From NCBI GenBank assembly GCA_013112585.1, contig JABFGH010000036.1:1-43632 (forward strand): 43,632 bases of DNA, written 5' to 3'. The DNA is from Ignavibacteriota bacterium (lineage in GTDB: Bacteria; Bacteroidota; Ignavibacteria; Ignavibacteriales; Melioribacteraceae). The notes under the pieces were generated by a model. That model was not told where the DNA came from and ran no database searches. It saw only the letters and a program-made list of their open reading frames with translations. Positions 1 to 43,632 of this stretch are shown here, in pieces. Positions within the stretch are counted from its first letter, which is position 1. Each line of letters starts with the position of its first letter. A program made the translations under genes and the position numbers.

Positions 1-22
1 AAAAATTATTATAGCAAAAAAA

Positions 23-54
23 ATTCTATCCATCAGCTAGCTGATGGATAGAAT
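23..54 (-). terminator. 32-bp perfect palindrome, probable leftward terminator
   Basis: The 32 bases are exactly self-complementary around position 38/39 (core CAGCTAGCTG). Read on the minus strand the hairpin is followed by a run of eight T (complement of the A run at 16-23), the form of an intrinsic terminator for leftward transcription. No minus-strand gene lies immediately to its right in this window, so it may instead act on transcripts from both sides or be a relic. Confidence 0.5.
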
Positions 55-120
55 AAAACAATAATCTTGAGTATGTTTAGATTACAAAATAACTTAAAAA
101 AGAGTCAACCTTTTTCAGGA

Positions 121-188
121 CGCTTCACGGACTTTAGCCCAACAATAAATATATTTTTCCTGCCGTCCGGCAAAGGCAGGCTAAAGCC
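121..188. repeat. Nested inverted repeat, REP-like
   Basis: CTTTAGCC (132-139) pairs with GGCTAAAG (179-186), and inside it CCTGCC (159-164) pairs with GGCAGG (175-180). The GGCAGGC half also appears in the hairpin at 1959-1996. This is the look of a dispersed structured repeat rather than of a gene. The rest of 1-404 holds no coding sequence that I can support. Confidence 0.5.
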
Positions 189-278
189 ATTTAGAAATGT
201 TTTATTATGCCGCAACCTTAAGGGCGTGGCAATTTAGAATATTTTTTTATAGTGTGATTTGATTAGAATAATGTAAAT

Positions 279-346
279 AGATTGCTTTTTCAGAAGGAAT
301 CATTTGCGGCAATCTGTTTTTCAGCAACGCAGATTGCGAGCAATCT
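279..346. repeat. Tandem AGATTGC/GCAATCT inverted repeats
   Basis: AGATTGC at 279-285 pairs with GCAATCT at 309-315. A second tight hairpin follows at 331-346 (AGATTGC, two bases, GCAATCT). The same AGATTG/CAATCT words occur in the larger repeat at 39295-39410, so this is probably a fragment of the same dispersed family, lying just upstream of the metallophosphoesterase gene. Confidence 0.45.
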
Positions 347-404
347 ACGTTACGGTTGAATTTCTAATACATAGTTTGTGTTAATAATAATTCCTATTAA
401 AATA

Positions 405-1364
405 ATGTATACAACTAAACAAACATTTTTACTTCTATTAACTTTCATAATAATTTATTCATGCGCCGAGAATAAAAAGTTCGTTCAATATTCTGATGAA
501 GTATCGGAAACCAATAACGACAGCACAATAATTATAATCGGCGATACGCAGCAGACAAGTTTTTGGGAATTTTGGCGAGAGAGCAATTCTGATTTCACCC
601 CAGTAATTCTAAAAAAAATAGCTGAAGAAAACCCTGCAATGATTCTACATTTAGGCGATGTAGTTTTTAATGGGGCAAGCACTAATCACTGGAATGAATT
701 TAACGAATTTGCCGCACCCATTTTTACAAAACAAATTCCCATTTACCCTGTTCTCGGTAATCACGAATATTTTGGTGATAATGAAGAAGCATTACAGAAT
801 TACTTTTATCACTTCCCTTCCGCAAGCAATAGGCAATGGTATTATAAAATTTATAAGTCTATCTGTTTTATTTTCCTCAATTCCAATTTTAGTGAAATGA
901 CAAGAAACGAAATTTATGATCAGAATGATTGGCTTGATTTAACAGTTTCGGAATTGAACGGGAATGAAAAGATAGAACACATTATTTTTATCAGCCACGC
1001 TCCCCCATTCACAAACAGTAAAGTTGTTGATGATGAAATTTTTGTTCAAAATTATTTTGCTTCTGTTTTTAATGATTCCGAGAAAGCTGTGCTATTCCTT
1101 TCAGGTCATTCACACAGTTATGAACATTTCATAAAAGAAAACAAGCACTATCTTGTTTCGGGCGGCGGGGGCGGACCCCGGCATGAACTTGAAACAGATT
1201 CCAAAAGAAACGATTATCATTTTGATTTTTTCTCCGGCGGACCAATGCGAAATCTTCACTACTGCAAATTGATAATTCATGAACACAACCTAGAAATTGA
1301 AATGATACAATTAGAAAAAGAAACCGGCGAATGGTCTTCGGGCGATTGTTTTTACATTCCATGA
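405..1364 (+). CDS. Lipoprotein metallophosphoesterase (calcineurin-like)
   Basis: This is a probable phosphoesterase attached to the envelope as a lipoprotein. From the ATG at 405 it has a short basic start, a hydrophobic stretch and a lipobox ending in Cys (IIYSC). The binuclear-metal motifs of calcineurin-like enzymes follow in order: GDTQ, LHLGDVV, VLGNHEYF, ISHAPPF and SGHSHSYEHF. Together they supply the expected Asp, Asn and His ligands. The motif spacing resembles purple-acid-phosphatase-like members, but the substrate cannot be read from sequence. An upstream in-frame GTG at 378 would add nine residues in front of the signal sequence, so I prefer 405. The gene stands alone, with repeats upstream and bacterioferritin downstream. 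Confidence 0.85.
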   Translation: MYTTKQTFLLLLTFIIIYSCAENKKFVQYSDEVSETNNDSTIIIIGDTQQTSFWEFWRESNSDFTPVILKKIAEENPAMILHLGDVVFNGASTNHWNEFNEFAAPIFTKQIPIYPVLGNHEYFGDNEEALQNYFYHFPSASNRQWYYKIYKSICFIFLNSNFSEMTRNEIYDQNDWLDLTVSELNGNEKIEHIIFISHAPPFTNSKVVDDEIFVQNYFASVFNDSEKAVLFLSGHSHSYEHFIKENKHYLVSGGGGGPRHELETDSKRNDYHFDFFSGGPMRNLHYCKLIIHEHNLEIEMIQLEKETGEWSSGDCFYIP

Positions 1365-1430
1365 TACTAAATGGGTAAATTCGACGAGCATTATTATTGC
1401 AATTTTCGTATCTTTAAACATCAAAATATT

Positions 1431-1436
1431 GGAGGT
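1431..1436 (+). promoter_or_regulatory. Strong Shine-Dalgarno that fixes the bfr start
   Basis: GGAGGT lies just before the ATG at 1441. The longer frame starting with TTG at 1429 would put the ribosome binding site inside the coding sequence, so 1441 is the start. Most other genes here lack such a clear site. Confidence 0.8.
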
Positions 1437-1440
1437 AATA

Positions 1441-1929
1441 ATGCACGAAAAAAGTATTGAATTATTAAACAAAGCAGTCGCAGATGAACTTTACGCAGTA
1501 CATCAATACATGTATTTCCATTTTCATTGCGATGACCAAGGATTTGATTTATTAGCCAACCTATTTAAAAGAACTTCAATTGAAGAAATGATTCACGTTG
1601 AAAAAATTGCCGAAAGAATTCTATTCTTAAAAGGTCAAGTTGAGTTAAAAGCTTCAGAAGATGTAGAAAAAATTCATGATATAAAGGCAATGTTAAAAAA
1701 ATCTGCTAAGATGGAAGAAGAAAGCGCACGTGACTACAATATTTGGGCTAACGAATGTTCACAAAATGCCGACTCTGTAACAAAACAATTATTTGAATCA
1801 CTTGTTGTAGATGAAGAACGGCACTTCGACCAATATGATACAGAAATCGATAACATTGAACAGTTCGGCGATAGGTATCTTGCTCTGCAATCAATTGAAA
1901 GAAGTAAAGAAAGAGAATCAGGCGGATAA
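1441..1929 (+). CDS. bfr: Bacterioferritin
   Basis: A 162-residue four-helix ferritin-like protein that stores iron as a ferric mineral, normally in a 24-subunit shell in the cytoplasm. The dinuclear ferroxidase ligands of bacterioferritin can be assigned as E16, E49, H52, E92, E125 and H128 (motifs EEMIH and DEERH). M50 sits at the position of the heme-binding Met52 of E. coli Bfr, which supports bacterioferritin over ordinary ferritin. The length is typical. The gene has its own strong ribosome binding site and a terminator hairpin directly after it, so it is probably monocistronic. I see no Fur-box-like operator that I could support. Confidence 0.88.
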   Translation: MHEKSIELLNKAVADELYAVHQYMYFHFHCDDQGFDLLANLFKRTSIEEMIHVEKIAERILFLKGQVELKASEDVEKIHDIKAMLKKSAKMEEESARDYNIWANECSQNADSVTKQLFESLVVDEERHFDQYDTEIDNIEQFGDRYLALQSIERSKERESGG

Positions 1930-1958
1930 TAGAACTGATCTTTCATCTTGTTTAATTT

Positions 1959-2003
1959 AAGCCTGCCCTTGGAAGTCCCTTTCCGATGGCAGGCTTTTTT
2001 TTT
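1959..2003 (+). terminator. Rho-independent terminator of bfr
   Basis: AAGCCTGCC (1959-1967) pairs perfectly with GGCAGGCTT (1988-1996), and the right arm runs into nine T (1995-2003). The hairpin lies inside an upstream extension of the next reading frame, which argues that the flavoprotein starts after it. Confidence 0.85.
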
Positions 2004-2040
2004 ACTATTGTTATTAAATTTTTACGTGCTGGCAAAAATG

Positions 2041-3252
2041 ATGAAAAAAAAGAAAGCAGTTATAATTGGCGGTGGACCTGCGGGACTAATTGCCGCAGAT
2101 GTATTAAGCACTCATCTTGATGTAACAATTATTGAAAAAGAAAAAAATGTTGGTCAAAAGTTTTTGGTAGCAGGCAAAGGGGGTTTTAACTTAACAAACA
2201 GCTCAACTGGAGATGAGCTCAAAAATAAATACCTTCCTAAAAATATTTTAAATGAATTTTTAACAGAATTTGATAGCAATGATCTTCGTGATTGGTTTCT
2301 TAATATGGGCATAAAAACATTTATTGGTACAAGCGGAAGAGTGTTCCCTGAAAAAGGGACCAAACCGGTTGAAGTTTTAAATGCCATCAAAACTAAACTA
2401 TCTAATTCGGGTGTCACGTTTTTACTTCAACATAAATTTTCAGGATTCAAAAATTGCAAAACTATTTTAGTGGAACAAAAAGGTAGAGAGTTAACTCTCG
2501 AAGCTGATTATTTTATTTTCGCTTTGGGCGGAGCTTCGTGGACCAAAACCGGCTCCGATGGAAGGTGGACTAAAGACTTCGAAGATTTTGGTGTTGCTAC
2601 AAAACCATTTCAGTCTTCAAACTGCGGCGTTAATATTAGCTGGAATAAAAATATTATTAAGCATCATACAGGAAAGCCATTGAAAAATATTAAAGTTTAT
2701 CTTGATGAATTAGAAAAAGTTGGAGAAGCAGTTATAACGGAATACGGACTGGAAGGAAATGCAGTTTATCCGGTTGTTCCGGGAATTAGAGAGCAATTAG
2801 CAAGAAATGATCATGCTCATTTTTTTATTGACTTCAAACCCTTTAACACGTTGGAGCAGCTGCAATTAAAAGTAGAAAAAGATAATCTTAGCCCAAAGAA
2901 TTATGCCGATGTATTTAAACTTGGTACATCTCAAATGGCAGTTATTAAAATGTTTACATCAAAAGAAGAATTTCTTGACCCGCGATCTTTCATAAAAAAG
3001 ATAAAACATTTAAAAATTCCCGCTGTCTCTCTCCGTCCTATCGAAGAGGCAATTTCAACTGTTGGAGGAATACCAATGGAAGAAGTAAATTCAGATCTAT
3101 CTCTTAAAAAAAGTAATAATATTTTTATTGTCGGCGAAATGCTTGATTGGGATGCTCCAACCGGCGGATTTTTATTACAGGGCTGTTTTTCAACAGGTTA
3201 TTTTGCAGCAGCATCAATTTTACGGAGAGAAAATATCAAAGGTAATAAATGA
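2041..3252 (+). CDS. NAD(P)/FAD-dependent oxidoreductase, HI0933/BaiN-like family
   Basis: A flavoprotein of about 404 residues. The N-terminus is a Rossmann FAD-binding fold (VIIGGGPAGLIAAD). Next comes the signature GQKFLVAGKGGFNLTNS, typical of the HI0933-like family (TIGR03862-type members), and the C-terminus has the second FAD contact PTGGFLLQGCFSTGYFAA. The true substrate is unknown; relatives include bile-acid reductase BaiN. The frame is open upstream to 1948, but that part spans the bfr terminator, so the start is one of the two adjacent ATGs at 2038 and 2041. The stop overlaps the next start by four bases (ATGA), so the two genes are translationally coupled. Confidence 0.82.
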   Translation: MKKKKAVIIGGGPAGLIAADVLSTHLDVTIIEKEKNVGQKFLVAGKGGFNLTNSSTGDELKNKYLPKNILNEFLTEFDSNDLRDWFLNMGIKTFIGTSGRVFPEKGTKPVEVLNAIKTKLSNSGVTFLLQHKFSGFKNCKTILVEQKGRELTLEADYFIFALGGASWTKTGSDGRWTKDFEDFGVATKPFQSSNCGVNISWNKNIIKHHTGKPLKNIKVYLDELEKVGEAVITEYGLEGNAVYPVVPGIREQLARNDHAHFFIDFKPFNTLEQLQLKVEKDNLSPKNYADVFKLGTSQMAVIKMFTSKEEFLDPRSFIKKIKHLKIPAVSLRPIEEAISTVGGIPMEEVNSDLSLKKSNNIFIVGEMLDWDAPTGGFLLQGCFSTGYFAAASILRRENIKGNK

Positions 3253-3788
3253 GAAAAGTTGTTCTTTACATAGCCGCCAGCATTGACGGATTTATTGCCG
3301 GACCCAAAGGCGAAATTGATTGGCTTCACTCAATCGAAAATCCGGATAATGATGATTTCGGATATCCAAAGTTTTACCGGAGTATTGATACAACAATTAT
3401 GGGCAACTCAACCTACAAGCAAATTTTAAGTTTCGGAATAGATTTCCCCTATTCAGATAAAACCAATTATGTTTTTACTAAAAACAAAACCTTGATCGAT
3501 ATGGATAATATAAACTTTGTAAATGCTGATCATAAAAATTTTGTATCTAGTCTTAAGAGTGCGAACGGCAAAAACATTTGGCTTATCGGCGGAGGAAAAG
3601 TTAATTCATTCTTCTTAAAAAATAATTTTATAGATGAAATTATTTTGGCAACAATTCCTATTATTCTGGGTAAGGGCATACCAATTTTTTCTCAAATGAA
3701 GAAAAGTAAAGAAATGATAATTTCGAGAATGCAGAAGTATAATTGCGGAGTTGTTCAGCAAAGGCTTAGTTTAAAGTATCCTAACTAA
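3249..3788 (+). CDS. Dihydrofolate reductase-like (RibD C-terminal) protein
   Basis: A 179-residue protein of the RibD_C/DHFR superfamily. The first strand (VVLYIAASIDGFIAGPKGEIDWL) is the usual start of this family, and TTIMGNSTY and IWLIGGGKVNSFFLKNNFID correspond to the nucleotide-binding strand-loop and the conserved GGG segment. It resembles the short, uncharacterised YwjB/YyaP-like reductases rather than folate-pathway FolA. It probably binds NADPH, substrate unknown. It overlaps the flavoprotein gene by four bases, so the two may work together in a redox step. Confidence 0.8.
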   Translation: MRKVVLYIAASIDGFIAGPKGEIDWLHSIENPDNDDFGYPKFYRSIDTTIMGNSTYKQILSFGIDFPYSDKTNYVFTKNKTLIDMDNINFVNADHKNFVSSLKSANGKNIWLIGGGKVNSFFLKNNFIDEIILATIPIILGKGIPIFSQMKKSKEMIISRMQKYNCGVVQQRLSLKYPN

Positions 3789-4003
3789 TTATTGCCGTAA
3801 TTTGAAATCTTTTTGTTGCAACATTAATCAATTTTCGATAGTTTTATTACATATTAAGATTTATTTATCTTTATATAAAGACAAGTTATCTAAATAGACT
3901 AATCAATATGTTTGTAAGTTCAAAGCATTGGAAACGAGTGGTACATTCAAAATAAAATTACGATAAGTAAAAAAAATAGTAATTAATTTGACGAGGGTTT
4001 AAA

Positions 4004-5965
4004 ATGAAACTCCTTCTTTCTCTTCTAACAGTTCTTTTTCTCATTACTACTACTAATTCTCAAGACTTTGGGGATATCACAGAGGAAGAACTTTTAATGA
4101 ACACCTGCCTAGAGGACCCTGATGCGGATGCAGTAATACTGTTTAACAAACGTAATATGAGAATTACTAGTGATTTTCATTTTGTCTCTGAATCTCATAA
4201 AAGAATTAAGATACTTACCGAAGCAGGTAAGAAATATGCAAACCAAAAAATTGTTTATTGGCATGAAGATAAGATAACCGATCTGGACGCTATTTGTTAT
4301 TTACCAAACGGTGATGAAATTGAACTAGATAGTGACAATATTTTTGAAGAAGAAGGGGAAAAAACAATTACACTTTCTTTTGCAATTCCGGGGGTAGAAA
4401 TTGGTTCAGTCATCGAATATGAATACCAGCATTGGTCAGATCGAATCCATCGTCTTGAACCTTGGAAATTTCAAGAGGAAAGTTTCACAAAGCTCAATCA
4501 GCTTGAACTGATGCTGCCACTAGGTTTTAATTACAATTTGGTAACATTAAATACTGAGGCATTCGATTTTACACAGTCAGCAGAGCGAACTATTGACCCT
4601 CATAATCCAAGAAAGAAAATTGGTAATTATAAATGGACAGCAAAAAATGTTGAGGGTATTGTTGAAGAACCATTTTTAGATAATATTGATGATAAATATG
4701 CAAAAATATATTTCATACTTCATTCATACCAAGACTCTTATAGTAAATTAAATTTTAATAAAACATGGGATTATGCAGCTGAAATACTTTCAAAACATTT
4801 TAACAAATTGTTTGATCAAAGTGGAATAACAGAAGACAAAGCAATTGAACTTGCATCCCAACACGCAGATCATTTAGAAAAAGCAAAGCAAATATACAAT
4901 TTTATAAAATCTGAAATTAAGCTTGGCGAACATACAACTTTATGGGGAGAAAAATTTAAAGAGCCTGAAAAGGTTTTGGAAGATCGGCAAGGAAGTTCAT
5001 CGGAAAAAAACATGCTCTTAATTAACATGCTTAGGCATGCCGGTTTAGATGCAAAGCCGCTTTTCATAAGTACCCGGTCGCATGGTTACGTCATTCAAGA
5101 TTTTGTTGAATACGCACAATTTAACCGCTTGATTTGCAAATTACGTGTAAACAACAAAGATTACTTTTTACATAGTGCCTTTGCAGCTAATCCTTTCGGT
5201 TATTTAACCCCTGCTACAGATGTTGGTATAGGATTACTAGTTGATGATGATAGGGGTGTAATAATTTCGATGAATCCTATTAAACCCTTGAATAAAACAG
5301 ATTATAAAACTGTAGGGTCCATTAATGACGAAGGAGCATTTAAAGGGAAAACGGTAATTACTTATAAAGGTTTTAATGCTCTAACTCAAAGAAATAAAAT
5401 TGAGGATGAAATTCCATCCGAAGTAAAAAAACAAGTAGAAAAATTAGTTGAAGACCTTTACTCGGGTGCTAAGCTCGATTCATTTTACTACTCCGGTGCG
5501 GATGATTGTGAAGTGCCCTTAGAATTAAATTTATCTTATACTCTTCCCGATTATATTGAAGAAACTGATGAATTAGTGTATTTTTCCTTTCCTCTATTTT
5601 CGGCTATCTCAGAAAATCCATTCAAAAGAGAACGAAGAACATACTCTATCGATTTTCGGCACGCTCAATTAATTACTGAAGAAATAAAATTAATGATACC
5701 CGATAAACTAAAACTATTGGAAGTGCCCGGAGCAACTAAGAGCGGAGTCACAAATTACACTTATACAAAATTACTCTTCTCAGGTAAGAATTATATAAAA
5801 TGCACCCGCATTAGTAATTTACGTACTCGAAGTGTACACCAGCGGGAATACAAACAAATTAAGCAGATGTACGAAAAAATGATTTCATCCGATCAAGAGC
5901 AGATTGTGTTTCAACATAAAGATGAAGAATTAAATGTTGACGCCGCAAGCAGAGGTAAAAAATAA
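4004..5965 (+). CDS. DUF3857 protein with a degenerate transglutaminase-like domain
   Basis: A secreted protein of 653 residues. A signal peptide (about 1-19, ending before QDF) is followed by an N-terminal beta-rich DUF3857 domain (about 45-240), a transglutaminase-like core (about 275-400) and a C-terminal beta domain. The core appears inactive: the position of the catalytic Cys is Ser332 (motif GSSSEKN instead of GDCKD), the His position is Arg375 (FNRLI), and the acid position is His390. It lies two bases upstream of a paralogous gene that keeps these residues, so it is probably a non-catalytic partner or binding protein of the same periplasmic system. A GAGGG ribosome site precedes the ATG. 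Function beyond the fold is unknown. Confidence 0.8.
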   Translation: MKLLLSLLTVLFLITTTNSQDFGDITEEELLMNTCLEDPDADAVILFNKRNMRITSDFHFVSESHKRIKILTEAGKKYANQKIVYWHEDKITDLDAICYLPNGDEIELDSDNIFEEEGEKTITLSFAIPGVEIGSVIEYEYQHWSDRIHRLEPWKFQEESFTKLNQLELMLPLGFNYNLVTLNTEAFDFTQSAERTIDPHNPRKKIGNYKWTAKNVEGIVEEPFLDNIDDKYAKIYFILHSYQDSYSKLNFNKTWDYAAEILSKHFNKLFDQSGITEDKAIELASQHADHLEKAKQIYNFIKSEIKLGEHTTLWGEKFKEPEKVLEDRQGSSSEKNMLLINMLRHAGLDAKPLFISTRSHGYVIQDFVEYAQFNRLICKLRVNNKDYFLHSAFAANPFGYLTPATDVGIGLLVDDDRGVIISMNPIKPLNKTDYKTVGSINDEGAFKGKTVITYKGFNALTQRNKIEDEIPSEVKKQVEKLVEDLYSGAKLDSFYYSGADDCEVPLELNLSYTLPDYIEETDELVYFSFPLFSAISENPFKRERRTYSIDFRHAQLITEEIKLMIPDKLKLLEVPGATKSGVTNYTYTKLLFSGKNYIKCTRISNLRTRSVHQREYKQIKQMYEKMISSDQEQIVFQHKDEELNVDAASRGKK

Positions 5966-5967
5966 CG

Positions 5968-7884
5968 ATGAAAAATATTATTTTATTTTTTTTGTTGTTT
6001 GGTTTTATTTCTGCCAAAACTATTTTCTGCTTTGAAGAAACGAATGAGAAGGTAAATATTGATTCGCTTGTGAATGAAGCAGATGCAGTAATTCTTGATG
6101 AAGAAATTAATTTTTCTATAACTGATTTTGACCAAGCCGAATACACTCTAACGAAAAAAATATTAATCAAAAATAAAAATGCCGATAACTATTGCACTGT
6201 AGTCGCAAAAGAATCTGAATTTATTTTGACTGATGATATTTATGCAGTAATAAAGGATATCAACGGTAAAGTAATAAAGGAATTAGATGATGATGATATA
6301 AAAGAAGCAGAAGCTTCGCTGAGTAGTTTTTATTCAGGCGATTATTATAAGTGGTTTCAGTTTACCCACCATACTTACCCATATATATTTGAGTACCGAA
6401 TTAAAAAGGAATATAAATCACTATTCTTTTTCCCTGACTGGTTCCCTCAGTCATCCATTCCTGTAATCAATTCAAAATACAGACTAACGGTAAGTAATGA
6501 ATTAGAATTTGATTATTTGGAAATAGGAAAGATTGACCCGCCGGTTGAATCAATTACAAGAGATGGGAAGACATATACCTGGAGTGCAAAAAATTTAGCT
6601 AAAATTGATGATGAAGATTTTATGCCTCCTGAAAACAAAAACGGAATAGGTGTACTTTTTAGAGTAATAGATTTCAGTCTTGGAGAATATACCGGCAGCG
6701 GAAAAGGTTGGAACGAGTTTGCAAATTTTTATAATACTTTAACTAAAGGCAGATACGGACTGCCTAAGAAAGCTAAAGATGAAATATCAAGACTAATAAA
6801 AAATAAGACGAATAAAAGAGAAATTGTAAAAATACTTTATGAACATTTACAAGATAAAACAAGGTACGTTGCAATTGAGATGGGCATTAGAGGCTGGCAG
6901 CCGCAAAGAGCCGCTGATGTTTATAAAAATAAATTTGGAGACTGTAAAGATTTATCAACTTACATGGTTGCTATTTTAGCTCATGCTAATATTAAAGCAT
7001 ATCCTGCATTAGCCTTAACCAGAAATCAAGGTACAGTATACGAAAACTTTCCGGCTTCACAATTTAACCACTGTATTGCAGTTGTGCCATTAGAGCAAGA
7101 TACAATCTGGTTAGAATGCACTTCATCCTATACAGATATGGGGAACACTCCTTATACGATTGAAGATATTAGCGCTTTAGTCGTTACCGAAAAAGGCGGG
7201 GAATTAATAAGAACCCCTCAAAAAACTTCTTCACAAAATTTTTCTAAATCAGTTATTAGTGGTAAGCTAAGTGTAAAGGGTGACTTAAACTTCGACGCAC
7301 AAGTAAAACTCGGCGGTAATCAAGAAAACGCTATTAAGCCAAGATTAGAAATTAAAGATGAAAAAGATGATAAATTATACTTGCAAAATTTATTCGGTTC
7401 AAATTATTCTAACTTAACAGTCAGTAATTATTCTATTGATGATCCGAAAGCTGATACAAGTTATTATTCAATAAACTTAAACGGTGTATATAATAAATTT
7501 GCACCGGTAAGGGGTAAACGGATTTTTATAAATCCTAACATTTATAACAAAACCACATTCGATGACTTGCCCGATGAATCAGTTGAAGAGAGAGATTTTC
7601 CGATTTATTATTACTATCCATATTTAGATATTGACTCGGTTTCAATTGAACTGCCCAAACATTTTAAAATTGAATCATTGCCCAAAAATAAATTTATAGA
7701 AAATTCATTCGGTAAGTATTTTTCTAATTATTATGTTTCTGAAAATAAGATTTCTTATAGTAGAATTTTTGAAATAAAAGAGAATTTGATACCAATAGAA
7801 AAATATGAAGAGTATTTAGAGTTTTTAAAACAAATTATAAAAACTGATAAGGCAAAATTTGTTCTTAAAAAATCTCTGTTTTAA
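5968..7884 (+). CDS. DUF3857/transglutaminase-like protein, catalytic residues present
   Basis: A 638-residue exported protein. A hydrophobic signal sequence (about 1-16) is followed by DUF3857 (about 30-240), a papain-like transglutaminase core (about 280-400) and a C-terminal beta domain. The catalytic residues are in place: Cys326 in FGDCKDLSTYM, His368 in FNHCIAVV, and an acid at Glu383 or Asp390. The motif RYVAIEMGIRGWQPQ before the Cys is typical of the DUF3857-transglutaminase group in Bacteroidota. Reaction and substrate are not known; proteolysis or crosslinking in the periplasm is the usual guess. It follows its degenerate paralogue after two bases, so the pair is co-transcribed. 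Confidence 0.83.
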   Translation: MKNIILFFLLFGFISAKTIFCFEETNEKVNIDSLVNEADAVILDEEINFSITDFDQAEYTLTKKILIKNKNADNYCTVVAKESEFILTDDIYAVIKDINGKVIKELDDDDIKEAEASLSSFYSGDYYKWFQFTHHTYPYIFEYRIKKEYKSLFFFPDWFPQSSIPVINSKYRLTVSNELEFDYLEIGKIDPPVESITRDGKTYTWSAKNLAKIDDEDFMPPENKNGIGVLFRVIDFSLGEYTGSGKGWNEFANFYNTLTKGRYGLPKKAKDEISRLIKNKTNKREIVKILYEHLQDKTRYVAIEMGIRGWQPQRAADVYKNKFGDCKDLSTYMVAILAHANIKAYPALALTRNQGTVYENFPASQFNHCIAVVPLEQDTIWLECTSSYTDMGNTPYTIEDISALVVTEKGGELIRTPQKTSSQNFSKSVISGKLSVKGDLNFDAQVKLGGNQENAIKPRLEIKDEKDDKLYLQNLFGSNYSNLTVSNYSIDDPKADTSYYSINLNGVYNKFAPVRGKRIFINPNIYNKTTFDDLPDESVEERDFPIYYYYPYLDIDSVSIELPKHFKIESLPKNKFIENSFGKYFSNYYVSENKISYSRIFEIKENLIPIEKYEEYLEFLKQIIKTDKAKFVLKKSLF

Positions 7885-7891
7885 GACTAAA

Positions 7892-8035
7892 CTATTTATT
7901 GCCATTCTTGGATAAGGCGAAATCAAAATCTGCGGTAAAGCCTGACTGTGCGTAGAAAATGTATTTAATTCCCTTCAGCTCATTTAATTGAAACTTTTTA
8001 ATCCTTGCGTAACTATAACGAGGGTCAATTAAAAA
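7892..8035 (-). pseudogene. C-terminal remnant of an unidentified minus-strand gene
   Basis: On the minus strand the frame ending in TAG at 7892-7894 is open for 47 codons and reads like real protein, including GIKYIFYAQSGFT, but has no start codon and is cut off by a stop at 8036. The phrase YIFYAQSGFT recalls the tail of ATPases with a nuclease-like C-terminal domain (DUF234 type); this is only an impression. It fills the gap between the DUF3857 pair and creD and shows that creD's upstream region is a gene graveyard. Confidence 0.35.
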
Positions 8036-8052
8036 TTACGGAGCTCTTCTCA

Positions 8053-9357
8053 ATGACCACTCTAAAAAATTCCATCGGATTACGACTTGGTATAATTGCA
8101 GTTTTAACATTAGTACTTTTAATTCCTGCCTTAATGATTCAATCTTTAATTAGCGAAAGACAAGTAAGAAGAGACCAATCCATTAAAGAAGTATTTGATA
8201 AATGGGGAAACGCTCAAACTGTTTCGGGTCCAATTTTATCGCTGCCATTTAAATCATTTATTAAAAGTAATGATGGCACACTAACCTTTGTTACAAAGTA
8301 TGCTCACATACTGCCGGCAAATTTGGCAGTCAGCGGAAATATTAATCCAGAAATTCGTTACCGCGGCATTTACGAAACGGTTCTCTACAATACTAAACTA
8401 ATTTTTGAAGGCTACTTCGATTCAGGTGAATTAAAATCATTAAATATTCCTGAACAAAATATTATGTGGGATGAGGCGTTTGTATCGATTGGGATTACCG
8501 ACATGCGGGGTATAAAAGAATTGATAAAAATCCGATGGAACGAATCGGAATTAACAGCCAACCCGGGAATTGAAAGCAATGATGTTTTAACAAGCGGCGT
8601 TAGTGCTCCGGTTAAAATTGATAATAAAGAGGGGTTATTTGAATTCTCCTATTCAATTAATGCTAATGGATCCGAAGGATTATTCTTTACTCCATTAGGA
8701 AAAGAAACGGATGTAAATTTATCATCGAAATGGAACACGCCAAGTTTTGACGGTCAGTTTTTGCCGGTAAAAAGAGAAATAGATGAAAATGGTTTTACGG
8801 CGGAATGGAAGATTCTACATCTAAACAGAAATTATCCGCAGAAATGGATCGGCAGTAAATACCAAATAAACGCTTCTTCATTCGGTATCAATTTGTTAAT
8901 CCCCGTTGACGAATATCAGAAAACAATGCGGACCGCAAAATATTCAATACTTTTTATTGCGCTTACCTTCATTACTTTTTTTATGATAGAATTGCTAAAC
9001 CAAAAAACTATTCATCCATTACAATATTTACTTATCGGTTTTGCACTTCTTATTTTTTATTCACTTTTACTTGCAGTCTCCGAGCACCTCTTATTTAATT
9101 ATGCCTATCTCATTTCGGCACTGATGATCATTCTGCTCATAACAGCATATACACAGAGTGTTCTTAAATCGAAACTACATTCGTTACTAATTGCAGGCAT
9201 ATTAGTTATGCTATACAGCTATTTGTTTATAATTCTACAGTTACAAGATTACGCACTGCTCATGGGCAGCATCGGATTGTTTATAATTTTAGCATTGGTT
9301 ATGTACCTTACGCGCAAAGTTGATTGGTTCAGTATTATGCAGACAGATAAAAATTGA
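8053..9357 (+). CDS. creD: CreD-like inner membrane protein
   Basis: A membrane protein of 434 residues. One transmembrane helix lies at the N-terminus (about 9-30), a large periplasmic domain follows (about 35-290), and several helices close the protein (about 300-425). The segment after the first helix (MIQSLISERQVRRDQSIKEV) and SGPILSLPF are hallmarks of CreD, the 'cell envelope integrity' protein whose E. coli namesake belongs to the CreBC regulon. Its molecular role is not established. A TTG at 8005 would add 16 residues that run through a decayed gene fragment, so the ATG at 8053 is preferred. No creBC genes are nearby. Confidence 0.82.
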   Translation: MTTLKNSIGLRLGIIAVLTLVLLIPALMIQSLISERQVRRDQSIKEVFDKWGNAQTVSGPILSLPFKSFIKSNDGTLTFVTKYAHILPANLAVSGNINPEIRYRGIYETVLYNTKLIFEGYFDSGELKSLNIPEQNIMWDEAFVSIGITDMRGIKELIKIRWNESELTANPGIESNDVLTSGVSAPVKIDNKEGLFEFSYSINANGSEGLFFTPLGKETDVNLSSKWNTPSFDGQFLPVKREIDENGFTAEWKILHLNRNYPQKWIGSKYQINASSFGINLLIPVDEYQKTMRTAKYSILFIALTFITFFMIELLNQKTIHPLQYLLIGFALLIFYSLLLAVSEHLLFNYAYLISALMIILLITAYTQSVLKSKLHSLLIAGILVMLYSYLFIILQLQDYALLMGSIGLFIILALVMYLTRKVDWFSIMQTDKN

Positions 9358-9457
9358 GCACTTTTTAATTTCTGTTTTTAAAAAAATTAAGCGGTTTAAC
9401 TCAAGTTTTTATTTGCTGATTTAATTTCTTATAGAAATCTGAAGCATAATATTTTAC

Positions 9458-9491
9458 TTGACTGTGCATAATAATTAAATTATTTTATGCA
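9458..9491 (+). promoter_or_regulatory. vapBC promoter with overlapping operator palindrome
   Basis: TTGACT (9458-9463) and TATTTT (9481-9486) are separated by 17 bases, a sigma-70-like pair. An imperfect palindrome beginning TGCATAATAATT at 9465 and ending TTATTTTATGCA at 9491 (one extra base in the right arm) lies across the spacer and the -10 box. This is where a VapB-VapC complex would be expected to bind for autorepression; the binding is inferred. Confidence 0.5.
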
Positions 9492-9509
9492 TAAAATGGA
9501 GAAGTAAAA

Positions 9510-9704
9510 ATGAGAACTACATTAGATATACCTGAAAAACTTATGTTAGAAGCGTTAAGGGTGACCAAAAGTAAAACTAAGACCGAGTTAATAAAACTTG
9601 CTTTGGAAAATATTATTAGAAAAAATAAAATTTCTGATCTAAAAAAATTTAGGGGAAAAGTTGACCTGGATATAAACCTTGACTCAACGAGAAAAAGAAA
9701 ATGA
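9510..9704 (+). CDS. vapB: VapB-type antitoxin
   Basis: A 64-residue antitoxin. The N-terminus MRTTLDIPEKLMLEALRV is a ribbon-helix-helix DNA-binding domain of the kind seen in VapB proteins paired with PIN toxins. The C-terminal tail (about 40-64), rich in Lys and Asp, would be the part that blocks the toxin. GGAG precedes the ATG, the stop overlaps the toxin start by four bases, and a palindrome covers the promoter, so autoregulation is likely. The small size is normal for the family. Confidence 0.85.
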   Translation: MRTTLDIPEKLMLEALRVTKSKTKTELIKLALENIIRKNKISDLKKFRGKVDLDINLDSTRKRK

Positions 9705-10093
9705 AAATTCTTGTAGATAGCTCGGTTTGGATTGATTTTTTTCGCGGCGGAAATTCTTCTAAAGTTTTGGAGGGATATATTGACGACAATTTAATTTGCA
9801 CAAATGATTTGATATTAGCTGAACTAATTCCTCATTTAGTAATGCAAAAGCAGAAGAAATTAATAGCCTTATTAAATTTAATTGAAAAAATTCCAATCAT
9901 AATTAATTGGAGCAGAATTATAGAAAGCCAAACAAAATGTCTTAAAAATGGGATTAATAAAGTTGGTATTCCTGATCTAATAATTTTACAAAATGCTATT
10001 GATAATGAACTTAACTTATTTTCTTTTGATAAACACTTTAAATTGATTAGTAAGTTTCGAAACTCAAAATTAGTTTTAATAAGTCCCAAATAA
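9701..10093 (+). CDS. vapC: VapC-type PIN-domain ribonuclease toxin
   Basis: A 130-residue PIN-domain protein. The acidic residues that hold the metal are present as D6 (ILVDSSVWIDF), E41 (ILAELIPH), D92 (IPDLIILQNA) and D110 (FSFDKHF). VapC toxins cleave RNA, commonly tRNA or rRNA, and are held inactive by VapB; the target here cannot be read. The ATG lies within the last codons of vapB (ATGA overlap), the usual coupling. Nothing suggests inactivation. Confidence 0.87.
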   Translation: MKILVDSSVWIDFFRGGNSSKVLEGYIDDNLICTNDLILAELIPHLVMQKQKKLIALLNLIEKIPIIINWSRIIESQTKCLKNGINKVGIPDLIILQNAIDNELNLFSFDKHFKLISKFRNSKLVLISPK

Positions 10094-10358
10094 ATTTCTT
10101 TTCTTAATTTTAGTTTATCCTTGACAGCACATTAGCAATAATTTCTATTAAATTGAACTGCAGTAAAATACGACCACACAAATAACTATTCTATTCATAA
10201 TCATAAATAATTTAAGACCCTTTAACTCATTATAACGTAATGGGTTACGAGGAATTGCACTTGTCTTTTATAATAATTTTCTTTTAGTTTTAAATGAAGA
10301 GAAAAATATGAATCACAATTTTTGATAAATATTTTATTCAGGGTTAAAAGGTACTTCA

Positions 10359-10916
10359 ATGAAAAAATATGCTCTCCTTTTATTTTTAATTTTCATTTCA
10401 ACTGAAGTTATTTCACAGAAAAAAGACAAATATTCAATTTGGGCAAATGTGGGCGGCGGAATTTCACTTTCAAAATTTTCAAAAGGAAATGGAGGGCTAT
10501 CTTATAATTTCGGCTTATCTGCCAGTCGGGGCAAATGGATGCTGGCATTAAAACACCGAAATGAAACTGAGTTTATTCTTTTTGTTACTCCGCATGAATC
10601 ATTTAAATCAACCTCAGTTCTTTTCGGTTTATCAAATAGAATGCTGAAGGAGAGCAGCAATATTCAATTAAATGCAAATCTACTTATTGGCGCCAGCATA
10701 ATAAAAATTTCAGAACGCGGTAAGTTGATTGAAGATGAAAGATGGAGTAATAAGTATGAAATAAACGGTAGTTCGGCAATTGGTTTACCATTTGAATTTG
10801 AATTGCAATTGAGATTAAAAAATTACTTCGGCTTTTCATTTTCTGTCTTTTCAAATATCAATGGTTATGAGAATTTGTTTGGCTTTGGATTTAATTTGTT
10901 AGTCGGGAAAATGTAA
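10359..10916 (+). CDS. Secreted protein, probable small outer-membrane beta-barrel
   Basis: A 185-residue protein that I do not recognise by family. It begins with a clear signal peptide (MKKYALLLFLIFISTEVISQ, cut after about residue 20). The rest alternates polar and hydrophobic residues in glycine- and aromatic-rich strands (WANVGGGISLSKF, YNFGLSASRGKWMLALKHR, FGFSFSVFSNINGYENLFGFGF), the pattern of a small beta-barrel or lipocalin-like porin fold in the outer membrane. It lies 32 bases before a lipoprotein gene and may share its transcript. The 265 bases upstream hold no gene that I can support. Confidence 0.6.
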   Translation: MKKYALLLFLIFISTEVISQKKDKYSIWANVGGGISLSKFSKGNGGLSYNFGLSASRGKWMLALKHRNETEFILFVTPHESFKSTSVLFGLSNRMLKESSNIQLNANLLIGASIIKISERGKLIEDERWSNKYEINGSSAIGLPFEFELQLRLKNYFGFSFSVFSNINGYENLFGFGFNLLVGKM

Positions 10917-10948
10917 ATAGTCACAATTTTTTAAAGGGAGGCAAACTC

Positions 10949-11788
10949 ATGAAAATAATACTTATTATCCTTAGTACTTTATTTCTATTCAGTTGTGAAA
11001 AATCTACTGAACCGGTTACTACTGATGGAAACGCAAAATTAGTTGGTAAAGTGATTGATATAAACGGCAACCCATTAGACTCAGTGATTGTTGGGTTCAC
11101 GTATCCCAATATTCCCGATAGTATTATTTTTATTGGTGATTCGTTAGTATTAGATATTCCAAGGTCAATTGAGTACCAATCATTTACCGGGAATGATGGG
11201 ATGTTTGAAATTGGCTTTGGATTTGCAATAGAGCCGCCAGTAGACTTTGACAATATGTTCGCCTATAAGCCGGGGCAAGAACTTTGGAGATTTTCATCAA
11301 ACTTGGATTCTGTTTTTCGTGTTCGTCCGGGTGAGGATTCGATAACTGTACAAATGAATATTAATGATTGCTACCAAAAACCGGAGTTTAATGAAATTAC
11401 ACTTTATGACCATTTGCTGATCACATTTCCCAAAAATTATGGATGCTCCGAGGGTTTGTATACATCGGAAGATACACACGGGTTTTTAAAAAATCGTAAA
11501 GATTATGAAGTTACCTTTCATTGGGAACTTGGCATGACTCCTTTTTTCCCAAAAGAATTTGATTACTTACCAACTGCTGAGCAATATGAATATCCAAACA
11601 GAGAAATATTTTTTGTTGATGCTGATAGTGCGGCACTGTATTATTTTCATCCAATAAATAAACGTGGAATTGCACTAATTAAAAATGAAAATAAAACCAA
11701 GTACCGGGAACTGCTCTTTGTTGATTTTAAGATTGAAAGCTTAGACGAAGTCATGCAGATATTAAATACAATTAGATATAAGCATTAG
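10949..11788 (+). CDS. Lipoprotein with a carboxypeptidase-regulatory-like domain
   Basis: A 279-residue lipoprotein. The signal peptide ends in LFLFSC, the lipobox Cys. A beta-sandwich follows, similar to the CarboxypepD_reg fold (about 30-125): KLVGKVIDINGNPLDSVIVGF, then FTGNDGMFEIGF. The remaining 150 residues are not assignable. Such domains often sit on Bacteroidota surface lipoproteins. A GGGAGG site lies upstream of the ATG. The gene converges on the sucrose operon, with only 18 bases between stops and no clear hairpin there, so read-through from either side is possible. Confidence 0.68.
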   Translation: MKIILIILSTLFLFSCEKSTEPVTTDGNAKLVGKVIDINGNPLDSVIVGFTYPNIPDSIIFIGDSLVLDIPRSIEYQSFTGNDGMFEIGFGFAIEPPVDFDNMFAYKPGQELWRFSSNLDSVFRVRPGEDSITVQMNINDCYQKPEFNEITLYDHLLITFPKNYGCSEGLYTSEDTHGFLKNRKDYEVTFHWELGMTPFFPKEFDYLPTAEQYEYPNREIFFVDADSAALYYFHPINKRGIALIKNENKTKYRELLFVDFKIESLDEVMQILNTIRYKH

Positions 11789-11806
11789 AAAATTTAATTC
11801 ATTTTA

Positions 11807-12733
11807 CTATTCGCTGCTTGAATCCTTTTTCCCATACTTCTCAAGTATCTGCAAATCAAAAGGTTTACTCTCCTCACCAAAATAAACTGTTCTATGCGGA
11901 AATGGTATTTCGATATTGTTTTCATCGAAAGCATATTTTACTCTGCGCAAAAATTCTCTGCCAACCGCCCACTGCCTTATTGGGAGGGTTTTTATTCTCC
12001 CTTTTATTACAACAGCAGAATCACCGAATTTATCTACACCAAAAATTTCCGGTTCTTCAAGCATAAGTTTTCCAAATTTCGAATCTTCAAGAAGTTTTTG
12101 ACCGATCTCTTTCATAATATCAATTACTGTATCGGTATCTTCTTTATATGCGACACCAATTTCAAAAATATATGCCGACCATTCCTTGGTTAAATTGCTT
12201 AAAGTATCAATACTTCCATTGGGAAAAATATGAACTACTCCGGCAAGGTCTCTCAGAACAATAGTTCTAAAATTTATTTTTTCAACTAAACCGCCGGTAC
12301 CGTTTATCTGCGCAACATCACCAACCCTTACTTGATTTTCCATTGTGATAAAAATTCCAGATATAAAATCACGCACCAAATTCTGTGCACCAAACCCAAT
12401 AGCTAAACCGACTATACCCGCACCGGCAATTATAGGTCCAATCTCTACGCCAATTTCTCTAAGCACAACTAGGAATGCCGTAAGCCAAAGAGCCAATAGT
12501 GCTGCCTGCTTTAAGAGCCTAACCAAAGTGTTTACCCTTTTTTCCGATTCTGTCGGGGGTTCACCTTCAGCAACGCTTTTTTTAAGAAGCTGTTTTTCTA
12601 ATCTTCTTAAAAAGTTTAACAGCACCTTCATTACAACCCACGCAATCACAAGAATAATAATTATTCTTATAGATGTTTTAATAACTCCCTGCCAATCAAT
12701 TTCACCTATTATTTCATTAACAAATTCTAACAT
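11807..12733 (-). CDS. MscS-family mechanosensitive channel
   Basis: A 308-residue small-conductance mechanosensitive channel. It has three membrane segments (about 18-40, 73-95, 100-130); the third is the pore helix with the Gly/Ala-rich GAGIVGLAIGFGAQNLVRDF motif. The MscS beta domain follows (RVGDVAQINGTGGLVEKINFRTIVLRD, then VHIFPNGSI) and then the C-terminal cage domain. It releases small solutes when turgor rises suddenly. It is the last gene of the minus-strand sucrose operon, 54 bases after sucrose synthase. This suggests that its job includes letting out accumulated sucrose on osmotic downshock; that link is inferred from position. Confidence 0.9.
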   Translation of the reverse strand: MLEFVNEIIGEIDWQGVIKTSIRIIIILVIAWVVMKVLLNFLRRLEKQLLKKSVAEGEPPTESEKRVNTLVRLLKQAALLALWLTAFLVVLREIGVEIGPIIAGAGIVGLAIGFGAQNLVRDFISGIFITMENQVRVGDVAQINGTGGLVEKINFRTIVLRDLAGVVHIFPNGSIDTLSNLTKEWSAYIFEIGVAYKEDTDTVIDIMKEIGQKLLEDSKFGKLMLEEPEIFGVDKFGDSAVVIKGRIKTLPIRQWAVGREFLRRVKYAFDENNIEIPFPHRTVYFGEESKPFDLQILEKYGKKDSSSE

Positions 12734-12787
12734 TATAAATCCTTACATCATCTTTTTCTTATTTATAAAATTTCCAAAAATATATTT

Positions 12788-15175
12788 TTACATGTTATTA
12801 TGTTTTTCCAACAATTTTTCTGCACGAGGCTTAAATAGTAAATGATAAACTATATCAAGATAAGCTTCCATATCTTTCATATCTAAGTCTGTTAAGTATT
12901 TCCAAAATCCGAATATTTTTGAATTTGTTAAAAGTTTGTTTGAATACAACTTCCAATTGTAAGCCTCATTAACTCTCTTAATACTATTTTGCGAAATCTC
13001 TTTCCAATAATTTTCATCTTGATTAAAGCGGGTAACAACATCTAATAATATTTGCTTACTCTCCTCTTTATTTATCGGGTCAATATGAAAACCGCTTACA
13101 CCATTTTGAATTATTTCTAAAGGACCGCCATACTTTGTTGCAATTACAGGTATTCCCGAAATCATAGCTTCGAGAACAGTTAACCCGAATCCCTCAAATA
13201 ATCCCGGTTGAACGAACAATCCTTTTCTTTCAGCAATAATTCTGTAAACTTCCCCAGCATCATTTTTTCTAAATAGTTTTCCAATCCACCTAATTTTATT
13301 ATGAAGTTTAAACTCATCAATCAAACTCCACATGAGATGAATTTGTTCAATCTCTTCCTTGTCACTTGAGTTTGCCGCATCTATTTTTCCTGCAACAATA
13401 AACAAGTTTGCACGCTGCTGAAGTTCTTCCGATTCCCCGAACCATCTTACAAGTGAGGTTAGATTTTTATTTTTATCTAAACGAGCTAATGAAAATATCG
13501 GTACTAGATCAGGATTTTCCAATTCACCGAAAACTTCTTCATCTTCCATATTCTCAAAAAGTAGTTTGGTTAAATATTCCCTGCTCTTTTGATTACGCTG
13601 TTTTGTTTTTGTGTAAGGAAAAAACATTCGCTCATTTACTCCGGGCGAAATTATATTAAATTTAATATTATATAGATCAACACCATTTTCAACACGGTAA
13701 AGCCCCGGTAATGTAAAGTGTTTATGAGTTTCGTATTGACCAACGGAATATTCTGTTCCTGCAATCTCTTGATAAGTAGATGTGATTTGAAAGTTAGATG
13801 AATTCATTGCAATCAAATCGGCAGTAAACTGTGTTGAAAAATTATACTGATCTTCCATATCTTTCCAATATAAATCACTAAACAAATATTTACTTTTTTC
13901 GAGCGCATGTGCAATGCAGCACTGTGTTACATTAAATTTTTTAGAAAGTAAATATGAGACCAAATTACCATCAGAGTAGTTGCCGACTATTAAATCGGGG
14001 TTACCCTTAAACTCGGCTTTCAGTTCCACCTCTGCATCTTCGGCAAATTCTTCAAGGTAGGGCCAAATCTCAAATCGCGATATCCAGTTATCTGTAATCC
14101 TCGGATTGTGAGTTCTAAATGGAACCCGCAGTATCCATGTGTTTTTTGTGTTAACTACTTTTTCTAACCTCTGATTGCATTTAGTGTTGCCTGCATTCGG
14201 TATTAAGCGGGTAAGAATAATTATTTTAGGTAAAATATTTATTCCTGCTTGATTCAAAGAATCGATCAATGTTTTTTCTAATGCTTTAACTTGATCAAGT
14301 ATGTAAACGATTTGTCCGCCGCTATCGGGTAAGCCCAGTACATTTTGCTGAGCAAAATATCCATGCGGACTAACAATTGCGATATTGAATATCATTGGAA
14401 TTTTTGCTAAGAATTCCTTTAATGTAGTATTATCGGGCGAGTGCAGCAAGTTGTCAAGAAGCTGCAAATTCGATTTTATCTCCTTTACATCTTTACCTAA
14501 CCCCTTTTCAAAACCTAAGCTCTGCAGTTCATGTTTTATGTTTTCATATCGTTCTTTCTTATCAAATTTACCTAAAGTGTTAATTGTTTTTTTAATATTA
14601 GTTATAAGATGATCGGGCGATTTTATTCTATCGTTTAAAATTAATTGTTGACCATCATACTTGTGCAGCTTAACATAGTTGAACAAAACTTCTTTCCATT
14701 TATCAATATCATTGAACATTTTGCTTGAAAGAAATTTATTCAAGTATTCTACACCGTCGCCAATGCTCTGATAGTCCCTTACAGAAGGATAGTTTTCGTA
14801 AAAAGGTTTGAAGTTTAACGTTAGAATATCGTCATCAATATCGGGGTTAACAAATTTTTCTTTTGCTATCAAGTATTCTTTAATCGAAATTTTCTCAACC
14901 ACCATTTCTTCAATATTAGCAATGAAAAAACTTGAGTGCCCGATTTTTACTCTTACATCTAAATAAATTGTATGATTGTGAATTATAATTTCCTGCAGCA
15001 GATTTATTACTTCTTCAAGTTCTTCTGATACATTCGGTTCATCATTTTTATAGTTTCTAAAAATTTCACAAGTCTCGCCAATTATTAACAGCTTTTTTTC
15101 CTGCTCAAGTAATGAGTTTAAGAAATCAAAAAATTCAATTTTATTTTTTTCAATATATTCCAATATATCAATCAT
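12788..15175 (-). CDS. Sucrose synthase
   Basis: A 795-residue GT-B glycosyltransferase of family GT4 that catalyses the reversible reaction sucrose + UDP (or ADP) = NDP-glucose + fructose in the cytoplasm. The first 250 residues are the sucrose-synthase-specific N-terminal region. The catalytic part begins near FNIAIVSPHGYFAQQNVLG (about 265) with LPDSGGQIVYILDQ. The E-x7-E motif of GT4 enzymes is E661/E669 in EGFGLTVLEAM. The length matches plant and cyanobacterial enzymes (about 800). The ATG is 14 bases after the synthase/phosphatase gene and has a GAAAGG ribosome site. With fructokinase in the same operon, it gives the cell a route to recover sucrose as UDP-glucose and fructose 6-phosphate. 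Confidence 0.9.
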   Translation of the reverse strand: MIDILEYIEKNKIEFFDFLNSLLEQEKKLLIIGETCEIFRNYKNDEPNVSEELEEVINLLQEIIIHNHTIYLDVRVKIGHSSFFIANIEEMVVEKISIKEYLIAKEKFVNPDIDDDILTLNFKPFYENYPSVRDYQSIGDGVEYLNKFLSSKMFNDIDKWKEVLFNYVKLHKYDGQQLILNDRIKSPDHLITNIKKTINTLGKFDKKERYENIKHELQSLGFEKGLGKDVKEIKSNLQLLDNLLHSPDNTTLKEFLAKIPMIFNIAIVSPHGYFAQQNVLGLPDSGGQIVYILDQVKALEKTLIDSLNQAGINILPKIIILTRLIPNAGNTKCNQRLEKVVNTKNTWILRVPFRTHNPRITDNWISRFEIWPYLEEFAEDAEVELKAEFKGNPDLIVGNYSDGNLVSYLLSKKFNVTQCCIAHALEKSKYLFSDLYWKDMEDQYNFSTQFTADLIAMNSSNFQITSTYQEIAGTEYSVGQYETHKHFTLPGLYRVENGVDLYNIKFNIISPGVNERMFFPYTKTKQRNQKSREYLTKLLFENMEDEEVFGELENPDLVPIFSLARLDKNKNLTSLVRWFGESEELQQRANLFIVAGKIDAANSSDKEEIEQIHLMWSLIDEFKLHNKIRWIGKLFRKNDAGEVYRIIAERKGLFVQPGLFEGFGLTVLEAMISGIPVIATKYGGPLEIIQNGVSGFHIDPINKEESKQILLDVVTRFNQDENYWKEISQNSIKRVNEAYNWKLYSNKLLTNSKIFGFWKYLTDLDMKDMEAYLDIVYHLLFKPRAEKLLEKHNNM

Positions 15176-15189
15176 GTTTACAGCCTTTC

Positions 15190-17349
15190 TTATTTCTTAA
15201 AAAATTTATAATGATCTAAACCTTCTATAATACCATTTGCAAACTTACTATCGGCAAAATAAATTCGCCGCCTTCCTTTAAGTTTATCTAATTCCTTTGT
15301 ATGATTTGCAACAACTACACCAAATAATTCTCCGGTAAGCATGTCTTCATCATTACCCGAATCACCTCCAACAAGAATTGAATCTAACGGAATGTTCCAG
15401 CGATAGCTTAGATAACGTATTGCCCTGCCCTTGCTTGCTCTGAAGGGAAGTAAATCAATATATGTATCGTGACTAACAATAAGGTTAGTTTTAATTTTAT
15501 TGCTTCTCAGCAATTCCCGCGCTTCTTCAATTGCACCGATTTCTCCAATTAAATTATAGCTTATTTTAAAGTCACGCTGATTTTCCGGCACCTGCATTTC
15601 TATTCCCTCAACGCTGCTAAGCAGTTCTTTTATTTTCTTCGGTTTCCATGCATTTTTTATATGTGCCGCCCAGCTTGTTGAATAAATATATTCTTCACCG
15701 CTTCTGTAATAAATTTCGGACCCAACGGATGAAATTATTACATCGGGCATTATTAAATCAATTTCGGTTAAAATGCTTATTGCTGAATCGATCGTTCTTC
15801 CGGTTGCAACACCAAAGCCTATGCTGCTATCCATATTATCCAATATATTTTTTAATTTTAATATAGCTTCTTCATCTCCGGTAATGGTTTCATCAATATC
15901 AAGTATTATAAGTTTTTTGAATTTCAAAAATTTCCTTCCTGTCTCTATAAAAGTTCTCGGTTCTGTTTTTGTTTTATCAATAATTCCAATTGCGTTTTCC
16001 AAATATTTACTCGTATGTGCATCCCATGAATAAAATTCTTTAACATGGTCTATACCGCTTTGGGAATAACTGCTCCATAAATCTTTATCCTTTAAAATTT
16101 TATTTACGGCATCACTAATATTTTTTGTTTCTAAAACATCAACAAGAATTCCATTATGAAGATTACCTATAATATCTCTCGGTCCGCCGTCATCAGTAGT
16201 TACAACCGGCAGTCCGGCAGATGCCGCTTCAATTAATGTAATGCCGAAATTTTCAGTAAAAGCACTATTTACAAATACGCCTTGTGTCTCTGCGGCAATT
16301 CTGTATAGTTCCGGTACTTCATCTTCAGAATTTTTTTTGGGTATTGCCATTTTACCGTATAGGTTATACTTATCCAACTGCAGCAGCATATCTGTTAAAA
16401 CTTCTCTTTCTAATTCCGGCATTTCAGTTATATCTTTTCTGATACCGGCATAAATAGCGAGGTTAGCTTTTTCCTGCAGTTCCTTATCTTCGCCGTATGC
16501 TTTTATTAATCCCGATATATTTTTAATCTTGGTAGGGCGGCATAGGGTAAGAATTAAAGGTTTATGCATGTTTGTAAAAAACCGCCAAAGTTCTTCGGTT
16601 AAACTTGTTCTAATTTCTTTTTCTTCATCATCCCATTCGCGCTTTATATTATAGGGATAAAACTTTTCGAGTGATAGTCCCGGCGGAATAACCATAAATT
16701 TTGCAGCCGAATAATTTTCATACTTGCCGTACTGTTTTTTTATTTCATCCTTTGTACTGGTTATTACCCTGTCGGCATAAAAAATAGAATCCTCTTCTGC
16801 TTGAATTCTTTTTGACATGTTGAATCTTTTTTCAATTTCCTCTTCAGCATAATCATGAGCAATTAGTGATTCTTTTTTTAGAATACCGAGCGAATGTCCT
16901 GTATGAATGAACGGCAGTCCAAAAAATCTTGTTAGCTGCGTACAAACATATCCGGCATCGGCATAGTGGCTATGAATTAAATCGGGCAAACGATTTTGAG
17001 CTTTGAGGTATTTAATAGTTTTGTCAACAAATTCCTCAAGGTGATCCCAGAGCAATTCTTTACGCATATACTTTTTGCCGCCGCATCTAATTCTAACGAT
17101 GCTTAGCTTATCATTAACCTCCTCATACCGCTGTGCATAATCTTTTGATACTGACTTATCTTCTAAATACCTGGTAAGGATTTCTACTTTTTCCACCTTA
17201 GGGCTGCGGCTAAGATTTTCGGCAAATTCTAATACATACTTGGTTTGTCCGCCGGTATCAGAATCTCTTCCTAATTCTAAATCTCTTCCTCGCAATAAGC
17301 CGTGAATATTATATAATTGAATATACAAACCTTTATTAGTGCTGCTCAT
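15190..17349 (-). CDS. Bifunctional sucrose-phosphate synthase/sucrose-phosphatase
   Basis: A 719-residue fusion. Residues about 5-450 are a GT4 sucrose-phosphate synthase (GRDSDTGGQTKYVLEFAENL near the start; E-x7-E motif E366/E374 in ENFGITLIEAAS) that joins UDP-glucose and fructose 6-phosphate. Residues about 478-719 are a HAD-fold sucrose-phosphatase: DIDET with nucleophile D484 and general acid D486, then VATGRT, then GGDSGNDEDML for Mg2+. Both steps of sucrose synthesis are thus in one chain. The HAD part keeps all catalytic motifs, unlike many plant SPS enzymes, where this domain is inactive. The start overlaps the end of the fructokinase gene by 14 bases. Confidence 0.9.
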   Translation of the reverse strand: MSSTNKGLYIQLYNIHGLLRGRDLELGRDSDTGGQTKYVLEFAENLSRSPKVEKVEILTRYLEDKSVSKDYAQRYEEVNDKLSIVRIRCGGKKYMRKELLWDHLEEFVDKTIKYLKAQNRLPDLIHSHYADAGYVCTQLTRFFGLPFIHTGHSLGILKKESLIAHDYAEEEIEKRFNMSKRIQAEEDSIFYADRVITSTKDEIKKQYGKYENYSAAKFMVIPPGLSLEKFYPYNIKREWDDEEKEIRTSLTEELWRFFTNMHKPLILTLCRPTKIKNISGLIKAYGEDKELQEKANLAIYAGIRKDITEMPELEREVLTDMLLQLDKYNLYGKMAIPKKNSEDEVPELYRIAAETQGVFVNSAFTENFGITLIEAASAGLPVVTTDDGGPRDIIGNLHNGILVDVLETKNISDAVNKILKDKDLWSSYSQSGIDHVKEFYSWDAHTSKYLENAIGIIDKTKTEPRTFIETGRKFLKFKKLIILDIDETITGDEEAILKLKNILDNMDSSIGFGVATGRTIDSAISILTEIDLIMPDVIISSVGSEIYYRSGEEYIYSTSWAAHIKNAWKPKKIKELLSSVEGIEMQVPENQRDFKISYNLIGEIGAIEEARELLRSNKIKTNLIVSHDTYIDLLPFRASKGRAIRYLSYRWNIPLDSILVGGDSGNDEDMLTGELFGVVVANHTKELDKLKGRRRIYFADSKFANGIIEGLDHYKFFKK

Positions 17350-18241
17350 CTAATATTTTATCCCCGTATATTTTATAAATTTCTTCATCTTCTATTAAAG
17401 CGCCTTTTCGTTTGATTACTTCTGATGCAAATGATACAGCCAGAAAGTTTATTTTTTCAATATCAATATTGTGCAAGATTCCCAAAGCAAGTATTGCTGA
17501 ATAGGCGTCGCCTGCTCCTACGGTATCGACTACATTAACAGCCGGCGATTTACAAAAGCTGGTTCCGGAATTTGAAAAAAGTTCAGCACCTTCTTCCCCT
17601 TTTGTAACGCTTACAAATTCAATTTTATATTTCTCTTTGATTTTTTTTACTGTTTTATAGTACCCTTCATTTTCATCGAAAAATAGTTCACTAATTAGTT
17701 TTAGTTCATCTTCATTTACTTTTAATATATTGCATGCAGTAAGTGATCTTTCAATAATATCTTTGCTATAAAAATTCTGCCTAATATTTATATCAAACAT
17801 ACTTTGGTATGATCCATTTGCTAAGTTTTGTATTGTCGTTCTCGATACTTTATTTCGCTGAGATAGTGATCCGAAGTAAAGTAATTTAGACTCGGCTATT
17901 ATTTCATCCTCTTCTACTTTAGATAAATTTATATAGTCATAAGCCCTGTTATCAAAAATAGTAAAGTCAGGTATTTTATTTTCATTCAATTCAATAAGAA
18001 CTTTTCCCGTTTCGATATCACTTTTAATATCAACATATTTAGTGGAGATTTTACTGCTCTTCAAAAATTGCAATATCTCCTTGCCTTCTTCATCATCTCC
18101 AATTGCGGTAATAAAATTTGTGTTTCCGGCAATTTTATTTATATGATAAATAAAATTAAATGGTGCACCGCCAATTTGTTTTTCACCTTCATAAACGTCA
18201 AAAAGTATTTCCCCAATCGAAGTTATAATTTTTTTATTCAT
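17336..18241 (-). CDS. PfkB-family fructokinase
   Basis: A 301-residue ribokinase-fold sugar kinase. The N-terminal motif is IGGAPFNFIYHINKI (the sugar-binding GG), and the C-terminal PfkB signature is DTVGAGDAYSAILAL with catalytic base D245 after the GAG anion hole. The neighbours make fructose the likely substrate: it would phosphorylate the fructose freed by sucrose synthase, giving fructose 6-phosphate that the sucrose-phosphate synthase can use again. It is the first gene of the operon; the promoter should lie in 18242-18350 but I see no convincing boxes there. Confidence in the kinase family is high, in the substrate moderate. Confidence 0.82.
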   Translation of the reverse strand: MNKKIITSIGEILFDVYEGEKQIGGAPFNFIYHINKIAGNTNFITAIGDDEEGKEILQFLKSSKISTKYVDIKSDIETGKVLIELNENKIPDFTIFDNRAYDYINLSKVEEDEIIAESKLLYFGSLSQRNKVSRTTIQNLANGSYQSMFDINIRQNFYSKDIIERSLTACNILKVNEDELKLISELFFDENEGYYKTVKKIKEKYKIEFVSVTKGEEGAELFSNSGTSFCKSPAVNVVDTVGAGDAYSAILALGILHNIDIEKINFLAVSFASEVIKRKGALIEDEEIYKIYGDKILDEQH

Positions 18242-18353
18242 AATTTATCTTAGTAAGAGTATCTTATTTAATAAGAAAAACATCGGTAAAAAGCAAAAAA
18301 TTCCACAAAAAAAGCACTTTTTTCAATCATCAGATTTTCATTTTCTATAATAA

Positions 18354-18557
18354 TTTTTAGGAGCCGTAGCGGATGCATTAAATGCGGCAGCTACAAATGT
18401 GTTAATAACAGTTTATGATATACTTGGAAATGAAATTACTTTATTAGTAAATGAACAAAAACCTTCCGGGACTTACGAAGTTGTTTGGGATGCAGGAAAT
18501 CAGCCGAGCGGAATATACTTTTATAAAATTGAGACAGATTATTTTTATCGTTTGTAA
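18354..18557 (+). pseudogene. Orphan T9SS type A C-terminal sorting domain fragment
   Basis: After two in-frame stops (18348-18353) a frame of 67 codons ends at TAA 18555-18557 and reads as the last two thirds of a T9SS sorting domain: ITVYDILGNEITLLVNEQKP, SGTYEVVWDAG, PSGIYFYKIETDYF. It matches the C-terminus of the 41715-43511 protein segment for segment. The NYPNPFNP start of the domain, the rest of the protein and a start codon are missing. It is the stump of a deleted exported protein in the 382 bases between the sucrose operon and sdaA; the remainder of that gap holds nothing I recognise. Confidence 0.75.
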
Positions 18558-18623
18558 ATATTTATATTTCAGAAACAAATACTGATTTATAAAAATAATC
18601 TCATTTAGAAAAGATATAACAAA

Positions 18624-20030
18624 ATGAAAATAAATAAAACCGGCGACTTAGAACAACCAATGTTTATAAGTGTTTTAGAACTTTTTAAAATCGGCATTGG
18701 TCCATCAAGCTCGCATACAATGGGACCCATGACTGCCGCAGCAGATTTTTTAAACTTGGTTAGTAAATTTTTATCCCGCAGCAAGCATAAATCCGGTCTG
18801 CGAATTCAATGTATCTTAAAAGGGTCTTTAGCCTTCACCGGAAAAGGACATGCCTCGGATAAAGCTGTGGTACTTGGGTTAAACGGCTATTCACCCAAAA
18901 GTTTAATTGAAGAGGATACCAGTTTATTGATTAAAACTCTTTGGAATAATAAATCAATAAAACTGAATGGGACTGAAGAGATTGAATTTTCACCTGAAGC
19001 GGATATAATTTTTGACAACAATGATCCTTTACCTGAGCACCCGAATGGAATGATTTTTAACTTGATTGATAATTCAGGTAAGATTCTGTTATCTCAAATT
19101 TACTTTTCAATAGGCGGCGGATTTATAAACACACAAGCTGAAATTCAAAACTTAAAAGCGCCCATTAAAATGATACCAGATAGTTCCCGCCCCTACGCAT
19201 TCAGTTCGGCTGAATCAATGCTGCAAATGTCTGTCGAAAGCGGTTTATCAATTGCCGAAATGAAAAGATTGAACGAACTTGTTTTTATATCGGAGAATGA
19301 ACTTAACAACCGGCTTGATGAAATTTGGAATGCCATGCGGATATGTCTTGAAAGAGGATTAAGTACAGATGGAATTTTGCCCGGCGGATTAAACATCAAC
19401 CGACGAGCGCATAAAATTTTTAATCAGCTTAACCTGCACACAAATATTACCGATTGGCTAAGTGTTTATGCAATGGCTGTTAATGAAGAAAACTCTGCCG
19501 GGCACATGGTTGTTACTGCTCCAACAAACGGCGCTGCCGGAGTTATACCTGCTGTTTTATATTATTTTATTAATCACCGAAACGGAACAAAAGAACAAAT
19601 TAGGGAGTTCCTTTTAACTGCCTCGGCAATAGGCGGATTAATAAAACACCGAAGCTCAATTTCAGGTGCGGAAGTGGGATGCCAGGGCGAAGTCGGTTCG
19701 GCGTCTTCAATGGCGGCTGCCGGGTTATGTGCATTAAAAGGCGGCACACCACATCAAGTAGAAAACGCAGCGGAGATTGCCCTTGAACATCATCTTGGAA
19801 TGACATGCGATCCGATTGGCGGACTTGTACAAATACCCTGCATTGAACGGAATGCATTCGGGGCGGTTAAAGCTTACACAGCAGCCTCACTTGCCTTGCG
19901 GGGTGACGGGCAGCAATTTATTCCGCTGGATAAATGCATTGCCGCAATGAAAGAGACCGGTCTGGCGATGTCTCACAAATATAAAGAAACTTCTCTCGGC
20001 GGACTTGCGGTAAGCATTACTGAGTGTTAG
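18624..20030 (+). CDS. sdaA: L-serine dehydratase (L-serine ammonia-lyase), single-chain, iron-sulfur
   Basis: This enzyme converts L-serine to pyruvate and ammonia with a [4Fe-4S] cluster. The signature [15 protein letters not shown] opens the protein. The cluster cysteines are C353, C395 and C406 ([22 protein letters not shown]), with the C-x41-C-x10-C spacing of the Legionella type II enzyme. The last residue is Cys468, which matches the 'tail-in-mouth' cysteine that closes the active site in that enzyme. A second ATG at 18660 (MFISVLELF) gives 456 residues, closer to relatives, and may be the true start. The last 256 bases are repeated at 22130-22385, so the 3' end has probably been exchanged by an integrating element. 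Confidence 0.92.
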
Positions 20031-20031
20031 A
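19776..20031 (+). repeat. Direct repeat, left copy (sdaA 3' end)
   Basis: This 256-bp segment forms the last 84 codons and stop of sdaA. It is repeated in the same orientation 2354 bp downstream with eight base differences, all silent. It is the left end of the AbiE-carrying insert. Confidence 0.9.
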
Positions 20032-20051
20032 GGTAATTCCTAAAAACAAAT

Positions 20052-20124
20052 ATTTACCAATATATTTATATATAGACATTATTTTGCTTGCAAATATAAA
20101 CCAATTTCCACTATATTTGGTAAA
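20052..20124 (+). promoter_or_regulatory. Promoter and inverted repeats of the AbiE-like operon
   Basis: TATATTTG (20112-20119) matches the Bacteroidota -7 element TAnnTTTG. TTG at 20088-20090 lies 21 bases upstream, a fitting -33 element. CAAATATA (20090-20097) and TATATTTG are perfect inverted repeats, and TTTACCAATATA (20052-20063) mirrors TATATTTGGTAAA (20112-20124) apart from one base. AbiEi antitoxins are known to repress through inverted repeats, so these are candidate operators. Confidence 0.5.
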
Positions 20125-20144
20125 CTTTTGATCAAAATAAATTC

Positions 20145-20885
20145 ATGATTGTGACCACACTCCAAAATTACTTTAATAAAAAAAATGTCTTCACTAGAGA
20201 TGAACTATTTCATTTCTACCTTTTAAGTGAACAAGAACTCAACAAAAATACTTTTGCTTGGCGAATTTATAATCTAAAAAGAAAAGGAATTATTAAACAA
20301 GTTGGGCGAGGATTATATTCATTACAATCTAAAAGCAATTACTCGCTTGAGTTAAGTGCTGATTCTACTAAAATTGCACAAAGTATATCAAAAACTTTTA
20401 CTGAAATAAATTTTTGTATTTCTGATTCAACATGGATAAACGAATTTACCAGCCATCAATATTCAAGTAATTTTACAATTGTCGAAGTTGAAAAGGATTT
20501 TTTAGAATCAGTTTTTTTTAATCTCAAAGAAACTACTAAAAATGTTTTTCTTAAACCGAACGAGACCGAACTTGACAGATATATTTCTGATTTGGAAAGT
20601 GCAATCATCTTAATTCCATTTATAACCAGAACACCTATTCGGGAAATGGAGAATCAGAATTTTAACACTCCAACGATAGAAAAACTATTGGTGGACATAT
20701 ACATTAAAAATAGTCCCTATTTTTTTCTTACAAATTCTGAAATAGAAACTATTATTCAAAATGCGTTTAGAAAATACATTATAAATCAAACGACATTACT
20801 TGCCTATGCTGAAAGACGTGGAAAGAAGAATGAGATTAAAAATTTTCTTATTAAGAAAAAGCTCATTGAGGTGATGAGTGATTAA
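20145..20885 (+). CDS. AbiEi-like antitoxin (type IV toxin-antitoxin)
   Basis: A 246-residue protein with an N-terminal winged-helix region (about 1-70: FTRDELFHFYLLSEQ, then WRIYNLKRKGIIKQVGRGLYSL), the domain layout of AbiEi-family regulators and antitoxins. The C-terminal half (about 75-246) is the antitoxin part, without a motif that I can name. In the AbiE system this protein represses the operon and counteracts the nucleotidyltransferase toxin. It overlaps the toxin gene by eight bases and has a Bacteroidota-type promoter with inverted repeats upstream. The pair fills almost the whole insert between the two sdaA 3' copies. Confidence 0.78.
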   Translation: MIVTTLQNYFNKKNVFTRDELFHFYLLSEQELNKNTFAWRIYNLKRKGIIKQVGRGLYSLQSKSNYSLELSADSTKIAQSISKTFTEINFCISDSTWINEFTSHQYSSNFTIVEVEKDFLESVFFNLKETTKNVFLKPNETELDRYISDLESAIILIPFITRTPIREMENQNFNTPTIEKLLVDIYIKNSPYFFLTNSEIETIIQNAFRKYIINQTTLLAYAERRGKKNEIKNFLIKKKLIEVMSD

Positions 20886-21951
20886 AAAACATTGTTTCTC
20901 TGAGGAATGGATTAACGGGTTTCGTAGGGAAAAGAAATATTCAAAAATAAACCCGCCTATTTTGGAAAAGATGATAAATGCTCTTTCTTTGCTTCAGCAT
21001 TTGGTAAAAAATGATTTGAAATTTGTATTCAAAGGCGGAACAAGTTTAATTCTCTTACTTGATAATTCAAGTAGATTCTCGGTTGATATTGACATTTTAA
21101 CCACACAAAATAGGGAAACAATAGAACCAATTTTTAATAAAATAATTGATAATTCACATTTCGCTAAGTGGGAACTCGATGAACGCCGAAGCTATAAATC
21201 CGGTATTCCAAAAGCTCATTATGAATTTCAATTCAACTCGATTTTCAGCAAAAAAGCAAATTCTATTTTGTTGGATATTATATTTGAGGAGCCAAAATAT
21301 CCAAAAGTTCAAACACTGCCAATAAAAGCAAAATGGATTGATACAGATGAAGAATTATCTGCTAACATTCCAACTGTTGAATCTATTGTTGGAGATAAAC
21401 TAACAGCTTTTGCTCCGAATACAACCGGAATATTATTTGGAAGCGGAAAAGAATTGGAAATAATAAAACAACTTTATGATTTAGGAAATCTTTTTGAAAA
21501 GATTGATGACCTTGAAATAGTTAATAAAAGCTTTCTAATATTCGCTAATCAAGAAATAGAATACCGAGAGTTAAATATTACTCCGGAAGATATTCTCGAT
21601 GATATTCTAAAAACTGCTAAACTTATTTCACTTAGAGAAAAGAACAAATCAGAAGATGAGAAAAGTCAGTTCAAAGAAATTCAAATGGGAATAAGAGGTT
21701 TTGCAAATTTTTTAATTTCCGGAAATTTTAGAATTGATGATGCAATAAACGCTTCAGCAAGAGTTGCCTATTTAGCAAGTAGATTAAAACATAAAGACTT
21801 TTCTCCGCATGAAACATTTACGAACCAAGATATATCAAAAATAAATTTAACACACCCTGATTGGAATTATTTAAATAAACTAAAAAAATTACCCGATAAA
21901 AGTGGATTCTTTTATTGGCAAAAAACCATTGAAATTTTAGAACAAAAATGA
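20878..21951 (+). CDS. AbiEii-like nucleotidyltransferase toxin
   Basis: A 357-residue protein of the AbiEii/MNT nucleotidyltransferase family. The catalytic motifs are KGGTSLIL (GGTS at 53-56) and D-x-D at D70/D72 (RFSVDIDIL). VESIVGDKLTAFAP is the conserved downstream motif. AbiEii relatives stop growth by transferring nucleotides, with tRNA 3' ends shown as targets for some members, and give phage resistance. The gene starts at GTG 20878 inside the antitoxin gene, an eight-base overlap. All catalytic residues are present, so it should be active. Confidence 0.83.
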   Translation: MIKKHCFSEEWINGFRREKKYSKINPPILEKMINALSLLQHLVKNDLKFVFKGGTSLILLLDNSSRFSVDIDILTTQNRETIEPIFNKIIDNSHFAKWELDERRSYKSGIPKAHYEFQFNSIFSKKANSILLDIIFEEPKYPKVQTLPIKAKWIDTDEELSANIPTVESIVGDKLTAFAPNTTGILFGSGKELEIIKQLYDLGNLFEKIDDLEIVNKSFLIFANQEIEYRELNITPEDILDDILKTAKLISLREKNKSEDEKSQFKEIQMGIRGFANFLISGNFRIDDAINASARVAYLASRLKHKDFSPHETFTNQDISKINLTHPDWNYLNKLKKLPDKSGFFYWQKTIEILEQK

Positions 21952-22033
21952 ATAGCTTGAAATATAATTTTTTGGAAAATAATATGAGCAATAAATAAGA
22001 ACAAGGATTCTTTTAGCATTTAAGGATACTTTT

Positions 22034-22384
22034 GTGGGACACAAAATTAAAGGTAAATCCGGTTATGTAAATTTACTTGACCTTAAACAACAGTACTTTG
22101 CTCAAATTGAACCATACACACGCAAAGACATTGCCCTTGAACATCATCTTGGAATGACATGCGATCCGATTGGCGGATTGGTACAAATTCCCTGCATTGA
22201 ACGGAATGCATTCGGGGCGGTTAAAGCTTACACAGCAGCCTCACTTGCATTGCGGGGTGACGGGCAGCAATTTATTCCGCTGGACAAATGCATTGCCGCA
22301 ATGAAAGAGACCGGTCTGGCGATGTCTCACAAATATAAAGAAACTTCTCTGGGCGGACTTGCGGTTAGTATTACTGAGTGTTAG
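22034..22384 (+). pseudogene. Displaced sdaA 3' end joined to a foreign N-terminal stub
   Basis: From codon 33 this frame encodes the last 84 residues of SdaA, identical in protein to the intact gene, including two cluster cysteines and the terminal Cys. The first 32 residues (GTG start at 22034; [18 protein letters not shown]) are unrelated to SdaA, and the frame is open back to 21995. The foreign part looks like the N-terminus of a gene cut by the junction; I do not recognise it. The product cannot be a dehydratase because the substrate-binding part and the first cluster Cys are missing. The most likely meaning is the right junction of an element inserted in sdaA. Confidence 0.8.
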
Positions 22385-22385
22385 A
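22130..22385 (+). repeat. Direct repeat, right copy (sdaA 3' end)
   Basis: This is the right copy of the 256-bp repeat. The silent changes relative to 19776-20031 are CTT/TTG, ATA/ATT, GCC/GCA, GAT/GAC, CTC/CTG, GTA/GTT and AGC/AGT. Confidence 0.9.
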
Positions 22386-22511
22386 AAATATAGCATCTTG
22401 TTTTTTAACAGACATATTGATAAGGAAAAGTTCAAAGTATTCGAAAATGATAAAAATGTATTTGATGAGGATATGTCAGCACTTAGTTTTAGTAAAGTTG
22501 ATTTGAAATAA
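22386..22511 (+). pseudogene. Short coding-like remnant after the right junction
   Basis: The frame ending at TAA 22509-22511 reads RHIDKEKFKVFENDKNVF and then SALSFSKVDLK, protein-like and hydrophilic, with no start codon of its own and no family that I recognise. It directly follows the displaced sdaA end, so it may be the tail of a gene lost in the rearrangement. The remaining 77 bases before the next gene are AT-rich and show nothing. Confidence 0.25.
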
Positions 22512-22588
22512 TTGATAATGTTTTTGCAACTATAAATTTTTTAATTAGTTTATAATAGTAACTAACAATAATTAAAGAGTTCTTTAAG

Positions 22589-23173
22589 ATGTTTAACTTA
22601 AATTTATACCTCTGGAAATACATTCTCCCGGCAATAAAACAAGATTTTTTCAAAAGTAAAATCATTTCCTTTTTCACACTTTTTTATATTTCCATTTTTT
22701 CACTGCCGCGCAAATTTTTAATTCATTTCTTCTTCGGTAAAGGTTCTGACTATATAATTGACACCGAAAAAATGATTTTGGAAAACCCTCTCGTTTACCA
22801 AAAATTAAATTCAGCATTGAATGATAATTTTAAGAATGAAACTAAAGGCGTAGTTCATTTTTCTCAAATTGATTTGTATAATCCTCAATACAGGTATTCA
22901 ATCGGCTCGTTTGAAGTTAATTATTCAATTGAAAATAACAACATAGATTTCCAGGTCACTTCAATTTATCGATACGGACGAAACAATGATAGATTATCAA
23001 AACACCTTCATAATTGGCTAAACGGATTTGCAAAGAGTGGAGGTGCAAATGATTTCCGAATCGTTGGAACGGAGTGGTCAATTCATCTTTTAGAATTCCG
23101 GCAAAAAAATATTCAGTTTGATAACGGCTTTATTAAAAAAGGCGGACCAACGCTCGGCAAGTTGTTATTGTAA
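22589..23173 (+). CDS. Hypothetical protein
   Basis: A 194-residue protein that I do not recognise. The first 55 residues are aromatic and hydrophobic with scattered Lys (LWKYILPAIKQDFF, IISFFTLFYISIFSLP), which suggests one membrane-associated helix or hairpin. The rest looks soluble and mixed alpha/beta (YRYSIGSFEVNYSIENNN, WSIHLLEFRQ) and ends in a Gly-rich GGPTLGKLLL. It lies between the sdaA right junction and a small Cys protein gene 38 bases downstream, and the two may form an operon. It has no hallmark of a toxin, integrase or phage protein. Confidence 0.6.
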   Translation: MFNLNLYLWKYILPAIKQDFFKSKIISFFTLFYISIFSLPRKFLIHFFFGKGSDYIIDTEKMILENPLVYQKLNSALNDNFKNETKGVVHFSQIDLYNPQYRYSIGSFEVNYSIENNNIDFQVTSIYRYGRNNDRLSKHLHNWLNGFAKSGGANDFRIVGTEWSIHLLEFRQKNIQFDNGFIKKGGPTLGKLLL

Positions 23174-23211
23174 AATATTTTAATACCGCAAAATTTTACG
23201 GGGTAAAAAAA

Positions 23212-23412
23212 ATGGAAGAACAAAATTGCGAAAATTGTAAATTCAGAGCTAAGTATGATAACAATCCAAAATCATTTTTAGGCAGATTGTGGCGATGGCA
23301 TGCAGGCTGGTGCCCCGGCTGGAAATCTTATATGAATTCACTTCCCGCAGAAAAACGAAATTCACTCGCTGAAAAATATGACCTGAGTAAATTCAAGTAT
23401 TCAGAAAACTAA
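23212..23412 (+). CDS. Small Cys/Trp-rich protein
   Basis: A 66-residue protein with a CxxC pair near the start (NCENCKFRAKYD) and a His-Cys pair further on (WRWHAGWCPGWKSYM), enough to bind one zinc ion or a small cluster. The middle is rich in Trp and basic residues. I have the impression of a conserved small family in Bacteroidota but cannot name it. A GGGGTAAA stretch stands before the ATG at 23212. It follows the hypothetical gene closely. No function is proposed beyond possible metal or nucleic-acid binding. Confidence 0.55.
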   Translation: MEEQNCENCKFRAKYDNNPKSFLGRLWRWHAGWCPGWKSYMNSLPAEKRNSLAEKYDLSKFKYSEN

Positions 23413-23548
23413 ATTTTTATTCGTTCTAATTATTTTTGTAAAATTTCCTCGCGGTGATTCAGATATATCATTTAGCGAACCCCTTGAAATGACTTTGCAA
23501 ACCGGCGAGACAGAAATATTTTTAGAGAGTCATTACAGAAATAACTAA
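23387..23548 (+). pseudogene. Protein-like fragment without a start codon
   Basis: In the frame ending at TAA 23546-23548, 53 codons read as a hydrophobic segment (KFLFVLIIFVKF) followed by PRGDSDISFSEPLEMTL and FLESHYRNN. There is no ATG, and the frame begins inside the preceding small gene, so it is either a decayed gene or a frameshifted extension. Family unknown. The rest of 23413-23730 holds the attC-like hairpin described next. Confidence 0.3.
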
Positions 23549-23656
23549 TTATCACTAAATTGAATTTTTGTGTACTTTGTATTAATTTAATTGAGGCATT
23601 TTGAATAATGAATTTTATTCTCCTTACAGAGGAAATTACGTAATAAACGAATAATA

Positions 23657-23709
23657 ATTTAACATATAGTCCCAATAAACGTAATAGGTTTATTGGGATG
23701 TTGTAGGCA
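23657..23709 (+). repeat. attC-like site upstream of the TIR gene
   Basis: ATTTAAC (23657-23663) fits the integron R'' box RYYYAAC. TCCCAATAAAC (23670-23680) pairs perfectly with GTTTATTGGGA (23688-23698). The site ends in GTTGTAGGCA (23700-23709). In an integron the crossover lies after the G, so TTGTAGGCA would open the next cassette. Its exact complement TGCCTACAAC is found just after the TIR gene. No T run follows the hairpin, so a terminator is less likely. The downstream box does not fit GTTRRRY perfectly. Confidence 0.5.
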
Positions 23710-23730
23710 ATTTAAAAGAACCCAAAACTT

Positions 23731-25167
23731 ATGAATCAAAAAATCTTCATTTCATACTCTTGGACGACACCAGAACACGAAGAATGGGTTCTAAGTCTTG
23801 CGAAAAGACTTATTTCTGACGGAATCGATGTTGTACTCGACAAATGGGATTTAAAAGAAGGTCATGACTTATATGACTTTATGGAATCGATGGTGAAATC
23901 ACCAGAGATTGATAAGGTATTAATTATTCTAGACAAGAAATACACAGAAAGAGCAGATTCCAGAAAAGGAGGTGTAGGAACCGAAACCCAGATAATCAGC
24001 CCCAAAATTTATAAAGATGTATCGCAGGAGAAATTTGTTCCAATTATCCGAGAGCGCAACGAAGAAGGTGAAGCATTTATTCCAACGTATCTTGATGGTC
24101 GTGTTTACATAGATTTATCAAATGATGAGCAGTTCGAAGAGAATTACGAAAGTCTTTTAAGAAATATCTATGGTCGTCCTTCCTTTAGCAAACCTAAAAT
24201 AGGTAAAGCTCCAAGCTATTTATTCGAAGATAGTCCTCTTAATTTTAAAACAACTCACATTTTACGCGGATTCGAAAAACAATTGCTGAATAAACCCGAT
24301 AGGGCAAACTCTCTAATTAGAGACTTTCTAGAAGACTTCAAAGAGAACCTAAAGGATTTCAGTATAACGTTTGAATCTAGAGACCAGATAGAAGTTGGCA
24401 AACAAATCTGTGAAAACATAAATCAGTATACACCCTTAAGAGACGATTTTATTCAGTTCTTCGATATTTTGACTAACTCGAATGTTGATTTTGACATTGA
24501 CATAATAATCCAATTCTTTGAAGAACTACCCTTGTTCTTTTCCCCTCTTGACAATAGAAGTAGTTGGGGCACATTTGAATTTGACAACTTCAAATTTATC
24601 GTCCATGAACTACTCTTGTACTTGATTGCAGTTGGACTTAAAAACAATAATTATCAATTCATTGAAGAAATCCTTTATTCAAGCTACTTCACGAAAGACA
24701 AATACAACGGTAATAATGAAGCTAAAAGATTTGATGTGTTTTACGGTCATACAGACATAATCAAGCCGTACTACAATCAAACCCATTCTCAGAACTTTTT
24801 CAGTGCAATGGCTGACTTTATCATTAAACGTATTCCTGACTTTTTAACTAAAAGAATTTTAGTTCAGGCTGATTTGCTTTGCTATCATGTTTCTGAATTA
24901 AATAATCTTCGATGGTTTCCGATGACCTATGTATATGACACTTCAGGTCGTTACGAACTTTTTTATAGACTAGAATCGAAAAGACATTTTGAAAAAGTTA
25001 AGATTCTATTTGGTGTGGACACGGTAGAACAACTAAAAGATAGGTTGAATGAACTTGAAGAAAAAGACAAAGGGAATAACCATAGAGTAGCATATTCAGG
25101 ATCTTTTGATTCTGTGATACCTCTCTATAGATTAATTGACAAGGAGAAATTAGGGACAAAAAGATAA
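23731..25167 (+). CDS. TIR/SEFIR-domain protein, probable defence effector
   Basis: A 478-residue protein. Residues 1-150 form a TIR/SEFIR domain: KIFISYSWTTPEHEEWVLSL, then VVLDKWDLKEGHDLYDFMES (E52 is the candidate catalytic Glu if it is an NADase), then KGGVGTETQIISP. Residues about 160-478 are a mostly helical region of unknown family, rich in aromatic and acidic residues, that could sense the trigger or oligomerise. Bacterial TIR proteins commonly deplete NAD+ or make signal molecules on phage infection. There is no partner gene of the Thoeris ThsA kind beside it. The gene is bounded on both sides by mutually complementary boxes of attC-like sites, so it appears to be a single-gene mobile cassette. 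Confidence 0.75.
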   Translation: MNQKIFISYSWTTPEHEEWVLSLAKRLISDGIDVVLDKWDLKEGHDLYDFMESMVKSPEIDKVLIILDKKYTERADSRKGGVGTETQIISPKIYKDVSQEKFVPIIRERNEEGEAFIPTYLDGRVYIDLSNDEQFEENYESLLRNIYGRPSFSKPKIGKAPSYLFEDSPLNFKTTHILRGFEKQLLNKPDRANSLIRDFLEDFKENLKDFSITFESRDQIEVGKQICENINQYTPLRDDFIQFFDILTNSNVDFDIDIIIQFFEELPLFFSPLDNRSSWGTFEFDNFKFIVHELLLYLIAVGLKNNNYQFIEEILYSSYFTKDKYNGNNEAKRFDVFYGHTDIIKPYYNQTHSQNFFSAMADFIIKRIPDFLTKRILVQADLLCYHVSELNNLRWFPMTYVYDTSGRYELFYRLESKRHFEKVKILFGVDTVEQLKDRLNELEEKDKGNNHRVAYSGSFDSVIPLYRLIDKEKLGTKR

Positions 25168-25172
25168 AAAAC

Positions 25173-25237
25173 TGCCTACAACAACACCTATACGCAATGC
25201 CCTTCGGGACACTGCGCATAGCCAAACCGTTGGCTGT
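25173..25237 (+). repeat. attC-like site after the TIR gene
   Basis: TGCCTACAAC (25173-25182) is followed by an imperfect hairpin at 25188-25221 (CTATACGCAATG against CACTGCGCATAG, tip CCTTCGGG). GTTGGCTGT (25229-25237) closes the site; AGCCAA (25220-25225) and TTGGCT (25230-25235) also pair. Bulged bases in the stem and a length of 65 bp fit attC sites. The first box is the exact complement of the box that opens the TIR cassette. Confidence 0.6.
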
Positions 25238-25278
25238 AATCCAAGAAAAACGACCACCAAACTGAATGAAACCAAAGA

Positions 25279-25536
25279 ATGATAAAATCAGTTGACATAA
25301 AAAGTGCAGCAACATTTGACAATAAAGTAGTACAGTTGATTGACTTAAAAAAAATCAATTTTATTTATGGTGCACACGGTTCTGCAAAGGCCACGATTTC
25401 AAACTTTATTTACGATAATTCAGATACAAAATTTGACGATTGTTCAATGGCTTGGTATAATGAGTTGCCATTAAATGTTTTAGTTTACAACACGAGGTTT
25501 CAAATGTTAAATTCAATAGTAACCTTTCTAACTTAA
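25279..25536 (+). pseudogene. N-terminal fragment of an AAA_13-like ATPase
   Basis: An 85-codon stub. KKINFIYGAHGSAKATISNFI corresponds to the start of AAA_13/RloC-like ATPases, in which the P-loop is normally GxNGSGKTT; here it reads GAHGSAKAT, with the second Gly and the Thr before the strand changed. LNVLVYNTRFQ matches the following conserved strand. The frame stops after 85 residues, while such proteins are several hundred residues long, and no continuation is seen before the next gene. It is therefore a dead remnant of a probable defence ATPase or anticodon-nuclease-type gene, lying at the start of the cassette that ends with the RhuM gene. Confidence 0.7.
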
Positions 25537-25601
25537 AGTACATTGATATTAAAATTAATGACCTTATTAAAAATTACATCTAAGATTAATGAATTAAGAA
25601 T

Positions 25602-26591
25602 ATGGAAGAAAATAAATCTCAAATAGTCATGTATCAAACTTCTGATGGACTAACAAAAATTGATGTTCGTTTAGAAAACGAAACTGTTTGGCTTACACAA
25701 GAGCAAATTGCACAACTTTTTGGCAAAGCCAAATCAACAATAAACGAGCATATAAAAAATGTTTTCAAAGAAGGTGAACTCGTAGAAAGCGAAGTTTCAC
25801 AGAAATTCGGAATTTCCGAATTTCAGCAAAAAGCACCAATTCATTATAATCTTGATGTTATTATTTCAGTTGGCTATCGAGTAAAATCTCCACAAGGTAC
25901 ACAATTTCGTATTTGGGCAACAAAACGCATACACGAATACATCGTTAAAGGTTTTACTATGGACGATGAACGCTTGAAACAACTCGGAGCACGTTCACGA
26001 TATTTTGAAGAACTTTTACAACGCATCAGAGACATACGAAGTAGTGAAAGAAATTTCTACCAGAAAGTAACAGATATATATGCCACAAGTATTGATTACA
26101 AAAAGGATGATGAGCAAACGAAACTATTTTTTGCTACTGTTCAAAATAAAATGCACTATGCTGTTCACGGGTTGACTGCAGCAGAAATGATTAAAAACAG
26201 AGTTGATGCATCCAAACCATTTCTTGGATTAACCAGCTTCAAAGGAAATTACATCACACAAAAAGATGTTGGGATTGCAAAAAACTATCTTTCAGAGGAT
26301 GAGCTTAAACAACTTAACTTAATTGTTACTCTATATCTTGATTTTGCTGAGTTACAGGCTACAAATGGACGATTAATGAAAATGAATGACTGGATTCAGA
26401 AATTAGATGACTTTCTCAAAATTAGTGAAAAAAAGTTATTGAAAAATGTGGGAACTGTAAGTCATAACCAAGCTATTGAAAAAGCAAATAATGAATACCA
26501 AAAATATAGAGAAACCGAGGATAAAAAATACATTTCGGACTTTGACAGAGAAATGAAAAAGTTAATAAAGGAAAATAAGAAGAAAAAGTAA
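25602..26591 (+). CDS. RhuM-family protein
   Basis: A 329-residue protein of the 'virulence RhuM' family. The N-terminal part is the typical DNA-binding-like domain (VRLENETVWLTQEQIAQLFG, then STINEHIKNVFKEGEL, then HYNLDVIISVGYRVKS, then FRIWATKRIHEYIVKGF). The central and C-terminal helical region (about 130-329) contains RSSERNFYQKVTDIYATSIDY. Relatives are carried on pathogenicity islands and near defence or toxin-antitoxin genes; the biochemical role is unknown. It appears complete, has the same orientation as the TIR gene and is followed immediately by an attC-like hairpin, consistent with a mobile cassette. Confidence 0.85.
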   Translation: MEENKSQIVMYQTSDGLTKIDVRLENETVWLTQEQIAQLFGKAKSTINEHIKNVFKEGELVESEVSQKFGISEFQQKAPIHYNLDVIISVGYRVKSPQGTQFRIWATKRIHEYIVKGFTMDDERLKQLGARSRYFEELLQRIRDIRSSERNFYQKVTDIYATSIDYKKDDEQTKLFFATVQNKMHYAVHGLTAAEMIKNRVDASKPFLGLTSFKGNYITQKDVGIAKNYLSEDELKQLNLIVTLYLDFAELQATNGRLMKMNDWIQKLDDFLKISEKKLLKNVGTVSHNQAIEKANNEYQKYRETEDKKYISDFDREMKKLIKENKKKK

Positions 26592-26681
26592 GCCAGCCCC
26601 AAAACCATACACATTTGCAATTCACACGAGCCAACGCACCAAACCAAAATTGCAAAAGAGTATGTCTTGCCGACGTTGAAC
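26591..26681 (+). repeat. attC-like site after the RhuM gene
   Basis: AGCCAGC (26591-26597) is followed by a bulged hairpin: CATAC/GTATG outside and TTTGCAATT (26614-26622) against AATTGCAAA (26648-26656) inside. The end box is GTTGAAC (26675-26681), which fits the integron R' consensus GTTRRRY. The first box differs by one base from AGCCAAC, the complement of GTTGGCT that opens this cassette at 25229. Length 91 bp. Confidence 0.55.
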
Positions 26682-26740
26682 ACAAATGAAAACTTTTTGC
26701 AAATTTGAAAAGTAAAAAGATTAAAAAGAGAAAAGCCAGT

Positions 26741-26783
26741 GCTTAACAATGTGTATAATTTATTGGGCAGAAGGTGGTTAAAT
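26741..26783 (+). repeat. Possible partial attC-like site
   Basis: GCTTAAC (26741-26747) fits RYYYAAC and pairs apart from two wobble-type changes with GTTGAAC(AC) at 26675. GTTAAAT (26777-26783) fits GTTRRRY, but the 43-bp interval lacks a clear stem. If real, 26675-26747 would be a tiny cassette without a gene. The rest of 26784-26905 has TATTGGG (26761-26767) facing CCCAATA further right and no coding sequence. Confidence 0.3.
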
Positions 26784-26905
26784 TAAAAGCGAGTACAATT
26801 AATAAACATATCAGCGGTTTGAAAATGAAATGCATTTTTAAATTCCCAACGCTTAATATACTCACCGCTACCCAATATTCAACAACTCTTTAACAATATC
26901 AAAAC

Positions 26906-27973
26906 TCAAATATGGGTCAGTACCCAAAGTTCTACTTCTTCTGCTGAACGCCAATGCCGATCTCGTTTTGTTTTACTCGAAGCAGCTTTTACTGATTTTT
27001 TAAAACATCTTTCTAATTGAAACCTGTTTCCTTCTTCTATTTCTTTTTCTATAGGATGTTCTGTTGTTAAACTGGTTATTTGAGCTAAGTTTGAAAATAT
27101 GAGTACCAGTTTCCCATCAGGTAAGAGTCTTTTTTTTGCCTCAGCGAAAAATTCCGGGAATAAGGTTTTATTGTAATAAATGTCGCTGTCAATGCTGCTC
27201 AGCCCATCAATTTCCGGAAGCCAGGGCGGATTAAACACAATCAACTCCGTCTGTTTTTCCCACTTACCAAAGAGATGTCCAAAATCCAGTTCAATCTTTC
27301 GAGAAAGCTTAGTTGTTCCCATAAATTCTATCAATCCAACAATTGCATTAGGATTTATGTCAGTTGCAAACACTTTTTGGAAATGGTGCTGTATCATTTG
27401 CAGGGAGAGTACACCACACCCAACTCCTATTTCTATAGCTGATTTCTTTAATCCTTTGTATCGCTTCAGCCAATTGTCAAAAAGCACTAAATGTTCAAAA
27501 CGTGTTGGAAAGTATGTTCCGTAGTAAGGGTGAATTTTATTGCGAAGCACAGGTATAGAAATCCCCTTTTGGTACCATTGCCAAGAACTATTCAATCCTT
27601 GTATTTGAGGAAAGGTCAGAAAGAAATGATTATTTTCCGGGTAAAACTTTTCTAACCAGCCAATACTCGGAGCTTTCTTTACACATAATTTTTGATCGAT
27701 AATTTCTAATAAAATTAGATTTGAAAGTTTATAGTATTCTGAACGATACTTAAGCTGCTCCTTAAAAGTTTTATTAGGTAATTTTAGTTTTAAATATTTG
27801 TGCAGATCATGTAGAAGAGATATTCCGTCATTATAAAATTCCGAGATTAGTATCGATTCACCTTCGTTTAAAGCCTCTATCGCAGATGCAGCCTCAGTAC
27901 CGCGTTTAAACGTTTTAATTTTTTTATCAATTTCAATAGGCTCCGGCTTGTTTACTTCGATGTCAGTAATCAT
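26906..27973 (-). CDS. Class I SAM-dependent methyltransferase
   Basis: A 355-residue protein with an SAM-binding Rossmann domain in its second half. Motif I is AIEIGVGCGVLSLQM (about 180-194), motif II VFATDINPNA (about 201-210), and the catalytic NPPW motif falls at about 248-251. NPPW occurs in HemK/PrmC- and RlmF/RsmC-type enzymes that methylate amide or amino nitrogens in protein or nucleic acid. The first 170 residues are a separate domain that I do not recognise. The target is unknown. It is convergent with the cassette region and probably marks the return to the ordinary chromosome. Confidence 0.8.
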   Translation of the reverse strand: MITDIEVNKPEPIEIDKKIKTFKRGTEAASAIEALNEGESILISEFYNDGISLLHDLHKYLKLKLPNKTFKEQLKYRSEYYKLSNLILLEIIDQKLCVKKAPSIGWLEKFYPENNHFFLTFPQIQGLNSSWQWYQKGISIPVLRNKIHPYYGTYFPTRFEHLVLFDNWLKRYKGLKKSAIEIGVGCGVLSLQMIQHHFQKVFATDINPNAIVGLIEFMGTTKLSRKIELDFGHLFGKWEKQTELIVFNPPWLPEIDGLSSIDSDIYYNKTLFPEFFAEAKKRLLPDGKLVLIFSNLAQITSLTTEHPIEKEIEEGNRFQLERCFKKSVKAASSKTKRDRHWRSAEEVELWVLTHI

Positions 27974-28353
27974 TGGTTATTTCCTTTTTCTGATAAGGTT
28001 TGTAATCCTTTCTGCTGTAATGTATGGATAAATATTCAAAGAACATTGGGTAACAACATTGTGCCCGTTCTGAAATATCGAATAGATATATTGAAAATGA
28101 AACAGAGCCAAAAAAAAAATATGCAGAATTAATTTATCATAAAATTTAACATCTGCCATTGCTGGGTGCAGATAAGGATTAAAAGCATTCCAAAATATTG
28201 AACTATCGTTTAAAACAAAATTGAAAAGGTTGACCTAGCAGGAAAACTTTAGAATCTTCTCACTGCAGTCTTTGCGTTTTTTATCTCTGCCCCCTCTGCG
28301 CGAAAAAGAAAAGCAGATCATATAAAATGTATCTCTAAGATATTTTGGTTGCC

Positions 28354-28521
28354 ATGAATCAAATTGCCGAATACATTTACAATCTTTCCTTTGATGATTT
28401 TAGGGAAGAGAATAAAACTGTTGAAAAAATGGGGGTTCAACTCCCGGTAAACTTTTGTTCAAAATTTTCTTTACTTAAGTTCAAATCTTCATACAATTTA
28501 CCTTTCTATTTTTTACCTTAG
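28354..28521 (+). other. Weak small open frame in a 581-bp gap
   Basis: The frame begins MNQIAEYIYNLSFDDFREE, looks protein-like for about 26 residues and then becomes a low-complexity Phe/Ser/Leu tail (55 codons in all). It may be a truncated gene or chance. The rest of 27974-28554 contains a CTCTGCGCG-type stretch near 28295-28305 that resembles dispersed intergenic repeats, and no RNA gene that I can support. Confidence 0.2.
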
Positions 28522-28554
28522 TGTTCATAATAATCACAAACTATCAAGCATTCA

Positions 28555-29610
28555 ATGTTTCTACTTATTTTCTATTTATTCCTTGCTCTATTCGTCTCAT
28601 TCCTCTGTTCGGTAATGGAGTCTGTACTTCTTTCAACTACAAAAACTTTTCTTAAAGTTAAACTGGATAAAGGTTTTACTGCTGCAAAGACTTTCATCAA
28701 ACTGAAAGAAAATATTGAAAGACCTTTAGCTGCAATACTTTCCTTAAATACCGTTGCACACACTGTTGGTGCCGCAGGAGTTGGGGCACAAGCCGCCAAG
28801 CTTTTTGGAGAATTTTATTTCGGTATAATCTCAGCAGTATTAACTTTGTTAATTCTAATTTTTTCTGAAATAATTCCTAAAACTATTGGCGCACGCTACT
28901 GGCGTAACCTTGCTCTTATCTCCGGAAAAATTATGCACGTGATGATTATTTTTACCTATCCCCTTGTTATTATGACTGAATATATTGCTAAAATTTTCGC
29001 AAAGAATCCGAATGAATTTTCCGTTAGCCGAAGTGAAATTTCGGCATTGGCAAACATCGGAACAAAAGAGGGAGTGTTTGAGGAAAAGGAGAATAAAATA
29101 ATCCAAAATTTAATTCACTTAAAAACAATAAAAGTTTCTCAAATAATGACACCGAGAATTGTTGTTAAAATCGCTGATGAAAATTTAACTGTGGATGAAT
29201 TTCTGCACGATAAAAATTTTCTTCATTTTTCCCGAGTTCCGGTTTACAGTGAAAATAAGGAAAACATTACCGGATATATTTTTCGCCAAACTGCATTTCA
29301 AAAAATTACGGAAAGTAAGGGAAATACAAGACTGAAAGAAATCGCCCGAGATATTGCTGTTGTTACCGAATTTCTGCCGGTCTTTGATTGCTGGGAAATT
29401 CTATTAAAGCGGAAGGAACACATTGCTCTTATTATTGATGAGTACGGCGGTATGGACGGGATTGTAACAATGGAAGATATAATTGAAACTTTACTCGGTA
29501 TCGAAATTGTTGATGAAGGCGATAGGGTTACGGATATGCAGCAATACGCTCGAAAAAAATGGAATGAGCGTAAAGCAAAATATGATTTTCTGAGTGACTC
29601 TGAGAAATGA
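28555..29610 (+). CDS. CNNM-domain/CBS-pair membrane protein
   Basis: A 351-residue inner-membrane protein of the CNNM/HlyC-CorC ('hemolysin-like') family, implicated in Mg2+ or Co2+ homeostasis. Hydrophobic helices at about 1-22, 58-80, 88-108 and 120-145 form the CNNM (DUF21) domain, with IFSEIIPKTIGARY as its signature. A CBS pair follows at about 195-330 (SQIMTPRIVVKIADENLTVDEF, then YGGMDGIVTMEDIIETLLG). The CorC_HlyC domain often found at the C-terminus is absent; the protein ends about 20 residues after the CBS pair. It starts at an ATG without a clear ribosome site and stands alone. Confidence 0.87.
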   Translation: MFLLIFYLFLALFVSFLCSVMESVLLSTTKTFLKVKLDKGFTAAKTFIKLKENIERPLAAILSLNTVAHTVGAAGVGAQAAKLFGEFYFGIISAVLTLLILIFSEIIPKTIGARYWRNLALISGKIMHVMIIFTYPLVIMTEYIAKIFAKNPNEFSVSRSEISALANIGTKEGVFEEKENKIIQNLIHLKTIKVSQIMTPRIVVKIADENLTVDEFLHDKNFLHFSRVPVYSENKENITGYIFRQTAFQKITESKGNTRLKEIARDIAVVTEFLPVFDCWEILLKRKEHIALIIDEYGGMDGIVTMEDIIETLLGIEIVDEGDRVTDMQQYARKKWNERKAKYDFLSDSEK

Positions 29611-29697
29611 TCATTCCTCAATTTAACCTTCAAATTTAATACAATTAAATTTATGAATATGTTGTTTTTATTCATCATTAAAGATATTTAGAACAGA

Positions 29698-29765
29698 TAA
29701 TGTTGGAACTTTACAACATTACAGCAAATAAAACTTGTAATAATTCGGATTTAATAATATATTTG
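29698..29765 (+). promoter_or_regulatory. hipBA promoter and candidate operator
   Basis: TTG (29735-29737) and TATATTTG (29758-29765) are 20 bases apart, the Bacteroidota -33/-7 arrangement. Upstream, TAATGTTG (29698-29705) pairs with CAACATTA (29714-29721) across eight bases and could be bound by the HipB-like repressor encoded next. The -7 octamer is identical to that of the AbiE-like operon. Confidence 0.5.
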
Positions 29766-29803
29766 TTGTGTAAAAACTACATTAAAAGCAATAAACAAGG
29801 TTA

Positions 29804-30148
29804 ATGATGAATACTTCCGACATTAGTATTAAAAGTGATGCAGCAATTCTTAAGAACATTGGCGAATTTATTAGGCATCATCGTCTAAGTCAAAATAAAA
29901 CTCAAAACAAGCTTGCCGAAGAAGCAGGCATCAACCGAACTACTTTGGTTGAATTTGAAAAAGGCAAACGCTCAAATACAATTACACTTATTCAATTACT
30001 TCGCGCGCTTGATAAACTATACGTTCTCGAAAACTTTGAAATTAAAGAACAAATTAGCCCGTTAAAATTGGCAAAGATCGAAAAGAAAAAAAGAAAACGA
30101 GCCTCCCGTGTTAGTGAAAAGAATGAACTTTACAATTCCGAGTGGTAA
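29804..30148 (+). CDS. hipB: HipB-like XRE-family antitoxin/regulator
   Basis: A 114-residue protein with an XRE helix-turn-helix at about 15-70 (IGEFIRHHRLSQNKTQNKLA, then EEAGINRTTLVEFEKGKRS). A short basic C-terminal tail (KIEKKKRKRASRV) follows. In HipBA modules this protein binds the kinase and the operator DNA. The stop codon overlaps the first ATG of the kinase gene by one base (TAATG), the usual coupling. There are two adjacent ATGs at the start; the first is given. Confidence 0.83.
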   Translation: MMNTSDISIKSDAAILKNIGEFIRHHRLSQNKTQNKLAEEAGINRTTLVEFEKGKRSNTITLIQLLRALDKLYVLENFEIKEQISPLKLAKIEKKKRKRASRVSEKNELYNSEW

Positions 30149-31443
30149 TGATAACTGCGGCGGAAATTAAAATATGGAATAAACCGGTCGGTGCAATTGC
30201 GTGGGATTCAACAAGCGAGATCGGCAGTTTTGAATTCTATCCTGAGTTTGAGCAGCATAATTGGAATTTAGCACCAATCAAGATGCCGATTAAAAATTCA
30301 GCAGGAAAAGTATTTTCATTTCCTGAACTACGAGGTACATCAACATTTAAAGGGCTGCCTGGATTAGTTGCAGATTTGCTGCCGGATAAATACGGCAATG
30401 CACTAATAAACACTTGGCTTACAAGACAGGGAAGACCAACAAACAGTTTAAATTCTGTTGAATTGCTTTGCTTTATTGGCATTCGCGGAATGGGTGCCAT
30501 AGAAGTAGAACCTGCTTTTCCAAAATCTGCTGCTAAATCAACCAATATCGAAATTGATAGTTTAATAAATGTCGCGAATAAAATACTTTCAGCAAGAAAT
30601 AATTTTTCTACAAATGTTGCCGGCAATGAAGAAAAGGCTTTGATAGATATTCTTAAAGTAGGAACATCAGCAGGCGGTGCCAGGGCAAAGGCAGTTATTG
30701 CCTACAATACAAAAACCGGTGAGGTAAGAAGCGGACAGACTAAAGTGCCAAAAGGATTTTCCCATTGGCTTATCAAATTTGACGGAGTAAGAGACAGTCA
30801 GTTTGGATCTTCCAGTGGTTACGGGCGGGTTGAAATGGCATATCACAAAATGGCAGTGGATGCCGGTATTGAAATGACCGAATGCAGATTGCTTGAAGAA
30901 AATAACCGTGCACATTTTATGACTCGGAGATTTGACCGTACTCCCGATAATGATAAAATTCATTTACAAAGTTTTTGCGCAATGCAGCATTATGATTTTA
31001 ATGAAGTTAATTTTTACAGTTACGAACAGCTTTTCGAAACAATGAGGATTTTGCTCCTCCCATATCCTCAAGCAGATCAGCTCTATAGAAGAATGGTGTT
31101 TAATGTAATGGCAAAAAATTGTGATGACCATACTAAAAATTTTGCATTCATGATGGATAAATCAAGTAAGTGGAGCCTCTCCCCCGCTTTTGATGTTTGC
31201 CATGCATACCGTCCTGGTAGTGAGTGGGTTAGTCAGCATGCATTAAGTGTTAACGGTAAAAGGAAAAATATAACAAAGGATGATTTGCTGGAAGTAGCGA
31301 TTCAAATGAACATCAAAAAACCAAAAATAATTATTGAGCAAATTTTTGATGTTGTTAGCAATTGGAAAGAATACGCTAAAGATTTTGATGTTGAATCAAA
31401 ATTAAAAAATGCAATATGGAAAACCTTTGAACTGAAATACTAA
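30148..31443 (+). CDS. hipA: HipA-like Ser/Thr kinase toxin
   Basis: A protein of 431 residues from the ATG at 30148. The N-terminal HipA_N domain (VGAIAWDSTSEIGSFEF, then LPGLVADLLPDKYGNALI) is followed by the kinase core. The ATP-binding loop is VGTSAGGARAKAVIAY. The catalytic loop is VFNVMAKNCDDHTKNFAFMM, with the Asp-Asp-His-x-Lys-Asn pattern of HipA, and LSPAFDV carries the metal-binding Asp. E. coli HipA phosphorylates glutamyl-tRNA synthetase and induces dormancy; the target here is unknown. All key residues are present. A GTG at 30142 would add two residues inside hipB and is not preferred. A strong hairpin follows the gene. Confidence 0.85.
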   Translation: MITAAEIKIWNKPVGAIAWDSTSEIGSFEFYPEFEQHNWNLAPIKMPIKNSAGKVFSFPELRGTSTFKGLPGLVADLLPDKYGNALINTWLTRQGRPTNSLNSVELLCFIGIRGMGAIEVEPAFPKSAAKSTNIEIDSLINVANKILSARNNFSTNVAGNEEKALIDILKVGTSAGGARAKAVIAYNTKTGEVRSGQTKVPKGFSHWLIKFDGVRDSQFGSSSGYGRVEMAYHKMAVDAGIEMTECRLLEENNRAHFMTRRFDRTPDNDKIHLQSFCAMQHYDFNEVNFYSYEQLFETMRILLLPYPQADQLYRRMVFNVMAKNCDDHTKNFAFMMDKSSKWSLSPAFDVCHAYRPGSEWVSQHALSVNGKRKNITKDDLLEVAIQMNIKKPKIIIEQIFDVVSNWKEYAKDFDVESKLKNAIWKTFELKY

Positions 31444-31468
31444 ACCGATGATGAAGATTACGAGTTAT

Positions 31469-31499
31469 AAATGAACCACCTATATCAGGTGGTTCATTT
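31469..31499. terminator. Bidirectional terminator between hipA and the TonB receptor gene
   Basis: AAATGAACCACCT (31469-31481) pairs perfectly with AGGTGGTTCATTT (31487-31499) around a five-base loop. The genes on both sides converge on it. The T runs are short (AAAT/ATTT flanks), but the 13-bp stem and the position fit a shared terminator. Confidence 0.7.
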
Positions 31500-31526
31500 G
31501 GTAAATAATAATCAATAATGTTAACT

Positions 31527-33689
31527 CTACAATTTTATTTTCACACCGCCGTTAATTATTCTCCCGTCAGTCGGTGCGTACAACTCTACAAAATTTGGTT
31601 CCGCTGAAGTACCCGTAAACATTGGACCATATTTAGATTGCCTAGTATCAAAAATATTTTCAAAGTTTATGTAAAGATTAATATTTCCAATTCTCTTTTC
31701 AATCATAATTCCATTGATCCAAAAATCAGTTACGGTTTTTCCATCACTTAATTTTTGCTTACCGGTATAATATGCCTCAAGTCCAATTCTCATACTTCCA
31801 TGCACTTCATATATAAGAACAATTCCCAACCGGTGTTTAGGCGTTAATGGAAATGTTGAAGAGGAATTATTTGAATGGGTTTTAACTTCTGTAAATGTAT
31901 AACCGGCAAAGAGTTTGTAGTGATCCAAAGAAAATTTAATATTTGTTTCAACTCCCTTAGTATCATTGTAGCCATCTAATGATTTAAATTCATACAAATT
32001 GTTTGCGGACTGAAATTCTAAATAGAGCGGATCAGAAATTCTTGTATAGAAAAATAAATTATTGATTGAGAAAACTAGTTTATCAAATAAAATTGTTGAA
32101 TAGTTTATATCATAGTTAAGTCCGTATGATTTTTCAGCATCTGTTTGGTCTTTATCAATTGGTAATATATTTCTGTAGGCAAGTTCATCAGATTTTTCTG
32201 TAAAGATAGTTGGAATTTTATAACCAAAACCTCCGCCAATTCTGCTTGTTACATTAGGTGAAATTTTCATTAGAAAATTTATTCGCGGTAAAGCAAACAG
32301 ACCATAATCATCATTGTAATCAATTCTTAACCCGGTCTCTAAAGAATAATTATTTGAAAGATCATATATGTTTTGAATAAATGATCCATACGTAATATCA
32401 GTAAATCCTTTATCTGTATTGGCATTACTGCGGTCATTAAATTTTTCCGTAGTCATATTTAATCCAAACTGCCACTCTCCATACTTTGTGGTGAATTTAT
32501 AAACTGCTTCGGAAAATGTAGAAAATTGCTCACCGCTGAACAAATAATTTGGGATACTTAACTTGCGATCAAAAAAGTTAATACTGTTTTTAATTGAGAA
32601 ATATTTTTCTCCCCCTGTGTAACTATACTTTGTTTGCAAAGAATACCGCTTACTAACATTCTTTTCAAAAAATAAATTCGGAGTATTAGAATTTTCAACC
32701 ACATCAAGATGACCGCCAATTCTATCTTCTGTGGAAAAGCTTCCGGCAACCTCTAAAGTTTTAGTTGAACCAAAATAAAAATAGAATTTTGGGTTGATTG
32801 TATAACGTTCAATTTCCGGAAGATCAGAAAATTCATCATCATTATTATCATATATTTTCTGTGTATTTCTCGTCGCCAAAAGCGTTATTCCATACTTATC
32901 AAATTGTTGAGAATAGAAACCGCTCAAATCTAAACCCAATGCAGATGTAAGATTTATTAAGAATGATATTTCTCTCTCCTCTTGAGGCACTTTACTTATT
33001 AAATTTATTAGTCCGGCGATAGCCCCGCCGCCGTATAGTGTTGAAGAACTTCCCTTTATAATTTCAATCTGCTTAAGGTCTAACGGCGGAATTTGAACTA
33101 GACTTAAACTGCCGGAAAAACCTCCATAAAGAGGATAGCCATCTTTTAATAGCTGAGTATATTTACCATCTAAGCCTTGTATTCTAAAAGTATTATTTGC
33201 ACTTGACGCAGATGTTTGCTGAACCTGGATACCGGTACTTTCATTTAACATCATAGAAATATTTGAAGGGTCCATACTAATTTTTTCATCAATCTCTTCA
33301 CCGGCAATTACTTCAACACGTGTGGCTTCATTCTCTATTGTTCTGGATGACCTGGTTGCATTAACAAATATTTCTTCCAGTTCCTCCGAATGTGTTTCCA
33401 TTTTAACAGAAATAAATTTTTCAGAATAGGGTAAATTTATTTCAATTACTAAATCTTCGTAGCCGACGTAAGAAAATTTAATTTCCATATTTCCGCTTGG
33501 AATATTCGTAAATATAAAATTTCCATCTTCATCTGTTGTGGTTCCAAAATTAGTCCCAACAATTATAATATTCACTCCAACCAGGCTTTCGCCCGAATCA
33601 TTATCTGCCACATTTCCACTAATATTATTTTGTGAATAAATAATTGAGCTAAGCATAAAAATGCTAAGCAGTAAAAACTTGCGAATCAT
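31527..33689 (-). CDS. TonB-dependent receptor with CarboxypepD_reg domain
   Basis: An outer-membrane receptor of 720 residues from the ATG at 33689. A signal peptide (IRKFLLLSIFMLSSIIYSQ) is followed by a carboxypeptidase-regulatory-like beta domain (about 20-105: ISGNVADNDSGESLVGVNII), a plug domain (about 115-230: FRIQGLDGKYTQLLKDGYPL, then IEIIKGSSSTLYGGGAIAGL) and a 22-strand barrel to the end. The length is in the usual range for siderophore- or metal-type receptors and shorter than most SusC proteins, and no SusD partner is present. The frame extends four codons upstream to 33701, but 33689 starts the signal peptide. Ligand not readable; the Cys-rich gene just upstream suggests a metal. 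Confidence 0.88.
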   Translation of the reverse strand: MIRKFLLLSIFMLSSIIYSQNNISGNVADNDSGESLVGVNIIIVGTNFGTTTDEDGNFIFTNIPSGNMEIKFSYVGYEDLVIEINLPYSEKFISVKMETHSEELEEIFVNATRSSRTIENEATRVEVIAGEEIDEKISMDPSNISMMLNESTGIQVQQTSASSANNTFRIQGLDGKYTQLLKDGYPLYGGFSGSLSLVQIPPLDLKQIEIIKGSSSTLYGGGAIAGLINLISKVPQEEREISFLINLTSALGLDLSGFYSQQFDKYGITLLATRNTQKIYDNNDDEFSDLPEIERYTINPKFYFYFGSTKTLEVAGSFSTEDRIGGHLDVVENSNTPNLFFEKNVSKRYSLQTKYSYTGGEKYFSIKNSINFFDRKLSIPNYLFSGEQFSTFSEAVYKFTTKYGEWQFGLNMTTEKFNDRSNANTDKGFTDITYGSFIQNIYDLSNNYSLETGLRIDYNDDYGLFALPRINFLMKISPNVTSRIGGGFGYKIPTIFTEKSDELAYRNILPIDKDQTDAEKSYGLNYDINYSTILFDKLVFSINNLFFYTRISDPLYLEFQSANNLYEFKSLDGYNDTKGVETNIKFSLDHYKLFAGYTFTEVKTHSNNSSSTFPLTPKHRLGIVLIYEVHGSMRIGLEAYYTGKQKLSDGKTVTDFWINGIMIEKRIGNINLYINFENIFDTRQSKYGPMFTGTSAEPNFVELYAPTDGRIINGGVKIKL

Positions 33690-33738
33690 AAAAAACTCCA
33701 ATATTAAATTTTAAGATTATTGTGTATTAGATTAAATC

Positions 33739-34035
33739 TTAAAAATTTGGCGGCTGCCATGGGAGAGATAAATAACCTGAAATGTTTTGATTTATATTTG
33801 AGTGGGGATGCACCATATTATTATCAACAACTTTAGTATTGTTGATTAAAATATTAATACTTATATGATTACAGCAATTGCAAAAACAATATTCGCTGCA
33901 GCAATCGTCAGTTTCAGATTGAGAGAGTTCAACAATTGTTGCCTGCGAGGTTGAACATTTATTAACCACTGAATTCTGACACGCAAATATTGAACCGGCA
34001 GATAATATGAATATTATTAATAATGCTGTTTTCAT
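33739..34035 (-). CDS. Small Cys-rich exported protein (DUF6660-like)
   Basis: A 98-residue protein with a signal peptide (MKTALLIIFILSAGSIFA) and a dense Cys/His cluster (DDCCSEYCFCNCCNH) in the middle, ending in LPWQPPNF. The Cys cluster and the final WQPP motif resemble the DUF6660 proteins that precede TonB receptors in Bacteroidota metal-resistance or metal-uptake loci. It may bind copper or another soft metal in the periplasm and hand it to, or sense it for, the receptor encoded 49 bases downstream on the same strand. The family assignment rests on motif resemblance only. Confidence 0.62.
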   Translation of the reverse strand: MKTALLIIFILSAGSIFACQNSVVNKCSTSQATIVELSQSETDDCCSEYCFCNCCNHISINILINNTKVVDNNMVHPHSNINQNISGYLSLPWQPPNF

Positions 34036-34218
34036 GATTCAAATATATCAGTTTGTTAAATAAGATAAAATGTATTTTAGGAAAAACTTTAATTGATTAT
34101 AAGTAAAGGATATTATTTTGTAAAAATAATAATGCTGATATTTTCAATATTTAGATAAAGATTCTTATTTTAAATTTTACTTTCAAAAAGATTAACAATA
34201 AATCATAAAAGGGAAACG

Positions 34219-36447
34219 ATGAGTAATACAAAAATTATTTACACCAAAATTGATGAAGCCCCTGCATTAGCAACTTACAGTTTACTACCGATTCTAAAGG
34301 CGTTTACAAAAGGAACTGGAATTGAATTTGAGACGAGTGATATTTCATTGGCTGGAAGAATTATAGCTAATTTTCCTGATAATTTAACGGAAGAACAAAA
34401 AATACCGGACTATTTAGATCAGCTTGGCAAACTTGCAAAATCACCGGAAGCCAATATTATCAAGCTGCCCAACATCAGCGCGTCCATACCTCAGCTTCAG
34501 GAAGCAATTAAAGAGCTGCAAGAGAAAGGATATGATATTCCTGACTTTCCGGAAGAGCCTAAAACTGATGAAGAGAAAAAACTGCGTGAACGTTTTTCTA
34601 AAGTTCTCGGTTCTGCGGTAAACCCTGTACTGCGCGAAGGTAATGCAGATAGACGATCAGCAGTTTCAGTTAAAAAGTTTGCTCAAAAATTTCCCCATAA
34701 AATGATGAAGCCCTGGCCCGAATCCGGCTCCAAAGCACGAGTTGCACATATGAATGAAAAAGATTTTTATGGATCTGAAAAATCTGTAACTCTTGATAAA
34801 CCATGCTCTGTTGATATTAAATTTATTGATGAAGAAGGAAATTCAAAAATTTTAAAAGAGAACCTATCTCTGCTTCAGGGTGAAGTGATCGATACTTCTG
34901 TAATGAATGCTGCCGCTCTTCGTAAATTTTATGCAGAACAAATTGAAGAAGCTAAAAAAGATGATGTGCTTTTGTCTCTCCATCTAAAAGCTACAATGAT
35001 GAAGGTTTCCGATCCGATTATGTTCGGTCATGCTGTTTCCGTTTATTTTAAGGATGCATTAGATAAACATGCCGATACCCTTATTGAAGTGGGGGCTAAT
35101 ATAAATAACGGTTTAGCGGATGTACTTGAGAAAATAAAAAAACTGCCTGAAGAAAAGCGTGCTGAGATTGAAGCCGATATCAATAAAGTGTATGAAACTC
35201 AACCGGCTCTTGCTATGGTTGATTCAAGAAAAGGTAAAACTAATTTACACGTTCCTAATGATATTATTGTTGATGCATCCATGCCGAATGTAGTACGTGA
35301 CGGCGGAAAAATGTGGAACAAGAATGATGAATTGCAGGACTGCATTGCAATGGTGCCCGATAGATGCTACGCAACTATGTATAAAGAAATAATTGAAGAT
35401 GCAAAACGGAACGGGCAGTTTGATCCCGCAACAATGGGCGCAGTTGCAAATGTTGGATTGATGGCAAAAAAAGCTGAAGAGTATGGCTCACATGACAAAA
35501 CATTTGAAGCTGAATCCGAGGGTAAAATTGTTGTTGCTGATCAAGAAGGAAATACTCTTTTAGAACAAGCAGTTGAACAGGGTGATATTTTTAGAATGTG
35601 CCAAACGAAAGATATTGCAATAAAAGATTGGGTTAAGTTAGCGGTAAACAGGGCTAAAGCCACCGGCGAACCTGCGGTTTTTTGGCTTGATGAAAATCGC
35701 GGACACGATGCCGAGATTATTAATAAAGTAAATACTTACCTGCCGGAATACGATACTTCAAATATTGAACTTCACATTTTAAAACCGGTTGATGCAATGA
35801 AGTTCACATTGGAAAGAGTAAGAAAAGGACTTAACACAATTTCTGTTACCGGAAATGTTCTTCGTGATTATTTAACCGACCTCTTCCCTATTCTTGAACT
35901 CGGAACGAGCGCGCGTATGTTGTCGATTGTTCCATTGCTCAATGGCGGAGGCTTATTTGAAACCGGTGCCGGCGGATCAGCTCCAAAACATGTTCATCAA
36001 TTTTTGAAAGAAAATCACTTACGCTGGGATTCGCTTGGCGAGTATTGCGCATTAGTACCATCCTTTGAACTGATTGCTGAAAAAACGGGAAGCACAAAAG
36101 CTGCACTGTTAGCAGAAACGTTAGATGCTGCTATTGGAAAATATCTTGAGAATGGAAAATTTCCTTCGCGCAAGGTTAATGAAATCGATAATAGAGGAAG
36201 CTCATTTTACCTCGCTCTTTACTGGGCTGAAACATTAGCTGACCAAAACAAGGATGAAGATTTACAGAAGCGTTTTATGCCCGCAGCAAAAAAACTTAAA
36301 GAAAATGAAGATAAAATAAATGAAGAATTAATTGCAGCGCAGGGCAAGCCTGTTGATCTAAATGGTTACTACATGCCGGATGATAATACAGCATTTAGTG
36401 AAATGAGACCAAGCAAAACATTTAATGCAATTATTGATTCATTATAA
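34219..36447 (+). CDS. icd: Isocitrate dehydrogenase (NADP+), monomeric type
   Basis: A 742-residue enzyme of the monomeric NADP-IDH family, which oxidatively decarboxylates isocitrate to 2-oxoglutarate in the TCA cycle. The start ([20 protein letters not shown]), the substrate-site region ([20 protein letters not shown]) and the segment [20 protein letters not shown], followed by [10 protein letters not shown], are characteristic. The length matches the family (about 740), clearly different from the 400-residue dimeric enzymes. It stands alone with a strong terminator after it. Confidence 0.95.
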
Positions 36448-36471
36448 ATTTTGAAATAGCGTGAAACAATT

Positions 36472-36506
36472 AAAGGGGTTCAAAAATATTTGAATCCCTT
36501 TTTTTT
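36472..36506 (+). terminator. Rho-independent terminator of icd
   Basis: A 13-bp stem with one G-T pair (36472-36484 with 36489-36501), a four-base loop and an eight-T run (36499-36506) follow the icd stop by 24 bases. Confidence 0.9.
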
Positions 36507-36563
36507 ACTTACAAAACTTTTAATATCTTTGCTAAGATTTTTCAAATTAAAACTCCGGTAAAT

Positions 36564-38102
36564 ATGAATAATTCTCAAAACAAAGTTTCTTTTTTTCAGA
36601 AGGCATTAAATTGGACAGAAAAAATAGGCAATGCCTTACCTCATCCGGCAACACTATTTGCACTATTTGCAGTTGCTGCTCTACTTTTTTCCGCTGTTGG
36701 TCATTTTTTAGACTGGGAAGTAATTCATCCCGGTACAAAAGAAATTGTAAAACCAATTAATCTTTTATCGCATGATGGTATTCACAGAATACTTTTGGAG
36801 ATGGTAGAAAACTTTACCGGCTTTGCACCGCTTGGTATTGTGCTTGTGGCAATGCTCGGTATCGGTATTGCCGAACAAAGCGGATTGATAGATGCTATCA
36901 TTCGTCTGCTTGTATTAAATTCTCCCAAACACCTTCTAACATTCGTGATTGTTTTTTCAGGCGTACTTTCAAACATTGCTTCCGATGTTGGTTACGTTTT
37001 ACTCATTCCTCTTGCCGGAGTAATATTTCTTGCAGTGGGAAGACATCCAATTGCGGGAATGGCAGCAGCATTTGCCGGGGTCTCGGGCGGGTTCAGCGCT
37101 AACCTTGCCATCGGTACAGTCGATCCTTTGCTGGCAGGACTTTCACAAGAAGCAGCGCGAATTCTTGATCCAAGTTATGAAGTTAACCCGACTGCAAATT
37201 ATTATTTTATGGTTGCTTCAACTTTTATAATTGCTCTCGCCGGTACATTCGTTACAGAAAAAATTGTTGAACCGAGGTTAGGAAAGTACCAAGGTGAAAC
37301 AGATGCCGAACAGCAAAAGATGGATCATCTTTCCAAAGAGGAAAAACGAGGTTTGCTGATGGCTTCGATCACTTTTATCGTTATTCTCATAATTACATTG
37401 ATTGGAGTTTTGCCCGAAGAGGGTTTCTTTAGGGGAACCGATGGAGGCATTCTCTCATCTCCATTAATTAAGGGAGTAGTTGCAATGCTCTTAATAACTG
37501 CAGGCGCTACCGGGCTTGCTTACGGTTTCAGTACCGGCAAATTTAAAAACGATTCCGATGTTATGGACGGTATGGCTCTATCAATGAAAACACTTGCTAC
37601 TTACTTGGTACTTGTATTTTTTGCCGCCCAGTTTGTCGCTTACTTTAAATGGAGTAATCTCGGAATTATTTTAGCTGTAAAGGGTGCCGGTCTCCTTATG
37701 TCCATGGATATCGGTTTAATTCCTCTTATGATTTTGTTCATTCTTCTATCCGCAGCAATAAATATGCTTATGGGCAGTGCATCTGCCAAATGGGCAATAC
37801 TGGCACCTATTTTTATTCCAATGTTTATGATAATGGGATACTCACCCGAACTCTCTCAAGTGGTTTACCGTATCGGTGACAGCGTTACAAATGTGATTTC
37901 ACCTATGATGAGTTTCTTTGCACTAATAATTGCGTTTGTGCAAAAGTATGACCCCAAAGCAGGGATTGGAACTATAATAGCAGCAATGGTTCCATACTCA
38001 ATTGCTTTTCTTCTAATTTGGATTGTACTTCTAATCGCTTGGCTTTTGCTGGGAATTCCTTTGGGTCCTGATGCAGGAATTTATTACGAACTGCCGGGTT
38101 AA
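36564..38102 (+). CDS. AbgT-family transporter
   Basis: A 512-residue inner-membrane protein with about a dozen hydrophobic helices. The opening FFQKALNWTEKIGNALPHPATLFALFA and the re-entrant motifs SDVGYVLLIPLAGVIF, GGFSANLAIGTVDPLLAGL and INMLMGSASAKWAILAPIFI are those of AbgT/MtrF. E. coli AbgT takes up p-aminobenzoyl-glutamate, and MtrF exports sulfonamides; which applies here cannot be told from sequence. It lies 33 bases before an Old Yellow Enzyme gene with no terminator between, so they may be co-transcribed. Confidence 0.9.
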   Translation: MNNSQNKVSFFQKALNWTEKIGNALPHPATLFALFAVAALLFSAVGHFLDWEVIHPGTKEIVKPINLLSHDGIHRILLEMVENFTGFAPLGIVLVAMLGIGIAEQSGLIDAIIRLLVLNSPKHLLTFVIVFSGVLSNIASDVGYVLLIPLAGVIFLAVGRHPIAGMAAAFAGVSGGFSANLAIGTVDPLLAGLSQEAARILDPSYEVNPTANYYFMVASTFIIALAGTFVTEKIVEPRLGKYQGETDAEQQKMDHLSKEEKRGLLMASITFIVILIITLIGVLPEEGFFRGTDGGILSSPLIKGVVAMLLITAGATGLAYGFSTGKFKNDSDVMDGMALSMKTLATYLVLVFFAAQFVAYFKWSNLGIILAVKGAGLLMSMDIGLIPLMILFILLSAAINMLMGSASAKWAILAPIFIPMFMIMGYSPELSQVVYRIGDSVTNVISPMMSFFALIIAFVQKYDPKAGIGTIIAAMVPYSIAFLLIWIVLLIAWLLLGIPLGPDAGIYYELPG

Positions 38103-38135
38103 AATTATTAATGAATTTTATTTTGGGATAGTTTA

Positions 38136-39224
38136 ATGATAAAAATATTTGAACCGGTTGAACTTGGCAGCTTAAAATTATCTAACAGAGTTTTTATGGC
38201 TCCGATGACTCGAAGCAGAGCAGACAACAGTAATGCAGTTGTTACGGAACGTCATGCAAAATATTATAGTCAGCGTGCATCAGCCGGATTGATAATAAGT
38301 GAAGGAACTTCAGTATCTAAACGCTCAGTCGGTTATGTGAATGTTCCCGGTATCTATTCGGAAAACCAAACAGAAGCATGGAAGCAAGTTACACGTGCAG
38401 TGCATGATAAAGGCGGACATATTTTTGTTCAGTTTTGGCACGTTGGCAGGATTTCACATCCAGATTTATTAAACGGAAAATTGCCTCTTGCTCCTTCGGC
38501 AATAAATCCAAATAAAAATGTTCGCACTTATAACGGCAGGCTTAAAAGTGTTACGCCTAAAGAAATAACGGTGGATGAAATAAAGCAAACTGTTAATGAG
38601 TTTAAACAGGCAGCTTTAAATGCAATTGAAGCAGGGTTTGACGGAGTAGAAATTCATGCATCGAATGGATATTTGTTTCATCAATTTTTTAATAATGTGA
38701 GCAATAAACGTACAGATGAATACGGGGGAAGCAATGAAAATAAATCCCGTTTTTTATTTGAAGTGATAGATGCACTCAAAGATATTATTCCTGAAAATAA
38801 AATAGGAATCCGGTTAAACCCAATGATGCACGGCGCTTCCGGTATTTGGGTTGATGAGCAAACGGCAGATACTTTTGATTATATAGTAAATAAGCTGAAC
38901 GATTACGATACGGCATATTTACATTTAACCAGACCGGCAAAAATAATTGATGAACCCTACTTTATTAAAGATGTTATAAGCCATTACAGAAATATTTACA
39001 AAGGTATTTTGGTAGCAAACGGTAATTACGATTTAGAAAGTGCTGAAAAAGAAATAGCAAGTCAGCATGCTGATGCAGTTGCATTCGGAGTTCCATTTAT
39101 CGCTAATCCCGATTTAGTAAATCGTTTTAGAAATGGGTATCCACTTGCAGAGGCTGATAAAAATACATTTTATACCAGCGGTGATAAGGGTTATATTGAT
39201 TATCCAAATTTTGAAGATCAGTAA
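38136..39224 (+). CDS. Alkene reductase, Old Yellow Enzyme family
   Basis: A 362-residue FMN-dependent TIM-barrel oxidoreductase that reduces activated C=C bonds or nitro compounds with NAD(P)H. KLSNRVFMAPMTRSRAD at the N-terminus, VQFWHVGRISHP, then FDGVEIHASNGYLFHQFFNN and RTDEYGGS follow the NemA-like pattern. The usual HGANGYL motif reads HASNGYL, so the substrate-binding His and Asn and the catalytic Tyr are kept. The length is typical. It may be co-transcribed with the AbgT-like transporter. Confidence 0.9.
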   Translation: MIKIFEPVELGSLKLSNRVFMAPMTRSRADNSNAVVTERHAKYYSQRASAGLIISEGTSVSKRSVGYVNVPGIYSENQTEAWKQVTRAVHDKGGHIFVQFWHVGRISHPDLLNGKLPLAPSAINPNKNVRTYNGRLKSVTPKEITVDEIKQTVNEFKQAALNAIEAGFDGVEIHASNGYLFHQFFNNVSNKRTDEYGGSNENKSRFLFEVIDALKDIIPENKIGIRLNPMMHGASGIWVDEQTADTFDYIVNKLNDYDTAYLHLTRPAKIIDEPYFIKDVISHYRNIYKGILVANGNYDLESAEKEIASQHADAVAFGVPFIANPDLVNRFRNGYPLAEADKNTFYTSGDKGYIDYPNFEDQ

Positions 39225-39239
39225 AATGTTTAACAGATA

Positions 39240-39671
39240 ATGCGGAAAAATATGTATCGAAAATTATTAGTAAGCTTTATAAAAACTTTCACTTGTCACT
39301 GCGAAACCCAATCGTACTTTATTGGGTTGAAGCAATCTCACTATAATTCCAGATTGTTTCCCCGCAAAATGTTGCTGCGGGAGGGGCAGGAGAAAACCAC
39401 TTGCAATGACTATCCCTTCACTTCAGTTAAAGTTAGGAACAAGCTTCTCATACTGTTTTTCATATTATTTTCTTCAATCTCTCTCTTTTCCTGCGAATCC
39501 AATAATAGCAATAAGTACAAGCAGGAGCAGGATAAATTAGAGCAGCAGCTTGACGAACAGCGGCGGACGAAAATTGAAGAAAAAGAAAGGCTTGAGCGGG
39601 AAATCGATTCTTTGAAAATAGAAAAAGAAAAGAAAGCAAAAGAGTTGAAAAAATTGTCGGAAGAAAATTAA
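39240..39671 (+). CDS. Small coiled-coil lipoprotein with a repeat-derived N-terminal extension
   Basis: The core is a lipoprotein: a hydrophobic stretch (LLILFFILFSSISLFSC) ends in a lipobox Cys and is followed by about 60 highly charged residues forming a coiled coil (KQEQDKLEQQLDEQRR, then EIDSLKIEKEKKAKELKK). Its natural start should be near 39438, but there is no ATG there. Instead the frame runs back through a dispersed repeat (39295-39410) to an ATG at 39240 that is followed by a second signal-like segment (KLLVSFIKTF). In-frame ATGs exist at 39240, 39252 and 39369. The repeat seems to have landed in, or just before, the 5' end without closing the frame. Function unknown. Confidence 0.55.
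   Translation: MRKNMYRKLLVSFIKTFTCHCETQSYFIGLKQSHYNSRLFPRKMLLREGQEKTTCNDYPFTSVKVRNKLLILFFILFSSISLFSCESNNSNKYKQEQDKLEQQLDEQRRTKIEEKERLEREIDSLKIEKEKKAKELKKLSEEN
39295..39410. repeat. Dispersed structured repeat (MITE- or REP-like)
   Basis: The ends GTCACTGCGA and TTGCAATGAC are imperfect inverted repeats. Inside are three hairpins: CCCAAT/ATTGGG, AAGCAATCT/AGATTGTTT and CCCGCA/TGCGGG. The 'GTCACTGCGA…GAAGCAATCT…GCAATGAC' layout is that of a repeat family common between genes in Bacteroidota-type genomes. It shares words with 279-346. Confidence 0.7.
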
Positions 39672-39691
39672 TTTTTTACCGGAATGCCGGC

Positions 39692-40093
39692 ATGAGTGAG
39701 AGATTGGTAAAAATAGCGAGCTACAATCATGAAACAGATGCTGCTTTAGCTCAGGCTCTGCTTAAGGATTACGAGATAGAGTCTTTTCTTTATGATAATA
39801 ATATAGGTAATCTTTATTCGGGTATTGTGGGACTTTATGGCGGTATAAAACTTCACGTTGCAGAAACAGATGCCGAGCATGCAATTAAACTACTAAAGGA
39901 ATCCGGCGATAGTAATTTTAGTACATCAGAAAATGTAATTCCTCCATGCCCAAACTGCGGCTCAGCAAATACAAAGTATAGTAAATTCACATCTATTTTA
40001 GTTTTTGTTTTTACCGGGCTATTTATGTCAAACTATCCATACACAAATAGAAAAATTGAGTGCATGAAATGCGGACACAAATGGAAAGCTTAG
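39692..40093 (+). CDS. DUF2007 protein with a zinc ribbon
   Basis: A 133-residue protein. Residues about 5-70 are a DUF2007 ('putative signal transducing protein') fold: LVKIASYNHETDAALAQALL, then YGGIKLHVAETDAEHAIKLL. A four-Cys zinc ribbon follows (CPNCGSANT, then CMKCGHKWK), with a hydrophobic segment between the two Cys pairs (ILVFVFTGLFM) that is unusual for a zinc ribbon and may touch the membrane. Function unknown. Its last 13 bases overlap the start of rsgA, so the two are coupled. Confidence 0.8.
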   Translation: MSERLVKIASYNHETDAALAQALLKDYEIESFLYDNNIGNLYSGIVGLYGGIKLHVAETDAEHAIKLLKESGDSNFSTSENVIPPCPNCGSANTKYSKFTSILVFVFTGLFMSNYPYTNRKIECMKCGHKWKA

Positions 40094-41142
40094 GTTTTGA
40101 TAGTTGGTTTGCAAATTATTTTGAACAGAATAATTCAAATGGATTTAACGCCGCGAGAGTTACAGCGGTTAATAAAAATAACTACATAGTTTCTAACGGC
40201 ATATCTGAAATTAAAGGTGAGCTTACAGGCAAGTTCTTATTCGATGCCGATTCTCAGATAGACTTTCCTACTACAGGCGATTGGGTTTATGTTCAATATT
40301 TTGATGATGATTCTTTTGCGGTTATACATGATATACTTCCGAGGAAATCATTACTAAAAAGAAAATCATCAGGTAAAAAAATTGACTTCCAATTAATTGC
40401 GGCAAATATAGATACTGCTTTTATTGTTCAATCACTTGATAATAATTTTAACATACGCCGATTGGAACGCTACATTGCAATGATAACCGAAAGCAATATT
40501 GAACCGGTAATTCTGTTAAGTAAAATGGATTTAATTAGTAGCGATAAAGTAGAAAGTAAAGTTGATGAAATCAAAAAAATAATGTCTAAAATTTTAATAA
40601 TCCCCTTCAGTAATGAAAACGAATCGGGAATTTCTGAAATAAAAAATTTATTAACGCCGGCAAAAACATACTGCTTGCTGGGTTCTTCCGGTGTAGGTAA
40701 AACTACCTTGTTAAATAATCTTATTGAAGAAGACGTTTTGGAAACAAACGATGTTAGAGAAAAAGACAGCAAAGGACGGCACACAACTACAAGAAGGCAA
40801 TTGCTTAAACTTGAAAATGGCGCATTGATAATTGACACACCCGGAATGCGTGAGCTTGGAAATTTTGATATCAACGACGGATTGAACTCTGCGTTTGATG
40901 AAATTGCATCTATTGCGGAGGACTGTAAATTCAATGACTGTACTCATACAAATGAAAAAGGGTGTGCAATTTTAGAGGCACTTGAGAACGGATCAATTAC
41001 GGCAGAGAGAATTACCAATTACATTAAAATGAAAAAAGAATCGGAACATTATAATAGATCCTACCATCAAAAACGGAAACACGATAAAGAACTTGGCAAA
41101 TTTTATAAATCAGTACAAAACCAAAATAGAAAGAATAAATAG
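40081..41142 (+). CDS. rsgA: Ribosome small-subunit-dependent GTPase RsgA
   Basis: A 353-residue circularly permuted GTPase that helps mature the 30S subunit. An N-terminal OB domain (about 20-95) is followed by the permuted G domain: G4 motif SKMD at 147-150, then the P-loop GSSGVGKT at 201-208, then G3 DTPGM from 252. The C-terminal zinc knuckle is present (EDCKFNDCTHTNEKGC). The ATG at 40081 lies within the last codons of the DUF2007 gene. A longer frame from 40060 would add seven residues from that gene's zinc ribbon and is not preferred. Confidence 0.93.
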   Translation: MESLGFDSWFANYFEQNNSNGFNAARVTAVNKNNYIVSNGISEIKGELTGKFLFDADSQIDFPTTGDWVYVQYFDDDSFAVIHDILPRKSLLKRKSSGKKIDFQLIAANIDTAFIVQSLDNNFNIRRLERYIAMITESNIEPVILLSKMDLISSDKVESKVDEIKKIMSKILIIPFSNENESGISEIKNLLTPAKTYCLLGSSGVGKTTLLNNLIEEDVLETNDVREKDSKGRHTTTRRQLLKLENGALIIDTPGMRELGNFDINDGLNSAFDEIASIAEDCKFNDCTHTNEKGCAILEALENGSITAERITNYIKMKKESEHYNRSYHQKRKHDKELGKFYKSVQNQNRKNK

Positions 41143-41189
41143 ATAGATTCTTCTATCAAACTATTTTGTAATTTATAAAGCATGCAATT

Positions 41190-41218
41190 AATTGGCATAG
41201 CATTATTAACTGCCAATT
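41190..41218 (+). terminator. Hairpin after rsgA
   Basis: AATTGGCA (41190-41197) pairs with TGCCAATT (41211-41218). A smaller hairpin GATAGA/TCTATC stands at 41142-41157. Neither has a proper T run, so termination is only possible. Confidence 0.35.
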
Positions 41219-41267
41219 TAAAAATAGCGCAACAGTAAATTTATCATCCATGCCTTAGGGAAACAAA

Positions 41268-41454
41268 ATAAATATTTATGTAGGTAACTTGTCGCGGGAA
41301 GTCAATGAAGACGAATTGCGCCAAGCGTTTGAAAAATTTCGAATGGTTGATTTCGCTTCAATTATCAAGGATAATTACACCCATCAATCAAAGGGGTGGT
41401 TACGGCGGCGGGTATAGCGGTGGAAATCGAGGCGGGCAAGGGCGAGGCGGCTAA
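41268..41454 (+). pseudogene. Decayed RRM RNA-binding protein gene
   Basis: The frame at 41268-41417 encodes the first half of an RNA recognition motif (NIYVGNLSREVNEDELRQAF with RNP2 IYVGNL) up to THQSKG, where RNP1 (KGFGFVEM in relatives) should begin. It then jumps into the Gly-rich tail (GGYGGGYSGGNRGG), which is only readable in another frame, ending at TAA 41452. The normal start ATG appears changed to ATA (41268). So there are three lesions: a lost start, an internal deletion of most of RNP1 and the second half of the domain, and a frameshift. Intact relatives are cold-shock-type RNA-binding proteins of about 90 residues or more. Confidence 0.8.
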
Positions 41455-41516
41455 GTTTCGGTCTTTTTAACTTTATTCGAAATGCTCAATTTTAATCAAA
41501 TTTTATTAAACGTTGG

Positions 41517-41545
41517 AGCCTCCTCTCATGGGAGGCTTTAAGTTT
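41517..41545 (+). terminator. Terminator of the former RRM gene
   Basis: AGCCTCC (41517-41523) pairs with GGAGGCT (41531-41537), followed by TTAAGTTTTT. It still looks functional even though the gene before it is broken. The rest of 41546-41714 shows only the ribosome site of the next gene (AGGAGGG, near 41702-41708). Confidence 0.7.
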
Positions 41546-41714
41546 TTCGGATAATAATAAATAAAGCTGGCTGCAAACTCAATTCCCTAATCCCATTTAA
41601 AAGAGTACTAGTCTGAATTGATTTCTTGAAATATAACTTGATTTCTTCTATAAAATTTGCTTATTTAATTCAAGCAAAACTTAAATAACATTAAGTTAAT
41701 TTAGGAGGGTATTT

Positions 41715-43511
41715 ATGAAAAAGCTATTAGTATTAATTGTATTGAGCGGCAGTTTATTCTTTGGCAATAATCTACTTTCAAATCAAAAATCATCTAAAAA
41801 GTCTAACAGGAATGGAACCTCATTAGATAATCATGTATTGCACTCTCAAAAATTGAATTATTTTGACATGATAGCAAATTCAAAAAAGAGAACCATTTCT
41901 TCTAATGATTCCGAAGTTGATAAAATTCTAACCGTGGGTGATACTCTCGGCTGGACATTATTTGACCATGGATGTAATAGTGTTATGCCTCAGCGTTTAG
42001 CAGTATCGGAAAATGGTGTTCATTTTGTTTATGATAATGGTGGATTTGAATATAATTTCTTTTCAAAGACATCCGGCTTTTTAGGCAGTTCTCAATTAAA
42101 TAATTCAGTTAAAGATGTGGTAAACGGGACAGATGGGAAAGCATATATTTCCTTAAATGTTTACCCCATTGTTGGTACTGAAACATGGTTTTTAAAAGAT
42201 TCATGTCAAGGATGCGGCAATTTTAACGGTGCTAATATCGGTGATGCTGGAATTCCATCAATTGCAAAAAGTGGCAATACCATTTATGTAGGCGGTACTG
42301 AAGCTTTATATGTTTCAACAGATGATGGAGAGACCTTTGCAGAATCAGCCTCTTTCCCGGAACTTTTGGTCGGGCAATATTTTGGCAGTTTGGAAATTTC
42401 GCTATCCGCTTTATCCAATGATCCAAGTATAATCGCGTTTGCATTTATTGAAGGCGAGGATAACCCATCATATTTCTCCGGTGCATTATCATGGGGAAAG
42501 AGTACTGATGCAGGAACTACATGGTCAACTAATATTATTGTAAATGAAGCAGATATTTCAGCAGACGGTTATCACTACTTAGTAGAGAATTTCGGTCAAT
42601 TCAATAATGCTTTAAGTTCTGATGGTAAATTTCATACAGTGTTTAATGGTTACGGCGTAAAAATGAGTGATGCAAATCCTGACAGCGTTGATCATTCGAT
42701 ATATCCCCTCTTATATTGGAATGATGTTGAACAACAATTTATTGAGCTATCCTCACCAGCCATAAGTCGTAATACAAACCTCTCTTGGCGTAAGAGACCG
42801 GGCAATGGTCTTGGGAATGCTTATCCAAGTATAGCTGTTAGTAATGATGGTGTTTTAGCTGTAATTTGGCAGAAACCCGAAATTGCAAACGATGAATTTG
42901 TAATGCTTACCAACAGCGAAAGTGAAACATCCTATGCTACCGATATTTACTGCTCCGTATCTCCAAACAACGGTCTAAGCTGGTCGGCACCCTTTAAGGT
43001 AGCAGGAACAGAATCTGAATCGGATGTATTCCCGGTAATTGCAAAGAGCATAGAAATGACCAATGATGGTAAATACATTATACATTTTATGTACTTGTGG
43101 GATACTGAAATTGGTGTTTCTCTTTTTGATGGAGGAGGTGCACAAACAGAGTGCGCTTGGATTTATAAAAACTTCGATATTTCAGACCAACTTCTTACGG
43201 TTGGAATAAATGATAATAATAAACCAATGATAATTAGTGATTATTCACTTTCTCAAAACTACCCTAATCCATTTAACCCGAGTACAAGTATTGAATTCAG
43301 AATTCAGCAGTCAGAATTTATTTCATTAAAAGTATATGATGTCCTTGGTAATCAAATAACTACTTTAGTAAATGAACAAAAATCTGCGGGCACTTACCAA
43401 GTTGAATTTGATGCATCCTCCGTCAACCGACGGATTTCAAGTGGTATTTATTTTTATGAATTAATTGCCGGTAATTTTAGGCAGACAAACAAAATGCTGC
43501 TGCTGAAATAG
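41715..43511 (+). CDS. T9SS-exported protein with Asp-box (sialidase-like) repeats
   Basis: A 598-residue secreted protein. A signal peptide (about 1-20) is followed by a beta-propeller-like region (about 75-490) with degenerate Asp-box/BNR repeats: STDDGETF, STDAGTTW and SPNNGLSW. The last 80 residues are a type A T9SS sorting domain: NYPNPFNPSTSIEFRI, VYDVLGNQITTLVNEQ, SGIYFYELIAG, ending KMLLLK. It is therefore exported through the type IX system and anchored to or released from the cell surface. No sialidase catalytic Arg triad or FRIP motif is evident, so enzyme activity is not claimed. A strong AGGAGGG site precedes the ATG. Confidence 0.85.
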   Translation: MKKLLVLIVLSGSLFFGNNLLSNQKSSKKSNRNGTSLDNHVLHSQKLNYFDMIANSKKRTISSNDSEVDKILTVGDTLGWTLFDHGCNSVMPQRLAVSENGVHFVYDNGGFEYNFFSKTSGFLGSSQLNNSVKDVVNGTDGKAYISLNVYPIVGTETWFLKDSCQGCGNFNGANIGDAGIPSIAKSGNTIYVGGTEALYVSTDDGETFAESASFPELLVGQYFGSLEISLSALSNDPSIIAFAFIEGEDNPSYFSGALSWGKSTDAGTTWSTNIIVNEADISADGYHYLVENFGQFNNALSSDGKFHTVFNGYGVKMSDANPDSVDHSIYPLLYWNDVEQQFIELSSPAISRNTNLSWRKRPGNGLGNAYPSIAVSNDGVLAVIWQKPEIANDEFVMLTNSESETSYATDIYCSVSPNNGLSWSAPFKVAGTESESDVFPVIAKSIEMTNDGKYIIHFMYLWDTEIGVSLFDGGGAQTECAWIYKNFDISDQLLTVGINDNNKPMIISDYSLSQNYPNPFNPSTSIEFRIQQSEFISLKVYDVLGNQITTLVNEQKSAGTYQVEFDASSVNRRISSGIYFYELIAGNFRQTNKMLLLK

Positions 43512-43590
43512 TATCAAATGATACCAAAGGAAAGAGTGTAAGAACAAATTTATTGGTCAGCCGGCAATAAATCAAGATACTGGTTGACCA
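43511..43590. repeat. Inverted repeats after the T9SS gene
   Basis: GTATC/GATAC (43511-43524) and TGGTCAGCC (43554-43562) against GGTTGACCA (43582-43590, one G-T pair) could form hairpins, but neither is followed by a T run. The last 40 bases of the window show no coding sequence. Confidence 0.3.
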
Positions 43591-43632
43591 CGGATTTAGA
43601 TAAACGAGTAACCAAAGAGATAGTGTTGATAT

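Follow-up and report, generated by a model that had tools for sequence, protein, structure and literature searches.

On the minus strand of the window, the whole stretch of 43,632 nucleotides analysed here, which comes from a relative of Melioribacter, four genes follow one another in the order FRK, SPS/SPP, SuSy and MscS. The first gene (17336..18241) encodes a PfkB-family sugar kinase of 301 aa, probably a fructokinase (FRK). It is followed by genes for a bimodular sucrose-phosphate synthase/sucrose-phosphate phosphatase (SPS/SPP) of 719 aa (15190..17349) and for a sucrose synthase (SuSy) of 795 aa with SUS_N, EPBD and GT-B domains (12788..15175). The last gene (11807..12733) encodes a mechanosensitive channel of the MscS type with a length of 308 aa. 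FRK and SPS/SPP overlap by 14 bases, SPS/SPP and SuSy are separated by 14 bases, and the gap between SuSy and MscS on the same strand (12734..12787) comprises 54 bases and thereby exceeds the gaps within the window's own triad. Neither a terminator-like site nor a stable fold was found in this 54-base gap. Coordinates, spacing and profile matches agree with an earlier note on this DNA, which had described the four genes as tightly packed. The likeliest site for the operon promoter is the intergenic region upstream (18242..18623), where the plus strand also contains an orphan reading that looks like a tail; a promoter scan gave 33 sites compared with 32.6 in shuffled sequences and hence no excess. 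Rfam yielded no matches between 11000 and 19500, and a search for RNA elements and leader folds at the locus found none. The window additionally harbors several toxin-antitoxin and defence-like genes.

The enzyme assignments are based on profile scores, solved structures and sequence motifs. SuSy is identified as a sucrose synthase by a full-length match to TIGR02470 (1055 bits, cut-off 810), by its Pfam domains and by its similarity to the solved sucrose synthase 4rbn (E 2e-233). The SPS part (TIGR02472, 592 bits, cut-off 576) and the SPP part (TIGR02471, 268 bits, cut-off 210; S6PP) lie in one reading frame, as in a bimodular SPS/SPP. The motifs EGFGLTVLE and ARLDKNKN in SuSy, ENFGITLIE in SPS, and DIDET and GDSGND in SPP are present; in plant SuSy, the residues E675, E683, R580 and K585 are named as conserved. 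From profile and motifs, a reversible cleavage of sucrose with a nucleoside diphosphate is predicted. Two positions connected with nucleotide preference in the SuSy of N. europaea, R636 and A642, align with Leu and Ala in the window's enzyme versus Q and N in plants, and a preference for ADP is suggested. The kinase belongs to the PfkB superfamily (PF00294, 154 bits, cut-off 25.8) and stays below every listed NCBIfam cut-off, the best being fructokinase PRK09434 with 96 versus 450 bits. Its closest solved structure, 2qhp, is titled Fructokinase (E 8e-48), and the PfkB match, this structure and the gene context together make a fructokinase probable. SPS/SPP would form sucrose from NDP-glucose and fructose-6-phosphate, SuSy would split it into NDP-glucose and fructose, and FRK would re-phosphorylate the fructose. 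The claim that the first three genes make and recycle sucrose is well supported, with respect to both enzyme identities and the make-and-recycle logic.

SuSy was detected in 27 of the 164 genomes of the order Ignavibacteriales, and the order FRK, SPS/SPP, SuSy is found in 21 of the 28 SuSy-bearing genomes, with genes mostly overlapping or at most about 20 bases apart. SPS and SuSy occur together in 25 genomes, out of 27 with SuSy and 28 with SPS (n=164). Contigs stop in the apparent start of SuSy in two genomes (G753, G717) and inside SPS in a third (G733); therefore, some of the SuSy-negative labels are assembly effects. The first three genes of the window are an ordinary operon of the order and an already known set. 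Sucrose synthases of nonphotosynthetic bacteria have been published, including the sequence from Melioribacter roseus, and together with the 27 of 164 genomes this renders out of date the view that sucrose synthase is known mainly from plants and cyanobacteria. Among the papers searched, none joined Ignavibacter- names with sucrose synthase. The fourth gene is different, this particular channel being a local addition to the known triad.

A different use of the pathway has to be considered, in which SuSy works mainly toward NDP-glucose for glycogen or polysaccharide and sucrose is a carbon intermediate instead of an osmolyte. Cyanobacterial SuSy appears to be primarily cleaving, as far as it is described in PMC6753628, and seven SuSy-negative genomes retain FRK. 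However, SPS/SPP and SuSy co-occur almost strictly, and in N. europaea SuSy is reported to rise with salt, with a 2.7-fold higher abundance at 30 mS/cm (PMC6284046). We regard this use as unlikely. The same source reports that the PfkB kinase of N. europaea is almost halved at high salt, which counts against the osmolyte reading favoured below.

The channel assignment is supported by PF21088 (TM2/3), PF00924 (beta) and PF21082 (C-terminal), all above their cut-offs, and the hydrophobic segments are compatible with three helices. The named MscS equivalog NF047601 was not reached (196 versus 500 bits). The closest solved channels are 3t9n (E 7e-46) and 9go3 (E 7e-37); we take 3t9n/3udc to be TtMscS and 9go3/7a46 to be a YbiO-type channel. 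The YbiO-type chains of 749-765 aa possess a long N-terminal part which is missing from the window's channel.

The highest-scoring further match to this channel in the order (164 genomes) reaches only E 2e-26 with 33% identity, whereas a channel from outside the order (genome G163) matches with E 5e-99 and 53% identity. In the final tree (85 rows, 18 outside sequences, six long-branched rows removed), the window's channel joins all 18 channels from outside the order (support 98, starred), the nearest being those of G163 and G062 (98, starred). An intermediate tree contained 11 outside sequences and lacked the same six long-branched rows. In the first tree (73 rows, no outside sequences), the channel was placed on a long branch beside a weak gene of G360 and four further channels from the order; this fork (87, unstarred) was flagged as a meeting of long branches. 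The three trees were built by a quick method and carry no support values other than SH-aLRT; they cover a subset of the MscS genes of the order, among them those that match the window's channel best. No close homologue was found in the other 27 SuSy-bearing genomes (26 in the order plus G112). The channel is probably a lineage-specific acquisition from a clade foreign to the order, as judged from these comparisons. A conserved MscS-sucrose operon containing this channel was rejected, because no close homologue of it exists in the order.

Alternatively, the channel is a mere neighbour that arrived behind the operon by chance or on a mobile stretch and plays no part in sucrose physiology. The missing close homologues fit this idea, and tblastn searches around eight outside relatives of the channel (one on a contig of 4.5 kb) detected no homologue of FRK, SPS or SuSy. 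The toxin-antitoxin and defence-like genes may be a sign of gene traffic, and the linkage of another channel to SuSy in family f3, described below, looks positional. Against it stand the short SuSy-MscS gap without a terminator-like site and the arrangement in other genomes, where a channel directly adjacent on the strand of the operon occurs in three of 23 readable clusters (the window, G031 and G112) compared with about 0.03 expected under random placement. These three channels occupy two positions, before FRK in G031 and G112 and behind SuSy in the window, and belong to two clades. On balance, a mere neighbour appears possible but doubtful.

Considering any MscS gene within 10 kb of SuSy, ten of the 23 readable clusters (window included) are linked versus 0.77 expected, under a model of random placement with about 0.9 genes per kb and with a linked set compiled by hand. 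"Readable" is used leniently here: G019 offers roughly 1.2 kb of sequence downstream, and in G720 a contig end truncates the channel. Five SuSy-bearing genomes (G289, G716, G754, G743, G729) were left out, with contigs ending in or just beside the operon. The arrangement with the window's own channel occurs in one of the 23 clusters. The refuting condition of the earlier note, no conservation of the MscS gene beside these genes in relatives, applies in part: the window's channel was not found in the other SuSy-bearing genomes, yet nine of the 22 other readable clusters have an MscS gene at a distance of up to 10 kb, nearly always of another clade than the window's, mostly convergent and probably in an inherited position. 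Six or seven of the ten linked clusters probably represent one inherited arrangement with a second channel of 350 aa that is convergent to the operon. Decisive as they look, the linkage statistics are not proof of function, since the f3 cases probably go back to a single event by descent, the set was made by hand and random placement is an assumption of the model. For one cyanobacterial SuSy in a plasmid collection (with an incomplete gene table), the features listed up to 10 kb away include no channel.

The 350-aa channel is present in 20 of 27 SuSy-bearing genomes and in 44 of the 137 others of the order (Fisher p 7e-5, kinship ignored), and thus also where sucrose genes are absent; the genome of the window lacks it. 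The argument for an inherited position is firmest in genus g52, in which histidine-type genes adjoin this channel both with and without sucrose genes. G344, G720 and G728 have different flanking genes and share the convergent order alone. One family thus retains the neighbouring channel at its site even where the sucrose genes are absent.

These observations allow for an old inherited neighbourhood, with the 350-aa channel beside FRK, in which the window's channel took over from the old one at or close to its former site. Six f3 genomes have the 350-aa channel behind SuSy in convergent orientation, and in seven SuSy-negative genomes FRK and the channel are kept in convergent orientation with SPS-SuSy missing between them; histidine-type genes and a thioesterase come next in several genomes of both kinds. 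Nine of the 13 SuSy-bearing genomes of the window's family contain this channel. The members without it are the window's genome, G029, G743 and G754 (82, 66 and 93% complete; many contigs). In G048 the 350-aa channel is 11 kb away and in G009 28 kb. Yet the channel in the window runs in the direction of the operon and belongs to a different clade, and the window's nearest SuSy kin differ, G013 having no adjoining channel and G031 a channel upstream. Moreover, G029, G286 and G054 lack the 350-aa channel and carry no substitute in the cluster. A replacement of this kind seems improbable.

With moderate confidence, we favour the reading that the usual Ignavibacteriales sucrose operon has received an MscS gene of a foreign clade at its 3′-end, which would act as a co-transcribed hypo-osmotic valve with sucrose as osmolyte. 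Sucrose would serve as the compatible solute, and the channel would most likely be transcribed with the enzymes and work as an unselective safety valve against hypo-osmotic stress, in place at all times when the cell contains sucrose. Co-transcription, osmotic induction and passage of sucrose through the channel are inferred; likewise, the "self-contained" module and the "release" of sucrose proposed earlier are to be read as suggestions. On sudden dilution of the surroundings the channel may, but need not, let sucrose out. A broader version holds that sucrose operons of this class repeatedly took in MscS genes as a result of selection for producing channel and osmolyte jointly, giving a module like that of ectoine and MscS with channels possibly tuned to sucrose; we consider it rather unlikely. 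Co-expression of the channel with the sucrose genes would carry the coupling of osmolyte synthesis to pressure-release channels over from ectoine to sucrose, and the locus would provide a compact cassette for asking whether valve production scales with the osmolyte pool. Without co-expression, the locus is a good example of the way in which inherited position can produce a strong-looking gene linkage.

Compared with known systems, M. roseus shares the enzymes and their tightly packed order with the window but has no MscS gene within 10 kb, and in N. europaea one operon is said to encode two sucrose-production enzymes. Relative to operons of this type, the window has an extra, fourth co-directional gene for a channel. 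The consulted sections of PMC6753628 and PMC9361551 describe no sucrose operon that contains an MscS gene. The spsA-sppA-frkA-amsA operon of Synechococcus PCC 7002 (PMC11046441) resembles the window in combining sucrose synthesis and recovery in one operon, but employs amylosucrase instead of sucrose synthase, and the portion of that article considered mentions no channel. For ectoine clusters, co-localisation with MscS genes is reported (PMC13342039, whose references include Czech et al. 2022), and the likeness consists in compatible-solute genes with a clustered MscS gene. The solute is a different one, and the tie of the window's locus to one given channel is not conserved in the genomes compared. 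With its co-directional channel gene, tightly spaced behind SuSy as in the ectoine type, the locus would by analogy most likely be the sucrose counterpart of the ectoine clusters with MscS.

The four genes which the earlier note had described, for a fructokinase, a fused sucrose-phosphate synthase/phosphatase (SPS/SPP), a sucrose synthase (SuSy) and an MscS channel, are all present on the minus strand between positions 18241 and 11807. The first (18241-17336) encodes a fructokinase-like PfkB protein that reached no NCBIfam cut-off; among solved structures, it comes closest to one titled Fructokinase. It is followed by SPS/SPP (17349-15190), with both models over cut-off in one frame, SuSy (15175-12788), with a score of 1055 bits (cut-off 810), and the channel gene (12733-11807), with all three MscS domains over cut-off in Pfam. 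Key motifs were found in SuSy, SPS and SPP, and the proposed cycle, in which sucrose is made and cleaved and the fructose rescued, is strongly supported by families and motifs. Because Leu and Ala, not Gln and Asn as in plants, occupy both nucleotide-preference positions read off the structure alignment, SuSy is likely to be an ADP-type bacterial enzyme. In the region upstream of the operon, an open stretch without a gene in front lies on the plus strand (approximately 18354-18557); it reads as the final part of what we take to be a Bacteroidota-type secretion sorting tail and is perhaps a remnant. Toxin-antitoxin and defence-like genes surround the operon, encoding a PIN-domain protein (9701-10093), a DUF6577/AbiEi-like and AbiEii pair (20145-21951), and SEFIR/TIR-domain (23731-25167), RhuM-family (25602-26591) and HipA-like (30142-31443) proteins. 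The host genome comprises 4.94 Mb in 77 contigs and belongs to the same family as Melioribacter roseus, probably the Melioribacteraceae (NCBI naming) within the Ignavibacteriales. The SuSy of M. roseus appears as a named sequence in PMC10465243.

The kinase-SPS/SPP-SuSy triad is ordinary within the order Ignavibacteriales. At E 1e-150, SuSy was found in 27 of the order's 164 genomes, and 26 of these hits exceed the family cut-off. A draw from the class had it in 19 of 391 genomes and a draw from the phylum in 11 of 395, each of the 11 belonging to the order; among the 164, SPS occurs in 28 and together with SuSy in 25. When the 27 were pooled with one genome from outside the order (G112), the order kinase, SPS/SPP, SuSy was seen in 21 of 28. 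The order is SPS, SuSy, kinase in G013, G344, G720 and G728 have no kinase beside SPS but a gene of another family before it, and the clusters of G729, G743 and G754 are cut off by contig ends. This gene, of one family in all three, precedes SPS directly in G344 (L055) and G728 (L119) and one reversed ORF away in G720 (L118), where the sole member read is a phosphorylase-superfamily protein (PF01048). By mechanical ORF starts, triad genes mostly overlap or lie no more than about 20 bases apart, the widest gap being 212 bases (G716). One contig of G754 (C193, L230) looks palindromic, with kinase-SPS facing SPS-kinase at equal scores, and is probably an assembly artefact. A tree of SuSy and SPS from the 25 genomes, including G112, in which the two proteins are nearly complete suggests mainly vertical descent, because it separates the families almost cleanly, with G054 as the exception.

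MscS genes were detected in 27 of the 28 SuSy-bearing genomes searched, the exception being G743 (66% complete). Linkage was judged for 23 clusters, the other five being on contigs too short; in ten of these, the window included, an MscS gene lies within 10 kb of SuSy (0.77 expected under random placement). Co-directional, directly adjacent channels occur in the window, after SuSy, and in G031 and G112, before the kinase, with 0.03 co-directional neighbours expected. Convergent channels lie downstream of the operon in G055 (with small ORFs between), G056, G707, G344, G720 and G728. In G360, a contig ends in a channel fragment some 6 kb away. Closer to SuSy, about 0.8 kb behind it and beyond one reversed ORF, this genome also has a weak MscS-like gene with the same direction as the operon (L057:8252-9073; PF05552 and PF00924, beta domain 24 bits). 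Apart from this weak gene and the window's channel, every linked channel falls into a single clade, about 350 aa in length, as assigned by trees or, for the G360 fragment, by profile.

This clade is present in 64 of the 164 genomes, namely 20 of 27 with SuSy and 44 of 137 without. At the 26 of these 44 SuSy-free loci that were read, several on short contigs, neither SPS nor SuSy stands beside the channel; at seven, a kinase gene converges on it with no SPS-SuSy between (G053 L210, G057 L211, G703 L223, G704 L222, G708 L208, G709 L209, G710 L220). These seven may represent losses of the SPS-SuSy pair with the kinase kept, and the interleaving of kinases from genomes with and without SuSy would suit repeated loss; that the pair was gained rather than lost is also possible. 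In several genomes of family f3, histidine-type genes adjoin the channel co-directionally both with SuSy (G055, G707) and without it (G053, G057, G704), the latter three having a thioesterase between, with both gene families named from one member each. In G286 the same genes adjoin SuSy instead and the 350-aa channel is missing, and in G344, G720 and G728 the channel is flanked by genes other than in these five. On these grounds, the linkage in f3 is best explained by an inherited position and not by a module.

The window's channel is a short one, and its nearest solved structures are two MscS-type channels, presumably TtMscS and a YbiO-type channel. No other channel of its kind was seen in the order: among the 164 genomes, the strongest match besides itself has 33% identity (E 2e-26). 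Among the 395 genomes drawn from the phylum, it shares 53% identity (E 5e-99) with a channel of G163, from the same class and a different family, and 47-50% with those of G062, G692 and G535. A first tree, which lacked outside sequences, did not place it. In a tree of 85 channels, 18 of them from outside (14 from the phylum draw and four from plasmids), it groups with all 18 (SH-aLRT 98, starred fork), closest to G163 and G062 (98, starred), and apart from all included channels of the order; a 78-row forerunner likewise placed it with outside channels (99, starred). Acquisition by transfer is likely, and loss of this kind of channel in all sampled relatives is a possible alternative. The GC content of mscS, 36.7% versus 30.5-35.4% in the other three genes, does not decide its origin. 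Near eight outside relatives of the channel, tblastn found no homologues of the kinase, SPS or SuSy, the G163 contig being only 4.5 kb long.

The earlier observation is real and correctly read, and mostly ordinary. What is new is that, in one lineage, a co-directional channel gene follows a sucrose operon; the two other co-directional cases are differently built. A role of sucrose as osmolyte in this host is supported by analogy with Nitrosomonas europaea, one operon of which is said to encode two sucrose-production enzymes, SuSy and a PfkB kinase according to the results of that paper (PMC6284046), and with cyanobacterial sucrose (PMC6753628). From its position and strand, the channel may plausibly be a valve made together with the osmolyte. 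Because mechanosensitive channels are described in PMC6753628 and PMC5924519 as low in specificity, any release of sucrose would belong to a general outflow of solutes. For an MscS gene joined to an osmolyte cluster, the ectoine clusters described in an excerpt of PMC13342039 provide a precedent.
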